Origin: an uncultured Methanomicrobiales archaeon
GTDB lineage: Archaea; Halobacteriota; Methanomicrobia; Methanomicrobiales; Methanospirillaceae
Direction: 5' to 3'
DNA: 64,000 bases
Assembly: GCA_903832665.1 (NCBI GenBank)
Contig: CAILCG010000026.1
Span: forward strand, 1-64,000
Both the position numbers and the translations under genes were made by a program. Positions 1-64,000 of this stretch are shown piece after piece; position 1 is the first letter of the stretch, and every line of letters begins with the position of its first letter. The notes under the pieces are model-generated. The model searched no databases and was not told the DNA's origin. It saw nothing but the letters and a program-made list of their open reading frames with translations.

Positions 1-35
1 CTCCCGAAAAAAAATCGAGATGGCCCACACCTGAT

Positions 36-1310
36 TTAGATCATCTGAATCGGGTCGGCTTTCATAAACTCCCGGCAGACCGTTGTCGCATAATGACCGG
101 GGGGAAGCGTAAATTTCAGGCGCAGGTCGGTATTTTCTATAGAGGTTTCAATGGCGGTCTTTAACGCGATCGGACGCCATGCCCCCTCAAATTTTTTACT
201 GACAAATGCCGCAGCCCGCTCAAAATCCTCGGCCGTGATCTGGTGCTTGGAAAGAAGCGATTCCATGATCTGTTCCCCCACAGTATTTGACGCCGATTTT
301 ACCTTACCGGGCATGAACAGTGCAATGGAACAACGTCCGCGCCTGATATGGATCGAGACGGCGTTGAGGTTTGCAGCCGTAACGGTATCCGTCCGCCCGT
401 TTGCAAAGATCAGCCGGTCACCGGGAACCGGGTCGTTGAGGGTTCCCCCGTCATCGAACCGCTGGCTGAGTGCGCAGTTGAACAGGTACGACTGGAAGGC
501 AGAGACAAACAGGGAGAGCAATTTTGGCGGCAACTCCTTTAATGCGCCGGGATAGTCACCCGGGTGGGAATAGAGGTGGTGGAGCATCGAGCGTTCGAAC
601 GCCATGTGGACCGGCAGATTGCGCAGCGCAGGTTCAGGATCCCGGGTGGTAAAAAAGTCCGAGCGGATCGTCTTTACCGGATCCACTTCGCCGGGAAATT
701 CCTGTCCCACATACGTTACTACAGCCTGTTCGTAATCGCCCCGTAAGATCCATTCCCCGACCCGGTGGGTCACAGGGCGTATCGCGCCAAACCGCTGGAG
801 CCCGAAGTAATTGGGGACACCATCGGAGGCCGTACCGGTAATTGTCTGCACCTGCTGAGCGAGATCGGAAGATTGGGTGTCCCGGATCACGATATCGAAC
901 CGGTTTCCCTGCAACTGTCCCAGGGACAAGGCCTCATTGGACTGCCGGAGGGGTTCGAGGGTGATATCCTTGAGATGGATTGCAGCTACCTGCTCAGCGG
1001 TCACGTTATAGATCGAGATCCACTGGCGGGTGATCGCATTCCGGTCTTTCGTGCCTGCCCAGCCGATGCGGCGATGACTGATACCCAGCCGTTTCGCGAT
1101 CTCCTTGACAGCATGCTGGAGCTCCCAGTTCTTTTTTACCAGCAGGCAGATAAGATACGGCCCGGCATTTCCCCCCTTTTCAGGAAGCGGGAGCTCTTCT
1201 ACGAGAAAATCTTCCGGCAGGGAACGAAGTTTGCCACCGATCCCGTCGGCATCGCTCGCATAATAGCACATGCCAAGCTCTCGCTCGAGGGGGTACGTGC
1301 TCTGTTTCAT
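36..1310 (-). CDS. truD: tRNA pseudouridine synthase D (TruD family)
   Basis: 424 aa ORF; TruD-like motifs (LPEDFLVEELP, GWAGTKDRNAITRQ, NYFGLQRFG). Confidence 0.95.
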   Translation of the reverse strand: MKQSTYPLERELGMCYYASDADGIGGKLRSLPEDFLVEELPLPEKGGNAGPYLICLLVKKNWELQHAVKEIAKRLGISHRRIGWAGTKDRNAITRQWISIYNVTAEQVAAIHLKDITLEPLRQSNEALSLGQLQGNRFDIVIRDTQSSDLAQQVQTITGTASDGVPNYFGLQRFGAIRPVTHRVGEWILRGDYEQAVVTYVGQEFPGEVDPVKTIRSDFFTTRDPEPALRNLPVHMAFERSMLHHLYSHPGDYPGALKELPPKLLSLFVSAFQSYLFNCALSQRFDDGGTLNDPVPGDRLIFANGRTDTVTAANLNAVSIHIRRGRCSIALFMPGKVKSASNTVGEQIMESLLSKHQITAEDFERAAAFVSKKFEGAWRPIALKTAIETSIENTDLRLKFTLPPGHYATTVCREFMKADPIQMI

Positions 1311-1699
1311 AGGAGGGAGAGATTACCGGTAATCTTGTCGAGGTCTTCAGATTTGGCCGGACCTAGTCCGAGCGCAGTGATGGTCCCGGGCGGGATCTCG
1401 GTCATACCGGCGTCCTGGATGAGCGAGTGGGAGATACCGGAACGTTCCGCAATAACCCTGAGCTCATGTAGGGTACGCTCATCATTGGCCTTGAGCACAA
1501 CTTTCTTCTGCCCTTCGGCAATCCATGCCTTCGAGAGAGTCTTGTCGGCATTGTTGTACGCACCAATGGATGCATGCGCAGCCTGGGCACACCGCTTGCC
1601 ACAGCTCATCTTGACATCATTCCTGATGATGAGACATTGTTTGTACCGGAATTCCACCTCGGGCCGGGGCGCATGTTCATTTTTTGGGGGATTTGCCAT
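1307..1699 (-). CDS. pth2: peptidyl-tRNA hydrolase, Pth2 type
   Basis: Pth2 motifs (GKRCAQAAHASIGAY, DAGMTEIPPGTITALGLGP); 4-nt overlap with truD. Confidence 0.93.
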   Translation of the reverse strand: MANPPKNEHAPRPEVEFRYKQCLIIRNDVKMSCGKRCAQAAHASIGAYNNADKTLSKAWIAEGQKKVVLKANDERTLHELRVIAERSGISHSLIQDAGMTEIPPGTITALGLGPAKSEDLDKITGNLSLL

Positions 1700-1876
1700 G
1701 TCAGAATCTCTTTAGTTTGCACGAGGATTAACCTTATCATCGGTCAAACCATGGCTCCATTCTCCCGGGGGAACATGTCATCCTTACCAAGTGAAGAAGT
1801 GCATTAAAAAAATCTGCAGGACCATATCCTGCAATATTTTTATAGGGTCATCCCCAATGGAAAGTATACACAATCA

Positions 1877-2455
1877 GTGACGGTGAAATCACCCATGATA
1901 CCCCAAGAACCTCCCGAAAAAAAAGAGCCGGTATTCACCATCCCGGGAAAAAATATCGTGATAACGGGAATCGTACTCTTTGTCATCATAGTCTGGGGTG
2001 TCCTTTTTTTTATGTCGCCGGGAGTTGTCGAAAATTCTCCGCATAATTCCATTCCCCAACCGGTCAGGCAATCCAATCCCCAACCGGCCCTCACTTCAAC
2101 GGTAAAACCGGTGGATTTTGTTATTGATCCCGGACCGCAGGAGAAATGCGGCCTGACCTGCCGCCAGCTGACCCCCGCCATCACCAACTCGGGAAGCGAA
2201 ACCGCACACAATGTCTGTATCTCGATCACGCTGTACAATAGCAGAGGAGATCTTATCTCACTCAACGGAGGCCCCTCCATCAAAAAATGTATTGGCGATA
2301 TTGCCCAGGGTGAATCGAAGAGTGAACCCATTGTCATAGAAGCGGATTGCGGATTTCTTGCATCCAAATGTATCCAGCAGACATTGGTTCTGAAAACAAA
2401 AGTCACCTGTGACGAGGCAACGGTACAGTTCCCTGACAGGACAATCGCGGTTTAA
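1877..2455 (+). CDS. hypothetical single-TM protein
   Basis: 192 aa; N-terminal TM (NIVITGIVLFVIIVWGVLFFM) and Cys-containing extracytoplasmic domain. Confidence 0.7.
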   Translation: MTVKSPMIPQEPPEKKEPVFTIPGKNIVITGIVLFVIIVWGVLFFMSPGVVENSPHNSIPQPVRQSNPQPALTSTVKPVDFVIDPGPQEKCGLTCRQLTPAITNSGSETAHNVCISITLYNSRGDLISLNGGPSIKKCIGDIAQGESKSEPIVIEADCGFLASKCIQQTLVLKTKVTCDEATVQFPDRTIAV

Positions 2456-2629
2456 CAACGATCGTGATCCGGATTTTCCGGGGCAGACAAATATCCCGGA
2501 TCTATGATTTTTTCTTGAAAAAGTATGAAATCCCGTTCACGGGGATCTGTGCAGATGCTGCACGATGGATCCAATTTCGGGATGAACTCTGCAAAAACCG
2601 CAGCGGGTGTTTTTGGTCAAGTCCGGCCC

Positions 2630-3335
2630 GCCCAAATTTCGGCGGGATGGGGAAGCGGCCGGGCCGGAAGATTTCCCGGCCGGACTTTTTTCCGGAAATT
2701 TATCAACCGGATTTTTCCCGGAATGTTTCAACCGGATTTCCTTGAAAACATTTGAGCAAATTTTTTTTTTAATCCAGAAACAATTCAAAATAAAAATTTC
2801 ACATCATCCCAACAGAACAAAACCCCCCTCACCCCCCTAAAAACATACCCCAAAACCCCCTTCCCAAAGCACTTTACAACCTCCCCAATCCGGGCACGCA
2901 TAGGACCCCGTTTCCCCAAAATTCCCAAACAAAGCCCAAAGGGGACCCCGTTTTACTACAAATTACCCCCTGTTTGATCGAAAACTCCTGGAAGAATTGC
3001 GTGAACAGGAGGTCCGGTTTATATCGCGAAATTAACGTCGGTGTCTGACGTGAGGGGACTCCGTTCCGGGCCTCAATAAAGGGGTTCTTTTCATTTTTCA
3101 CCTACTCAGGCCATCCGGCATATGATCGGCTGTCAAAAAGGGCTCCAAGAGGGGCATTTTCAGAGGTCATTTTATAGCGAATTTTGGCAAACGGAGCGAT
3201 TAAAACGGGTATTGTTGAAAAGTAAGATCGTAATTCATCATTTTTCGCATCAAATTCGGAAAACTGGGTATTCACTATCACCATATGACCGGAAGTCTAC
3301 GTCGGAGAAGTGAGTTGAGAGGTGTTGTGAATTCC
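2630..3335. repeat. degenerate composite intergenic repeat, copy 1 (CCGG-rich block plus degenerate unique block)
   Basis: CCGGAAA/TTTCCCGG-rich tract followed by segments resembling 44880-45400 in the same order. Confidence 0.5.
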
Positions 3336-3429
3336 TGAGGGGTTTGGAAGTATGTTTCTTCGACGTTACCGACGTGCCATCAATGCCAGTAACCTACACT
3401 GAGACAACCGAGGGTTTTTGGAGGGGACG

Positions 3430-3605
3430 AATGGGGGCCGGGCCGGAAATTCCCGGAAAATGTTACCGGAAAAATTCCCGGCCGGACTTTCCCCGGAAAA
3501 TTTTCTACCGGATTTTCCCGGAAAAATTTTCAGCAGATTTTTCCGGAAAAATTTTCAGAAAAAATCCGTAAATAAAAGTTTCACACGATCCCATCAGAAC
3601 AATAT
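3430..3605. repeat. second CCGG-rich block with 3' tail matching copy 1
   Basis: Degenerate ccggaaaaattttc units, then aaataaaagtttcacacgatcccatcagaacaa, close to aaataaaaatttcacatcatcccaacagaacaa at ~2789. Confidence 0.7.
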
Positions 3606-3717
3606 AACCCGATAATTCCCAAAAAACAGTGCTCATGAATAATTTTAAAAAAAATGGTCGGGACAAAAGCCCGGGTACCTTATCCACACCCGCCATTTGC
3701 TACCGCATTCCCTCCTG

Positions 3718-4194
3718 TTAACGGGGGAAAGGTTGTGGAACATTCCCCGGGCGGTCGGATTTTACGGGAGCGGCAGATGACTGTGCAGTGCCGGCCCGGC
3801 CTGCGGTGGCATTCATGTCAATCCTGCTGGTAAAGAGAGATGAACAGTCCCGGGTGGTGTAGATGCTCATAGCCTGACCCTGGTAACTGATCTTCATTTC
3901 GTACATACCATGGATTTCTGACACTGAAACCAGGGAAGCGGATGTTCCCGGGGCAGCAAGATTGTCGTTTACAAACTGGAGGGTTTTTTCTGCGCAGGCC
4001 TGGGATGGGACAACTGTACCCATCCCTGCCGGATTTTGGGCAAACCCGGCAATGAGCAGGATAACGATCACCACGGCGATGCCCACGATAGCGATGAGGG
4101 CTCCCCGGCTGAACAGCGGCTGCTCCTTTGTCTTTCCCGCCGGGAGGCCCACCTTTTCGGTATCTTTCGTTTCCGGATTATTATTGTTGGTCAC
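3718..4194 (-). CDS. hypothetical single-TM protein
   Basis: 158 aa; TM segment ALIAIVGIAVVIVILLIAGFA. Confidence 0.65.
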   Translation of the reverse strand: MTNNNNPETKDTEKVGLPAGKTKEQPLFSRGALIAIVGIAVVIVILLIAGFAQNPAGMGTVVPSQACAEKTLQFVNDNLAAPGTSASLVSVSEIHGMYEMKISYQGQAMSIYTTRDCSSLFTSRIDMNATAGRAGTAQSSAAPVKSDRPGNVPQPFPR

Positions 4195-4564
4195 AGCAGT
4201 ACCTTAACCATTATTCACATTTTCAACCTGAATAACTGTTCCTTCTTCCCGGACAGCGATGAGGATTCGGGACCGAAACCGGCCCGGATGACCAAAAGAG
4301 ATCGTTAAAAAAATACTTCCGGGTCCGACACAAAATCACTCCATTTCTCCGGAAAACCAATCCTCCGGATAGTTCTAAAAATTGATCAATGACCAAGAAT
4401 TCATATGGAGAAGCTGCAGAATAGTGCAAAAAGGACGGGGCCGTATTCGTCCTCAACGAATGGTAAGGGAATACTACCGGGCAGCGGCCTAAAAAAGTCC
4501 GCACTAAAAGGATCTCACTAAAAAAAAACGGACGGTATTTCACGTATCCCCCGCTGGAGACAAT

Positions 4565-5566
4565 ATGACACAACAACCGGAAAAAGAGGCAATTATCACG
4601 GTTGAAAATCTTGAATACGCCTATTGCGATTTCAAAGCGGTTGACGGGATCGGTCTCACGGTAAAAAAAGGTGAGGTCTTCTCCTTCCTGGGGCCAAACG
4701 GTGCCGGCAAGAGCACGGTGATCAACGCACTCATCACGTTGCTCTCCTTACAGAAAGGGAAGGCAACGGTCGCAGGTTATGATGTGTCCCGGGATCCCCA
4801 GAAGGTGCGAGAGTCGATTGGGATCGTCTTCCAGGAGATCACCCTGGACCGGGATATGACCGTGTGGGAGATCCTCGAGTTCCATGGAAAACTCTATTCC
4901 ATGCCCCGGAATGAGCGGCGGATCCGAATCGAAGAACTTCTCGATCTCGTCCAGCTCAGGAACAAACGGGATATCAGGACCAAATACTTGAGTGGTGGGA
5001 TGAAACGCCGGCTCGAGATCGCCAGGGGACTCATGACACGACTGAAAGTACTCTTCCTGGATGAACCGACCATAGGCCTCGATCCCCAGACACGGATGCG
5101 CATGTGGGATTACATCAGGAAAGTGAACAAGGAAGGAACCACGATCTTCCTGACTACCCATTACATGGATGAGGCAGACATGCTCTCGGACCAGATCAGT
5201 ATCATTGATAACGGCAGGATCATCATCACCGGCACAAACTGGCAACTGAAAAATACGCTGGGGCAGGATATCATTTACCTGGAGACCAGCGACAACATTG
5301 CTGCGATCCAGCTGCTCCGCACGCTCCCGTCCGTTAAGGACGCCACCAAAAAGTTTCGCGGGATTCTGGTCAGCGTCCACAAGGATGGGACAAAAGTTCT
5401 CCCGAAGATTATTGAGCGCCTGCGGGAGAACGGAATCAGCATTGATACCGTAAACCTGAAAAAACCGTCTATGGATGATGTTTTTGTCTACTATACCGGA
5501 AAAGAGATCCGGGACGATCCGCCGGGAAAAAACGGCACTTTGACTCATCGCCCGGGAGGCAGTTGA
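4565..5566 (+). CDS. ABC transporter ATP-binding protein (drug-exporter/DrrA-like)
   Basis: Walker A GPNGAGKST, signature YLSGGMKRRLEIARGL, Walker B VLFLDEPTIGLD. Confidence 0.93.
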   Translation: MTQQPEKEAIITVENLEYAYCDFKAVDGIGLTVKKGEVFSFLGPNGAGKSTVINALITLLSLQKGKATVAGYDVSRDPQKVRESIGIVFQEITLDRDMTVWEILEFHGKLYSMPRNERRIRIEELLDLVQLRNKRDIRTKYLSGGMKRRLEIARGLMTRLKVLFLDEPTIGLDPQTRMRMWDYIRKVNKEGTTIFLTTHYMDEADMLSDQISIIDNGRIIITGTNWQLKNTLGQDIIYLETSDNIAAIQLLRTLPSVKDATKKFRGILVSVHKDGTKVLPKIIERLRENGISIDTVNLKKPSMDDVFVYYTGKEIRDDPPGKNGTLTHRPGGS

Positions 5567-5567
5567 G

Positions 5568-6404
5568 ATGAATTATGGGTTTGCCAATATTTACTGGCGC
5601 GATATGATCCGGTTTGTCCGGTTCAGAACCATGCTCATCTCCTCACTCCTCCAGCCGGCACTCTGGCTTGCATTCTTCGGTATTGCCATGTCGAGCAGTT
5701 TTGATTCGCTGATGAGCGGGGTACCGGTTCCCCCGGGTGCACATGCGGTCGGGTACCTCACCTTCATGGCAGCCGGGATCATCGCCATGACCACCCTCTT
5801 TACCAGTCTCTTTGGAGGAATGATCATCCTCTTTGACAAGAACTGGGGGCTCATGCGGGAGATCCTGGCAAGCCCGATGCCCCGGGATCACGTGATCCTC
5901 GGAATCGGACTTTCGGGGGTGACAAAATCCTTTATCCAGGCAACCATTATCATGGTATTTGGCATCCTTATCGGGGTGGGCTTCTTTGTTGGTTTCAGCG
6001 CAGCAGAGATTGCTCTGGCGGTTGCCGGGATCCTCATTTTTGTCGCGGTCTTTGCCCTGGGTTTTTTGTTCCTGTCGGCAGGAATCGCGATCTCCATGGA
6101 AACTCCGGAAGGCATGCAGGGAATCATAACCCTCCTCACCATGCCGATATTTTTCGCAAGCAATGCCCTGTACCCGCTCGATGCATTCCCGGCATTCCTA
6201 AAGGTGCTCTCCACGTACAACCCGATGACCCTGCTCATCAACGGGATTCGCTACTTTGCTATCGGCGATGATTTTGTTGCAATCGGGAAACATTATGTCT
6301 ATACAACTGGGGACATCGTCTTCTCCTTTGCCGGCCTTGTAGTTTTTGCCCTGGTCATGTATGGATTTGCCCGGTGGCGATTCAGCAAAGCAGTTGTCAC
6401 GTGA
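5568..6404 (+). CDS. ABC-2 type transporter permease
   Basis: 278 aa, ~6 TM, directly downstream of the ATPase; ABC-2 pattern (LFGGMIILFDKNWGLMREILASPMPR). Confidence 0.9.
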   Translation: MNYGFANIYWRDMIRFVRFRTMLISSLLQPALWLAFFGIAMSSSFDSLMSGVPVPPGAHAVGYLTFMAAGIIAMTTLFTSLFGGMIILFDKNWGLMREILASPMPRDHVILGIGLSGVTKSFIQATIIMVFGILIGVGFFVGFSAAEIALAVAGILIFVAVFALGFLFLSAGIAISMETPEGMQGIITLLTMPIFFASNALYPLDAFPAFLKVLSTYNPMTLLINGIRYFAIGDDFVAIGKHYVYTTGDIVFSFAGLVVFALVMYGFARWRFSKAVVT

Positions 6405-6508
6405 AGAAGACATTTTGATAAAGACATAGTAAAAAACGCATCTTCATTTTTTTGCTAACGTAGAAATCTTCGTTTTCCGTTTCTTGCTGGCTCTCATCGG
6501 CATAGAGG

Positions 6509-6695
6509 AGCGCCGCCCCCTTCGGGGCGCCCTCGCGGCGGATCATTGATGGAAAATAAAGATGGAGGAAACCTCATTGCCCCGCCGTGCCTCGGAGAGG
6601 CCCTGAGGCGGGGGATCATCATTGCATCAGATCATGACACCGATCTTCATGCTTCGGGTGCGAAATCCCGTTCATGCTCGTTTCAACAGAGCAAA
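6509..6695 (+). repeat. hairpin-rich dispersed repeat B, copy 1
   Basis: ~185 bp highly similar to the reverse complement of 16737-16920; contains predicted stem-loops. Confidence 0.85.
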
Positions 6696-6927
6696 TATTT
6701 TGATTAGAAACAGAATCACTATTCTTTTTTCAAGAGCCCCGCGCTATTGGTATCTATTGCCATTTTCCGATACTGCCATCTGGATACATCGGGGGGGAGT
6801 GCAGCGCGTCCGATCGTGTCTGGAATCGGGACAACAAGCCCTTGTCCGGGGAATCCGAATACATCAGGATTGCTCGGTCGAGCGAAATAAAAAAAAGAAA
6901 AATGTACCGGAAAGAATCCGTTCGTCA

Positions 6928-7818
6928 TCAACCAATGGATACGAACCTTACAATAGCATACACCACGAGCATTGCTGCCGCAAGCAGGATTGCCCGGTTA
7001 TTGATCGCATCCACAAATTTCATCTTGTATTCGGGATCCTTCATTGCCTTTACCACCGGGTGGACAAGGAGGAGGCCGAATGGCACAAACGGGAGGAGCC
7101 AGAAAAATCCCGGCTCGAGAACCGCAAAGACTGCGATGATACAGAACGCTGCGGCCATGAACGCGATGGTCAGGTAAAAGGCCGCCTGCTCGCCGATGAT
7201 CACGACCGTGTTTCTCCGCTCGGTCCGGTCTTTCTCAAGATCCCGGATCTCATTGCCCAGTTCCCCGACGGCTCCGAATAAGCCGAGCAGGGCAACATAG
7301 ACAATTCCCGTAAGATCCAGCGGATGGTACAGCAAATACCCGAGGAGACCGTAGAGGGCCGGGAACAGGGCATGATACACCAGATCGAGACCCGCAATAG
7401 TCTTTACCTCAATCCAGAACGAATAGGTGATAAAGATGAACAGGACCACAATCTCAACGGGGAGCAGGGACGAGGGCAGAAGTGCCATGCAGGCAAGGGA
7501 GATCAGGAGCAGCACTGCGCTGACAATCTTTGCAGTACGGCAGGTCATTGACCCGTCAGCCAGCGGGTTCCGGGGTTTTGCTGATCGGGAATCCAGCGCC
7601 TGGTCCGAGATGTCATTGATGACAAAGCCGAATGCTGAGGATGCTGCAATAAAGACAAGGAAGACGGGGAAGGAGAGATCCAACCGGCCCGCAGCAAGAA
7701 GCGCTCCAAAAATTCCCGCAATCACAAAGAGGATACCGTAGGCTTCAAACCGGATGAGTCGTTTCAATGGGTGATAAATATCAATCTCTCCTAAAATCTG
7801 CCAGATGCATACACACAT
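6928..7818 (-). CDS. UbiA family prenyltransferase
   Basis: Multi-TM; NDISDQALDSRSAKPRNPLADG and GNEIRDLEKDRTERRNT motifs. Confidence 0.88.
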   Translation of the reverse strand: MCVCIWQILGEIDIYHPLKRLIRFEAYGILFVIAGIFGALLAAGRLDLSFPVFLVFIAASSAFGFVINDISDQALDSRSAKPRNPLADGSMTCRTAKIVSAVLLLISLACMALLPSSLLPVEIVVLFIFITYSFWIEVKTIAGLDLVYHALFPALYGLLGYLLYHPLDLTGIVYVALLGLFGAVGELGNEIRDLEKDRTERRNTVVIIGEQAAFYLTIAFMAAAFCIIAVFAVLEPGFFWLLPFVPFGLLLVHPVVKAMKDPEYKMKFVDAINNRAILLAAAMLVVYAIVRFVSIG

Positions 7819-8038
7819 CGGTGTAAAAGAATTTATGGATTATGACCGGAGGGATGAACGACAGAACCGGTAAAAAACAGAGCCGGTAAAAAAAAGACCT
7901 GTCACCATTTCGCACCGCTTTTCGCGCCATGAATGAAGAGGCGGGGATGAACCTGCCGGCATCGCGGTTTGAAGGTAAGAGATCCAAACCTTGTGTGGTA
8001 AAAGAAATTCTTAAAAAAATATGTTTTCCTAAATTCTT

Positions 8039-8237
8039 GCTCTGTAGAAATCCTTGCGAGGAATTGACAAATCGCTCTTGGGGGCTCACACACTTCGTGC
8101 TTCCGCCCCCGCCGCTCGGGCATCCCCCACAGAGCGATAACCTCATACGGTCGATGAGAATTTCCGAAAGGGGGGGTCACTATCCTATATTCCGGAGTGA
8201 CTGGCAAGTAACGGGAAAACGATGATTTCTACAGAGC
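8039..8237 (+). mobile_element. MITE-like element (repeat family C), copy 1
   Basis: Perfect 14-bp terminal inverted repeats GCTCTGTAGAAATC (8039-8052) / GATTTCTACAGAGC (8224-8237); related copies at 16991-17215 and 41692-41925. Confidence 0.75.
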
Positions 8238-8339
8238 CCCAATTCTTAAAAAAACCCAGAAAAAATACTCACGGGGATCTTCGAAGAGTTCAATACATTT
8301 CGAGAGAGAACTCTATACACGAATAGGGGGAACTATTGA

Positions 8340-9428
8340 ATGGCACAGGTACTACTCTCACCACTGAGCTGGGGACTCGGTCACGCGATGAGGGATATCC
8401 CCATTATACGAACACTCCTGGCACACGATCACGAGGTAACTATCGCCGCCTGCGGTAATGCCCTCAATGCCCTTAAACAGGAGTTCCCCCAGTGCAAATT
8501 CATCGAGCTTGAGGATTACCCCGTACCGTACAGTTCGGGGAGCCTGTTTCTCCCGAAATTCTTTTTATTTCTCCCCGTGATGCTCAAGGCGGTTGCAAAC
8601 GAACGAAAAAATCTTGCAAAGATTCTTGCACACGATCATTACGACCTCATCATCAGCGATAACCGGCTGGGTGCATATTCGGCCGAAGTGCCCTCAGTCT
8701 TCATCACCCACCAGCTGCACTACCATATGCCCCTTGCCCTCTGGCCGGTGGAACTCTTTGCACTGAGGATCAATACCTATCTTCACCAGAAATATGACCG
8801 GATCATCGTGCCCGACAATCCGCCGGGCCCTCTGGCCCTTGCAGGAAAACTCTCCCGGCCGGGATCAGAATTTACCCAGTCGCGGGCATTTTTCTCCGGT
8901 ATCCTCACGAGTATAGAAAAACAGGAACGCCGAGAAGACCTCGATAACCTTGTCATGATCTCGGGACCGGAACCCCAGCGGACGAAACTCGAAGAGATCC
9001 TGCTCCCGTCTATCCACGAACTCGAAGGCAAAACCGTGGTGATTCTCGGGAGCCCGAAGAGAAAGACCGAGATTACGAACACGGATACCTGCACGGTGAA
9101 AGGATACGTGTCAAATGATGAGAAAGTCGAGCTCATGAACCGGGCCAGGTTTGTCATCTGCCGTTCGGGGTATACCACGATGATGGAACTTGCCGAACTC
9201 GGGAAAAAACGCGGCCTGTTTATCCCCACTCCCGGACAGACCGAACAGGAATATCTTTCATGGTATTACCAGAAGCAGGGCTGGTTCTATTCACAGAGCC
9301 AGTACCATCTGGATCTCGCAAAGGATCTTCCCGCTGCACAGGGGTATTCCGGGTTTCCCGATATGCCGTCAACCAGGGAAAACGTGAGCGGGCTCTACAA
9401 CGATCTGCTGGCGAATTATCTTGAATAG
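8340..9428 (+). CDS. MJ1255/VC2487-family-like glycosyltransferase (GT28/MurG-like fold)
   Basis: N-term LSPLSWGLGHAMRDIPIIRTL; C-term RSGYTTMMELAELGKKRGLFIPTPGQTEQEYL. Confidence 0.8.
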   Translation: MAQVLLSPLSWGLGHAMRDIPIIRTLLAHDHEVTIAACGNALNALKQEFPQCKFIELEDYPVPYSSGSLFLPKFFLFLPVMLKAVANERKNLAKILAHDHYDLIISDNRLGAYSAEVPSVFITHQLHYHMPLALWPVELFALRINTYLHQKYDRIIVPDNPPGPLALAGKLSRPGSEFTQSRAFFSGILTSIEKQERREDLDNLVMISGPEPQRTKLEEILLPSIHELEGKTVVILGSPKRKTEITNTDTCTVKGYVSNDEKVELMNRARFVICRSGYTTMMELAELGKKRGLFIPTPGQTEQEYLSWYYQKQGWFYSQSQYHLDLAKDLPAAQGYSGFPDMPSTRENVSGLYNDLLANYLE

Positions 9429-9480
9429 ACAAACGGCTGCCCGGTACGGTTAAAATAGATCAAGAGCACAACGTTGATCC

Positions 9481-9699
9481 ATGGATGATCTGGTGCTGAC
9501 CGGGACATTATCGCTCATCGCATTTTTTGCCGTCATCATTGCCGGTATCCTGGCAGTGCTCTTTTTTCTCTCCTGGGTCTGGAGTACCGCGGCGGCTGGA
9601 AATTACTACAGCATCCTTGCGGGTCTGGTTGCAATACTGATCGCAGCAGGTGCCTACACCGGCACAGGTTACTATCTCTTATCGAAAGGCTGGATCTGA
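9481..9699 (+). CDS. small two-TM membrane protein
   Basis: 72 aa; two hydrophobic segments. Confidence 0.55.
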   Translation: MDDLVLTGTLSLIAFFAVIIAGILAVLFFLSWVWSTAAAGNYYSILAGLVAILIAAGAYTGTGYYLLSKGWI

Positions 9700-9762
9700 A
9701 TTCACCGCCTGAAAAAAATTCTCCGTAATGGTATTTTCTGGAGGAAAATAACGACCAGAATC

Positions 9763-9927
9763 TTATTGAACTGTCAGCATAATGGCAAAGATGATCACAA
9801 TTGCCAGAACGATTGCAGCCACGAGCACGATAATCAGCCGTGAATCCGAATCGACCTTGGGATCTTTTTTATCAATACTCCGGCTTTTTGGCGTGGTATC
9901 TGTTCGTTTGGGTGAGCGTCCGGCCAT
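9763..9927 (-). CDS. small single-TM protein (54 aa)
   Basis: Below the ORF-track cutoff; translated by hand: MAGRSPKRTDTTPKSRSIDKKDPKVDSDSRLIIVLVAAIVLAIVIIFAIMLTVQ*. Confidence 0.6.
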   Translation of the reverse strand: MAGRSPKRTDTTPKSRSIDKKDPKVDSDSRLIIVLVAAIVLAIVIIFAIMLTVQ

Positions 9928-10045
9928 AACTTTCAGCTACCAGCTGGGGTTTTTAAAAAGATAAGGGTACCGGGATTGTAAAATTAATCCGTGGTCCCCG
10001 GCCATACCCTCAGGAAAAACTCACAAGGGTTTTTCCCGGAAAAGA

Positions 10046-13000
10046 TCAGTGGAGCCGGTATCCCAGTGTCTGGACGAGCACAATAATTTCCCGGACCTGC
10101 TCATCCTGCTTCTTTGTCAGCTTGCGCCCATTCTGGATCAATCGTCCCATTCTCACGATCTGCATGCGTTGCTCCTGGGAAAGAGCTCCTGATTGGTGCG
10201 ACCATTTGAGGAGATCGAGCCACTGCGGGCGGTTGAATGAGATCCCATAACCTGACGGAGTTGTCATAAAATCGTCAAGTTGTTTTCTCGGGTCTCCTTC
10301 ATCCACCGCCTCTTCATCTTCTCCTTCAGTCTCTTCATCACGCTCTTCAACTGGCTCTTCTTCAATCTCTTCTTCGGCTTCCGGCTCGCACTCGCTTTGA
10401 GCATCCAACCCGGGCTTATCAGCAGGATTCTCTCCCGGGATCCTTCCCGGGTTTTCCGCAGCAAACCCCGCAGCAGGGGATTCAAAAGCCCTGGCGGTGC
10501 CCTTTGCTGCCTCTGGTCCGGGAGTAACATCCTCAAACAGGTCATCGATCTCTGAAGACGGCTGGAACTCCTGAGGGATCTCTGAAATTACCGGGGGGAC
10601 CGGCTCTTCCCGCCTGACCGGCGGATGCGTGATAACGACAGCCCGTGGCGTGGATTTGATCTCGGCGGGAAGCTCGGTCTGTTTGACCACAACCGCCCAC
10701 TTGCGTTCCCGCTCGGCTGCAGCTTTTCCCGTGACTGACAGGGATTGTTCCAGCTGAATCGCCTTTCTTTCGGTGGCTTCGAGTCGCTCCTCGTCATTCA
10801 TATGATTTTCCCACTCATCGGCAAGGGCGGTCCGGGCATGTTCAATCTCTAAGGCGAGGGCATCGGCCCGGGCTTCTGCTGCCGCTTTTCCGTGTTCGAG
10901 GACCTGGACCTGCTGTTCGAGATCCCGCTGCCGGGCGAGCATGCGTTCGAAATCCTGGTTGAACTTCTCGATCTTTGCTGCACGCTGGTCATCGTGCCGT
11001 TCGTGTGCCTCTTTTACTGCACCGATCTCTCGCTCGGCCTGCTCCCTTGCAAGGGTGGCGGCCCGGACCTGTTCGGCGGTCGCCGTGTGCAGTATTTTCT
11101 CCTGTTCGAGAGCCGCATGTATCGCTTCCCGCTCGGCAGCAGACCGGGCAATCTCCCCTTCAAGCCTGCGGGTGACCTGTGCAGCATTTTCAAGGCCCGT
11201 TTCCGCGGTGCGGCGAATTCTCCGCTCCGTCTCCAGTTCCGCTTTTGTCCGTTCCAGATCCTCATTAAGCGAGCGGACCTGTTGGCCGGCCTGTTCCTTT
11301 CCTGAAGCAACCGAGTTCAGTTCCCGTTCAAGTTCATCGTTCCGCGATGAGGCAACCTTGAAATCTGCAAGAAGTGTGGTATAGATCCGGTTGGCAGCCT
11401 CGAGATCCTGGTTCAGCTGGAGCAGATTATTTTTATATTCCGCCAGATCGGATTTTGTCCGGTCATGCTCTCCCGTGATCGATTGTAAAGTTTCATCCCT
11501 CTCGCGGATCGCCGCGTTCAACTGTGCCTGAAGGGCCGCATGAGATTCCTTCTCACTGGCGAGTGTCTGGCATGCTTCATGGAAACCGGCCTGAACCTGT
11601 TCCCGTTCTTCAGCAAGAACACGGACCTGTTCCACGGCCTGGTCCTTTGCCTGCATCGCGGAGGTGAGTTCATGCTCCAGTTCTTTGATCCGGGAGGAGG
11701 CTGAGGTTATATCTCCCTGGAGCGTTGACCGGAGAAGGGCAGCTGCTTCAAGATCGCGGTTGAGCTGGGAAAGATTATTTTTATGCAGTTCAAGATCTGT
11801 TTTTACCTGATCGTGAGAACCCTGCACCGATTGCAGGGTCTCGTCTCTCTTACGGATGGTTGCATTCAGCTGTTCTTCAATCACCGCATGCTGCTCTTTT
11901 TCCGCAGTCAATGCAGATTGTGCACTTTCGAGCGATGCGGTAAGTTCACGGATTTTTTCCTCGTCGGTTGCTTTCTGGATGCGGATATCAGCAATCTGTT
12001 TTTCCAGGGACTGGACCTTCCATTCACACTCTTCAATCTCTGAACGTGCTTCATTGAGGGTGGAGGTGACTGATACCACTGCTGCTGCAGTTTTTTTCTC
12101 TTCTGCCCGGGCTACGATGAGTTCATCCCGGAGCAGCTTCAATTCACGCTCCTGGGTAAAGATCGTTGCAACGGACGAATCCAGCCGGCCCTGCAGTTCA
12201 TCGATCAGTTTTTTATCTGATTCTTCCCGCACCTGGCGGGCTGCATTGCTCTCCTCAGCTGCGAGCCGGAGAGTTTCTGACCGGGCCTCTGCCGATGTGC
12301 GCCGGACATTTTCCTCTTCAAGGGCCGTTTTTATAAGGAGGTTCTCCTCATGCTGCTGCCGGGCTGAATCCTTCATCTCTTCGAAAAGATGGGTCAGCTC
12401 CTCTTCGGACTGGGCTTTTGCCAAGAGCACGGACTTGATCTCGAGTTCAGCAGATTCTGCCCGGTTTTTTTCCAAGGTAAATGCAATCTTCAGGTTTTCA
12501 CGCTCTGAGGTGAGATCCTGAATGGACGACTGGAGCTGATCTACCCGCTCTGCTGATACCTTTGCCGCATCTTCAAGATCGGCCGTATGGATTTTTTCTG
12601 ATTCCAGTGCCTGCTGGGTGGAATTCAGGAGCGCGGTTTTCAGGCTTATCTCCTGCGACAATGCAGTTAACTGATCGTTCATCAGCGTGGTCTCGGAAAG
12701 ATTGCAGGCCGCAGTTTTTTCTTTTTCAGCAAGCAGCATGCGGACATGCTCTTCAGCAGCAGCAAGGAGCGTTTTTGATTCGCCCAGGGCCCGCGTAAGT
12801 TGTCCGACTTCCGCAGTTTTTTCATCGAGAGCCTGTTCCGTTTCCTCGAGATCGCCTTTGAGAGCGGATTCATCCTGCTCTTTTTTCTTGAGGTTCGTAT
12901 TCAGCAGGCCGATAACCCGTGCATTATCGATACCCGCATCCTCGAGCGTTGTTAACCGGGAGGAAAGAGAGATGAGTTCATTCTGGGCCGAGGAGAGTTC

Positions 13001-13555
13001 TTCAGAGTTCTTTACGGCGATTTCAAATGCGGACAAGAGGAATTCCAGCAGTTTCCTCCGGTCAGCAGTAACAACAAAGATCTTGCCGTCATGCTGGATT
13101 TTGAACTGTGTCTTAATCTGGTCGGAAGTCAGCCGCTCAACCGGGGTCGAGAGCATTCCTTCGATGAGCGAGAGAAGATAGGGAAAATCATACGGCTGGG
13201 CGATAAAATTGTCACCATTGCTGTCGAGGACATTCAGCAGATCGCTGAGCGATGTAGCGCAGGTCAGAATCATGACCGGGATCACCCAGAGCGTATCGTC
13301 TGATTTGATCTGCCGGCAGTAATCGTATGCTGCCTGCCCGCAGGTTGTTGTATCACAGATTATGAGGTTGGGTCTTCCTGACCGGAGGGCACCGATCAGC
13401 TCCTGCCCATCGGTAAAGTGGGTTACCCGGTAATCCTGTTGCTCAAGCTGTTCTATAAGCTCCAGTGTCCCTGCTTCACTCTCGCCCAAAACGAAAATAT
13501 CTATGACATTTTCGTTTCCATCTGATAGAGGATTGTTCATCGCCATCTCTCGCAC
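10046..13555 (-). CDS. giant coiled-coil protein with N-terminal degenerate receiver domain
   Basis: 1169 aa; CheY-like N-terminus (LIICDTTTCGQ...VIPVMILTCATS), ~750 aa heptad-type coiled coil, acidic linker, conserved-looking C-terminal domain. Confidence 0.85.
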   Translation of the reverse strand: MREMAMNNPLSDGNENVIDIFVLGESEAGTLELIEQLEQQDYRVTHFTDGQELIGALRSGRPNLIICDTTTCGQAAYDYCRQIKSDDTLWVIPVMILTCATSLSDLLNVLDSNGDNFIAQPYDFPYLLSLIEGMLSTPVERLTSDQIKTQFKIQHDGKIFVVTADRRKLLEFLLSAFEIAVKNSEELSSAQNELISLSSRLTTLEDAGIDNARVIGLLNTNLKKKEQDESALKGDLEETEQALDEKTAEVGQLTRALGESKTLLAAAEEHVRMLLAEKEKTAACNLSETTLMNDQLTALSQEISLKTALLNSTQQALESEKIHTADLEDAAKVSAERVDQLQSSIQDLTSERENLKIAFTLEKNRAESAELEIKSVLLAKAQSEEELTHLFEEMKDSARQQHEENLLIKTALEEENVRRTSAEARSETLRLAAEESNAARQVREESDKKLIDELQGRLDSSVATIFTQERELKLLRDELIVARAEEKKTAAAVVSVTSTLNEARSEIEECEWKVQSLEKQIADIRIQKATDEEKIRELTASLESAQSALTAEKEQHAVIEEQLNATIRKRDETLQSVQGSHDQVKTDLELHKNNLSQLNRDLEAAALLRSTLQGDITSASSRIKELEHELTSAMQAKDQAVEQVRVLAEEREQVQAGFHEACQTLASEKESHAALQAQLNAAIRERDETLQSITGEHDRTKSDLAEYKNNLLQLNQDLEAANRIYTTLLADFKVASSRNDELERELNSVASGKEQAGQQVRSLNEDLERTKAELETERRIRRTAETGLENAAQVTRRLEGEIARSAAEREAIHAALEQEKILHTATAEQVRAATLAREQAEREIGAVKEAHERHDDQRAAKIEKFNQDFERMLARQRDLEQQVQVLEHGKAAAEARADALALEIEHARTALADEWENHMNDEERLEATERKAIQLEQSLSVTGKAAAERERKWAVVVKQTELPAEIKSTPRAVVITHPPVRREEPVPPVISEIPQEFQPSSEIDDLFEDVTPGPEAAKGTARAFESPAAGFAAENPGRIPGENPADKPGLDAQSECEPEAEEEIEEEPVEERDEETEGEDEEAVDEGDPRKQLDDFMTTPSGYGISFNRPQWLDLLKWSHQSGALSQEQRMQIVRMGRLIQNGRKLTKKQDEQVREIIVLVQTLGYRLH

Positions 13556-13886
13556 GGTTAAACTCTCAAGTACTTTGTGCCTGAATATATGATTTTATAT
13601 ACAGGATTATAGCACTTCTGGTCGAAAAGAGCTTGCCGGTGCCCCACTGTGGCTAAAACACGCGATATTTGGAAAAAAGAGGGTCAGAAAAATTGTGTTA
13701 TGCATTGCAGAATTCGGGACAATTAAAAGTTTGGTCCGCACCTTGAGTATTTTTTATCCATCCTTCCGAGAAGATCTAAAAAGATCTGACTACCGGAAAA
13801 GTAGAGAGGAGGGAGGGGTGCGCATGAACGGGCTCCAGATTCCAATCCCCGGGGGACCAGGAAAAAAAGAGCGACGGAGATCGTTA

Positions 13887-14720
13887 CTACCGTTCCACCC
13901 AGGAATCGATCAGTGCCCGGGAGATACTCAGCGGGGACGGGATCTGCGGAAGGTTGTCACGGCAGAACCATCCGGCCGAAACAATTTCTTTGTTGTCGAT
14001 AGTGATCTCTCCTGCGGCATAGTCTGCGATGAACCCGATCATGAACGAATGGGGAAACAGCCATGGTTCGCTGCCGAAATACCGGATATTTTTTACGGTA
14101 ATTTCCACTTCCTCTTGGACTCCCCGGTGAACTGCCTCCTCAAGATTCTCACCGGGTTCTACAAAGCCGGCGATCAACCCGTGAAGTTGTGGGGGAAAAT
14201 GGGGGGATCGGGCAAGGAGAACCTGATCTTCCTTCTGGATCAGGACAATGATCGAAGGGGAGAGCCGAGGGTACGTGATCAGGTTGCAGTCCGAACAGAA
14301 TTTCGCCCGTTCGGTCCTGAGCTGACGGGTCTTCGCACCGCACCGCCCGCAGAACTGCGTGGTACGGTCGAAATCGATGATCTGGACCGCGAGAGCCGCG
14401 ATCGCCAGTTCCTGATCCGGCACCCGCCCGAACAGTTCCCTGACCCCGGAGAGTTGCCAGCCGCCGGGAAGAGGAGTCCCCGGAGCAATCTCGGCGGCAT
14501 AACACGCAACAGTATCCCGGTGACCAAGGTACTGCACCCTCAGCACGGATGAAGTGGCTTCGGCAGGATTACATCCGGAGAAGATAGTTGGTTTATCGCC
14601 ACCCGTCACTCCTACTCCATTGCCGCTCACGAGTACCCACTGCGCGTCCCGGGGGATTGCATCCGGGAGAGGAAAACGGGAGACCAGCGCACCTGCGGAT
14701 AATTTTCCCCTGTGGATCAT
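13887..14720 (-). CDS. nudC: NAD+ diphosphatase / Nudix hydrolase with Zn ribbon
   Basis: CGRCGAKT...CSDC Zn ribbon; Nudix box GFVEPGENLEEAVHRGVQEEVEI; NudC-like SEPWLFPHS. Confidence 0.92.
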   Translation of the reverse strand: MIHRGKLSAGALVSRFPLPDAIPRDAQWVLVSGNGVGVTGGDKPTIFSGCNPAEATSSVLRVQYLGHRDTVACYAAEIAPGTPLPGGWQLSGVRELFGRVPDQELAIAALAVQIIDFDRTTQFCGRCGAKTRQLRTERAKFCSDCNLITYPRLSPSIIVLIQKEDQVLLARSPHFPPQLHGLIAGFVEPGENLEEAVHRGVQEEVEITVKNIRYFGSEPWLFPHSFMIGFIADYAAGEITIDNKEIVSAGWFCRDNLPQIPSPLSISRALIDSWVER

Positions 14721-14725
14721 GGAGT

Positions 14726-16423
14726 TCAGGGAATATCCCCCCGTTCGATACCCGGAGGCTTGCCGGTGAGCGGATCAATAAGGATGTCCACGCTTCCCAT
14801 GGGGACACGGGTTGAACTGCGTTTGATCAGGGTACCATTGTTGTAGATCTCGATGATGAGCGTATCTCCCGAGTTATCCTGCTTCTGGACAGATGCCTTG
14901 AGGATGGGATCATTCATCACTACTTTGTAGAGCTGAACACCGGAGCCATAGACCGGATGCATGCGTTCGGGATTTCCCACCTCGCCTATAAATGTTCCCG
15001 GATATTCGATCCGAACGTATACTCCGTCCGAGGGTACCAGGGTCGGTACGGGCGTGGGAGTAGGCCCGGCCGTGATGACCGGGATAACAACGGGCGGGGA
15101 GGTTTTCGGGGAGTCGATCAGGTGGGTTGAGCCGATGATGGCGACTCCCAGCACGACAAGAATAACGATCACGATAGCGGCGACAAGAATGGGTGAAGTG
15201 GTTCGCTTCGGGTTTTTCTGGACCGGGAAGGAGTCTGCGACAGGATGAACCGCAATTTCCGCGTCTGTTTTTTGGGGAGATTGAGGTGGGTAAGATTCTA
15301 TGGGCTCGTGGATTGCAGGTGATGCCAGGATCACTGATTCGGCCGGCGTTATCGATTCGCTTCTTTCCTCCGCAGGCTTTTCAGGAATTATCCCGCTTTC
15401 CGCCACCGCGGATTTGGTCTCATCAGCAGCGGTTTCCCCGGGACAGGCGGAATTTTCATCAACAATTGCGGGAATCAGGGGTGCCGGGGAGACGATTGAA
15501 CGGGCTGCATCAGCCCAGATCCTTTGAGCATCGGAGATACCGGGAATTTCAGTGTTTTCGACCGGCAGTTCAGCGCAAGCGGTGCCGGTTCCGGGTTCTG
15601 GATTTTGTTCTGGAGGTGGTTCGATCCCCAGAGGAACGGGGGAGGGAACGGGAACTTCTTCATAAGCTAAGGGGATCTCCTCAACAATCTCATCTTCCGG
15701 TTGTACCGAATCCTCTGAGAGGATTACCGCATCTGTAACTTCGGGTAAGTTGAGGAATTCACCGGCACCACTGATCTCAGCGCCCGGCAGGACGGCCTCT
15801 TCCCGGGCCGGGGGTTCAGATGGTTCAGATTCGGAGGGTTCAACCCATTCCGCCTCTGCCGGAGGTGAGGGTGTATCAATAACGGCAGGCATCCGATCTT
15901 CTGATTCCGGTTCCGGGACCGGTGGTAATGGAGCGGGTTCGGCCTTCACCGGATATTCCCCAACGGCCGGTCTGCGGGGGCTGAATGTTTCGATGCGGTA
16001 CGTTGCAGACATCCGCGGCTGGATAACCTTGACCGGATCGTACGGGAGAGTCCCCGCGGCAAGAGCATCATCGCGTGCCCGGGACGCCTGATCGCTGAGG
16101 GTTGCAGCCCACTCATTGCATTCCTTTACTCTCGGTTCACCTTTTTGCCGGTTGAAGATAATATCCATCGGGTGAGGTGCCCCGGTACCGGTGATATCCA
16201 TGTGGGAGAGCGTGATGATGGGCTCCCCTTTCGCATCAGTTCCCGCAAACACGGTGATGATGGTCTCGAGCGGGATGGTATGGAGCTGGAACGGGGTGAC
16301 AGAGTTATCGATAAGAATAAGGCGCCGGCTGGTAAGCATCAGGTCCAGGGGCAGGTCATCGATGCTGATGCCATGCGCGGACAGGATAAGGGATTCGTCG
16401 CTGGATAAGTACGGGTCGCCCAT
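14726..16423 (-). CDS. hypothetical membrane protein; N-terminal PH-like domain, Pro/Glu-rich linker, TM, small C-terminal domain
   Basis: 565 aa; N-term LSSDESLILSAHGISIDDLPLDLMLTSRRLILIDN; TM SPILVAAIVIVILVVLGVAIIG. Confidence 0.75.
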   Translation of the reverse strand: MGDPYLSSDESLILSAHGISIDDLPLDLMLTSRRLILIDNSVTPFQLHTIPLETIITVFAGTDAKGEPIITLSHMDITGTGAPHPMDIIFNRQKGEPRVKECNEWAATLSDQASRARDDALAAGTLPYDPVKVIQPRMSATYRIETFSPRRPAVGEYPVKAEPAPLPPVPEPESEDRMPAVIDTPSPPAEAEWVEPSESEPSEPPAREEAVLPGAEISGAGEFLNLPEVTDAVILSEDSVQPEDEIVEEIPLAYEEVPVPSPVPLGIEPPPEQNPEPGTGTACAELPVENTEIPGISDAQRIWADAARSIVSPAPLIPAIVDENSACPGETAADETKSAVAESGIIPEKPAEERSESITPAESVILASPAIHEPIESYPPQSPQKTDAEIAVHPVADSFPVQKNPKRTTSPILVAAIVIVILVVLGVAIIGSTHLIDSPKTSPPVVIPVITAGPTPTPVPTLVPSDGVYVRIEYPGTFIGEVGNPERMHPVYGSGVQLYKVVMNDPILKASVQKQDNSGDTLIIEIYNNGTLIKRSSTRVPMGSVDILIDPLTGKPPGIERGDIP

Positions 16424-16736
16424 GATTCCTCACTTGCGTATGGTTACTGTACGCTGTTCGGAGCAATATGCTTTTTAGCCGGTACAGTCGGTGAACGGTA
16501 AAGGACGCAACCTAAAAAACCCATGGGGAGAACATGAACAATTGAGAAGGATGCATAATGCCGGACTCCTAAAAATGCCTGCCGCCATCATTGCTGCGAA
16601 CCATAAATTTTTCCAGCTCGCGCATTTCATCAGGGTTCAGGATCGAAAAAAAAACCACCTCGCAAACGTTGCCATACCCGCGGAAGCGGGGTTTCTAACG
16701 GGCTTTGCACAGGAGGTTTTTTTCCCGGCTTGTTTT

Positions 16737-16920
16737 TTTGCTCTGGAAAAACACACATGAACGGGGTTCACCCCAGAATCATGAAAACCGGTACCATAAT
16801 CTGGTGTAATGGTGATCCCCCACCTCAGGGCCTCTCCGAGGCACGGTGGGGCGATGAGGTTTCTTTCATTTTAATTTCCGTTGTTGATCCGCCGCGGGGG
16901 GCCCCTTTTTGGGGCGGCGG
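16737..16920 (-). repeat. hairpin-rich dispersed repeat B, copy 2 (inverted)
   Basis: Reverse complement closely matches 6509-6695. Confidence 0.85.
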
Positions 16921-16990
16921 AGTTTATCGTAACTGGGGGTATGGGGTTCTCAACCCCCATCAACATCAATGAACTAGATAATTTTATGGG

Positions 16991-17215
16991 AAGTCCCTGC
17001 AGGGAATTTAGGAGTAACTCTTGGGTGCTCACGCACTTCGTGCTTTTTGCCTCGCCGCTCGAGCACCCCCATAGAGCGATAATTTCAGAAGGTGGATAAA
17101 AACTTCCGAAATGGGGGTCAAGGGGTGCTCCCCTTGGGATGCCTCCCCTTCAGGGGGAGAGAGGGGGTCACTCTCCTATATCCCGAAGATGACTAGCTAT
17201 TAACGGGAAAAAGAT
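16991..17215 (+). mobile_element. MITE-like element (family C), copy 2, diverged ends
   Basis: Shares actcttgggtgctcacgcacttcgtgc...agagcgataa...cttccgaaatgggggtca...actctcctatat...taacgggaaaaagat with copy 1. Confidence 0.75.
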
Positions 17216-17593
17216 ATTTTTTAAAAGAGCAATATTTTTTTAATCGCCCTGGGGATGTTTCCAATGATTCCGGATAAAGTCAGCGTAAAAACAATCCCGG
17301 ACCGTGCAACGACCGCACGAATGTGACGGGCAGACTTTGCCAAACCGGGCATCTCCCCGCTGGAACCGGGCATCCCGGTCTCTTTTTTCCCGGGGAAAAC
17401 CCCACGGGCCATAATTCAGACTCTCTTCTCCCGCGATAAAAGGTGCATTTGCTTCCGACGCGTGAATAATTGTCACCGGTTCCGATGTATTTGCAGGATA
17501 TATAAAAATATTATTGTTAAAAGACAGATTATAAGACAAAAATTGAAACCATGTTCCCGGGATAAAGAAAAATTCCGGACAACCCGGGGGAAC

Positions 17594-18271
17594 CTAATAC
17601 CCGAGAGATTCTTTTACCAGGATCAGGGTTATCCGTCCTTTAACTTTCTCGTGCGAGATGATCGCACATTTGCCAATCACGCTCGGGGTGCCGTACACTT
17701 TCTTCGTTCGGACATTCTCCAGCGGGTACGCGTACAGCCGAACCCGCTTCAGGGCATCTTCCAGCGTGGGCACAATCTTGTTGATCCCCACCACGAGGAT
17801 TAGATGGCCGGCTGCAAACGGCCATGCGCCTACCCGGCTGCCACTGGCATCGCACCCGACAATCTCGCCGGTCTGGGCAATGGCATTTGCACCCGAGATA
17901 AAATAGTCCGCGGTCACGGACTTCCGCCGTAGTTCAGCCCGCTTTATCGCGTCATTCTCTGCATTGATACCCGTATGCAGGAATTTCCACCCGCTCTTCC
18001 CGCCGGCAGCATATTCCTCGAAACCAATCTCAATGAGGGTTGTCGAAGACCCGGACATCACCTCCCCATCGCGGGGAATGAGCCGTTTGATCGCCGCCAT
18101 CGCTTCGTCACCGTCAGTAACGGGAATGACGGTTATCCCTCGTTCTTCCACCGCTTTGATGGTTCGGTCTACACGATACGGTGTCGGGAACCGGTTCCAG
18201 GTATCAACGTCAACGATAACTTCCGGATAGAGGTTGATTGCACTGTACTGGGTTATTTTTGTCATGTTCAC
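17594..18271 (-). CDS. LUD domain (LutC/YkgG-like) protein
   Basis: 225 aa; GEVMSGSSTTLIEIGFEEY, FISGANAIAQTGEIVGCDASGSRVG, LVVGINKIVPTLEDALKR. Confidence 0.9.
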   Translation of the reverse strand: MNMTKITQYSAINLYPEVIVDVDTWNRFPTPYRVDRTIKAVEERGITVIPVTDGDEAMAAIKRLIPRDGEVMSGSSTTLIEIGFEEYAAGGKSGWKFLHTGINAENDAIKRAELRRKSVTADYFISGANAIAQTGEIVGCDASGSRVGAWPFAAGHLILVVGINKIVPTLEDALKRVRLYAYPLENVRTKKVYGTPSVIGKCAIISHEKVKGRITLILVKESLGY

Positions 18272-18315
18272 TCCTTTGAAATTAAATCTTGATCCGTCCC
18301 GTAAAATGAGCGGGA

Positions 18316-19690
18316 TCAGGGCTGCCCGGGCATCCGGAAACGGCGGGCACAGACCGAGACTGCTTCGCCGGTCGTAGGAAACAGGTGGTACATATCCGCC
18401 AGCTCGTGAACCGGAAGATGTCGCGATACGGCAAGTACCGATGCCTGGAGAATCTCGGTGGCGAGCGGGGAACAGATATGGACCCCCAGCAGTCGCTCGT
18501 CTTGCTTACCCGCTACAATCTTCACCATCCCCCTGGTATCCCCAACCATTGACGAGCGGGCCATCGAATCCATCCGGAGAGTCCGGGTATCAGGGTCCAG
18601 GCCGGCAGCCCGGGCCTGCTGCTCCGTCATTCCCACACTGGCAACCTGCGGCATGGTGAAGATACCGCGGGGGATGCATGAACGATCGAACGAACGTTTC
18701 GGTTCCCCAAATGCATTGAGGGCTGCGATCTCCCCGGAGTACCGGGCTGCGGTCTCCAGCATCGGTTCTCCGGTGACATCCCCGGCAGCCCAGATACCCG
18801 GCGTTGTTGTCTTCAGCATCGCATCGACAAGCACAGCCATTTGGGCGGGTTGTTACACCTGCCCGTTCGAGATGAAGACTTCGGGTATTCGGGGAACGCC
18901 CTGCTGTAAGAAGCAGGTGTTCTGCAAAAAACACCTGTTCAATCCCCCCGATAGTACCAACCACCTCAATTCCTGTGGCAGTTTTCCTGATGCCCGTAAT
19001 TGCAACCCCCGTCCTGATATCGATACCCTCGTTACGGAGATAACCGGTAAGGAGCTCGGCAATCTCAGGTTCCTCTTCGGGGATGATGCGGGAGCTTCTC
19101 TGCAGGAGCGTAACGTTTGTCCCGAGGTGGGTATACAGCTGGACAAATTCAAGTCCCAGCGCCCGTCCCCCGATAACAATGATCGATGCCGGTATGCGTT
19201 CAGGATTCAGGGCCTCAGTATTTGTCATGAAAGGGACCGAGTCTAAACCTGTGAGGGGCGGGACTGATGGAGAGGACCCGGTTGCAATGATGATCCGGTC
19301 CGCAGTAACTGCACGACTGCCGATACGCAGTTGTCCCGGAGCCACGAACTCAGCGGTCCCCGTTATGATCTCAATGCCAAGCCCGGTGACCATGCGATCC
19401 GTCTTCTTCTGTTTTAACCGCGAGATCAGGGCATCTTTCTCAGCGATAATCTCTTCCAGGTTGATGTTGCTCTCCACCCGGAGGCCGGCATGGCCGTGGT
19501 TTTTGTAATAATACTCCTCCGCCAGGGTCAGAAGGAATTTACTGGGAATACATCCGGTATTTACACAGGTCCCCCACAGAATCCCCTGCTCAACAATCGC
19601 TACCCGGGACGCCCCTTGGTGAATAGCAGTGGTTGCAGCAGTGGCTCCGGCAGCACCGCTTCCTATCACCAGAAGATCATAATCAGCCAT
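18316..19690 (-). pseudogene. MerA-/dihydrolipoamide dehydrogenase-like flavoprotein disulfide reductase, frameshifted
   Basis: N-terminal ORF 18590..19690 (FAD motif GSGAAGATAATTA; GTCVNTGCIPSK) and C-terminal ORF 18316..18840 (WAAGDVTGEP...; dimerisation domain) are in different frames; break near 18838-18850 in gcccaaatggc. Confidence 0.85.
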
Positions 19691-19703
19691 GGATGTCCAT
19701 CAG

Positions 19704-19928
19704 CTATTCTTCGACATGGATAACTTCGGCAGGACACGCATCGGCAGCACCTTTCACGCAGGAATCCTGGTCCTTAGGCGGGGACCCCTGGGCAGGATTT
19801 TTCCCCAGTCGGAATTTTTCTGTTACCTGGCTTAATGAATCGTCAGGATTCTCCTCAAAGAAATCCGGGCAGGTATCCCGGCAGGTTCCGCAGCTTACGC
19901 ACCCATCTCGGTCAATGGTCACCTTCAT
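19704..19928 (-). CDS. ferredoxin (small Fe-S protein)
   Basis: 74 aa from internal Met; CVSCGTCRDTCPDFFEE...CVKGAADACPAEVI. Confidence 0.9.
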   Translation of the reverse strand: MKVTIDRDGCVSCGTCRDTCPDFFEENPDDSLSQVTEKFRLGKNPAQGSPPKDQDSCVKGAADACPAEVIHVEE

Positions 19929-20055
19929 CTTTTTTCCTCCGGTTTTGCTCAGGAACAATAATAAAAGCAAAAAGGCAGGATCAGCCGGGAAAATCTTTCG
20001 ATCTGTCCAGAGCAGACCCGACCCGTGTTCAGGTACATTTTCCTGAAAAGCCAGT

Positions 20056-20307
20056 TCAACAGCCCGCAAGCCCGTTATCCTCTGCCTGGATAAAACGGTA
20101 CTGGTAGATGATCTGGCGCATATCACGCATGTTCATCTTCTCGATCAGGAGATTTTTTTCCTTGAGTTTCTTCAGGGCGTACCGTATCGTCCTTGGAGAA
20201 GAGGCTGATCTTCTCACGATATCCTTGTGGGTCATTGCACCTTCCGTGCTCAGGATCTCCAGCACATTTTTCTGCGACATGGGTAAAGAGTTCATGATAA
20301 TCCTCAC
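20056..20307 (-). CDS. winged-helix transcriptional regulator
   Basis: 83 aa; LEILSTEGAMTHKDIVRRSASSPRTIRYALKKLKEKNLL (wHTH). Confidence 0.82.
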   Translation of the reverse strand: MRIIMNSLPMSQKNVLEILSTEGAMTHKDIVRRSASSPRTIRYALKKLKEKNLLIEKMNMRDMRQIIYQYRFIQAEDNGLAGC

Positions 20308-20316
20308 TTTTTTAAT

Positions 20317-20664
20317 TCATCCATTACTATCCGCACAGCATTCCTGTCCTGCATCAGGCGCATTCCTGTCAGAAAGGATCCGGGCGAGCGCTTTTTTCAC
20401 GAAATCATCGATCGATTCCATTGTCCCCCACGATTCCACCGTATATGCATCGGATCGTTCGGGATCAGAGATGATCAACACATTTCCCTCTTGGTTCGGC
20501 CCGGAAACATATTTTTTCCCGAGATGCAGGTGGTGGAGACCTTCCTCGTGGGACTTGGGCACCCTGGCATGAATGATCCAGTAGGTCAGGGCATCGGTCG
20601 CACTGATATAAATTTCATAATCCTGTTCGAATTTTTTTACGAGTGCCTGTGTTTGTTCTTTCAT
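20317..20664 (-). CDS. hypothetical protein in the encapsulin operon
   Basis: 115 aa, same strand, between wHTH and encapsulin genes. Confidence 0.7.
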   Translation of the reverse strand: MKEQTQALVKKFEQDYEIYISATDALTYWIIHARVPKSHEEGLHHLHLGKKYVSGPNQEGNVLIISDPERSDAYTVESWGTMESIDDFVKKALARILSDRNAPDAGQECCADSNG

Positions 20665-20690
20665 GGGGTAACCTCGCTAATTCTCTGTAA

Positions 20691-21488
20691 TTACTTCAGC
20701 ACACAGATGGACTCCGGTGCCCGGACCAGGAGGGCAAGACTTTCCGAAATACTGAACTCAAGCGAATCTTCATACGGGCCGTTGTACCCGATGCTCATAT
20801 CCTGCCCAATCACCAGAGAACAGTACTGACGACCGGAAGCGAGCACGACGCCGCCTTTTTTGAGGACCGGTGCCTTGATAACATCCCCGGCCAGGATCGT
20901 CCGGCAATGATCGATTTCCGTCCCGTCTCCCTGGGGATAACGCCGGAGGAGAAGGTTATACTGGGCGGGGGAGAGCGCCATACTGTAGGGACCGTGGAAC
21001 CCGGCATCATCCAGCTTGGTCACAGCACTGATGATCTGGTCGGCAGCAGCGCCAACCTTGTCCCACTTTGTCAGGGTCAGGGAACCGGATCCCTCCGCCT
21101 TGAGAAGCCCGGGGGCATCCATGATCCCGTTGAAGATGATATCATCTTCTTTCGCTGCACAGGTGATGGCAGCCCCCGCGACCGGGCCGGCATCCAGAAC
21201 CAGCCGGTCCCTTTCGCTTGCTGCAAGATCCCGCTTGTTTAAGAAGAACGATGTTGTCACCAGGTTCACCGGAATAAATGCACTGGTGGTGATTCCGTCG
21301 GGGGTCTCGAAGTCGCTGAGGGGTATGACCTTGAGCCCGAACCCGAACGGTCCGTCGATACTGAGCAGGCGCCTCCCGGAAAGCTGGCTTTTTGCTGCTT
21401 CGATCATGGTAGTGTCGAGCAGTTTCCAGGTTTCAGCGCTTATCGGGGCATCTTCTCTTCCAAGATAGTTTTTTTCCATGTTTTTCAT
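20691..21488 (-). CDS. encapsulin (family 1 / linocin M18-like) nanocompartment shell protein
   Basis: 265 aa; encapsulin-type N-term (YLGREDAPISAETWKLLDTTMIEAAKSQLSGRRLLSIDGPFGFG) and C-term (ILAGDVIKAPVLKKGGVVLASGRQYCSLVIGQDMSIGYNG...FSISESLALLVRAPESICVL). Confidence 0.93.
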   Translation of the reverse strand: MKNMEKNYLGREDAPISAETWKLLDTTMIEAAKSQLSGRRLLSIDGPFGFGLKVIPLSDFETPDGITTSAFIPVNLVTTSFFLNKRDLAASERDRLVLDAGPVAGAAITCAAKEDDIIFNGIMDAPGLLKAEGSGSLTLTKWDKVGAAADQIISAVTKLDDAGFHGPYSMALSPAQYNLLLRRYPQGDGTEIDHCRTILAGDVIKAPVLKKGGVVLASGRQYCSLVIGQDMSIGYNGPYEDSLEFSISESLALLVRAPESICVLK

Positions 21489-21491
21489 CTC

Positions 21492-21857
21492 CTATGATTG
21501 TTTTAAGGATCCGATCGTAGTTTCACCCTTGCCCTGGGAAGGGGCTTGTTCCGGGGGTGCCAGTGAAGCTGCCATTGTATCGACTTCGAGCGTCCCTTTC
21601 ATGAGATACGCATCCTCATCCCTTGAAAGGATGGAGATGAGCCGGGCAAACTCACCGACATGCACGCGTTCCTCATTGGCAATATCTATCAGTACCGCCT
21701 TTGCCAGGGGATTTTCCGTTGCATCTGCATGAGCAAGATAGGTGTGGACAGCCTCATGCTCGGCAGCAAGGTCAAGGCGCAGTGCCCGGACCAATTCCCC
21801 GTCAGTCATTGTTCGTTTCGGTACCATTCCGGAGAATGGATTAACAAATTCAGGCAT
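21492..21857 (-). CDS. encapsulated ferritin-like protein (EncFtn-type cargo) with C-terminal targeting peptide
   Basis: 121 aa; ferritin-like helices with EHEAVHTY and EERVH motifs; C-terminus GETTIGSLKQS resembles encapsulin cargo-loading peptides; 3 nt upstream of the encapsulin gene. Confidence 0.9.
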   Translation of the reverse strand: MPEFVNPFSGMVPKRTMTDGELVRALRLDLAAEHEAVHTYLAHADATENPLAKAVLIDIANEERVHVGEFARLISILSRDEDAYLMKGTLEVDTMAASLAPPEQAPSQGKGETTIGSLKQS

Positions 21858-21904
21858 TTTTTCACGTCCCTGTTAATTTTTTATAGGCTGGTTCTGGCTG
21901 TACG

Positions 21905-22543
21905 TTATTTCTTCATCTTTTCGAGCCGTTGGGCAATTGCGTTCCAGTTCACCAGGTTCCAGAACGTTTCAACAAATTTTGCCCGGTCGTTACGGTAGTC
22001 AAGGTAGTAGGCATGCTCCCAGACATCGAGAACCATCAGGATCTCAAAGCCGGGCATGAGATTCATGTTGTGTTTCTCCACATGCATGAGAAGTGGCCGC
22101 TCTGTCTTGCGGCAGAACGTCAGGACTGCCCACCCGTAGCCTTCCGCACTCGTTGCAGCCTGGGTGAACTCTTTTTTAAAGCGTTCAAAATTGGAAAACT
22201 CGCCATTGATGACTTTGGCCAGTTCACCTCATGGTGCACCTCCGCCTCCCTTTCCCGCCGGGGCCATATTTTCCCAGAACAGGTTATGAAGTTTGAAACC
22301 GCCAATGTGGAACGACAGTTCCTTGAGGGTTGCTTTCATATCGAGATCGGTATTTTCCTTACGTGCCTTGTCCAGTTTTTCAAAGATGCTGTTGGCGCCG
22401 TTCACGTACGCCTGATGGTGTTTCTGGTGGTGAAGCTTGAGCTGTTCTTCAGAGATATAGGGGGCCAGTGCCGAGTATTCGTACGGCAGTTTTGGTAAAG
22501 AATAAAACTTTTTTTCGTCCATACTTCTTTCCTCTGAACACAA
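21905..22543 (-). pseudogene. sod: Fe/Mn superoxide dismutase interrupted by one in-frame TGA
   Basis: 22229..22543 and 21905..22228 share one frame; [39 protein letters not shown]...[30 protein letters not shown]. Confidence 0.9.
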
Positions 22544-22903
22544 GGGGGCTGCCTCATCGGGCTACTCCCTGCTTACATGCCCATCGACTATGGGAGGGTA
22601 TAGGGTTTTGCCTGAATGTCAAACTGTAAGACAAAAAATGAAACATCGTCCGGAGGCCGGAAAAATCAAAATACGCGATTATCTTCGCGTATCGGAAAAG
22701 GTTGGGAAAGAATTGTGAGGATTTTTTCCGGGAAAAATTGCCGTGAATTTTATTCTTGTGGAAAAGATTGCGCAACACAGAACACGTTTCCTGGCAGGAA
22801 TAGACAAGACAAAAAAAATCAGGTACACGGAAAAATTGTTAATGCTGAGCAAAACGGGATTTTCCTGAACCGGGCAATCCGGCACAGGTCATGCCGGGTC
22901 ACA

Positions 22904-23959
22904 TCATTCCAGGAACGCTTCTTTCATCAGTTCTTCCTGTTTGCTGGTCAGATTAGTGGGGATCTGCACGATCACTTTGACAAGGAGATCGCCCCGGCTG
23001 TCAGAGTTCAGAAACGGCATGCCCTGTCCCCGCAGGCGAAAGATAGTATGACTCTGTGTGCCTTTGGGAATTTTTAACAGGGCGGTCCCCGTAAGGGTCG
23101 GAAGCGTGATCTCGCCTCCGAGAAGGGCCCGTGCGAGTCCCACAATTGCAGAAGTGTGCAGGTCGGCGCCATGCCGCTCAAATCGGTCATGTTTTTTCAC
23201 ATGCACCACTACGTAAAGATCACCGGGTGGTCCGCGGTTCACTCCGGCTTCTCCTTCCCCGGCAATTCTCAGGAACTGCCCGTCTTCAACCCCCCTGGGG
23301 ATCGTGACGTCAATCCTTCGTTCTTTCTGAAGGGATCCCTTTCCCTGGCAGGTCCGGCAGGGTTTCTCAACCCGCTTCCCGCTTCCCCCGCAGTCGGGGC
23401 ACTGGGCGACATTCATGACCTGGCGGTTTCCCACACTCTGGGGCTGCCGGAGTTCCCCGGTCCCCTTGCAGGTAGGACAGTCCCGGACAAAGCCGGGTTC
23501 AGCACCGGTCCCGTGACAGGTTCCGCACTCCGAATAATGAGGAACGGCAACGGTATTTTTTGTGCCATGGAATGCGTCGATCAGGGAGATCTCGATGTCG
23601 TACCGGAGATCCGCCCCCGCCCTCTGTCTCGCCCTTCTGGGTCCGCCGGAGAACGCATCGAAGATATCCCCGAGACCGAAATCCCGGAAGAGATCGTCAT
23701 AGCTGGGCTGCTTGTAACTGGCTGCATCACCGGGCGCGAAATCCGCATGGCCGACCTGGTCATACTGGGCTTTTTTCTGGGGATCGCTGAGAACCTGGTA
23801 GGCCTCATTGACTTCTTTGAACTTCTCTTCTGCTTCCTTGCTTCCCTTGTTGAGATCCGGGTGATACTTGCGGGCTTTCTGACGGAATGCTTTTTTGAGA
23901 TCATCCGCTGATGCATCCCGTTTTACGCCAAGAATCTCGTAATAGTCTGCAGCTGCCAT
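22904..23959 (-). CDS. dnaJ: chaperone protein DnaJ
   Basis: J domain with HPD, GF-type linker, four CxxCxGxG repeats. Confidence 0.95.
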
Positions 23960-23975
23960 GGGAACTTAAAAAAAA

Positions 23976-25189
23976 TTATTTCTCATCGTGAACCTTAAAA
24001 TCGGCATCAACAACGTTTTCGCCACCCGGCCCGCTGCCGGCACTTCCCGGTTCGCTGCCGCCGGACGGGGCGGCGTCACGTCGAGCAGCACCATGTCTGT
24101 GATCTCCCCTCCGAGGATTGCACCCTGGATCGCAGCTCCCATGGCAACGCATTCCATCGGGTCAATACCCCGCTCCATCTTCTTGCCGACATGGTCCTCA
24201 ATGAACTTCTGGACAATCGGCATCCGGGTCGGTCCCCCGACAAGGATTACCTTCTGGATATCATCTTTGGTCAGTTTCGCATCCTTGAGCGCTGTTTCAA
24301 ACGGGGTTATACAGCGCTTGATGATGGGCTCGACCAGCTGCTCGAGTTTTGAGCGGCTCAGTTTCAGGGAGAGGTGCTTGGGTCCTGCCTGGGTGGCAGA
24401 GACATAGGGCAGGTTGATCTCGGTCTCAAGAACAGTGGAGAGCTCGATCTTTGCCTTCTCGGCTGCTTCTTTCACCCGGTTGATCGCCATCTTGTCTGTC
24501 CGGATGTCGATGCCCTCCATCTTCTTGAACTCGGACGCAATCCACTCGTAAATCGCATTGTCCATATCGGTGCCACCGAGCTGTGTGTCGCCCGAGGTTG
24601 CGAGCACCGTGAACGTTCCGCCGCCGAATTCCATGATGGTGACATCGAGCGTGCCGCCGCCCAGATCGAAAACCAGGATCTTGTATTCCCCGCCACGGTC
24701 GAGGCCATACGCCATCGAGGCCGCGGTGGGTTCGTTCACGAGCCGGACCACATCGAGGCCGGCGATCTTTCCCGCATCCTTGGTTGCGGTACGCTGGTTG
24801 TCGTTGAAGTACGCCGGGACCGTGATGACAGCCTTGGTCACGGGTTCTCCTAAGAACGCTTCTGCATCCCGTTTTATCTTCTGCAGGATGTAGGCAGAGA
24901 TCTGCTGGGGGGTATACTCCTTGTTGTAGATCTTATAGACGTGAGGAGTTCCCATCTTCCGCTTGGCTGCGGTCACTGTCCCATCGGGATTGGTTACTGC
25001 CTGGCGCCGGGCCGGTTCGCCCACCAGGAGTTGGCCGTCTGCCGTAAACGCTACATATGAAGGGAACATCTTGCCGGCTACCGTTGCTCCTTCCGCGGAC
25101 GGAATGATGGTCGGTTTTCCCCCGACCATGACGGAAGCCTCGCTGTTCGATGTGCCCAGATCGATGCCGATAATTTTTTCCTTACCCAT
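23976..25189 (-). pseudogene. dnaK: DnaK with intact nucleotide-binding domain but substrate-binding domain deleted and C-terminal tail out of frame
   Basis: [35 protein letters not shown]; after MVLLDVTP the frame is lost. The adjacent frame encodes [33 protein letters not shown], a DnaK-type tail. Confidence 0.88.
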
Positions 25190-25191
25190 GT

Positions 25192-25683
25192 TTAGTCACC
25201 TTTTTCTTCAGAGATCTGTTCAGCAATCTTTACTTTCGATGGCCTGATGACCCGGGATTTCAACCGGTAGCCTTTCCCCAGGTCTTCAAGGATCGTGTCG
25301 GTCTTCTCCCCGCACCGCTCCCTGCAGAGTGCTGCATGAAAATTCGGATCGAATTTTTTCCCGATACATTCGATCGGTTCGAGCCCGTAATCCGCAAGGA
25401 TCTTGACAAATTTTTTGTAGAGCATCTGCATGCCCTCCTTGTTTTTTTCATTCTCGATAGCGGGAAGCGCCAGCTCGAATTCGTCAAGGATCACCAGCAG
25501 ATCATGGATCAGCCTCTCATTGGCAAGAGCGATGATCCCATCCTTTTCTTTCGCCTGCCACTTTCGGTAATTGTCAAAATCTGCCTGAAGGTACTTCAAC
25601 TGGTTGAGACGCTCTTCTGCCAGACGGGTCTGTTCATCGAGTTCTTTTTTCAGTTGTTCAATGGTTTCCAATTCCATCACCAC
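25192..25683 (-). CDS. grpE: nucleotide exchange factor GrpE
   Basis: 163 aa; [28 protein letters not shown]; upstream of dnaK. Confidence 0.93.
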
Positions 25684-26082
25684 TCACTCGGGACGAAGGA
25701 ATTTTTTCGTTAATGCGCATAACTCCATCCCGGCAGACTCCCTATCTCCGGACAAGCCGGCATACACTCACGATTTTACCGTACTGCATTCATGACAACC
25801 GGCTGCAGACTTCCGGGTTCCTGATAGCAGCAATCACCCACCCGGGAGATCTTTCTCGGGTTACTAATCCTCCGTCATGAAATTCTCAGGAGGCATCAGG
25901 TACCTTTCCCGACCTTTTGATTCCATCAGAGTTTACTCTAAAGGGTATACGTCACACCCTTTTTGGGGATATTGATAAGGGCCTCTTATAAGGTTACCCG
26001 GAAGTGACAGATTACGAGACTCATTTTGAAACATCGCTGGTGGTTTAAACCGGGTCTTTTTTATTAAAAAAGCAACGAATAT

Positions 26083-26430
26083 TTACTGGGGGGTTTCCAG
26101 GATAATTTCCAGGATCCCGTCATGGAACTTCTTTCTGATAATGCGCGAACCCTCGGGAACCAGGACCTCCCGCTTCACAATCGCTTCGGGCATTAATGCT
26201 GAGATCACGAGCTGCCGTTTTTCCAGATCGATCCTGATATCCTCTTCAGGAATGCCGTGCAGCTGGCTTATGATACAGATCGAACCACCATTCTCGGATA
26301 TGCCCGTAGGAGGATCGATGATGGTTTTTCTCTTTTTTGGCTTCCTGGTAATTGTAGTCATAAGTTCCCTGAATAACTGGGCGAAAAATGTCCGGTTCAG
26401 CACCGGCTGTTTAAAAACTGCCAGAGGCAC
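26083..26430 (-). CDS. Hsp20/alpha-crystallin-like small heat-shock protein
   Basis: 115 aa (possible internal start at MTTITRKPKKR); LHGIPEEDIRIDLEKRQLVISALM...KKFHDGILEIILE. Confidence 0.7.
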   Translation of the reverse strand: MPLAVFKQPVLNRTFFAQLFRELMTTITRKPKKRKTIIDPPTGISENGGSICIISQLHGIPEEDIRIDLEKRQLVISALMPEAIVKREVLVPEGSRIIRKKFHDGILEIILETPQ

Positions 26431-26826
26431 GGGTATCCCGATTGAAATCTGCTGACAAACAAATCCACGAGTGTGGAATACCTGCCCCTGGCACTATATA
26501 CTGAATCAATCATTGTTTTGCACTGGTTGCGGCATGGTTTACTCTGGTGAACATATAGTTTGATCAAAACCCGTAACTCCTGAAAGATGCTCTTAAACAG
26601 AGACGGGTCCTGAATTGGTACATCCAACGTCTGGTGTTTCACCCCCTTTTGCCAGGAGCACAAGGCTCACAAAACCACCAGTTGGTTCGACACGACAAGT
26701 AGTTATGGGAATATCTCAGGAACTGTCTCAAATTTTAGAACTACCGGGATCTTTTTCCCGTGCCTGAAAAGCCCGGGGGACGCCAGTCTGCCTCACCGGC
26801 AACACTTGCCAGGATCTTAAAAAAAA

Positions 26827-28164
26827 TTATTCTTTTTTCTTTGACTCGCCAGCCCCATCCCCGAGGATAAGCTGGAAGACCACCTTGAAATCATTGAGTT
26901 GCTGCCGGATATATTTCTTCCCGGTTTCCGTGGGATAGTAGAGCTTTGACTTGCCCGACATCTTGATCTCCAGGTATCCTTTGGCCTCGAGATCATAGAG
27001 GAACATATAGATCCGGGCCTGGGAGATGAGAACCTTGTACCGGTTATGAATCTCATGGACGATATCATATCCCGAGATCGGCTTTTCCAGCATCGAGAGG
27101 ATCACCGGCTCGAGGAGTTTTTTCACCACATCCTCCACCGTTGCCTGGGGAACAACTGTGAGAGATTCTGTGGGGAATGTCGGCTGGGCAAAGGAGAGAT
27201 TCGTATCCTTGCCGGTGGAGATGATGATCTTGGTGATGCCTTCCGAAAGAAGCCGGATGTGACTGTGATCGAGATCGACAATATTCAAGGCGATAATTCC
27301 CGTGATGGGAACTCCGGCTTCCCGTTTTGCACGGATCAGGTTCTTAACAGCAATAATATCGGCAAATTCTTCGGTGTCGGAAAAATCAAAGAGGATATTG
27401 AGAGAGGCGGAGGGATCTGCGGGGGAAAGAGTGGCGGTACATTTCTCGAGGATACGGGGCAGGAAGAAGAGTTCCCCTTTCTTGATGCGCCGGGTGAACA
27501 GTTCTTTTTTCTGGATCTCCTGCAGGAAAAATTTATTGAGTGAGGACTGGTGGTAGGCAAAGAAGTACCGGCCTCCTTTCTTAAGCCCGGCTTCAAGCGC
27601 GGTCTTGAAGAGCGGCTCTTTTGCGGACGGGTCCAGGTACAGGAAAAGGATAATATCTGAAAAGATATCCTTTAAAAGAACCATCTGAACTTCAGGCTGG
27701 CCGATATACTCTGTTTCCGGCTCAACGGTCCCTGGCACGGTACCGGCCGGGGCTTTTGCCCGGGCTTCCTCTGCCAGCTTGCTCAATTCCCGCTCTGCAG
27801 CTTTCCGGAACAGGGCAACTTCGATGGCTGCTTTGATTTCCAGTTCATTGAAGGGTTTTACAATGTACCCGTACGGCCGGACCTGCTTGGCCTTCTCGAT
27901 GATCGCATCGTCTGCATAGGAAGTAACAAAAACAACCGGAATATCGAGTTCGCTGATGATTATCCGTGCAGCCTCAATGCCGTTGATCTTTTTGGGCATC
28001 ACGATATCCATCAGGATCAGGTCGGGCAACAGCTGCCGGGCCTTCTCGACTGCGTCTTCTCCGGTTGCGGCCAGTCCCGCAACCGTGTACCCCATCGTTT
28101 CCAGCACCTCGCTCAGCTGCATGGAAATGATCGCTTCATCGTCAACAACAAGAATCTTCGCCAT
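26827..28164 (-). CDS. response regulator: receiver, RecA-like/MEDS-like middle domain, PadR-type wHTH
   Basis: Canonical receiver (ILVVDDEA, LILMDIVMP, FVTSYAD, IVKPF); C-term SGYDIVHEIHNRYKVLISQARIYMFLYDLEAKGYLEIKMSGKSKLYYPTETGKKYI. Confidence 0.85.
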   Translation of the reverse strand: MAKILVVDDEAIISMQLSEVLETMGYTVAGLAATGEDAVEKARQLLPDLILMDIVMPKKINGIEAARIIISELDIPVVFVTSYADDAIIEKAKQVRPYGYIVKPFNELEIKAAIEVALFRKAAERELSKLAEEARAKAPAGTVPGTVEPETEYIGQPEVQMVLLKDIFSDIILFLYLDPSAKEPLFKTALEAGLKKGGRYFFAYHQSSLNKFFLQEIQKKELFTRRIKKGELFFLPRILEKCTATLSPADPSASLNILFDFSDTEEFADIIAVKNLIRAKREAGVPITGIIALNIVDLDHSHIRLLSEGITKIIISTGKDTNLSFAQPTFPTESLTVVPQATVEDVVKKLLEPVILSMLEKPISGYDIVHEIHNRYKVLISQARIYMFLYDLEAKGYLEIKMSGKSKLYYPTETGKKYIRQQLNDFKVVFQLILGDGAGESKKKE

Positions 28165-28168
28165 CTTT

Positions 28169-31100
28169 TCACTCCTTAAAACATATCGGGAAGTTCACCG
28201 TCACCGCAGAACCCCTCGGAGTACTTTCAACATCCAGTGTTCCCTGTAATTGTATTACAAGGCTCCGGATCAGTTTCAGTCCCAGGCTTGTCGATTTATC
28301 AACGTCAACATCGCCGGGAATACCGACACCGTCATCCCGGATACTGATAGAGACATTCTCTCCTGCTACTCCCACCATAACGAGGATTGTCCCCCGCTCC
28401 CTCCCCTTAAAGGCATGTTTGAATGCATTTGAGAGGACTTCGTTGATCACCAGGGCACAGGGAATTGCCTGGTCCACCGGAAGATACAGGTCCTCTGCCT
28501 CCACCGTGCAGGTAATCTCCGGTCCGGACTTCCGGTAGATGTTCAGGAGATCGGCCACCTGGTCCCGTATATGACCGCTCATATTGATCTTATCGAACTG
28601 TTTGCTCTCGTACAGCCGGGTATGGATCTGGGCCATGGTCTTGATCTTCATCATCACATCGGTCAGCACACTGCTGATGGCGGGATCCTGCGTCCTCATC
28701 CTCGTCATATAGAGGAGGCTGGAGATGATCTGGAGATTATTTTTAACCCGGTGGTGGATCTCCCGGATCAGTATCTCTTTTTCTGCCAGTGCAGCAACAA
28801 TCTTTTCATTTGCCTGTTTGGATTCGGTCACATTCCTGAAGTACCCGATGAGCCCGTCGATCTCGCCGGAAGCATTCAGTTTCGGGACAAAGGATACGGC
28901 AAAGAAGTTCTTCTCGCCCATGGGATCAAGCAGCGATATCTCCTGGTGCAGGGCGGCACCGCTCTCCAGGACCTGCTTCTTGATCCTTGTCAGGGTATCG
29001 GCATCTTCCCGGGATAACACTTCCTGGTCCGTTTTTCCAAGCATACCATTCACGGTGCGATCAAACGGGGGATTTATGACCTGGGTGTAACGGAGATTTT
29101 TATCCTGGACCTGGATATGGTCCGGTGTACTGGTCGCGATGATCCGGAATTTTTCCAGACTCTCCCGAAGGGCCTCTTCAGCCTGCCGGCGCTCGGTGAT
29201 ATCCCGGTAACTCCAGACCCTGCCAACGATTGCTTCACCAATCTTCTGGGGTTTGGAGTACCGCTCGAAGATCCGGCCATCGGCAAGACTGACAATATCA
29301 TAGCTCTCCCGTTCCGGGTGGGCATTGTAATCCTTTAACCGGGCGACAAACGCCCGGGAGTCCGCAACCAGGGGGGTCATGTACGCAAGGGCGGTCTTCT
29401 CCCCGGCCGCTTCGAGCCGGTGTTCCGGAATCCCCCAGATCTCGCAAAAGGTCTTGTTGTAACTGGTAATATTGCCGCTGGTGTCGGATACGAGGATTCC
29501 GTCTGCGGTGGAATCAAGGGCAGCATTGAGAAGGGAGGCGGTTTTTGTTGCCTTCTCTTCTGCAAGCTTGCGCTCCGTGATATCCTGCCCCTGCGCAATC
29601 GTCGAGGATATCTGGGAACCTTCCCCCTCGTACAGGAACGCAGTATTCCAGAGTACGATCTTTGTTTCTCCCGAAACGTGCCGGATGGGAATCTCAACGG
29701 ATTCCCACCGTTCGCCAACACTCGTCTTCTGGATGAGCTGTATGGATTCGTGCCGGGTTTTTTCCGGGAAGAGGATATCGAGTGGCTTGTTCAGTACCGT
29801 CTCTGATGAGAGACCGGTCAGGTACTCGGCAGCGCTGTTGAACCGCAGGATCCGGAATGCGGCGTCCCAGATAATGATCGGTGCACTCGCGTACTCGAAG
29901 AGATTCTCAAGATACAGGCTCGTGGACCTGAGGGTATCTTCAATAGTTTTCCGGGCGATTGCAGTAGCCGTGAGATCCGTAACAGCCTGCATCAGCTCGA
30001 GTTCGTCATCGGTAAAGCGGGTCCTTTTGCAGGTACCGAACAGGAGAGTTCCCAGGGTCCGGCCCTGGTAGACAATCGGGTAACACGCGTACCCGGTGGT
30101 TCCGAAGGAATGAATCGGGGAAGAACCGTCCCTGCCTGGGGTGACATCAAAGGCAATGATCCGTTCCCCGTCTCGGGCAACCCGGCCGCAGACTGCTTCA
30201 CCAAGATCCAGGTACTCAAACCGGCGGGCGTCTTCCCGGGAGATACCGGCGTACGCATTGAGGTACAGCTGATCTCCGCCTGCCTCAACAATATAATTGA
30301 AAAATGTCTGGCAGTCGAGATACTGCATCACCCGTTCCCCCACGGCCTGGATCACCCGTTCGGGTTTTTCAGCACCCAGGAGCCGGCGCGCCGCATCGGC
30401 AAGGATTTCGAGTTTACCGGACTCGCGTTTGAGTTTTTCTTCAATATCCCTGGGTTCGGAAATATCCTGGAGCGTGCCGGCAACAAGAGAACGGGAACCT
30501 TCAGTTATTGGAGTCAATCCCCGCAATTCCGTCCAGATTTTCTTTCCGGTCCCGGTAGTGATCAGCAATTCGAGAACAAAGGGTGCTCCGGTAGACATGC
30601 AGGTCTCAATCTTTTCCCGGATCAGCCTCCGGTCATCCGGGGAAAAATATTTGGATCCTTCTTCAAAACCGGGCCGGTAACTCCGGGGAGCCTCAATAAT
30701 ATCATACACTCCTTCAGTCCACTGGAGGTAATCCGTCTGAGGGTTTGTCATCCAGCCCCCCAGTTTCGCGTTTCTCTCGGTTTCCCTGAGGAACCGTTCG
30801 CTCCCGGCGAGCGCGTCTTCGGTCTTTTTGCGGGCGGTGACATCCAGCACCTGGGAATGAACCGAGATGAGATTTCCCTTCTCATCACGGAGTGCCGAAT
30901 TGTACCATTCGCAGTCAATGATCGAACCGTCTTTACGGTAGTTGCGGTTGCTGTGCATATTCCGGGGTTTCTTCCCCGCAAGCATCTCGGAGGAAATGGC
31001 AGCAACCCGGCCAACGTCATCCTCATGCACCCAGCGGAATTCACCCAGGTTTTTTCCCAGGATATCTTCTTTTGTCCAGCCAAATACCCGGCATGCCTCA

Positions 31101-32227
31101 TCCGACCAGACCGTAATACGGAATGCCGAATCAAACTCTATCACGGCAAGGGGGGAATTGTTGATGTGCCAGACCAGGCGCTCCTCGGTCTCCCGCAAAG
31201 CCTGTTCTGTGGAGGTGAGGTTCTCGACATTCTCCCGCAACTCTTCTTCAGTGGCAATCAGTTCCTCATTGAGGCCGCAAAGCTCTTCGTTGTGATGAAC
31301 CAGTGCCTGTTCTGCCGTATCAAGCCGTTGCCCGATCTCGCCGGATAATCGTGCGGCTATAAGTCCGGTTGCAATAATAAAGATAACAATACTCACCGAG
31401 AGGGTGACCGCATCCGAAAAATGACACCAGGACCCAATGATGTAAAAAAAAATATTTTCAGAAAAGGTAACGGCAACGGTCAGCGATACAAAGTTCCGGA
31501 GGAGTATGGCCCGTATCGATGTACCGATAAAATATGAGAACGGAGGGGTTGCCGGCCCGGCCGCTGCAATCAGCCCGGCCCCTATACAGCCCGCTGCGAT
31601 CGCTGCAAGGGCCGCAATCGGAATAACTGGTGTCCCGTAGAAGAAGGGATTGCCGTAGAAATAACTCAAAACGAGAGTAAACGAGATGAGAGTGATGACG
31701 ATCCCTGCAGCAACCATGATCTTCGGGGTCCGGCTGCGGCCGGTTGACAGAAAGGCTGAATCACTGAAAAAAAACAGTCCGAACGCAGCCAGGATGATGA
31801 ACCCGGCAGAGACCGGTGAGATTGGCGATGACAGGAGTCCGAACAGGATCGACCCGGCTGCGATAAACCAGGATTCAGTGAAGAAATGTCCACCGCCAAT
31901 GCCGGAGAGAATCTCCATTGCCGCAGCACCTGCTATCACCACGAGAAGAGCCCGCAGGAGAAGGGATCCGGTCCGGCCGATTGACCGCAGCGACAGGAAG
32001 ATGAGAACTGCCCCAAAAAAAATCCATGCCAGCGATGCGCTCAGGGACATCGTCTTGCACCCCTCGCAAACACTGCTCAGGAGAACAATTCCTGAAATAT
32101 TCCCGAAAATACTCACTACGCTGGTAACAATCGCAAGGAATCCGAAAGCGCAGGCAAGTTTCTTAAAAAGTTCTGCTTCATCTCCAGAGCCGGGTTCGGA
32201 CGCGATACTACAAGGCGGCACTGTCAT
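28169..32227 (-). CDS. multi-TM, multi-PAS/GAF sensor histidine kinase (HisKA_2/HATPase)
   Basis: 1352 aa; N-terminal TM array, repeated PAS/PAC, GAF, REIHHRVKNNLQIISSLL, NEVLSNAFKHAFKG, DDGVGIPG. Confidence 0.93.
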   Translation of the reverse strand: MTVPPCSIASEPGSGDEAELFKKLACAFGFLAIVTSVVSIFGNISGIVLLSSVCEGCKTMSLSASLAWIFFGAVLIFLSLRSIGRTGSLLLRALLVVIAGAAAMEILSGIGGGHFFTESWFIAAGSILFGLLSSPISPVSAGFIILAAFGLFFFSDSAFLSTGRSRTPKIMVAAGIVITLISFTLVLSYFYGNPFFYGTPVIPIAALAAIAAGCIGAGLIAAAGPATPPFSYFIGTSIRAILLRNFVSLTVAVTFSENIFFYIIGSWCHFSDAVTLSVSIVIFIIATGLIAARLSGEIGQRLDTAEQALVHHNEELCGLNEELIATEEELRENVENLTSTEQALRETEERLVWHINNSPLAVIEFDSAFRITVWSDEACRVFGWTKEDILGKNLGEFRWVHEDDVGRVAAISSEMLAGKKPRNMHSNRNYRKDGSIIDCEWYNSALRDEKGNLISVHSQVLDVTARKKTEDALAGSERFLRETERNAKLGGWMTNPQTDYLQWTEGVYDIIEAPRSYRPGFEEGSKYFSPDDRRLIREKIETCMSTGAPFVLELLITTGTGKKIWTELRGLTPITEGSRSLVAGTLQDISEPRDIEEKLKRESGKLEILADAARRLLGAEKPERVIQAVGERVMQYLDCQTFFNYIVEAGGDQLYLNAYAGISREDARRFEYLDLGEAVCGRVARDGERIIAFDVTPGRDGSSPIHSFGTTGYACYPIVYQGRTLGTLLFGTCKRTRFTDDELELMQAVTDLTATAIARKTIEDTLRSTSLYLENLFEYASAPIIIWDAAFRILRFNSAAEYLTGLSSETVLNKPLDILFPEKTRHESIQLIQKTSVGERWESVEIPIRHVSGETKIVLWNTAFLYEGEGSQISSTIAQGQDITERKLAEEKATKTASLLNAALDSTADGILVSDTSGNITSYNKTFCEIWGIPEHRLEAAGEKTALAYMTPLVADSRAFVARLKDYNAHPERESYDIVSLADGRIFERYSKPQKIGEAIVGRVWSYRDITERRQAEEALRESLEKFRIIATSTPDHIQVQDKNLRYTQVINPPFDRTVNGMLGKTDQEVLSREDADTLTRIKKQVLESGAALHQEISLLDPMGEKNFFAVSFVPKLNASGEIDGLIGYFRNVTESKQANEKIVAALAEKEILIREIHHRVKNNLQIISSLLYMTRMRTQDPAISSVLTDVMMKIKTMAQIHTRLYESKQFDKINMSGHIRDQVADLLNIYRKSGPEITCTVEAEDLYLPVDQAIPCALVINEVLSNAFKHAFKGRERGTILVMVGVAGENVSISIRDDGVGIPGDVDVDKSTSLGLKLIRSLVIQLQGTLDVESTPRGSAVTVNFPICFKE

Positions 32228-32592
32228 TTAAGAATCTTCCCGGAAAACCATGCAGTGATTCCTGTATTGTTAAAAAACAGGTATCATCATTTAAGGTTTT
32301 CTCTATGTCTCAGAAAATGAAAGAACATGGATCGATCCATTGAACGTGGTGAGAATTCGGAGTTTCTGTTTTTGTTTTTCCATGTTTTTTTGTTTATCAT
32401 GTTTGACCGGAAATAACGAACCGGATTTCCTGATGATGATCTCTCATGCACGTTTCCGGAAATCCCGTGGAACCGGTTCTTATTGTTGCGGTAGACAAAG
32501 GATTCCCATGAACTCCGTAGGTGTCCGGAATATTTTCAGGACATTTGCCTTTCTCTCCGCTCTTTATTGTAAAAAAATTCTTCATCCCCTGA

Positions 32593-34038
32593 TCATTTCC
32601 GCAGTCGGACCGACAGGATGACCGATCCTGTTGCAAGAGCGATAAAAATTACCACAACGGAAAGCCCGGCGCGTGTGGATACCGGTATCGTTCCACTCCC
32701 CGGCACAAAGGTTGCGGGAACCGTGACCATCTGGTTTGACTGGACATCGACCGAGCTCGACCAGTCGCTGTATCCCGCAAGTTTCAGGTTGACAATGTGA
32801 GTTCCCGGGGCCACGTTGTAGATCGTAACCGGCGCGATCCCACGGAACTGATTATCAACCGACACCTGTCCCCCGGTGGGGGTCGAGGTAACGATGATGG
32901 ATCCCACATCCTGGGACGATGCGGGAGGACTGAGCTGACCGGGGGGTGGTGAGGTGAATGTAGCATTCACATTCGAAATCTGCCCGGCATATACCTGGAC
33001 GGTCTGGGTGAAATCCGCGTACCCGGGCAGGTGAAGAAGGAGGGTATGGGCACCCGGGCTGACCGAGATGATGTTGAAATTCGTCCCGGACTGGATCGCT
33101 CCCTTGTAGGTCCCGTCAAGATACACCAGTGCCCCGGGGGAGGTGGAGATGATATTGATCGAACCTGAACCCGATAATGATGAATAGGGCGTGAGTGCAT
33201 AGTTCAGATTATTTCCCTGGCCGGCTGATACGACTTCCGTACGGGTCAGGACTTCGTATCCCGCACGGTGAAGTTCGATCTTGTGCGGCCCTGCAACCAT
33301 CGCACTGACCGTGAGCGGAGAGGTTCCCTGGTAATTCCCGTCAACATAGACATCGGCACCCGGGGGCGTTGACTGGATAAAGAATGAACCATATGTACCC
33401 AGCGTAGTGAGATCAGCATTGACCACAGCGCTTGCCCCGTTGTCCACGTACACATTCTGGACATATGCCTGGTAGCCCGGATAATCAACTTCAACGGTAT
33501 GATATCCGGTAGTCAGCCCAGAATAAATCCAGGGGGTAATCTCGGAATTGGTCCCGTCAAGGATGACAACCGCACTCGAGGGGTTGGATGTGACCGTGAG
33601 TGTGCCGGTCGGGTAATAGGAATAAATGTTATAGGGGTAACCTGGCGGGTAATAGTAGGTCGGCGTGTAAACATTCCCGGAGGGATAGACCAGAACCGTC
33701 ACGACATTTACGGGAACGGCAGTTGGCTGAGTCACCGGCGGGGTTGTCGGGGGTTCGGTCCGGGGAACCGTGACGGTCGTCTGCGGAATAACCGGTGTCG
33801 GAGTTGCCTGCACCGTAATGGAAACCTCAACTTCCCCACTGCTGATCCGGGGCGTCTCCCGGGGAGTTATCGTAACTCGTTCCGGGGTCACCGCTACGCG
33901 GGGCGTTGGGGGGGCCTGATCTCCAGATATGCTGGAATTCCGTTCCGATGCAATAACCGGTGCAGCAGTGGCAAGAACAGAAATCAGGATCACCATCAGG
34001 ACGAAAAACAATGACAGGGTGGCAATGGGATACTTCAT
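32593..34038 (-). CDS. PEGA-repeat surface protein with C-terminal TM
   Basis: 481 aa; signal peptide, Thr/Pro-rich stalk, four PEGA-like repeats, C-term TM. Confidence 0.9.
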   Translation of the reverse strand: MKYPIATLSLFFVLMVILISVLATAAPVIASERNSSISGDQAPPTPRVAVTPERVTITPRETPRISSGEVEVSITVQATPTPVIPQTTVTVPRTEPPTTPPVTQPTAVPVNVVTVLVYPSGNVYTPTYYYPPGYPYNIYSYYPTGTLTVTSNPSSAVVILDGTNSEITPWIYSGLTTGYHTVEVDYPGYQAYVQNVYVDNGASAVVNADLTTLGTYGSFFIQSTPPGADVYVDGNYQGTSPLTVSAMVAGPHKIELHRAGYEVLTRTEVVSAGQGNNLNYALTPYSSLSGSGSINIISTSPGALVYLDGTYKGAIQSGTNFNIISVSPGAHTLLLHLPGYADFTQTVQVYAGQISNVNATFTSPPPGQLSPPASSQDVGSIIVTSTPTGGQVSVDNQFRGIAPVTIYNVAPGTHIVNLKLAGYSDWSSSVDVQSNQMVTVPATFVPGSGTIPVSTRAGLSVVVIFIALATGSVILSVRLRK

Positions 34039-34392
34039 AGGGATATTCCTCGTTTGGTGGAGTGATTACCCCTCCCGCTCCTAAAGATTGTGGAATGTTT
34101 CAAAAAATAAAACTAAAAAACGTACACTCTGAATTCTCAAAAATTACCAACACCCGCTGCTTCAATAACTCCGGGGAAAATCGGCCGGCCAGGAAAAAAC
34201 CACAACTGGGAAATTTTTAAACTTCCAGCGTCCCAGGAAAGTTTCTGCAAAGAAAAGAACAAGGGGAGAGAGACTCAGATCCAGACGAACCGGGAGGAGG
34301 CGGTTCCAGAGATATTCCCCGGCGCTCACATCACCGGGGAATCATCCAGGTATCTGAGGGTACGGTCCAATCTCGTAAATTTTTTTGACCCT

Positions 34393-34644
34393 TCAGCACT
34401 CATCCAGCATCTTCTTGACGAGTTGCATCGTCTCGATCTTGAACTGGAAGTGCTTGATCATGCCCTCTTTCATCATGATCTTCGCATCAATCATGCGCTT
34501 CATCAGAGTTTTTTTCTGGTCGTCGGAGAGAGCTTCCCATAACTCTTCCATCATCATTTCCTGCTGCTCCATCCCATGGGGCATCATTCCTGCTTCGTGT
34601 ATCATAAATGGCATCACCCTTCTAAAGTCCGGCTGGCCGGACAA
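34393..34644 (-). CDS. hypothetical Met-rich small protein
   Basis: 83 aa with plausible coding composition. Confidence 0.6.
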   Translation of the reverse strand: MSGQPDFRRVMPFMIHEAGMMPHGMEQQEMMMEELWEALSDDQKKTLMKRMIDAKIMMKEGMIKHFQFKIETMQLVKKMLDEC

Positions 34645-34752
34645 TCACCCATTCAGGGAAGGGTGAAATATATCACTATCCCCGGGTCTCAGATTATGTG
34701 ACACCGGATGGAATCGTTTGCTCCGGCCGGGGGATTTTTCCCGGGGAGTCGT

Positions 34753-35835
34753 CTACGAAAGAGCCGGGTAATCCGTGTATCCCTTCTCTTCCCCTGCATA
34801 AAATGTCGAGATATCTTCCTGGTTGAGCGGGGCATTGCGCTCAAACCTTTCGGGCAGATCCGGATTTGCCAGGTATGGCACCCCAAACGATACGAGATCG
34901 GCAAGCCCGCTCTCGATCACCTCGTTCCCGCTCTCCCGGCCATATCCCCCGTTCAGGATCAGGGTTCCGTTGTATTTTGAACGAATCATGGGGGCCAGCC
35001 TCGCATCCGGATCAGTCACCCCCATCCTTCCGCCGATCGCTTCGATGAGATGGATGTACCCGATTCCTCTCTGGTCCAGTTCCGTTACCAGACCCGAAAA
35101 CGTTCCCGCGGTATCCGAATCCGACATGCCGTGGACAGAGAAATGGGGAGTGATCCGGTATCCGACCCGGGCCGGACCCCAGACATCCACTACGGCATCC
35201 ACGACTTCGAGCGGGAACCGCATACGGTTCTCCCGGCTTCCCCCGTACGCATCGGTACGCCGGTTGGACCCGTCTCGCTGGAACTGGTCGAGCAGGTACC
35301 CGTTCGCCCCGTGAATCTCGACACCATCAAATCCTGCTTCCTTCGCGTGCTTTGCTGCAAGCCCGAACTGGAGCACAACCCCCGTAATCTCACTTTCAGT
35401 AAGGGCACGGGGCGTCGGGATCATCTTTTTTCCCAGCAGAGTATGCATCTCTTCGCCAACCGGAACAGCTGACGGGGCGACCGGTAGCTCGCCCCCGAGA
35501 TAATCCGGGTGCGACATCCTCCCGACATGCCAGAGCTGGAGGAAAATTCTCCCGCCGGCCTGGTGCACAGCAGCAGTAACCTTCTTCCATCCGGCAACCT
35601 GCTCCGCTGAATGAATTCCCGGGGTGCGGCTGAACCCTACACCCTGCGGACTTACCTGAGAACCTTCCGAGACGATGAGGCCTGCAGTCGCACGCTGGGT
35701 GTAATAGGTCACGGTCAGCGGGCCGGGGACATTTCCCTCTCCCGCACGGCAACGGGTCATCGGGGCCATCACCATCCGGTTGCGGAGGGGCAGGGCCCCG
35801 AGTTTATACGGGAATAAGAGACTTATCGGGTTCAT
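34753..35835 (-). CDS. NADH:flavin oxidoreductase, Old Yellow Enzyme family
   Basis: RNRMVMAPMTRCRA, VEIHGANGYLLDQFQRDGSNRRTDAYGGSRENRMRF. Confidence 0.94.
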   Translation of the reverse strand: MNPISLLFPYKLGALPLRNRMVMAPMTRCRAGEGNVPGPLTVTYYTQRATAGLIVSEGSQVSPQGVGFSRTPGIHSAEQVAGWKKVTAAVHQAGGRIFLQLWHVGRMSHPDYLGGELPVAPSAVPVGEEMHTLLGKKMIPTPRALTESEITGVVLQFGLAAKHAKEAGFDGVEIHGANGYLLDQFQRDGSNRRTDAYGGSRENRMRFPLEVVDAVVDVWGPARVGYRITPHFSVHGMSDSDTAGTFSGLVTELDQRGIGYIHLIEAIGGRMGVTDPDARLAPMIRSKYNGTLILNGGYGRESGNEVIESGLADLVSFGVPYLANPDLPERFERNAPLNQEDISTFYAGEEKGYTDYPALS

Positions 35836-35839
35836 TTAT

Positions 35840-37371
35840 TCATCTCCTGACCAGTTTCCAGATCTCTCCAGTTGTTGTTGCCGGGTCAGGACCGCTCTTC
35901 GTACTGGTCAGGACATAGAGTTCATGGGACCCATCTTCGCCAAAGCCCCGGACAAACGCATGGATCCGCCCGCCGGTAGTGTTGACAACGCTCAACTCCT
36001 GCGTGGTCCACATGGCGTTATCCATTGCCGTGATATTACCAACTGAGGCCGGGTACCGGCTGATCTCATACCCTGCCGGAGGACTCGAGACAAGTAGCGC
36101 CCCATCCGGTTTGGTAAAGCCGGTACTCCATTCGCCGAATACATACTTCCCGGAAAGTTCGGGAATCGCAGCGCCGCTATAGATGTACCCGCCCACCACG
36201 GTATTGCCCACATCATGGGGTCTCGATGATCGGCCCGATCAGCGGCTCGCCCCGGGCACCGGTCGTCCCGCAGGGACCAGCCGGGGGTTTTGAATCATCG
36301 GCGGGATCAAAGCAGTGCGTGCCTTCCCGGATATTCCATCCGTAATTTCCCCCCTTGTCCACAATAAATACCGACTCAAACAATTTTTGCCCGGCCACAC
36401 CGGTAGTCAGGGCATGGTTTCCCCCGGCATCGAATGAGGCATAGGCGGGATTCCGGAATCCCATCGCATAGATCTCGGGAGCAAATCCGGCCATCCCGAC
36501 AAACGGGTTATCCGCAGGGATCGCATACTGCTTTCCCCCGGTGCCCGGCGAATCCACATCGATCCGGATGATCTTACCAAGAAGTTTTGTCCCGTCCTGG
36601 GCATTACCGGTACCCGGTGTATGGCCCAGCCCGGTGTCATCGGCCCGACCCCCGTCACCGAGTGCCAGGTAGAGGTACCCGTCATCGGGCCCAAAGAGGA
36701 TCGGACCACCGTTGTGATTGGAGAAGGGTTTGTCAACCATCAGCAGCACTTTTTCCGAGCTCATGTCGATGGCATTGGGATCACCCGGCATAACATGAAA
36801 TTCCGAGAGCCGGTTTGTGCAGTCCCAGCCAACCGGTCCGCAGCGGAGTGGAGTAGTAGACAAAGACCCGCCCATTGTCCCGGAAGGCAGGGTGAAACGC
36901 GAGGGAGAGGAACCCTCGTTCATCATAGCTGGTACTGAGCGAAGCCATCCGGTCCCGCAGGTTCAGGAAGGGCCGAGCAACCACTGTCTTATCAGGGTTG
37001 ATGATCTTTGCGACCCCGATCTGGTCAACCACCACCATGCGGCCGCTCCCATCGGGCGGTATCGCAATCATCATGGGTGCGGAAAAACTGCCGGCTGTTT
37101 TTTCAAGACCGATTGTCACCGGGGGGGATTTCAGGAGAGTGGACGAGACTCCTGCAGTGAATGAGGCCGCCAGGGAAGAAGCCTGGTTGGTCAGATCGAT
37201 GCCGGTCCCGGGGACGGCACCGGCAGTTCCCGGTACGCCCAGGGTCCCTGCGGGAGTCACGGGCGATGACGGTATGTTACCCGTGGTCCCGGTGCATCCC
37301 GCCGCGATAATACACGCTCCTGCAAGAGCACAGAGAAAAAAGATCCTGATATCCGGTATCATGCACGACAA
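35840..37371 (-). pseudogene. PQQ-dependent (glucose/sorbosone) dehydrogenase-like lipoprotein, two frameshifts
   Basis: Lipobox (AGACIIAAGC); DERGFLSLAFHP (ORF 36781-37371), LYLALGDGGRADDTGLG (36213-36926) and VGNTVVGGYIYSG (35840-36211) lie in three successive frames of one gene. Confidence 0.88.
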
Positions 37372-37474
37372 TTAAGAAAAATCATCCCATAAACATATGG
37401 GTCAGTGCCGGATTTTGAAACAAGATTTTATCCGGATTTTTCAGGTTCCGAATCGATCGGCCATGTCGACGAAC

Positions 37475-38287
37475 TCAGTACCCGGTGGCATAATACCAGC
37501 CACCTTCTTCCTGGACATGGACGGGCACAGTGAACAGCCCGCCAATCTTCCTGTCCGTCAGCATCTTCTCCTTGGGACCGTCGCCAACAAACTTCCCGTC
37601 TTTCATCAGGATGATCCGGTCGATCTCGGGAATAATATCGTGCAGGTTGTGGGTCACCAGGATGATGCCGGTGCCGGCTTTCGCAATCTTCCGCACTAGG
37701 TTCCGGAAGGTATGAAGGGTATGCAGGTCGAGGCTGTTGGTGGGCTCATCGAGGATCAGGGCGGCCGGGCGGTGCACGAGCGCCCTGCCGATCAGGAACC
37801 GCCGGGCTTCCCCGGATGACATCTCGGTCATCAACCGTGCCTGGAGAGGTCCAATCTCCAGGAATTCCAGGATCTCATCTGTCCTCGCTTCCATAGCCGG
37901 CGTCACCGTGTGGTTGAAGAGCCCGATACTGGAGAAGAATCCCGAGAGGATCACTTCCCTGCCCGAGACTTCCCGGGTATAGGTGAACTGCAGGTCATTG
38001 GATACCACGCCGATGAATGATCGCATGGCAAAGACATCCCAGAACTCCTCGCCCCGGATCCGGAAGACCAGGTCATCATTGGGGAGGGGATAATATTCCC
38101 GGGTAACAGTCTTGATGAAGGAGGATTTGCCGGCGCCGTTGGGGCCGAGTATGGCGATATGTTCGCCTTCCCCGATCGAGACCGTGAGGGAGTCGAGTAC
38201 CTTCCTGTCTCCCTTTATCACGGTGACATTTTCGAATTCGAGCAGCGGAGTTGTGCAGGTTCCGGGTATAGCGTTTTTTTCAGTCAT
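37475..38287 (-). CDS. ABC transporter ATP-binding protein (ModF/YlmA-like)
   Basis: GPNGAGKSSF, MSSGEARRFLIGRALVHRP, LILDEPTNSLD. Confidence 0.9.
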   Translation of the reverse strand: MTEKNAIPGTCTTPLLEFENVTVIKGDRKVLDSLTVSIGEGEHIAILGPNGAGKSSFIKTVTREYYPLPNDDLVFRIRGEEFWDVFAMRSFIGVVSNDLQFTYTREVSGREVILSGFFSSIGLFNHTVTPAMEARTDEILEFLEIGPLQARLMTEMSSGEARRFLIGRALVHRPAALILDEPTNSLDLHTLHTFRNLVRKIAKAGTGIILVTHNLHDIIPEIDRIILMKDGKFVGDGPKEKMLTDRKIGGLFTVPVHVQEEGGWYYATGY

Positions 38288-38516
38288 TTCAGCATTTTTT
38301 ATCGGAGATAACTATCAGGGTTCCGGGATTCTTGAGCGAATTCGCGGAATGTTCCGGGAATTTTGCCGGGAGATTCCGGGATTTTTGGGATTTTTGTCCG
38401 GAGATCCCGGGTATTTCAGGAAGATTTGTCCGGAGATTCGCGTTTGGGTATTTTTTTTATTATTCAGTTTTTTTCAACAGATGACGGCCGAAGCACGGCA
38501 GTCTCATCCATGCACG

Positions 38517-40244
38517 TCAAATCAGGCCGGGGATCCTGATCGAATATTCCCGCTCGGTTCCCGCAGTAACCGAAGTGAGGGTTCCTCCTGCCCGGTCACT
38601 GAGTCGCCCGAGAAAACCGCCTTCGGTTTTTGCCGCATCCGAAGCAGTGCACCCGGTGCCCCTGAGGGTGATGAGGGCACAGTCATTGTCCCGGTGTATC
38701 GTGAGGGTGATCGCATCAGCACCGATGCCCACGAGGTCTTCAAGGATATACGTCACCAGGTCCTTGAACTCATCGTGATCGATCGCCACCACCAGGGACT
38801 TCTCGCCCGCGGAGAAGGTGAAGGTGACATCGGAGAGAAGCGGCTGCATCCCGATCCGGTTGAGGAGCAGCCGGGTGAAGGTTGAATCGTCATCATCCGA
38901 TGCGAGGAGATCGCTGTCCGAACAGGCGGGAACCGAAAGCCCCGTCACAAGCGATTCAAGGTGCCCAATCAGTTCGCACTCCGCCCGCTCGCGGGGGGGG
39001 CAGAACCCACGGAGCATCGTGGTGTAATCGGAGAGGAGCCGGGCAGCCCGTTGCACCAGGGCCGGGTCGATGATGCGCGAGAGCTCGGGACCGTCAAACG
39101 AACGCTGGAGTTTCCCGATCACCTGGCCCGCCTTGAGAGCCAGGTGGATCGATACACCGCCACCCTTGTGATGCTCATCGGCAAAGGAGCGGAAGACCTC
39201 GAGGAGCTCATCGATCGCGTCGCCTTTGATCAGGCGGCTGACTTCCTCGGCGATATCATCCTCCCCGAGTTCCTCCATCACGTAGGTAACATAGTACAGG
39301 CGTCCGGCCATGATGGTGAAGAGCTCATTGACCTGCTCCATGCACTCTTCGGCAAATGCGGCGGTTTCGATCGCCCGCTCACGGTTCAGCTCGGCTATAT
39401 TTTCCAGCGCCCGGGCATCGGAGCGGATGGATGCAAACATCCGCTTTGCATCGGCAGCCGCGATCACCCGCCCGTGGCCCGGCAGGACAACCTCGACCGT
39501 GCCCGATGAGAGGAGCGACTCGATGCCATCGAGAGAACAGATGAGGGCCGACTGGTCCCACCCACAGAGACCGGCGATACCCGGGTTTGCGGCAAAGAGC
39601 ACATCGCCAATGAATAACAGTCCGCCCACCTGCAGGCAGATGCTGTCGGGGCTGTGCCCGGGCGTATGATAGACATCCAGGACAGGGCCGGTGCCAAACC
39701 CGATTCTTTCCCAGGCCAGCCCTCCCGGGGTCTCTCCCCGTGTGATGGTGACCTCAGCCCCGTTGGAAAAAGCCAGCGATACCGGGATACCAGCAGCACC
39801 GGCCCGTTCCGCGGTGACCAATGGCAGACCGATAGGGAACGGCCTAATCGCCTGGCCGAGGAGATCGGCCTGGGTCATCTTCCCATCCCCGGATTCGAGC
39901 ACGGCAGCGCCGGCTTCCTGCACGGCGAAGACAAAGACCCCGGTATGGGCAAAGGCCGGGATATCGACAGTCCCGCTGAAGTGATCGATATGGGCGTGGG
40001 TGAGAATGACAAAGACCGGGCGGTCGGTCTCCTTACGAAGTTCTTCGGTAATCCGGACCAGGTTTTCTGCCTGTTCAGGAAACCCGCCGGGATCGATCAG
40101 GAGGATAATATCGGGAGTCTGGATCAGGCAGGAGTCGGAAGAGAGCGTATCGATCTTGCGAATAAAGGGGTATATCTGTGCCGCCGGGGCACCCGGAACC
40201 GGCTGCCACTGCTGGGAGATGAGAGGTTCGCTACCACCCGGCAA
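38517..40244 (-). CDS. MBL-fold metallohydrolase fused to C-terminal helical / degenerate HATPase-like region
   Basis: 575 aa; MBL motif THAHIDHFSG, HTPGHSPDS, LPGHG; C-terminal ~330 aa kinase-like. Start overlaps the end of the STAS gene. Confidence 0.82.
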   Translation of the reverse strand: MPGGSEPLISQQWQPVPGAPAAQIYPFIRKIDTLSSDSCLIQTPDIILLIDPGGFPEQAENLVRITEELRKETDRPVFVILTHAHIDHFSGTVDIPAFAHTGVFVFAVQEAGAAVLESGDGKMTQADLLGQAIRPFPIGLPLVTAERAGAAGIPVSLAFSNGAEVTITRGETPGGLAWERIGFGTGPVLDVYHTPGHSPDSICLQVGGLLFIGDVLFAANPGIAGLCGWDQSALICSLDGIESLLSSGTVEVVLPGHGRVIAAADAKRMFASIRSDARALENIAELNRERAIETAAFAEECMEQVNELFTIMAGRLYYVTYVMEELGEDDIAEEVSRLIKGDAIDELLEVFRSFADEHHKGGGVSIHLALKAGQVIGKLQRSFDGPELSRIIDPALVQRAARLLSDYTTMLRGFCPPRERAECELIGHLESLVTGLSVPACSDSDLLASDDDDSTFTRLLLNRIGMQPLLSDVTFTFSAGEKSLVVAIDHDEFKDLVTYILEDLVGIGADAITLTIHRDNDCALITLRGTGCTASDAAKTEGGFLGRLSDRAGGTLTSVTAGTEREYSIRIPGLI

Positions 40245-40563
40245 GTGCTTCGCCCTCAGAAGGATAGATGGAAAAGATGGTGGTGAACCCCGCCAGCTTT
40301 AAGATCTTGTGCACCTCTGTGACCAGGTTACAGAGAGCATACTTGTCACCGGGTTGTTTAAGTTTTTTTGCGGTTGCAAGCAGTACCCGCAGGCCACCAC
40401 TGCTGATGTACGTGACCGCGGAAAAATTGAGCAGGATCTTCCGGTTCCCGCCGTCAATTGCCTTGTTGATCGCCTGTTCGAGCGTCGGTGCAGTTGCGGT
40501 ATCTATTCTCCCGGAGATCGAAAGGATGATTGCCCCGTCACGGGTTGCAGTTGTAATTTCCAC
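40231..40563 (-). CDS. STAS-domain anti-sigma-factor-antagonist-like protein
   Basis: 110 aa; SISGRIDTATAPTLEQAI, NFSAVTYISSGGLRVLLATAKKL. Confidence 0.92.
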   Translation of the reverse strand: MEITTATRDGAIILSISGRIDTATAPTLEQAINKAIDGGNRKILLNFSAVTYISSGGLRVLLATAKKLKQPGDKYALCNLVTEVHKILKLAGFTTIFSIYPSEGEALAGW

Positions 40564-40968
40564 GGTATTCTCTCTTATCTGGTGAAATGGATCAGAGTAT
40601 GTTAAAGAGTATTTTGGCGTTTTTTAAAGATAATGCTATGCATGTTGGAACTCCGGCGGACCTTCAACAGCCCTCCATCGCCGGTTCCCGGCATCGTCAC
40701 CGTCGCTATGACCGCAACAAACCGCCTCGCTTTGATACAGGTTATCACGCGATCATTAAAAGAGCCGGATGCAATAACATATTTGAGAACTCATGGCTGC
40801 AACCATTGTTACGTCCCTGCGGGTACTGCTCATGTGGAGCTGCGCGAAGGTTGCTGCTGTCCGTTTCCGTACCTCACAAAAATTCCTGAACATACCCGGA
40901 GGCTGCCCGGTCTGCGGCAGCTCCCGGGGGTCCCGCACCACTGCCCGGGCTCGAGTGCAGGTGAGATA

Positions 40969-41385
40969 ATGGAAGAGACTATGAGCTGCGCGATCGATGC
41001 CGAGATCCCCTCGATCCCGCAGGTATCCATTGCGCTTGACGAGGTGATGCATGCCGGGGGATTTTCTGACGAAGACTGTCTCGATACCCAGCTCGCGGTT
41101 GAAGAGGCGATGACAAATGTGATCGTGCACGGGTATGCAGGCAATCCCGGGCAGATCCTCATCACCTGCCGCATCACTGACAATGCAGCTGAGCTGCAGA
41201 TCCGTGATTCGGCCCCGCCGTTCGATCCCCTCTCTATCGCTGAACCGGACATCACCGAGGAGATCGAGGAACGCCAGATTGGCGGGCTCGGCGTCTTTTT
41301 GATCCGACGCGTCATGGATGAGGTCAGCTACCGGTATGAGGACGGACACAATATCCTCGTACTGGTAAAAAAGAAGAAAGAATGA
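40969..41385 (+). CDS. RsbW/SpoIIAB-like anti-sigma factor / serine-kinase-like ATPase
   Basis: Likely start at MEETMSC (the open frame extends to 40633); N-box EEAMTNVIVHGYAG, IRDSAPPFDP, GGLGVFLIRRVMDEVSY. Confidence 0.88.
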   Translation: MEETMSCAIDAEIPSIPQVSIALDEVMHAGGFSDEDCLDTQLAVEEAMTNVIVHGYAGNPGQILITCRITDNAAELQIRDSAPPFDPLSIAEPDITEEIEERQIGGLGVFLIRRVMDEVSYRYEDGHNILVLVKKKKE

Positions 41386-41691
41386 GTCCGGGCGGGTGCT
41401 ATTTCTCCGGAATATTTCTCCAGGCCGAAAGGCATGAGATAAAACGGCTCATCGCGATTTTATTTTGAAAACCGGACAGGATTTCTCTCAATTATGGGCA
41501 TGAGGCGGGACAGAGTTCCAAAGAAAAGAACGGGGCATTTTTACTGACAATAATTTCCCGGAAGGTCATCCAGGCGCATGGGTCCCCTCGGATGGTTTTT
41601 CAGGACACGGCCATGGCAGGAAATTTTCCCTTGCTCATATGATTGATTAGGATGTTTCGCTCGGTTCGGAAAAAATGCTCGGAAGAGATCA

Positions 41692-41925
41692 TCGTTTTCC
41701 TGTTATTTGCCAGCCCTCTTTGTGACATGTGAGGGTGACCCCCTCTCTCCCCCAGAGGGAGAGGCATCCCAAGGGGTGCACCCCTTGACCCCCATTTCGG
41801 AAGATCTCGTTGCCCTTCTGAGGTTATCGCTCATTGAGGGATGCCAGAGCGACGAGGACGGAAGCGCGAAATGCTGGAGCCCCGGGAGCGATTCCTCCAA
41901 TTTCCCGCAAGGATTTCTCCAGAGT
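41692..41925 (-). mobile_element. MITE-like element (family C), copy 3 (inverted)
   Basis: Reverse complement shares CTCTGGAGAAATCCTTGCG...gagcgataac...aaatgggggtcaaggggtg...gggggagagagggggtca...aacaggaaaacgatgat with copies 1 and 2. Confidence 0.75.
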
Positions 41926-42163
41926 AAAAAAGGAAGATCGGAAAAACTCGGCAAATTCGTTTTGTCCATAGTTGGACCACGGCGAAGGCCCTTTGTCGGG
42001 ATGATTGGTCTTTCTGTATCGCGGAGGAGTGAACGGCATAGAATTTTACAAGGCTTACATTACCCGCATGAACCTGAAAAAAACCAAAAATCTTTGAGCG
42101 ACTAAAAATCTGAGTGTGACTAAAAAAATTTGAGCGATAAAATAAGAGGATGGGTTACCCGGC

Positions 42164-43471
42164 TCAGGCATCCCTGACGATATCCTGGACATAGGCAATA
42201 CCGATCTTCGCCTTCGTAAGCCGGGTGCTGTCCAGCAGGTGCCGCATATCGGAAAACTCGCCCTCGGTTACGATCTTTTTGACCTGCGTGTTGAGGTCCA
42301 GCGAGGAATTATAGGAGACATTCTTGAAGACAACACCGTGGTTATGCAGGTACATAGTCTTTGGCGCTCCCTTGTTCAGGGGGTTGACGTAAGAGAGCGA
42401 AGAGAGTTTCTCTGCGGGAAAAAAGGAGAGATCGGCAGTGAGATCGACACCGATACCGAAGCTCACGAGCGTCTCGCCCTTGTGGGAATTCCCGCTGTCG
42501 GAGGCAACCCATTCATGAATATTTGCCGAGTCCATAATGGAGGACCCGTCAGCAGGAGCGGCATCGGCCAGCGGGGCTTTCCTGAGGCCAGAACTGGAGA
42601 GACCCGCTAGTACACCCCAGATGGTGATGGCAACAACGCCATGATAGCTCTTGACCCGTTCCTGGGCAGAGGTAAAGATCGTCCGGTAGATATCTGCGAT
42701 GCTGATGCCGTCGGGCCGGCTCGTTTCGAGCGTGAAATACTCATTGAACGGGCCGTCAAGCGTGACATTGAACCCGGTATAAACCACCACATCGCTGTCA
42801 TGGTCGAGAGGGGTTAGGAAATCCGGCGTGTTGTTGCCGTCGGTCGGGAGCCAGACCATCGAGCCGTAGAGGGTGATCATCTCGCCCATGAGGGGCATGG
42901 CTTCTTTTACATCGGCCCCGAGGGCCCCGAGACCCAGCGAGTAATTGATCTCGGAGAATTTCCGGGCCTTGATATCGGCCTCGGTGAGCCGGGCATGGAG
43001 AACCTTGTCCAGGTCCCCGAGCACATGGAGGACTGGCGGGGTGGTGAGCCAGCCGGGCTCAATAATCAGGGAGACACCCTCGCCCAGGATCGTCTTGTAA
43101 AAGAGTTCGTTGAAGAGCGTCAGGCTCTTCCGGGTCTTGACGAGATCAACGACCGCTAGCTCGGTTGTCGGGTACATATCGAAGACCGATGAGAACCCGG
43201 CCATGTCGAGCACTTTCTTGGGGTACTCACCGACAGCCGCGAGGGCAAAGCGCCCGCTCCGGCGCTTCATCTCTATCTTGAGGCTGTTAAAAACCCTCAA
43301 TCCCCCGCTGCTCAGGTATCCCGTACCTGACATATCGATAACAAGTTCCTTGTCATCGTCGCGGAGGGTGTCGCGGGTCCAGGTTTCCAGCTGCTGGGCT
43401 CCGAATGCATCGAGCCGTCCCGATACAAAAAAGATCACCACCCCGTCCATTCTCTCGCTCCGTGCTTCCAT
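42164..43471 (-). CDS. STAS domain protein with ~330 aa uncharacterised C-terminal domain
   Basis: 435 aa; N-terminal STAS (FFVSGRLDAFGAQQLETWT, DMSGTGYLSSGGLRVFNSLK); C-terminal domain not assigned. Confidence 0.82.
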   Translation of the reverse strand: MEARSERMDGVVIFFVSGRLDAFGAQQLETWTRDTLRDDDKELVIDMSGTGYLSSGGLRVFNSLKIEMKRRSGRFALAAVGEYPKKVLDMAGFSSVFDMYPTTELAVVDLVKTRKSLTLFNELFYKTILGEGVSLIIEPGWLTTPPVLHVLGDLDKVLHARLTEADIKARKFSEINYSLGLGALGADVKEAMPLMGEMITLYGSMVWLPTDGNNTPDFLTPLDHDSDVVVYTGFNVTLDGPFNEYFTLETSRPDGISIADIYRTIFTSAQERVKSYHGVVAITIWGVLAGLSSSGLRKAPLADAAPADGSSIMDSANIHEWVASDSGNSHKGETLVSFGIGVDLTADLSFFPAEKLSSLSYVNPLNKGAPKTMYLHNHGVVFKNVSYNSSLDLNTQVKKIVTEGEFSDMRHLLDSTRLTKAKIGIAYVQDIVRDA

Positions 43472-43749
43472 AGGGTTAACCTGATGAAGTATATTATGCT
43501 GCTAGGTTTTTATTGTTGGGGTATTATTGGTCCGGGGTGCCGATGTTAAACGACAGAGCCTGGATTGCATCACCCCTAGTTCCTTCCGGTAATGGCACGG
43601 CAAAAAAATAGAGCGGACGATCCTGACCAATTGTCCGTTATTTTTAAAGGTGCCTCAAAAAAAGATTATCTCTGGTATTATCATTGTTACGTTCATTCTT
43701 GTTACAGCCATTATGATAGACGTTATTCTTGCGGCTGATATCACCGTTA

Positions 43750-44748
43750 TTATCGCTGTTTATTCCGGCTCAGGAAGACCGCTCCGCAGAGTGCAAGTGC
43801 CCCGATGATGGGGACTGCACCCAGTGCAGCCTTGGTTGCGAGGGGGGTGGGTAGTTGCTCAGGCGCACGCTGGGTGACAACCGTTGTCGTTGTCATGACG
43901 GGCTGGCTAGCAGGCTGGAGCGATACATCGACAGTCTTGATCAGGTCCTCCAGGACCGTAACCTGAGTGGAGTAGGGGCGGTAGCCGTCAGCAGTTACCG
44001 TGATCGTGTGCATGGTGCTCACTGATACATTGGTAAAGAGCGTAGTGCCGGTTCCCGGTCCTGCGTTCCCGCCAACATATTGCCGGCAGTTCGTGGTATC
44101 GAGGCAGACCGTGCTGCCAGTGTGGTCAACGTACACCCTGACCGTACCGGTCGAGGAGGTTAGAGGTGTCCCGATGGGCGTGACGATGGGAGCAACAGTT
44201 GTTGTGGGAGGGTAGAGGGATTGCAGGTTGATGGGGAGGTACGTGGTCTTTGCAAGGTTCACGTACACGGTCGTGAAATAATCCTGGTAGCCACTGGGGC
44301 TCCTGACGGTTATCGTGTGGTAACCCTGGCTCAGGCCCAGGAACTGGGTGCTGCCGGAACCGCTGAACGATCCCACGCCCGTGTGGCACAGGACATTGTC
44401 GAGGCAGACCGTCCCGCTGCCGGGAGTTACGTCAACCTGGAGAACAGTTATGGCAGGATTGAGGTCCAGCGTTGCGTCGACTCTCTGGGTCTGGGCCGAC
44501 ACGACAAAGATCTGGTTGGTCCAGGTTGCGTACCCTTTATTGGTCACCGTGACGGTGTGCCAGGCATTACCAGTAACGGTAAAGATCGTGTCAGTGGTGT
44601 CGCAGTTCACGGTGTCGATGCACGCGACTGCTCCCGATGGGGTCGAGTAGACGGCGATCCTGCCGGGCTCGACAAGCCCCTGGACATGGACCGCGAGAAG
44701 GAGGAGGAGCGCGACCAAGAGCAGGCTTCTGAAATTTTTGATAGGCAT
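43750..44748 (-). CDS. PEGA-repeat surface protein with Cys pair in each repeat
   Basis: 332 aa; three repeats bearing ACIDTVNC, VCLDNVLC, VCLDTTNC; C-terminal TM. Confidence 0.85.
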   Translation of the reverse strand: MPIKNFRSLLLVALLLLLAVHVQGLVEPGRIAVYSTPSGAVACIDTVNCDTTDTIFTVTGNAWHTVTVTNKGYATWTNQIFVVSAQTQRVDATLDLNPAITVLQVDVTPGSGTVCLDNVLCHTGVGSFSGSGSTQFLGLSQGYHTITVRSPSGYQDYFTTVYVNLAKTTYLPINLQSLYPPTTTVAPIVTPIGTPLTSSTGTVRVYVDHTGSTVCLDTTNCRQYVGGNAGPGTGTTLFTNVSVSTMHTITVTADGYRPYSTQVTVLEDLIKTVDVSLQPASQPVMTTTTVVTQRAPEQLPTPLATKAALGAVPIIGALALCGAVFLSRNKQR

Positions 44749-44879
44749 GCTGCGAAATGGGAGTGAGGGATGATAAGAGTATGGGCGAATGATAGGATTT
44801 GCAAAATGTTTTTTCGGGGATTCTTTCGCGGGGAGAGTGATGCTTTGCCTAACGGGAAATTATCCCGTTGGCCGGGGCA

Positions 44880-45400
44880 GGATTTTTCAATTTCCCGGGC
44901 TTAAGCCAGCGGTTTGCCGGAAAATTTCCTGCCGGAGCTGGAAAAAAATTTCTATAAGATTTTTTCTGAAAATTTTTTATCCGCTCATCACATTTCGCTG
45001 AAAAAAATTCGCGGCAAAAATTCTCACAAAAATTTCACCATTCACCCTCTATCGAAAACATCAGGATAGTTTTCATGAACTGGGATAAGGTAGAATATAC
45101 GAAATTCACGCCGACATCCAACGTATAACCGATTCAACCCGAGCCTCAAAACAGCCCTTCTTTTCATGCTGACCGTGTTACCCCCCACCCCCAGGGAGTT
45201 TTGCCATCCAAAAGCATCCATTAGGGTTATTTTAGCGCCACGCAAAATGCTCCGTTTGGCCTGAATCACAAGCAAATCTCACATTTAAAAATGCAAAATA
45301 CAATTATCCATTTTTTTGCACATAATTCACGAAAATGATCTCCCAAACCCCTTCATGAATCCAAACTCTCCGACGGAGAAGTGAACTGAGCGGAGTCCGA
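44880..45400. repeat. degenerate composite intergenic repeat, copy 2
   Basis: Same order of segments as 2630-3335 (CCGG/AAATTT block, aaaaatttcac, MKR-like segment, cgacggagaagtgaactgagcgg). Confidence 0.45.
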
Positions 45401-45670
45401 TTCCCCTTGGGTCCCGGGCTCGATCAATGATCCTGAAAAGTGAAGTTTCGCCATACGGAAACCCTCGGATGAATAAGAGTATGTTTTGCCCTGCAGTACG
45501 CACTCTCGGGACGCTCTTTCGTTCTCATGTGGCCCCCCCAAAAGCGGCGAGTGGGTTTTTTGGAAATTTTTTGGGAATTGAATTTGCCGGGAGGTGAATA
45601 AAAAAAAGTAACCTGAAAAAAATTCCAGATTTTTCGTTATCACTTAGGAATTTTTTCCCCATCATTTATA

Positions 45671-45711
45671 CCGGAATATTTTTTAAAATATTTTTTCCGG
45701 CCTTTCGGCCC
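45671..45711. terminator. AT-rich palindrome plus CCGGCCTTTCGGCC hairpin
   Basis: ccggaatattttttaaaatattttttccgg near-perfect inverted repeat followed by ggcctttcggcc; function not established. Confidence 0.35.
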
Positions 45712-45937
45712 TGTGTCTTAATCGCGACTGCCTGGATCAAAACTTTGGATAACGCGTATCGCATCCACCAACCAGGGTGCCATCAAAAAAAGCATTGCAT
45801 CTTTCGCTCATGCCCGGACGATAATTATCCTGCACCTCAACCCATTCCCATTACCGGCCCGGGTAGCCCGGTAGAAAAATTACCTGGCCGGATCCGGACA
45901 GGAAAAATTTCCTGAAAGATATTCACCAAAAACCGTT

Positions 45938-46162
45938 TCATTCCCGCAACTTAAGAAACTCATCCGGATCGATCCCCGCCTTCTTCAAAATCGCGAGCAG
46001 AGTACCCGGAGCAAGCTCCGGGTGGCTCGGTACCGTGACGAGCCGGTTTTTCCCAGGGTGGAGCAGGTGATTATGGGTTCCGCTCTGCCGGATGGGCGCA
46101 AAACCAAACAGCCCAAGCAGGTGCACCACTTCATGAGAGGGGAGCAGCGGGATACCGGTCAT
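45938..46162 (-). CDS. hicA: HicA-like toxin (YcfA family)
   Basis: 74 aa; LLGLFGFAPIRQSGTHNHLLHP...TVPSHPELAPGTLLAILKKAGID. Confidence 0.88.
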   Translation of the reverse strand: MTGIPLLPSHEVVHLLGLFGFAPIRQSGTHNHLLHPGKNRLVTVPSHPELAPGTLLAILKKAGIDPDEFLKLRE

Positions 46163-46364
46163 GGTCCTTCACCTCAAATTTCAGGTACATCAGGGTATGG
46201 TCGCGGGGCGTGAGCTCTATCCTGAGTTCATACTGCTCCTCAATTCCCCGCTTGAGATTCTTCAGCGCCTCCTCTTTCGATAACCCCTGGTCGGCAAGCG
46301 AGGAGAGCAGGTCAACTGCCACGAAATATTTTCCCTCCCGGTGAACATCAATGAGCGTCTTCAT
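46131..46364 (-). CDS. hicB: HicB-like antitoxin
   Basis: 77 aa from MKTLIDVHREGKYFVAVDLLSSLADQGLSKEEALKNLKRGIEEQYE; overlaps hicA by 32 nt. Confidence 0.82.
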   Translation of the reverse strand: MKTLIDVHREGKYFVAVDLLSSLADQGLSKEEALKNLKRGIEEQYELRIELTPRDHTLMYLKFEVKDHDRYPAAPLS

Positions 46365-46485
46365 GATCAAGAAGGCTCTATCGGATTTTGGCCTGATAAA
46401 AATATGTAATGAGGATGCGAAAAAGATATGAAAAAATGCAATAAGGATACGGAAAAAAAGCATAGAACCGGAACTCTGCCGACCC

Positions 46486-46862
46486 TCACCGGGAAGAGAA
46501 CCGGTACCCGCCCTCCGGCACCACGATCTCGAACCGGGCACCTTTCCCCGGTTCCCCCGTCTCGGTGATGGTCATTCCCGTTATGGAGAGTATCTCGCGC
46601 GAGAGATAGAGACCAAGACCCGTGTGCCTGCCGTACCCTCGCGTGAACAGCTGCCGTTTGTCCTCCTCACTGATCCCTTCGCCATCGTCCTCCACCGCGA
46701 TGATCGCTCCAGCAGCCCGCGGCCCCGGGAAAGATCCAGCATCGCAAGATACTCCCCCACGAGGGGCATCGTCCGGTAATAATCACGGGCCCAGAGCATC
46801 ACGAGGGCCGCGGTATCAGCTACCGGGTAAAGATCTCGATCGGAAGTCATGGTCAGGTACAT
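46486..46862 (-). pseudogene. histidine kinase remnant (HATPase C-terminus)
   Basis: VEDDGEGISEEDKRQLFTRGYGRHTGLGLYLSREILSITG; no kinase core upstream and a frame change with ORF 46581..46862. Confidence 0.7.
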
Positions 46863-46939
46863 TCCTTCACTGGTATTTTACCGGAGTCTTAAAAAAAACC
46901 CCGCGTTTTCATATCCTGTCGTTACTGTTGAAGGAAATA

Positions 46940-47503
46940 CTACGGGACAACGTACCGGGGATCGAGTTCAGCGGCTCTCCGGTTGCATTCCGCTGCTCGT
47001 TCCGGCTTGCCGGCATCGGCATACGTCACACCCTCCAGGTGCCAGGTACCCGCGTCACCGGGCGAGAGTGCCAAGGCCCGGTCATACGATCGTATCGCTT
47101 CATCATAGCGCTTCAGATTATGAAAGGCAACCCCCTTCGCCACCCATGCTTCGGTAAAATTCTGATCGAGCGCAAGAGCCGCATCGAAATACAGGAGTGA
47201 CTCGTTATACCGGCCATATTGGGTCAGGAGGGTCAGCCCCTGGAGGAACTGCTCTTTTGCTTCGGGAGAGGATGAGGAGATCCCGTTGCGTTCGAACGCA
47301 ACAGCCACGGAAGTGCCCCCGTACTGGACCCGCGATTCTCCGGAAAACGAAGGAGGTGGACTCATCGCCGGCGATGCAGATTCAGCCGGGATGAGGCAGC
47401 CGCTGGCAAGGCAGGTAGCTACGATCAGGATGCAGGTGAAGATGATCCGGGTGCCGGTAACGATGATCCGGTTCATGCGGGAGTACTCAGGTGTGCGGAA
47501 CAT
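46940..47503 (-). CDS. TPR-repeat lipoprotein
   Basis: Lipobox CLASGC; TPR pattern (EAWVAKGVAFHNLKRYDEAIRSYDRALALSPGD). Confidence 0.85.
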   Translation of the reverse strand: MFRTPEYSRMNRIIVTGTRIIFTCILIVATCLASGCLIPAESASPAMSPPPSFSGESRVQYGGTSVAVAFERNGISSSSPEAKEQFLQGLTLLTQYGRYNESLLYFDAALALDQNFTEAWVAKGVAFHNLKRYDEAIRSYDRALALSPGDAGTWHLEGVTYADAGKPERAAECNRRAAELDPRYVVP

Positions 47504-47873
47504 TGGTTGTGGTCACCCGGTAGGTGTAATCGTACTGGCAGTTGAGATTGCCAAACTCGGCAATGGACATCTGTACCTTCTCCTTCTGGAGCGGGTCGAG
47601 CCGGGGAATCGTAAAGGTTTTTGTCATCCCGTGACAGTAGCTAGCAGCGGGAACCAGGGTAATATCCACGGCAAGGTTTTCAACCGTGCGATTGGTTGGG
47701 TTGGCCACGGAAAAACTTCCGGTATACACATCAAAATTCCCCACCGCGTCGGATAAAAAACCGCCCGAATCCAGACCTGTGACCGTGATGTCGTCATTAC
47801 GGGTCGAAGAAACGCAGCCGCTGGCAAGGAGCAGGAGAATAATGATGGGGAATGTCCAGCCGGTGCGTTTCAT
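47487..47873 (-). CDS. hypothetical lipoprotein
   Basis: 128 aa from MKRTGWTFPIIILLLLASGC (lipobox). Confidence 0.7.
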   Translation of the reverse strand: MKRTGWTFPIIILLLLASGCVSSTRNDDITVTGLDSGGFLSDAVGNFDVYTGSFSVANPTNRTVENLAVDITLVPAASYCHGMTKTFTIPRLDPLQKEKVQMSIAEFGNLNCQYDYTYRVTTTNVPHT

Positions 47874-49269
47874 GGTGCCAGATCCAATGTTTGATCGTTC
47901 TCCCCTCATATGCTTTACCGCCATGGCGCTGTGGTTAAGTGTGGATGCGGAGACATCGATCGTGGTCACGGCAATGAGAGAAAAAATGCAGCGAACGGGC
48001 AAAAAAATGTGAACGGGGGATAAACCTGCGATCCCGGCAAATTTCAACACCGGATTCGGGCTGTTGCAATACGTGACGGCCGTGGTGCCGGATCAATCCG
48101 GTTTCCGGGTCCGGTTCCTCCCGAGGATGTTAAAAGATACCTCGAAAAACACCTGGTGTCGCCCGGTACGCGTTGAGCCGGGCGGGGATCCCGCGGGAAA
48201 AATCCGGCTTCGTGGGATGTCTTACACCGGATGAGAAGATGGACCGGAGTTAGTGGACCCTCGGGATAGGCCAAATGGTTCTTTTGGAATCGGTCCTGGT
48301 TTTTTTAAACCGCGTGTACTATGCTACAAAAAACCGGGAAAAATTTTTTGGATAAAAATTATTTTTTTAACTATCAATAGTGCCGGCTCAGCCGTGAGAT
48401 GGAGGCGAAGTGCTACGCCCAGGTTGTAAGTATTTCCGGGATCGGGAACAGCTCTGGTTCGTGGGGGAGTCTCCAGCCGGCCCCTTCTTTGACCCAGCCA
48501 CGTCCCCAACTTCATTTCCTCCCCACTTCAGCCAGTGTAACATGGCTAAATATGACCTCCCCCATTCCCGCCGGATAACGTCCAATTATTCCGGCCCGGT
48601 TCCCGTGTTTTTGGGAATTATGACCTCTGGATCCCGGGGGGTGAGGGAAAAGAGGTACAACCGGGCATTTTACGGGCTCCGTTGTACCAGTTTTCCCACG
48701 GGGGAGTTTGAAGGGAAGAAAATCCATTCCTCCGACGATGATTCCCCGCCAGGATTCAGGAGCAGGTACCGGCAGCCCGGGGCTTTCTCGTGCTGCACCG
48801 GCAGCAGGAAATCCCGGCAGAAAAAAATTCCCCCAGACCGGTTACGATTGAATCAGGCGCGAGAGATCTCCCGGACCGGAAACAAATCGCTTAAAAAAAT
48901 TCCCGTAACTATTCACAAAAAATCCGCTATAAAAAAAATTGAAAAATTTCCCGGCCGGCTCACGCGAAGCGCCGGTCCTGAGCACGACCGTTTCCCTCGC
49001 GGTCGATCCCGGTCAACGAGCCTAACATCTTCATGAGGAAACACCAGGTGCCGTGCCGGGACCGGAGCCAGAGCCCAGCCGGAATGACGGCATTGCGGGC
49101 AATGATGCGGCGCGGCGTGATCCCATCAGTGAAATTCCCCGCCCATCTGCCGGAATGTCGGGATTGCTCCGTTTCAGCCTGCACATTTCAGCAGCAGGAT
49201 CACCGGGTTGAAGGAAGGTCCGGCCGGGCATAATCCAGATAAGCGTGGAGAATAAACCTGTTAGTACTC

Positions 49270-49914
49270 ATGAAGATGCTTCGGACCCCCATCCCGAATG
49301 CTCACCTGGCGATACTGGAAGACTGCGACCCGGCGGAGCTACTGGGCAGATTCGAGTACTGCCTTAAGACGGGCTCAAAAAAGACCGAGTACGGGTTGCT
49401 GGCAGATGCATGGGGCAAACTCTTTTCAGACCTGTACCTGACCCCGGAGGAGCTGGTGGATGAGATGAGCCACGGCAAGCACCGGCTTAGCGGGGACCAG
49501 GAATCCATGCTCCGGGAGTTCGTCCGGGCGGACTGTGCGAACGTGGGCTCGTTTGTTGTGAAAGTGATAAAAAACGGCGGGAAGATCGATCGTGCGGCCC
49601 TGATCATGCTCGCTGACCTGGAGGATCTCGCTGGTATCGAGTACAACGGCATGACGGCAATTCACCTGCTGGTCGATGCCTGCGACAAAAAAATACGACC
49701 AACCCTCATCAGAAAGATGGGAAAACGGCTGCTCTCCCAGGTCTATGACCGGCGCGGGATACCCAAGATCTTCCTTATCTTCAGCCTGGTCGACATCTAC
49801 GGGGATGACCTTGATGCCATCGCGGGGATCTTTTCAAATGACGAGCTCAGGAATATCATGAGCAGGACCGGGAACAATGCCCTCGACGTTTTACGCATGT
49901 GGCCGCATTGCTAA
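49270..49914 (+). CDS. hypothetical cytoplasmic protein
   Basis: 214 aa with good coding composition; no family recognised with confidence. Confidence 0.65.
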   Translation: MKMLRTPIPNAHLAILEDCDPAELLGRFEYCLKTGSKKTEYGLLADAWGKLFSDLYLTPEELVDEMSHGKHRLSGDQESMLREFVRADCANVGSFVVKVIKNGGKIDRAALIMLADLEDLAGIEYNGMTAIHLLVDACDKKIRPTLIRKMGKRLLSQVYDRRGIPKIFLIFSLVDIYGDDLDAIAGIFSNDELRNIMSRTGNNALDVLRMWPHC

Positions 49915-50220
49915 AACGGCACCCGCCCCTGGAGCGCAACGCGTTCTATATCCCGGCCGCAAAAGATACGAAAAAAGAAGGATCCGAAGCCCCTGTCAGG
50001 ATCGAGAAGGCAACCGGTCTTAACAAAAATAACGGGACGCAGTAATCCTGGAACCTTGGAGCCTGGGGCATATATCCGGCATACCGGAAATCTTTGGAAA
50101 ATACGTTTTTTCATTTCCCTATCTGGGGACTGATGACCACCGGAATTATTCAGCCGGCCATGGGGGAGAAAAACAGGGGCAGGGAATGATCGGTCACAGG
50201 GGAAAAATCATCCGGTCTTT

Positions 50221-50667
50221 TCAGAGTTGCCACTTGCCGCTCTGGTTGATCTTCCCCAGGCCGCGGCACCGGTTGAAGTACGTCTCGCCCCAGATCCATG
50301 GCTGGTAGGTACAGCACATATCGGGTTTCACCAGGTGAATACCACAGAGGTACCGCTCTTTGGTTACGCGGCGCAGGAACGGACAGACCGCCACGTAGTC
50401 ACCGGTATCGGGATTGCGCATCTCGACCGAGACCACATTCCCGAGATCTTCGGGTTTGAGATCGGCACAGTTTATGGGTCCGCTCTTCTCCATGCAGGCG
50501 ATAAAGCAGCGCAGGATATCGGTCCGACCCTGTTCCATCCAGACGTACACATTCGGGACCGTTGGCGTAATATTGGGGCCAAACATCCGGCAGCACAGCC
50601 CGCACTGCTCACACGGTTCATCTTCAGGTATCAACTCATCCATCGCGTTCCTGATCCACGTTTGCAT
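50221..50667 (-). CDS. YkgJ-like CxxCxxxCC zinc/iron-chelating protein
   Basis: CEQCGLCCRMFG ... CPFLRR...CGIHLVKPDMCCTYQPW. Confidence 0.88.
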   Translation of the reverse strand: MQTWIRNAMDELIPEDEPCEQCGLCCRMFGPNITPTVPNVYVWMEQGRTDILRCFIACMEKSGPINCADLKPEDLGNVVSVEMRNPDTGDYVAVCPFLRRVTKERYLCGIHLVKPDMCCTYQPWIWGETYFNRCRGLGKINQSGKWQL

Positions 50668-50753
50668 TCACCGGGGGATATTTTTGCCGATTCAAAGAGC
50701 TAACTCCCGGGGCCGTAACCTCCTGCCAATATAAGCAGGGAAAATTTCCAAGG

Positions 50754-52178
50754 TTATGTGCTCTCCGGAACTTCCCTGGTCTTCCACAGGATGTAGATAA
50801 CTACAAGACAGAGGAGAAAGGATGTGAGATAAACTGCCTGGTACCCAAGTCTCGAAAGTTCCGGTGTAAGCCGGGGTACCAGCGGGGTTCCGTCCCGGGG
50901 AATCCCGGCAGCATACATCCGGAAGGCAAAGACCGACTGGAAAACGACGATCCCAAAGACAAATCCGACGTACCGGATCATCATCATCACCCCGGAACCG
51001 TTCCCGACCGCACCTTCGGGACAGTGGTTCATGATAAGCTTCCCGTTCGGGCCAAAGAAGGCCGACGTAGATACCCGGGTGACAAGCATCCCGATGATGA
51101 TAACCACAAGAATTGTTGTCGGGTTGTAGGTTACAAAAACGAGGAATCCGGCTGCCGCGACCGCAACGGCGATCATCGAGATCCTTCTGGTACCATAACG
51201 GTCTGCAAGGTTTCCCGCGAGCGGAGCTACGATGAAAGAGAGGAGTGCCGGCACGGTCATGATCATCCCTGACGTGAACGTGTCGAGATGATGAGAGTTG
51301 AGGAGATAGAGGGGCATCAGGTACGTGACACCGGAGAAGAGTAGCGTTACGATAAAACTGGCTGCAAGTCCTGACCGGAAGTCCGGGTCTTTGATGAGGG
51401 CCGGGCTGATGAGCGGATCCGGGTTCCGTTTTTCGAGCTGCCAGAAGATAAGGCCCAGCAGGACTCCCGCAACAAAGAGCGAGATAAGCATGAGGTCCGG
51501 AGTACCGGGAACCTGGAAGAGGGAGAAGGCGAGAAGGATGCAGAGTGTTGCAAGGATAAAGGCTGCCACCCCGGAAAACTGCAGGGGTTTTTGCACAGCG
51601 GGGAGCTCCTGCCAGGGGAGAGCATGCCAGCTGAGGAGCAGGGCGATGCCTACAACCGGGAGGTTTAAGAAAAAGATCCACTGCCAGCTCGCATACTGGG
51701 TGATAAACCCGCCTACCCCGGGGCCGAGAGCGAAACCAATAGCGGAAAGAGCGATAAGATAGCCCAGCGACTTCCCCCGGGTGGATTCCGGGAGGAACCC
51801 GGTAATTATTGCCGGCCCGATTGCAGAGAACATGGCAGCGCCGGTTGCCTGGAGGATGCGCGAACCTATCAGGAAATAGATATCCGGCGCAATTCCGCAG
51901 AGGAACGAACCTATACCAAAGACCACAAGACCGGTTATGAAAAGCGGGTGGAACCCGTACCGGTCGCCAAGTTTTCCCATGAACAGGATAAGGGCGGAGG
52001 TGGTGAGCATGTACGCGAGAATGACCAGTGAACCCATCCCCACGGATACCTGAAATGACTTTATGATGGTCGGGTTTGCGATATTTACAATGCTCATGTC
52101 CAGCGCACCCAGCAGTGAGGCCAGGCAGACAGATGCAAGAATAAGGCGCTGGCCAGTAACCGTACGCGGATCGGCCAA
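50754..52178 (-). CDS. MFS transporter, DHA2/EmrB-QacA type
   Basis: 474 aa, ~14 TM; LLGALDMSIVNIANPTI, GKLGDRYGFHPLF. Confidence 0.93.
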   Translation of the reverse strand: MADPRTVTGQRLILASVCLASLLGALDMSIVNIANPTIIKSFQVSVGMGSLVILAYMLTTSALILFMGKLGDRYGFHPLFITGLVVFGIGSFLCGIAPDIYFLIGSRILQATGAAMFSAIGPAIITGFLPESTRGKSLGYLIALSAIGFALGPGVGGFITQYASWQWIFFLNLPVVGIALLLSWHALPWQELPAVQKPLQFSGVAAFILATLCILLAFSLFQVPGTPDLMLISLFVAGVLLGLIFWQLEKRNPDPLISPALIKDPDFRSGLAASFIVTLLFSGVTYLMPLYLLNSHHLDTFTSGMIMTVPALLSFIVAPLAGNLADRYGTRRISMIAVAVAAAGFLVFVTYNPTTILVVIIIGMLVTRVSTSAFFGPNGKLIMNHCPEGAVGNGSGVMMMIRYVGFVFGIVVFQSVFAFRMYAAGIPRDGTPLVPRLTPELSRLGYQAVYLTSFLLCLVVIYILWKTREVPEST

Positions 52179-52401
52179 GAGAAATTTTCCGGGGAGAGCA
52201 GGTAATTGAATCAGGGTTAGTACCGGTCATTTTTCCGGGTTAAAAAGGTGACCTGACGAAAACCTAAAAATCCATCATGAACCTGAAGGTCCCACATTTT
52301 TTAATGGGATGCGGGTACTTTTTTTAAAAATTTGTGTGCCGTGGTTTTTTTGTGCCAGCAGGGTATTGCAGGCACAAAAAAGGTACAAGAAAAAGTAACG
52401 T

Positions 52402-53929
52402 CTAATTCCCGCCCACAATGATGGGGGTAACGTTGATGTCGAGATACCGGGGCTGCTTCCGGGTGTAATTCGGCCAGGTGATATCCATCCCGCCGTTCGG
52501 GTTTGCGGTCTTTGCAAACCGGGTCCAGAGATCCACCACATTCGAAGATACCGCAGGCACCGCCGGGACCGGCACGCCGAACAAGAGGAGCGCCTCGCTG
52601 CCGTGGAATGCCCCGTTGGGCTGGCCGGGCAGGACATAGCTGTACCGGTACACGTACGTGTCCGGGCTGATATCTCCCATGGAGGTTGCGGCAAATTTCA
52701 CCGAGTCGGAGAAGTCGTAGTCCGTCATGATCTGCGCCAGGCGGAGCTGGACTTCAGCAGTCGAATTGGCCGGATATTTCGCAAAGACTGCGTTTGCATC
52801 CTCATTGAACCGCCCCTTGAGAAAGGCCCGGTACTCTGTGACGGTCATGTTGGCGTTCGCAGAGAGGGTGGTCCCGTCATTGGCATTGTTCCCGATCATG
52901 AAGGGGACCGGGTTCTCCTTATGGAGAAGGTACAGGTTAGCCAGGGTGTCGGGGAGGATCCACCCGTCAATCGTGGGCTCGAACTGGACGGTGTGTGTAG
53001 TCCAGAACCCGGCTCCCGGTGATGGTGTTGCATTGATCAGGGTTTCGGGAGACAGGAGCCGCATCCTTGCGATCGCATCCGGGCCTGAATACCCGAGGCT
53101 TGCTGCATAGTTCATACCAAACTGTTCGGCATATGTTTTCGGATGGGTGGCATCGATGATCGCACCATTGGCCCAAAAGGGACCGCTCTCGACAATGGCC
53201 TGCTGGTAGAGCCCTGTGCTCGTCGGGCTGGCGACGTGGACAAGCACACTCTCTGCTCCTGCCGACTGCCCGAAGATGGTCACCCGGGACGGGTCGCCGC
53301 TAAATGCCCCGATATTCTTCTGGACCCATTTGAGGGCTGCCTGCTGATCCATGATCCCGTAATTGCCCGAGGCATTGTGCGGGGACTCGTTATCGAGCTG
53401 GGGGTGGGCGAGGAAACCGAGGGCTCCGAGCCGGTAATTTGGCGTGACAACGATGACACCATTCTGTGCGAGCGTGGTCCCGTTGTAGAACGGAATGGAT
53501 CCGGCAACATTGGCAAATCCCCCGCCATAGAAAAAGACCATGACCGGCAGTTTTTCATCGGAAGATTTTGCCGGGGTCCAGACATTGAGGTACAGGCAGT
53601 CCTCGCTCATGTTCAGGGGCGCCGTCGGCTCCGGCTGGGGACAGGTTGCTGAATACTGTTTTGTCTCCTTTACCCCATCCCAGGGTCTGACCGTTGCCGG
53701 CGGTCTCCAGCGCAGGTCACCGGTTGGGGGGGGCCGCAAACGGGATCCCGTGGTAGACCATGAGGTCGCCCTGTTGTAATCCGGAAACCAGACCGGCATC
53801 TGTCTTCACGATAAAGGATGTATTCGCTGTGCCGGGTACCGATCCCTTCTCGGTACATCCTGCCAGGCACGAAAAACCGATGAGCAGGCAGAGTACCAGC
53901 ACGCAACTTGTGAGCTTACCTGTTTGCAT
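52402..53929 (-). pseudogene. type B carboxylesterase lipoprotein, frameshifted at an 8-nt C tract
   Basis: N-term MQTGKLTSCVLVLCLLIGFSCLAGCTEKG...VYHGIPFAAPP (ORF 53717..54040) continues in another frame as TGDLRWRPP...SEDCLYLNVWTP...GQSAGAESV; break at G8 53726-53733. Confidence 0.9.
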
Positions 53930-54183
53930 AAACTTCCATCCCTTTTTTCCCTTACTGACAGCGTAGAGCATAGCCGGGTTCCCGCAGGAGATGAACTCTC
54001 TAAAAAAAACCCGCCACCGGTCTGTCATCCCGGTAAACACCGGGGAGGCTAATGGAGATTATTGGCCTTTTACCGTTTAATGATATGGCTTTCCGGGCAA
54101 AGGTCTCCGCAAGGGGGAGGACGTGGCCGGAAAAGAATGTGTCAAAAAAAGAGAGACGGTGACCCCCTGGGGAGTCCCGGGTT

Positions 54184-55235
54184 TTACCAGGCCGTCAAGG
54201 TAAACGTATCGCCGGTCTCCCATGCGCGGGTCACCGGGTTCAGCTGTTTCTCTACACCATCGAAGGTGCCGGTGCTTTCATGGACCGTGATGACGAGATA
54301 GCCTATTCTCTGGTCTTTCTTGGCGATGGCCGATTTGGGCGATTCCAGCACGAGTGCCGGATCCACGTTTGCAGGATCGAATGCTATCGCATGCGCCACG
54401 GCATTTCCGCTGACGATCTGCTGGACGCCCTGGGATTCGCCGCGAGCGTACAGGTGGGCATGCCCGCAGAAATAGGCAGAGACATTGTTCTCCGCCAGGC
54501 TGTTCCAGAAGAGATCGCGCTGAGGCGGATGCGCGTCGAGGGCATAATTATCCTCTTCATCATCGTTGACTACCGCATAGGCTGGAGAATGCCCGTAGAC
54601 AAAGGTGAAGGGCCGGGTATCCTGCGTAAGCTGCCCGACAACCCAGCTCTGGTTCACCGTTTCCTTGAGACCATTGTGGGCAATGTAATTGTCGTTTGCC
54701 ACAAACTTTGCACCCTTGTGGGTGAACGAATATGTCAGTCTCTCTTCTCCCCTCGGGCCGTTTGCCGGCATGCCGGCTGCGGCGGTGGCCAGATAGGCGC
54801 TAAGAAGGGGAGCAACGGTCTGGTTCGGACCGTCCTCATGGTTGCCCCGGACAACGTATATCGGGATACCGGAACCATCGGAGTAATTATGGATCGGTGC
54901 AACGTCAGCCATCCAGTTGTTGAACTGGCCGGTATAATTTCCCTCCATAGGGGATGCATTAGTCAGTCCCCAGCCGTTGATCAGGTCACCCATGTACAGG
55001 GCAAAGTCCGGTTTCTCGGCGGAAATTGCGCGGGAGATAGGAAGGAGATCCGGGCTGACACCGGTAGTGGTGTTTGACGCGGGATCAGGGGAATCCCCGA
55101 ATACGACAAATTTCCAGTCCCCCGACCCGGAAGGTGCCGGGGAAACAGAAGTTGCCGGGGCCGGGGGAACCGTGGCGGGTGATGAGGTTGTGCACCCGCT
55201 GGTACTTACCGCGATGATAAGGATCAGGAAAACGC
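54184..55235 (-). CDS. calcineurin-like metallophosphoesterase, probable lipoprotein; start codon unclear
   Basis: Same frame extends upstream of Met-54993: LCVFLILIIAVSTSGCTTSS...WKFVVFGDSPDPASN...KPDFALYMGDLINGW...RGNHEDGP...FCGHAHLYARG. Confidence 0.82.
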
Positions 55236-55290
55236 ATAGCGTGTCTTACACTCTGGCGGTGAAAAAAACTTTTGATGTATTGTCAGCGGT

Positions 55291-57294
55291 TTAACATTTT
55301 TGTATTTTTTCCGGACCTTTGGGAAACGTAAACGTGAACCTTGTCCCCTCGGAGCGATCAATCACGACCGTGCCATTCAGTTGCCCGGTGAGCATGTTGA
55401 CGAGCTTGAGACCAAGGGTCGCCTGGTTCTCGAGCGTAATATCAGGACGGATTCCTGCCCCCTTGTCCGCAATAACAAAAGTCAGGAAGTGTTGATCTTC
55501 TGAAGCAGTGACGGACAACCTGCCGCCGTCCTTTCCTTTGAACGCATGTTTCAGGCTGTTGGTGATCAGTTCGTTGCTGATGAGGCCAAGAGGAATGGCG
55601 GTGTTGGTATCTACATAGATTTCATGGATACTGGTCTCGAACCGGACCCCCCGGCTTCCGGGCTCATACAGGGACAGGAGCGTTGTTCCCAGGGAATGGA
55701 TGTAGTTCTCCAAATTGATCTGGGATAAATCCTTGCTGCGGTAGAGATGTTCATGCACCAGCGACATGGACCTGACCTGGTTCTGGCAGTCTTTCAGGGC
55801 ATCAACTGTCGTGGGATCGTGAATCTTCCGTATCTGCATGTTCAAGAGACTGGCAATGATCTGAAGATTGTTTTTGACCCGGTGGTGGACTTCCTTGAGC
55901 AGCGTCTCTTTTTCCGCAAGAGATGCCTGGATCTGCTCCATCATCTTCTTTTGCTCGGTAACATCCCGAGCTACTGCATAGAAGACATTTCCTGCCGGAA
56001 AGATGCGCCACTCGATCCAGCGGAATGAACCGTCACGGTGCAGGTACCGGTTCATGAACTGGAGGACTTTTTTACCGGCCCGGAGCTCGGCAAGGATACC
56101 CAGCGTAGCTTTCCGGTCATCGGGATGAACAAAATCGAGAACCCGTTTTCCCTCCATTTCGCCAGGAGTGTAGCCAAGGGCCGATTCCCACTCATTGTTC
56201 AGGCGCCGGAAATACCCGTCCATATCCGCAATGCAGAGCAGATCGAGCGTATGGGTAAAGTACTGGTCCAGTTCCTCGTTTTTCTGGAAGAGCGCCTCTT
56301 CGACCCGTTTGCGCCGGGTGATGTCCTGGATAACCCCGACCATAAACACCTGGCCGGATGCATCCCGGTACAGGGTCGAGGTGGAGATAAGGGTGCAGAT
56401 CTGGCCATCGGGTTTGGTGATCGTCACCTCATCTTCCCGGGTTGTCCGGCTCAGGAAGACGTCCTCGGTCATATCCCAATGGAAGGCTGCATCGGATTCA
56501 CTGAAAAAATCCCGGGGGGTCCGGGTGAGGATCTCATCTTCAGGCCGCCCAATAAAGCGGCAGAGGCTTTCATTGACCACAACAAACCGATGGTCGCGGT
56601 CAAGGACGTAGACCGGGTATGCGATCGTGTTGATGATGGTGGCGACATTTCTCTTGGACTCGACTTCGAGTTCGAGCGCCTGCATCTCCTTTGCCGCCTC
56701 CTTGTCATCAAGCGTGTGGTACACTACGGAAAAAAAGATGAACATCCCAATCACATTGAAGACGACCATGGGGATCGCAACCGTCGTGACGATCGTAAAA
56801 AATTCCGCGGGCTTTGTCACGAGGATGAGCGTATAGCAGGAGATCAGCGTCTCGGAGAGGGCGATCAGGACAACCGCGATCCAAGTGGAAACGAACTGCC
56901 GCCGGTTTGCGATATATACGATACTCCCGAGGATGCCTGAAAGGAAGGGTGCGGACAATCCGGTCCACATGTAGGGTCCCCCCTGGGCAAAACGGAACAG
57001 TCCACCGATAAGCCCGGAGCCGATGCCGATCCAGGGTCCGCAGACCAGCCCCGCTGCCATGGGGCCGAGATCCCGGACATTGACCACTGCGCCTTCTACC
57101 GATAGCCCGCTCAGGGTTCCGAATATGGAGAGGATGCCAAAAAATACTATGAGGACCAGCGACGTGGACCATGAAGTCCGGTGTTCGAAAATCTCGGAAA
57201 AAAACCGGCTTTGCATGAAGATGGACGCAAAGACGATGATCACACAGAGGATCTCGAAGAGAGTGACCGAACTCTGGATAATCGTCAGTGCCAT
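55291..57294 (-). CDS. sensor histidine kinase with 5TM-LYT-like module, PAS-PAS, HisKA_2
   Basis: 667 aa; NVRDLGPMAAGLVCGPWIGIGSGLIGGLFRFAQGG; KEVHHRVKNNLQIIASLLNMQ. Confidence 0.92.
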   Translation of the reverse strand: MALTIIQSSVTLFEILCVIIVFASIFMQSRFFSEIFEHRTSWSTSLVLIVFFGILSIFGTLSGLSVEGAVVNVRDLGPMAAGLVCGPWIGIGSGLIGGLFRFAQGGPYMWTGLSAPFLSGILGSIVYIANRRQFVSTWIAVVLIALSETLISCYTLILVTKPAEFFTIVTTVAIPMVVFNVIGMFIFFSVVYHTLDDKEAAKEMQALELEVESKRNVATIINTIAYPVYVLDRDHRFVVVNESLCRFIGRPEDEILTRTPRDFFSESDAAFHWDMTEDVFLSRTTREDEVTITKPDGQICTLISTSTLYRDASGQVFMVGVIQDITRRKRVEEALFQKNEELDQYFTHTLDLLCIADMDGYFRRLNNEWESALGYTPGEMEGKRVLDFVHPDDRKATLGILAELRAGKKVLQFMNRYLHRDGSFRWIEWRIFPAGNVFYAVARDVTEQKKMMEQIQASLAEKETLLKEVHHRVKNNLQIIASLLNMQIRKIHDPTTVDALKDCQNQVRSMSLVHEHLYRSKDLSQINLENYIHSLGTTLLSLYEPGSRGVRFETSIHEIYVDTNTAIPLGLISNELITNSLKHAFKGKDGGRLSVTASEDQHFLTFVIADKGAGIRPDITLENQATLGLKLVNMLTGQLNGTVVIDRSEGTRFTFTFPKGPEKIQKC

Positions 57295-57638
57295 GGTATC
57301 GAATTCATATACAGGGGATATATATAATATTGGACTGAAACGCTGGATTCCGGGATCATCGGGTATGTCAAAGAGCCTATCCCATCAATCCATAACTGTA
57401 CCCAATGGATCACGAAGACCAGTTAATCAAACCCTTTTGGGTATTTTTTTTTGAATAGGAACGGGGTTCTAATCCATCCGTCAGCTCAGAGCGCCGAAGG
57501 AAACCGGGGAGGCCGGTAAAGGACGGGGCTCGTACGGGGACTCGTGGTATAAAGGCCACTTCGCATCCACCCGGCCACCCATAAGGAATACAAAAAAAAG
57601 GATCTTTGCAGGTCAGACAAGATAGTATCCGCGGGAAC

Positions 57639-58187
57639 TTATGCGAGCCGGTAAGCAAGGATAACCCTGCTCTCATTATCCAAAAGTTTCATCCCCTCCC
57701 CACCGGTCTGGATGAACGCGGCTCTCGGAAGATCGGCAAGAAACGCAGATTCCTGGGGCATAATACCGGGCTCTGGACAGGTTAACCGGGTCCGGACCGC
57801 GGGGGTGATGGCAATCTTCTTTCCGGATACAAGATATGCGGCAGTGTAGGTATTGCAGCCGGATGTACCGGAGATAGTCCCATTCGTGCTAAAACGGGTG
57901 GTGATATCGGACCCGCCGATCACCGGAATGAGAATCCCGGTTAAATCTACATAGGAGACAAGAATCCATGATGTCTCATGGGCAACCTCCAGCGGTTTTG
58001 GCGAGAGATTCGTAAGAAAGAGGAACAGGAATACAACACAGACTGCAAGGCCGACGATGAGGAGGATCGAAATATACCGGTTATCTGCCAGGATCCCGGC
58101 CGGTGGCTCTTCCATATCCTCAAATTCACCGGGCAACAGGATAACCGTTTCGGCAAGTGTCGTGACCGCACATTTTGCGTGAGTCAA
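57639..58187 (-). CDS. META/HslJ-domain membrane-anchored protein
   Basis: 182 aa; TM plus TSWILVSYVD...TRFSTNGTISGTSGCNTYTAAYLV...RLTCPEPGIMPQESAFLADL. Confidence 0.82.
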   Translation of the reverse strand: MTHAKCAVTTLAETVILLPGEFEDMEEPPAGILADNRYISILLIVGLAVCVVFLFLFLTNLSPKPLEVAHETSWILVSYVDLTGILIPVIGGSDITTRFSTNGTISGTSGCNTYTAAYLVSGKKIAITPAVRTRLTCPEPGIMPQESAFLADLPRAAFIQTGGEGMKLLDNESRVILAYRLA

Positions 58188-58305
58188 TCACTGCGCTATA
58201 ACGCGATCGGATACATGCCGGTTTCCTGAGAAAAACTTCTCCCCAACAATGGTAGAGACGAACGGTGATTTTTATGTTTTAATACTCCGGCAGCCAATAG
58301 AGATC

Positions 58306-58530
58306 ATGGATATGTTAATGGTCAGGAAATGGGTGATCTTTTTTATCGGGATTCTCTGTGCGATCATCATCGCAGATACCCTGTCAAATATGATTGTCGC
58401 GGCAGTCGGGTTGAGCGGATGGGTAAAATTCCTCGTCAGTTTTGTCCTGTATGCGGTCCTGTTCTTTGGGATCCTCTATGCAATAGAAAAGATATTCGGG
58501 ATCAGCTTTTTCGGGTTCTGGCAGGAGTAA
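58306..58530 (+). CDS. small two-TM membrane protein
   Basis: ~74 aa from MDMLMVRKWVIFFIGILCAIIIADTL. Confidence 0.65.
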   Translation: MDMLMVRKWVIFFIGILCAIIIADTLSNMIVAAVGLSGWVKFLVSFVLYAVLFFGILYAIEKIFGISFFGFWQE

Positions 58531-58636
58531 AAACTCCATTTTTACCGGGGGACGACGATCGGATAGATTTTGTAGTCGGAACGCCAATATGGGAACTGAA
58601 CTCCGGGACATACGTCTGGTCCCCCTGATCCGGTGA

Positions 58637-59209
58637 TTGATTATGGATACGAAATTGTCATGCCTCATCCAGGGTATGATCGGGATTATATTCGGGCTTT
58701 TGGCCCTTCTGGTGCCTGAGATTACCCTTGTAACTTTTTATGCCCTCTTCTGGGTGCTGCTTGCCGTGGGAATTGCGGGTTTTCTTCTCCTTGCCATCAC
58801 GTCAAAAAGTGACGACTCAATGTTCTGGTTCACGCTCTCTGCAATTTTCCTTGCCATTGGCGTTGCCTCATTTTTCGCACACGATATATTTGCGAACATA
58901 TTTGTCCTGCTCATTGCGGGAGTTGCAGTCTACTCGGGTTTTTCCGATATCACACTCGCGCTTACCCATCCCAAAACGAAATTTATCCTCATTCCGGGAA
59001 TGTTTATCGGTGGGGGGGCACTTCTGGGCGTGTTGATCTACTACTTCCCCTCAGTCTCAAAATATCTGCTCCTGACGGTACTGGGAACATTTGCCCTGGT
59101 CTTTGGTCTTTTTTCGATCCTGCTGGGCTGGTACATGCAGGAAGAGATCGCGAGACCCATGGCAGACACTCCCCTGAAACATATCTGGAGAAAGACCAAC
59201 GAAAAATAA
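58637..59209 (+). CDS. HdeD/DUF308-like membrane protein
   Basis: 190 aa, 6 TM pattern; GMIGIIFGLLALLVPEITL. Confidence 0.82.
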   Translation: MIMDTKLSCLIQGMIGIIFGLLALLVPEITLVTFYALFWVLLAVGIAGFLLLAITSKSDDSMFWFTLSAIFLAIGVASFFAHDIFANIFVLLIAGVAVYSGFSDITLALTHPKTKFILIPGMFIGGGALLGVLIYYFPSVSKYLLLTVLGTFALVFGLFSILLGWYMQEEIARPMADTPLKHIWRKTNEK

Positions 59210-59250
59210 TATCCCAATTCCATCCGTTTCCTTTTTTCTGGTAAGTCCCT

Positions 59251-60396
59251 ATGCAGTACGATGTCATTGTTGTCGGAGCCGGGCCCGCGGGAAATGCTGC
59301 AGCCCAAGCCTGCGCGGAGCAGGGGCTCACGACGCTGTGCATCGAAGAGCACGGAACCATCGGCTTTCCGGTACAGTGTGCGGGCCTGCTCTCGAATGCA
59401 GCGTTTGCCGAATGCCGGATCACTGACAGGTCAGTACTGAACCGGGTCTCGGGTGCCCGGGTGATCACCGGCCAAGGCAGCGAGCTCCTCATCGATGCCC
59501 GTATCCAGAAAGCGGTGGTCGTGGACCGGGGGGAAGCCGACCGGGAGATGGCCCGCAATGCGGCAGATGCCGGGGTGGAATTCCGGTTAAAGACCGGCGT
59601 GTACGGCATACGGGAAAACTGCGTGCTGACGCGGGGGGTATATGGGCACGAGGAGCACCGGTTCAGGATCCTTATAGCGGCCGATGGCCCACGAAGCACC
59701 ATCGCACGGCTGTACGGGAAGGATCGGGCACAGGTGTTTCTCTCGGGGATACAGGCCGACATACCCTTTGAATGCGATCCCCGTTTTGTGGAGATATTTC
59801 CTGATGCTTCACCGGAGTTTTTCGCCTGGTCGATTCCCACCGGTCCCGGGCGTACCCGGGTTGGCCTCTGCGGCCAGACGCAGGTGCCGGAACGGTTCGC
59901 AGAATTGCTCAAACGATTCGGGACTTCTGCGACTCACCTCGTCACCGGCACGCTCCCGCTCGGGCTGATGCCCAGGACCTATGGGCATAACACGCTCTTT
60001 GTAGGGGATGCTGCAGGGTTTGCAAAGCCTACCAGCGGGGGAGGGATCTATACCGGGATCCGCTCCGGCCGGCATGCGGCTGCAACGGCCATCGCGTGTT
60101 GTGAGCGGGGATGCTCGGATGACTTGTCCCTCGCGGAATATGAGCGCAGGTGGCAGGCAGATTTCGGTCGCGAGCTCGAACTCGGGTTCCGGCTCTTTGG
60201 CATGCGGCAAAAAATGCACCCCGAAGACCTGGACCGGATCATCCAGGCGCTCAATGACCCGTCCCTGCTCGCGTCCATCGTCGAGTATGGGGATATGGAC
60301 CGGCCAGGAAAACTCATGAGAAAACTCCTGCTCAACCCCTCAATGATTCACCTGCTCAAACCCCTGCTGATCTCGGGGATTCGATCATTTTTGTAA
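59251..60396 (+). CDS. geranylgeranyl reductase family FAD-dependent oxidoreductase
   Basis: YDVIVVGAGPAGNAAAQACAEQGL, FPVQCAGLLS, FVGDAAGFAKPTSGGGIYTGIRSG. Confidence 0.93.
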   Translation: MQYDVIVVGAGPAGNAAAQACAEQGLTTLCIEEHGTIGFPVQCAGLLSNAAFAECRITDRSVLNRVSGARVITGQGSELLIDARIQKAVVVDRGEADREMARNAADAGVEFRLKTGVYGIRENCVLTRGVYGHEEHRFRILIAADGPRSTIARLYGKDRAQVFLSGIQADIPFECDPRFVEIFPDASPEFFAWSIPTGPGRTRVGLCGQTQVPERFAELLKRFGTSATHLVTGTLPLGLMPRTYGHNTLFVGDAAGFAKPTSGGGIYTGIRSGRHAAATAIACCERGCSDDLSLAEYERRWQADFGRELELGFRLFGMRQKMHPEDLDRIIQALNDPSLLASIVEYGDMDRPGKLMRKLLLNPSMIHLLKPLLISGIRSFL

Positions 60397-60408
60397 AAGC
60401 CCGGGAGG

Positions 60409-62716
60409 CTACTTCAGTTTTTTGCTCCATAATCCGCTGGAGATCACACCCGGTGGAACGGAGCGGGATTCCCCGGTATAAATATGGCAGCGATCGGTCT
60501 GGGCATCCGGGGAATACCGGAACTTGCCATGGGGGATGAAGAATTCAAACCGGGCTCCGTGATGGTACTCTCCATTCTCTTTGAGCCCGATGCCGGTAAT
60601 GGAGAGGATCTCCTGGGCCAGGAACAGTCCAAAGCCGGTATTTTTGCCAAAACCCTTGGTGAATATCTTCTCTTTGTCCTGGGGGGGGATCCCGATACCA
60701 TTGTCTTCCATCGAGACGATGATGCCTTCTGACACTTCGCGGGTGGATAACCGGATGACCGATACACCGGCGCCATAGAGAATACTGTTCTCCACCATAT
60801 CAAAAAATACTCGTTCCAGCAGGGGATCGGCATAGATCTCGAGACCGCTGATATCGGACTGCACCCGGATTGTTTTGATATCGATCTGGGCACAGGTGGA
60901 GAAGAAGAGATCGTGAACATTCTGCCAGACCGGTGGCACGATTCCCAGGTTTTCATATAACTGGGTAAACTCGATGTTCTCGCTGATTGTCAGGAGCGTC
61001 TGTTTGAGTTTGGAGAGATACATCGAGTACTGCATCTTGGGCGGGGGATCCCTCAGCAGTTCGAGATACCCCCCCCAGCACCGTGAGTTTGTTCCGGATA
61101 TCGTGCCGGGTGATCTCGGTGAGCATGTTGAGTTTCTTATTGGCAAACCTGAGGGCATCCTGGGCGTTTTTCATCTCGGATACATCATGGAAAATTCCCA
61201 TCAGGCAGGAACGGCCGCTTATTTCCAGCCGGGTCGCACTTACAATGACGGTAATCTCGCGTCCCTCGCTGTCGACAACGATCTCTTCCTGGATGCCGGA
61301 TCCTACCTGCGCATGCTGGTTGAAGTACTTGCGGTAGGTCTCCTTGTCCCGATCCGGGTAGAGTGCAGTGATATGCATCTGCTGGATTTCCGGTCGCGTC
61401 CGGCCAATCATCTGCTGGGCCTTGATGTTTGCATCAATGAGCATCCCGGTCTCGATATCGGCAATAAAGATCGCATCGTTTGCCGAGTCCATCAGGCCTT
61501 TGTTCTTCTCATACGCGGCCAGGAGTTCTGACGCAGCCTTCTTCCGCTCGGTGATATCAATGGCAGAAAAGATCAAACCCTTGGAAAGATCGCCTGCAAC
61601 CAGCGGGGCGGAACTCAACAGGATGTCGATAATGGATCCATCCTTGCGCTGCCAGCGGCATTCAACCGTGGCAATGCCATGCAGTGTGAGCTGGCTGTGT
61701 TTCTTTGTCCTGACGGATTCATACTCACTATCCGAAAGGTACAGCATCCGGGCATTTTTGCCGATCAGTTCGTCATGAGAATAACCGGTCATGGTGCAGA
61801 GGTAGGTGTTGACTTCCCGGAAGATACGGTCGTCCAGCGCACCAATCCCCGCGGGAGTTGCCCGGAAGATACCATTGAGTTCAGCTTCGCGCTGGCGCAG
61901 GGCTTCTTCCAGGTGTTTACTCTCAGTAATATCCCGGATAGACTCGATCGCCCCGGCAACGGTACCATTCTTGTCATACAGCAGGGAGGCTTTTGCAAGC
62001 ATCGTACTGGTCTTTCCCCGGGGCCGGGCGGCGGTGGTCTCTGCGATCAGGACGCCTCCCTCCTGGTTGATAAGAGCGTACCTGAATCGATCGATCTCAT
62101 CGGGCGATTTTAAGATCAGGTCGACCAGGACGGGTCTCCGGGTACCGTAAAACGGCAATGCATACTCAAAGTCGCCCTTGCCCAGCATCTCCGGGGCCAT
62201 AAAACCTGTCATATCCTCAATGGCCTTGTTCCAGGCGATGACACGCCCCCCGGTATCGATCGCAAACGTAGCATCGGGAAGGAAGTTGATGATATCGGAC
62301 AGGCGCTGCCGGGATTCCCGGAGCGCATTGATCGCACTCCTGCGCTCGATTGCTATCCGGATCTTATGCTTGAGCTCGGCAAACTGGGCCTTGGGATCCC
62401 CACCCTTCTGGAGATAAAAATCCGCACCATTATTGATAGCATCGATGATGACTTCCTCTCTCCCCCTGCCGGTAAAGAGAATAAACGGGATCTCGGGATA
62501 TTTTTCCCGTACGATCTTGAGAAACGCGAGGCCATCGACATCGGGCATCTGGTAATCGGAGATGATGAGATCAACCGGGTGGGTGGCAAGGTGCACCAGA
62601 CCCTTGTGGGCAGATTCGGCCGTCACCACCGAGAACTCTCCCTCCTTCTCGAGATAGGTCCTGCCAAGATCCAGCAGGACTTCTTCATCATCCACGTAGA
62701 GAAGAGAGAACATCAA
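60409..62716 (-). pseudogene. receiver-PAS-PAS-PAS-histidine kinase, frameshifted at an 8-nt G tract
   Basis: ORF 60953..62716 ends after TRHDIRNKLTVLGG; ORF 60409..61158 resumes YLELLRDPPPKMQYSMYLSKLKQ...HATPase; break at C8 61069-61076. Confidence 0.88.
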
Positions 62717-62819
62717 TGAACGGTATTTTTTTATAATTGATATAGTTTTCTTTTATACCTCACGAGGAGATAATATAGTAAGTAATATATACAGGTGACG
62801 GGTTGGCTTTTTTTGCCGG

Positions 62820-63098
62820 TTATATCCTGAAATGGCGGAAGACCAGGTAGCAGGCGACCACGAGACCCCCCAGTAACACCGCATACAACCAGGTGCTGCC
62901 TTCGATCGCGATACCAGACCATCCGTTATTGTCCGCTTCAGTGCTCCCCGTTTCAAGACCCAGAGTATGGGTGAAACGCTCTTCAATGCCCATATCGCCG
63001 GTTGCATTATACGCCACCAGTGATATGACAATCACCAGAAGACCAAGGCCAATAAAAATGACAAGCCCTTTTGTATCGCCCGGTTTTTTCTCCGTCAC
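62820..63098 (-). CDS. PDGLE/CbiN-like cobalt/nickel transport subunit
   Basis: 92 aa, two TM, 4-nt overlap with cbiM. Confidence 0.75.
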   Translation of the reverse strand: MTEKKPGDTKGLVIFIGLGLLVIVISLVAYNATGDMGIEERFTHTLGLETGSTEADNNGWSGIAIEGSTWLYAVLLGGLVVACYLVFRHFRI

Positions 63099-63742
63099 TT
63101 CTCTTCACCCAGCAGGTCCGGCCGGACTTTCCCGATGTACGCCACAATAAGCCCGGTGATGAACGCCTCGATCACGGCAACTCCCATATTTACCGCAGCA
63201 ATAAGGGAGAGACCGGCCAGGATCTGGCCGGGGCTCTGGTTCACACCCTGTACGCCGGAGATAACGATGATGAGGATCATAGCGATATTCCCGCAGAGCA
63301 GGCCGGCGATAGTTGCGATTCCTGCACGGGGTAAGAATGCGGGAATGGTGGATTTCAGGAGCCTGAAGCAGGAGTATCCCACCACCACTTCAACAATATT
63401 GACCAGGGTATTTGCCCCAATCAGTCCCCATCCCCCGTGACCGATGGCAGATGAGAGGATGTTGATGATCAGTACCACCAGAGATCCCGCTGCCGGGCCG
63501 GCAAGGATCCCGATGAGGGGGGTCAGGTTGAGATGAACTCCCCCGAATATGGGGATACTCACCTGGAAGATCGCAAAGGCTGCCGCGGTACAGAAAGCAG
63601 CAAGGGTAATCTTCCTCCGGTCGGGTTTCTTTTCAGCCCGTATCAGGTAAATTGCAATACCGACAAGGATGATCGCTGCAGCCCACCAGACAAGAACAAA
63701 AAACAGGGAAAAAGATCCGTCTTCCAGATGAATATGCGCCAT
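63095..63742 (-). CDS. cbiM: CbiM-like cobalt/nickel transport S component
   Basis: MAHIHLEDGSFS; GGVHLNLTPLIGILAGPAAGSLVVLIINILSSAIGHGGWGLIGANTLVN. Confidence 0.92.
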   Translation of the reverse strand: MAHIHLEDGSFSLFFVLVWWAAAIILVGIAIYLIRAEKKPDRRKITLAAFCTAAAFAIFQVSIPIFGGVHLNLTPLIGILAGPAAGSLVVLIINILSSAIGHGGWGLIGANTLVNIVEVVVGYSCFRLLKSTIPAFLPRAGIATIAGLLCGNIAMILIIVISGVQGVNQSPGQILAGLSLIAAVNMGVAVIEAFITGLIVAYIGKVRPDLLGEEK

Positions 63743-63874
63743 AGATCCTCAACTGCTCCTGACTAAAACGGGAAAAAACCCGGTTAATTCAAGAAGACAA
63801 TTGACGGAGATGTTTAAAAAGATTAGGGAAATTTTGAGCAGACCCCAAACATTTGAAACCCAAACACCGGGCAT

Positions 63875-64000
63875 TCACCGGGAACGGGAGGATTGCAATG
63901 CCCGGATGAGTTCGTCCCGCTGGATGGGACGCTGTTCCGGCTCACGACCCTGCGCCGTGCAGTAATCGAGATATATTCTGACAGTCTGGGGCAGGGCGAG
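63875..64000 (-). CDS. partial CDS running off the window edge, product unknown
   Basis: Open minus frame LALPQTVRIYLDYCTAQGREPEQRPIQRDELIRALQSSRSR*. Confidence 0.35.
   Translation of the reverse strand, partial: LALPQTVRIYLDYCTAQGREPEQRPIQRDELIRALQSSRSR

Follow-up and report, generated by a model that had tools for sequence, protein, structure and literature searches.

Two adjacent genes on the reverse strand of the 64,000-nucleotide stretch of DNA analysed in this study (the window) encode a ferritin-like cargo protein of the EncB family (21492-21857, 121 aa), recognized by its match to the NF058679 model, its match to EncC and its invariant ferroxidase residues, and a family 1 encapsulin shell protein (20691-21488, 265 aa from the first ATG), recognized by HMMs and by its predicted fold. 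The assembly that contains the window consists of 28 contigs (2.88 Mb, completeness 98.8%), and the host is a Methanoregula. Methanoregula is a hydrogenotrophic methanogen in lifestyle and metabolism, and the "strict anaerobe" of the first-pass annotation therefore fits.

The cargo ends in GETTIGSLKQS, and its TAG stop codon (21492-21494) is separated by three nucleotides (GAG) from the earliest ATG at which the shell gene could start; for this ATG, the sequence agrees with the tail and the 3-nt spacing described at first pass. The shell start is probably Met4 (21479), which would give a protein of 262 aa and an intergenic gap of 12 nt, because Met4 is almost invariant among homologues and is preceded by TAGGAG at a distance of 9 nt. 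The Shine-Dalgarno-like AGGAG element for this putative start (21489-21493, reverse strand) overlaps the cargo stop codon, and the same arrangement was found in relatives (L053-L056). The C-terminal targeting (loading) peptide of the cargo, TIGSLKQS (21495-21518, with the core IGSLK at 21501-21515), is preceded on the same strand by a linker from the ferritin-like domain (21522-21581); in the cargo alignment the tail is conserved, whereas the linker is gappy and poorly conserved.

The flanking genes are also encoded on the reverse strand. Upstream of the cargo gene is a gene for an Fe/Mn superoxide dismutase (SOD; 21905-22522; Sod_Fe_N 107.9 bits and Sod_Fe_C 68 bits), the sole SOD found in the genome. 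It is interrupted by an in-frame TGA (22229-22231), which is either a true nonsense mutation or an error in the consensus; in relatives with an intact SOD gene at this location, the codon specifies Lys or Arg. On the other side of the pair are ORF115 (20317-20664), which encodes an uncharacterised 115-aa protein, a winged helix-turn-helix (HTH) regulator (20056-20307; PF13412, 25.9 bits), and a single 4Fe-4S cluster ferredoxin (19704-19928, approximate start MKVTIDRDG; PF13370, 51.8 bits), which is a possible member of the cluster. The DnaK gene (23966-25189) encodes 407 aa with an Hsp70 match that ends at profile position 391 of 599, and DnaJ begins directly after it; DnaK of several relatives has 622-642 aa. 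A gene for a MerA-like flavin disulfide reductase (18316-19690) is split into two frames. Since the SOD, DnaK and MerA-like genes are all damaged within approximately 7 kb, the local sequence quality is suspect.

The shell protein scored 233.6 bits against the encap_f1 model NF041155, with a match to profile positions 1-261 of 261, and 237 bits against PF04454. A profile search had been proposed as the check on encapsulin identity, and the NF041155 score, well above the curated cutoff of 100 bits, upholds that identity. The AlphaFold model of the shell monomer had a pLDDT of 92.3 and a pTM of 0.87, and all 50 matches listed in a Foldseek search of this model against the PDB were encapsulins or engineered derivatives with a probability of 1.00. 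The top matches were Myxococcus xanthus EncA (E 7.7e-29, probability 1.00), which was the best shell match by sequence (E about 1e-38) as well as by fold, and the Bacillus methanolicus shell.

The shell residues that bind the loading peptide have been studied in Klebsiella, where Arg34 and Asp229 keep the peptide GSLNIGSLK in place, both being essential to binding, with impaired loading upon their loss; Ile230 is important, and Asp38 forms a salt bridge with the peptide lysine yet is mostly dispensable (PMC10960027). With the T. maritima shell sequence, checked to be identical to 3dkt, as the numbering ruler, the equivalents of Arg34, Asp229, position 230 and Asp38 in the window shell are R39, D230, M231 and S43. 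Arg and Asp occupy the first two positions in 57/57 aligned shell homologues, with Met or Leu at position 230 and a residue that varies across the clade at position 38. Arg34 and Asp229 are common to the window shell and the T=1 shells of T. maritima and Klebsiella pneumoniae, but these shells are 24-25% identical to the window shell and their Asp38 is not kept in it.

The E-loop lies in the segment that runs from the GPxG glycine up to a conserved Phe. In 49 of 57 aligned homologues, among them the window shell, this segment is 31 residues long, whereas T. maritima (T=1) has 37 residues and EncA (T=3) has 46. The T number is influenced by the arrangement of the E-loop (PMC6668986, PMC11202242), and the size of the shell is therefore not transferable from T. 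maritima or EncA. With its shortened segment, the methanogen/Chloroflexota clade might have a shell geometry unlike that of the solved shells.

The cargo scored 118.5 bits against the EncB_fam model NF058679 (cutoff 90) and matched M. xanthus EncC (7s8t, E 1.3e-16) and the ferritin-like domain of Pyrococcus furiosus (5n5e, E 7.7e-9), and its sequence places it in the EncB/EncC branch. The earlier assignment to an EncFtn-type cargo held for the ferritin-like EncB family but failed for the Pfam EncFtn-like profile (PF22277), which gave 14.6 bits, under the gathering cutoff of 27, and this label was dropped. Residues E33, Y40, E62, E63 and H66 are invariant across 29 aligned homologues. Four of them (E33, Y40, E63 and H66) correspond to E32, Y39, E62 and H65 of Rhodospirillum rubrum, in which E32, E62 and H65 were mutated (PMC11202242). 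The DxxxEExVH segment of the cargo has the Asp form, as does the DxxxEExxH pattern of archaeal fusion-FLPs (PMC11202242), in contrast to the bacterial HxxxEExEH of the M. xanthus type.

The loading tail was surveyed in 80 named encapsulin loci, together with the other ORFs of at least 60 aa in the same loci (n=4,290). A ferritin-like gene was present upstream of the shell gene in 79 of the 80 loci, and 76 of these 79 homologous cargos ended in the strict motif [TSP][IV]G[SAPND][LM][KR], with close variants in the other three (TVGGMKE, TIGTLKQ and VIGSLKT); the motif was found in 0/4,290 of the other ORFs. On these sequence counts the cargo tail is far above chance, and, with the peptide-site residues of the shell kept, they bear out the proposal of a C-terminal loading peptide on a dedicated cargo. 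The cargo TIGSLK closely resembles NIGSLK of the Klebsiella DyP, a cargo that differs from the one in the window, and TVGSLIQ of IMEF. Nineteen IGSLK/VGSLK pattern matches were found in the genome, and only that of the cargo is C-terminal; no second cargo was detected by this search, which was confined to IGSLK and VGSLK. SOD and ORF115 were considered as additional cargos and rejected, both being devoid of a GSLK-type tail.

The gene order SOD-cargo-shell-ORF115-winged HTH was found in 7 of 20 relatives examined, in some of them with a ferredoxin gene close by, and also in seven named Methanoregula loci. A planctomycete has a SOD gene directly after a homologous shell gene. SOD was found in 57/100 genomes and is therefore not useful as a marker for encapsulin genomes.

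ORF115 adjoins the shell gene in 8 of the 20 relatives. Among 99 relatives, it was present in 18 of 29 with a shell gene and in 0 of 70 without one; within the genus the corresponding numbers were 16/17 and 0/21 (Fisher test, 8e-10, a value inflated by shared descent). ORF115 is located apart from the shell gene or on a different contig in five genomes (G010, G015, G027, G040 and G050), which indicates that its association with the encapsulin is more than simple linkage. The winged HTH gene is found downstream of ORF115 in relatives, even when ORF115 and the shell gene are not linked (L149). Most ORF115 homologues have a CG..C motif at the end, with a Cys pair near the C-terminus. Searches of Pfam, NCBIfam, PHROGs and PDB sequences yielded nothing significant for ORF115, and neither did a fold search with its predicted structure (pLDDT 78, moderate confidence). 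Tentatively, ORF115 and its HTH partner might constitute an accessory component of the Methanoregula encapsulins that has not been described before, in a clade whose shell geometry may also differ; examples would be a partner that responds to iron or redox state, or a factor with an effect on the shell or the mineral.

Shell genes above the cutoff were found in 30 of 100 genomes of the order, including that of the window. Methanosarcina acetivorans also has a detected PF04454 gene. By sequence comparison, the cargo-shell system is common to Methanomicrobiales and Chloroflexota. The Chloroflexota loci (Anaerolineae and relatives) have the same cargo-shell pair and tail, with shells about 49-61% identical, but their hosts are bacterial and SOD, ORF115 and HTH genes were not detected alongside. 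The methanogen and Chloroflexota shells formed one cluster in the tree, in which the domain label has to change twice. The archaeal sequences formed a single clade in 0/200 bootstrap trees, with the starred branches still compatible with one origin. Transfer of the system between domains is therefore suggested, and mis-binning of MAGs could contribute to the pattern; such transfer was proposed earlier for family 1 encapsulins in general (PMC8346489).

Several unusual gene arrangements were observed. In one genome (G008), the 5' part of the cargo gene is fused in frame with the shell gene's 3' part to form a remnant (L155:5426-5716), which still has SOD and ORF115-HTH on its flanks; a complete cargo-shell pair is present elsewhere in the same genome. 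A 404-aa ORF in a Thermoleophilia MAG (L130:5602-6816) combines DUF5661 and a family 1 encapsulin in one reading frame, which is a possible fusion or an artefact of an upstream start. Two IMG/VR phage contigs (L135:829-1149 and L136:3886-4206) encode, within the head module, a protein that resembles encapsulated ferritins but lacks a loading peptide; its gene is placed between those for the portal protein (L136) and the head maturation protease (L135). In a second phage type, the gene for an internal virion protein is closely preceded by a similar short ferritin-like ORF (L137:5001-5240 and L138:5001-5240).

The system resembles the M. xanthus EncB/EncC system in that the cargo is a protein of its own with a loading peptide at its C-terminus, but M. 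xanthus has several cargo genes whereas the window system has one, in an archaeal host and in the SOD/ORF115 context. It resembles the P. furiosus system in being archaeal, with a related ferritin-like domain that has the Asp-type DxxxEExxH, but this domain is fused to the shell in P. furiosus and is a separate peptide-tagged protein in the window. Every tested defining feature of a family 1 encapsulin with an EncB-type tagged cargo was found, and the gene pair therefore belongs to a known system. The HMMs, the conservation, the peptide-site residues and the predicted fold are all in agreement with the archaeal family 1 encapsulin and dedicated ferritin-like cargo proposed by the first-pass annotation.

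The HK97 fold is common to family 1 encapsulins and phage capsids, and the shell protein weakly matches a PHROGs major head profile (25.7 bits), so that a prophage or decayed viral capsid gene was considered. This origin is extremely improbable and was rejected, in view of the encap_f1 score, the surrounding heat-shock, redox and regulator genes, the persistence of the shell gene beside a tagged cargo in both Archaea and Bacteria, and an IMG/VR search in which no relatives of the shell were found. Given an encapsulin, its main activity might be the reduction of peroxide, in the manner of rubrerythrin, rather than the storage of iron; the cargo has a weak similarity to the Rubrerythrin and Mn catalase models, and SOD, whose product is H2O2, is encoded upstream in many relatives. 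This seems unlikely, since HMM searches of the cargo found no rubredoxin domain and no peroxidase domain or family match and its best matches are encapsulated ferroxidases. Ferroxidases can use H2O2 too, and the peroxide and iron roles are therefore not exclusive.

Constitutive bulk storage of iron for an iron-rich methanogen metabolism, unrelated to oxidative stress, would be consistent with the large amounts of iron stored by EncA/EncB/EncC-type encapsulins (PMC9321382) and with the high iron demand of methanogens (PMC8351635). It is nevertheless a doubtful explanation, because two conventional ferritins are encoded elsewhere in the genome, ferritin-family genes were found in 57 of 60 genomes searched, the encapsulin is patchy in its distribution (30/100 genomes), and the gene context is one of oxidative stress. 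Because of the two conventional ferritins, the encapsulin was also rejected as the only iron store of this organism.

The locus very probably encodes a two-gene family 1 encapsulin with a TIGSLK-tagged ferritin-like cargo, which would act as an iron-oxidising stress compartment. By analogy with characterised homologues, the cargo would assemble via a metal-binding interface, probably into a decamer, and its flexible tail would dock in a luminal groove formed by the N-terminal helix and the P-domain of the shell (Arg39, Asp230 and Met231), so that the cargo could be packaged during shell assembly. Fe2+ would enter by the pores, be oxidised at the putative E33/E63/H66 (Y40) site and be deposited within the shell. 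The gene context suggests a stress response in which the compartment would lower free Fe2+ and consume oxidant when the anaerobe meets oxygen, working alongside SOD and possibly co-regulated with the neighbouring HTH and ORF115 genes. Points that count against this account are the Ser in place of Asp38, the shorter E-loop segment, the two conventional ferritins and the in-frame stop in the SOD gene of this genome. Judging from homology and gene neighbourhood, stress-related iron oxidation and sequestration is the likely function.

No dedicated description of encapsulins in methanogens was found in a literature search that was not exhaustive. Archaeal ferritin-like cargos with a tag are included in surveys of the whole family (PMC8346489), and the missing description is therefore no proof of novelty. 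Ferritin-type encapsulins in archaea have been described mostly as shell-cargo fusions (PMC11202242, PMC8346489). In conclusion, the two-gene type with a peptide-tagged cargo is found in a genus of methanogens and in its order, is shared with Chloroflexota and is often located beside SOD, and ORF115 is singled out as an uncharacterised protein linked to the encapsulin. For methane producers that are sensitive to oxygen, the system offers a testable route by which oxidative damage driven by iron might be limited.
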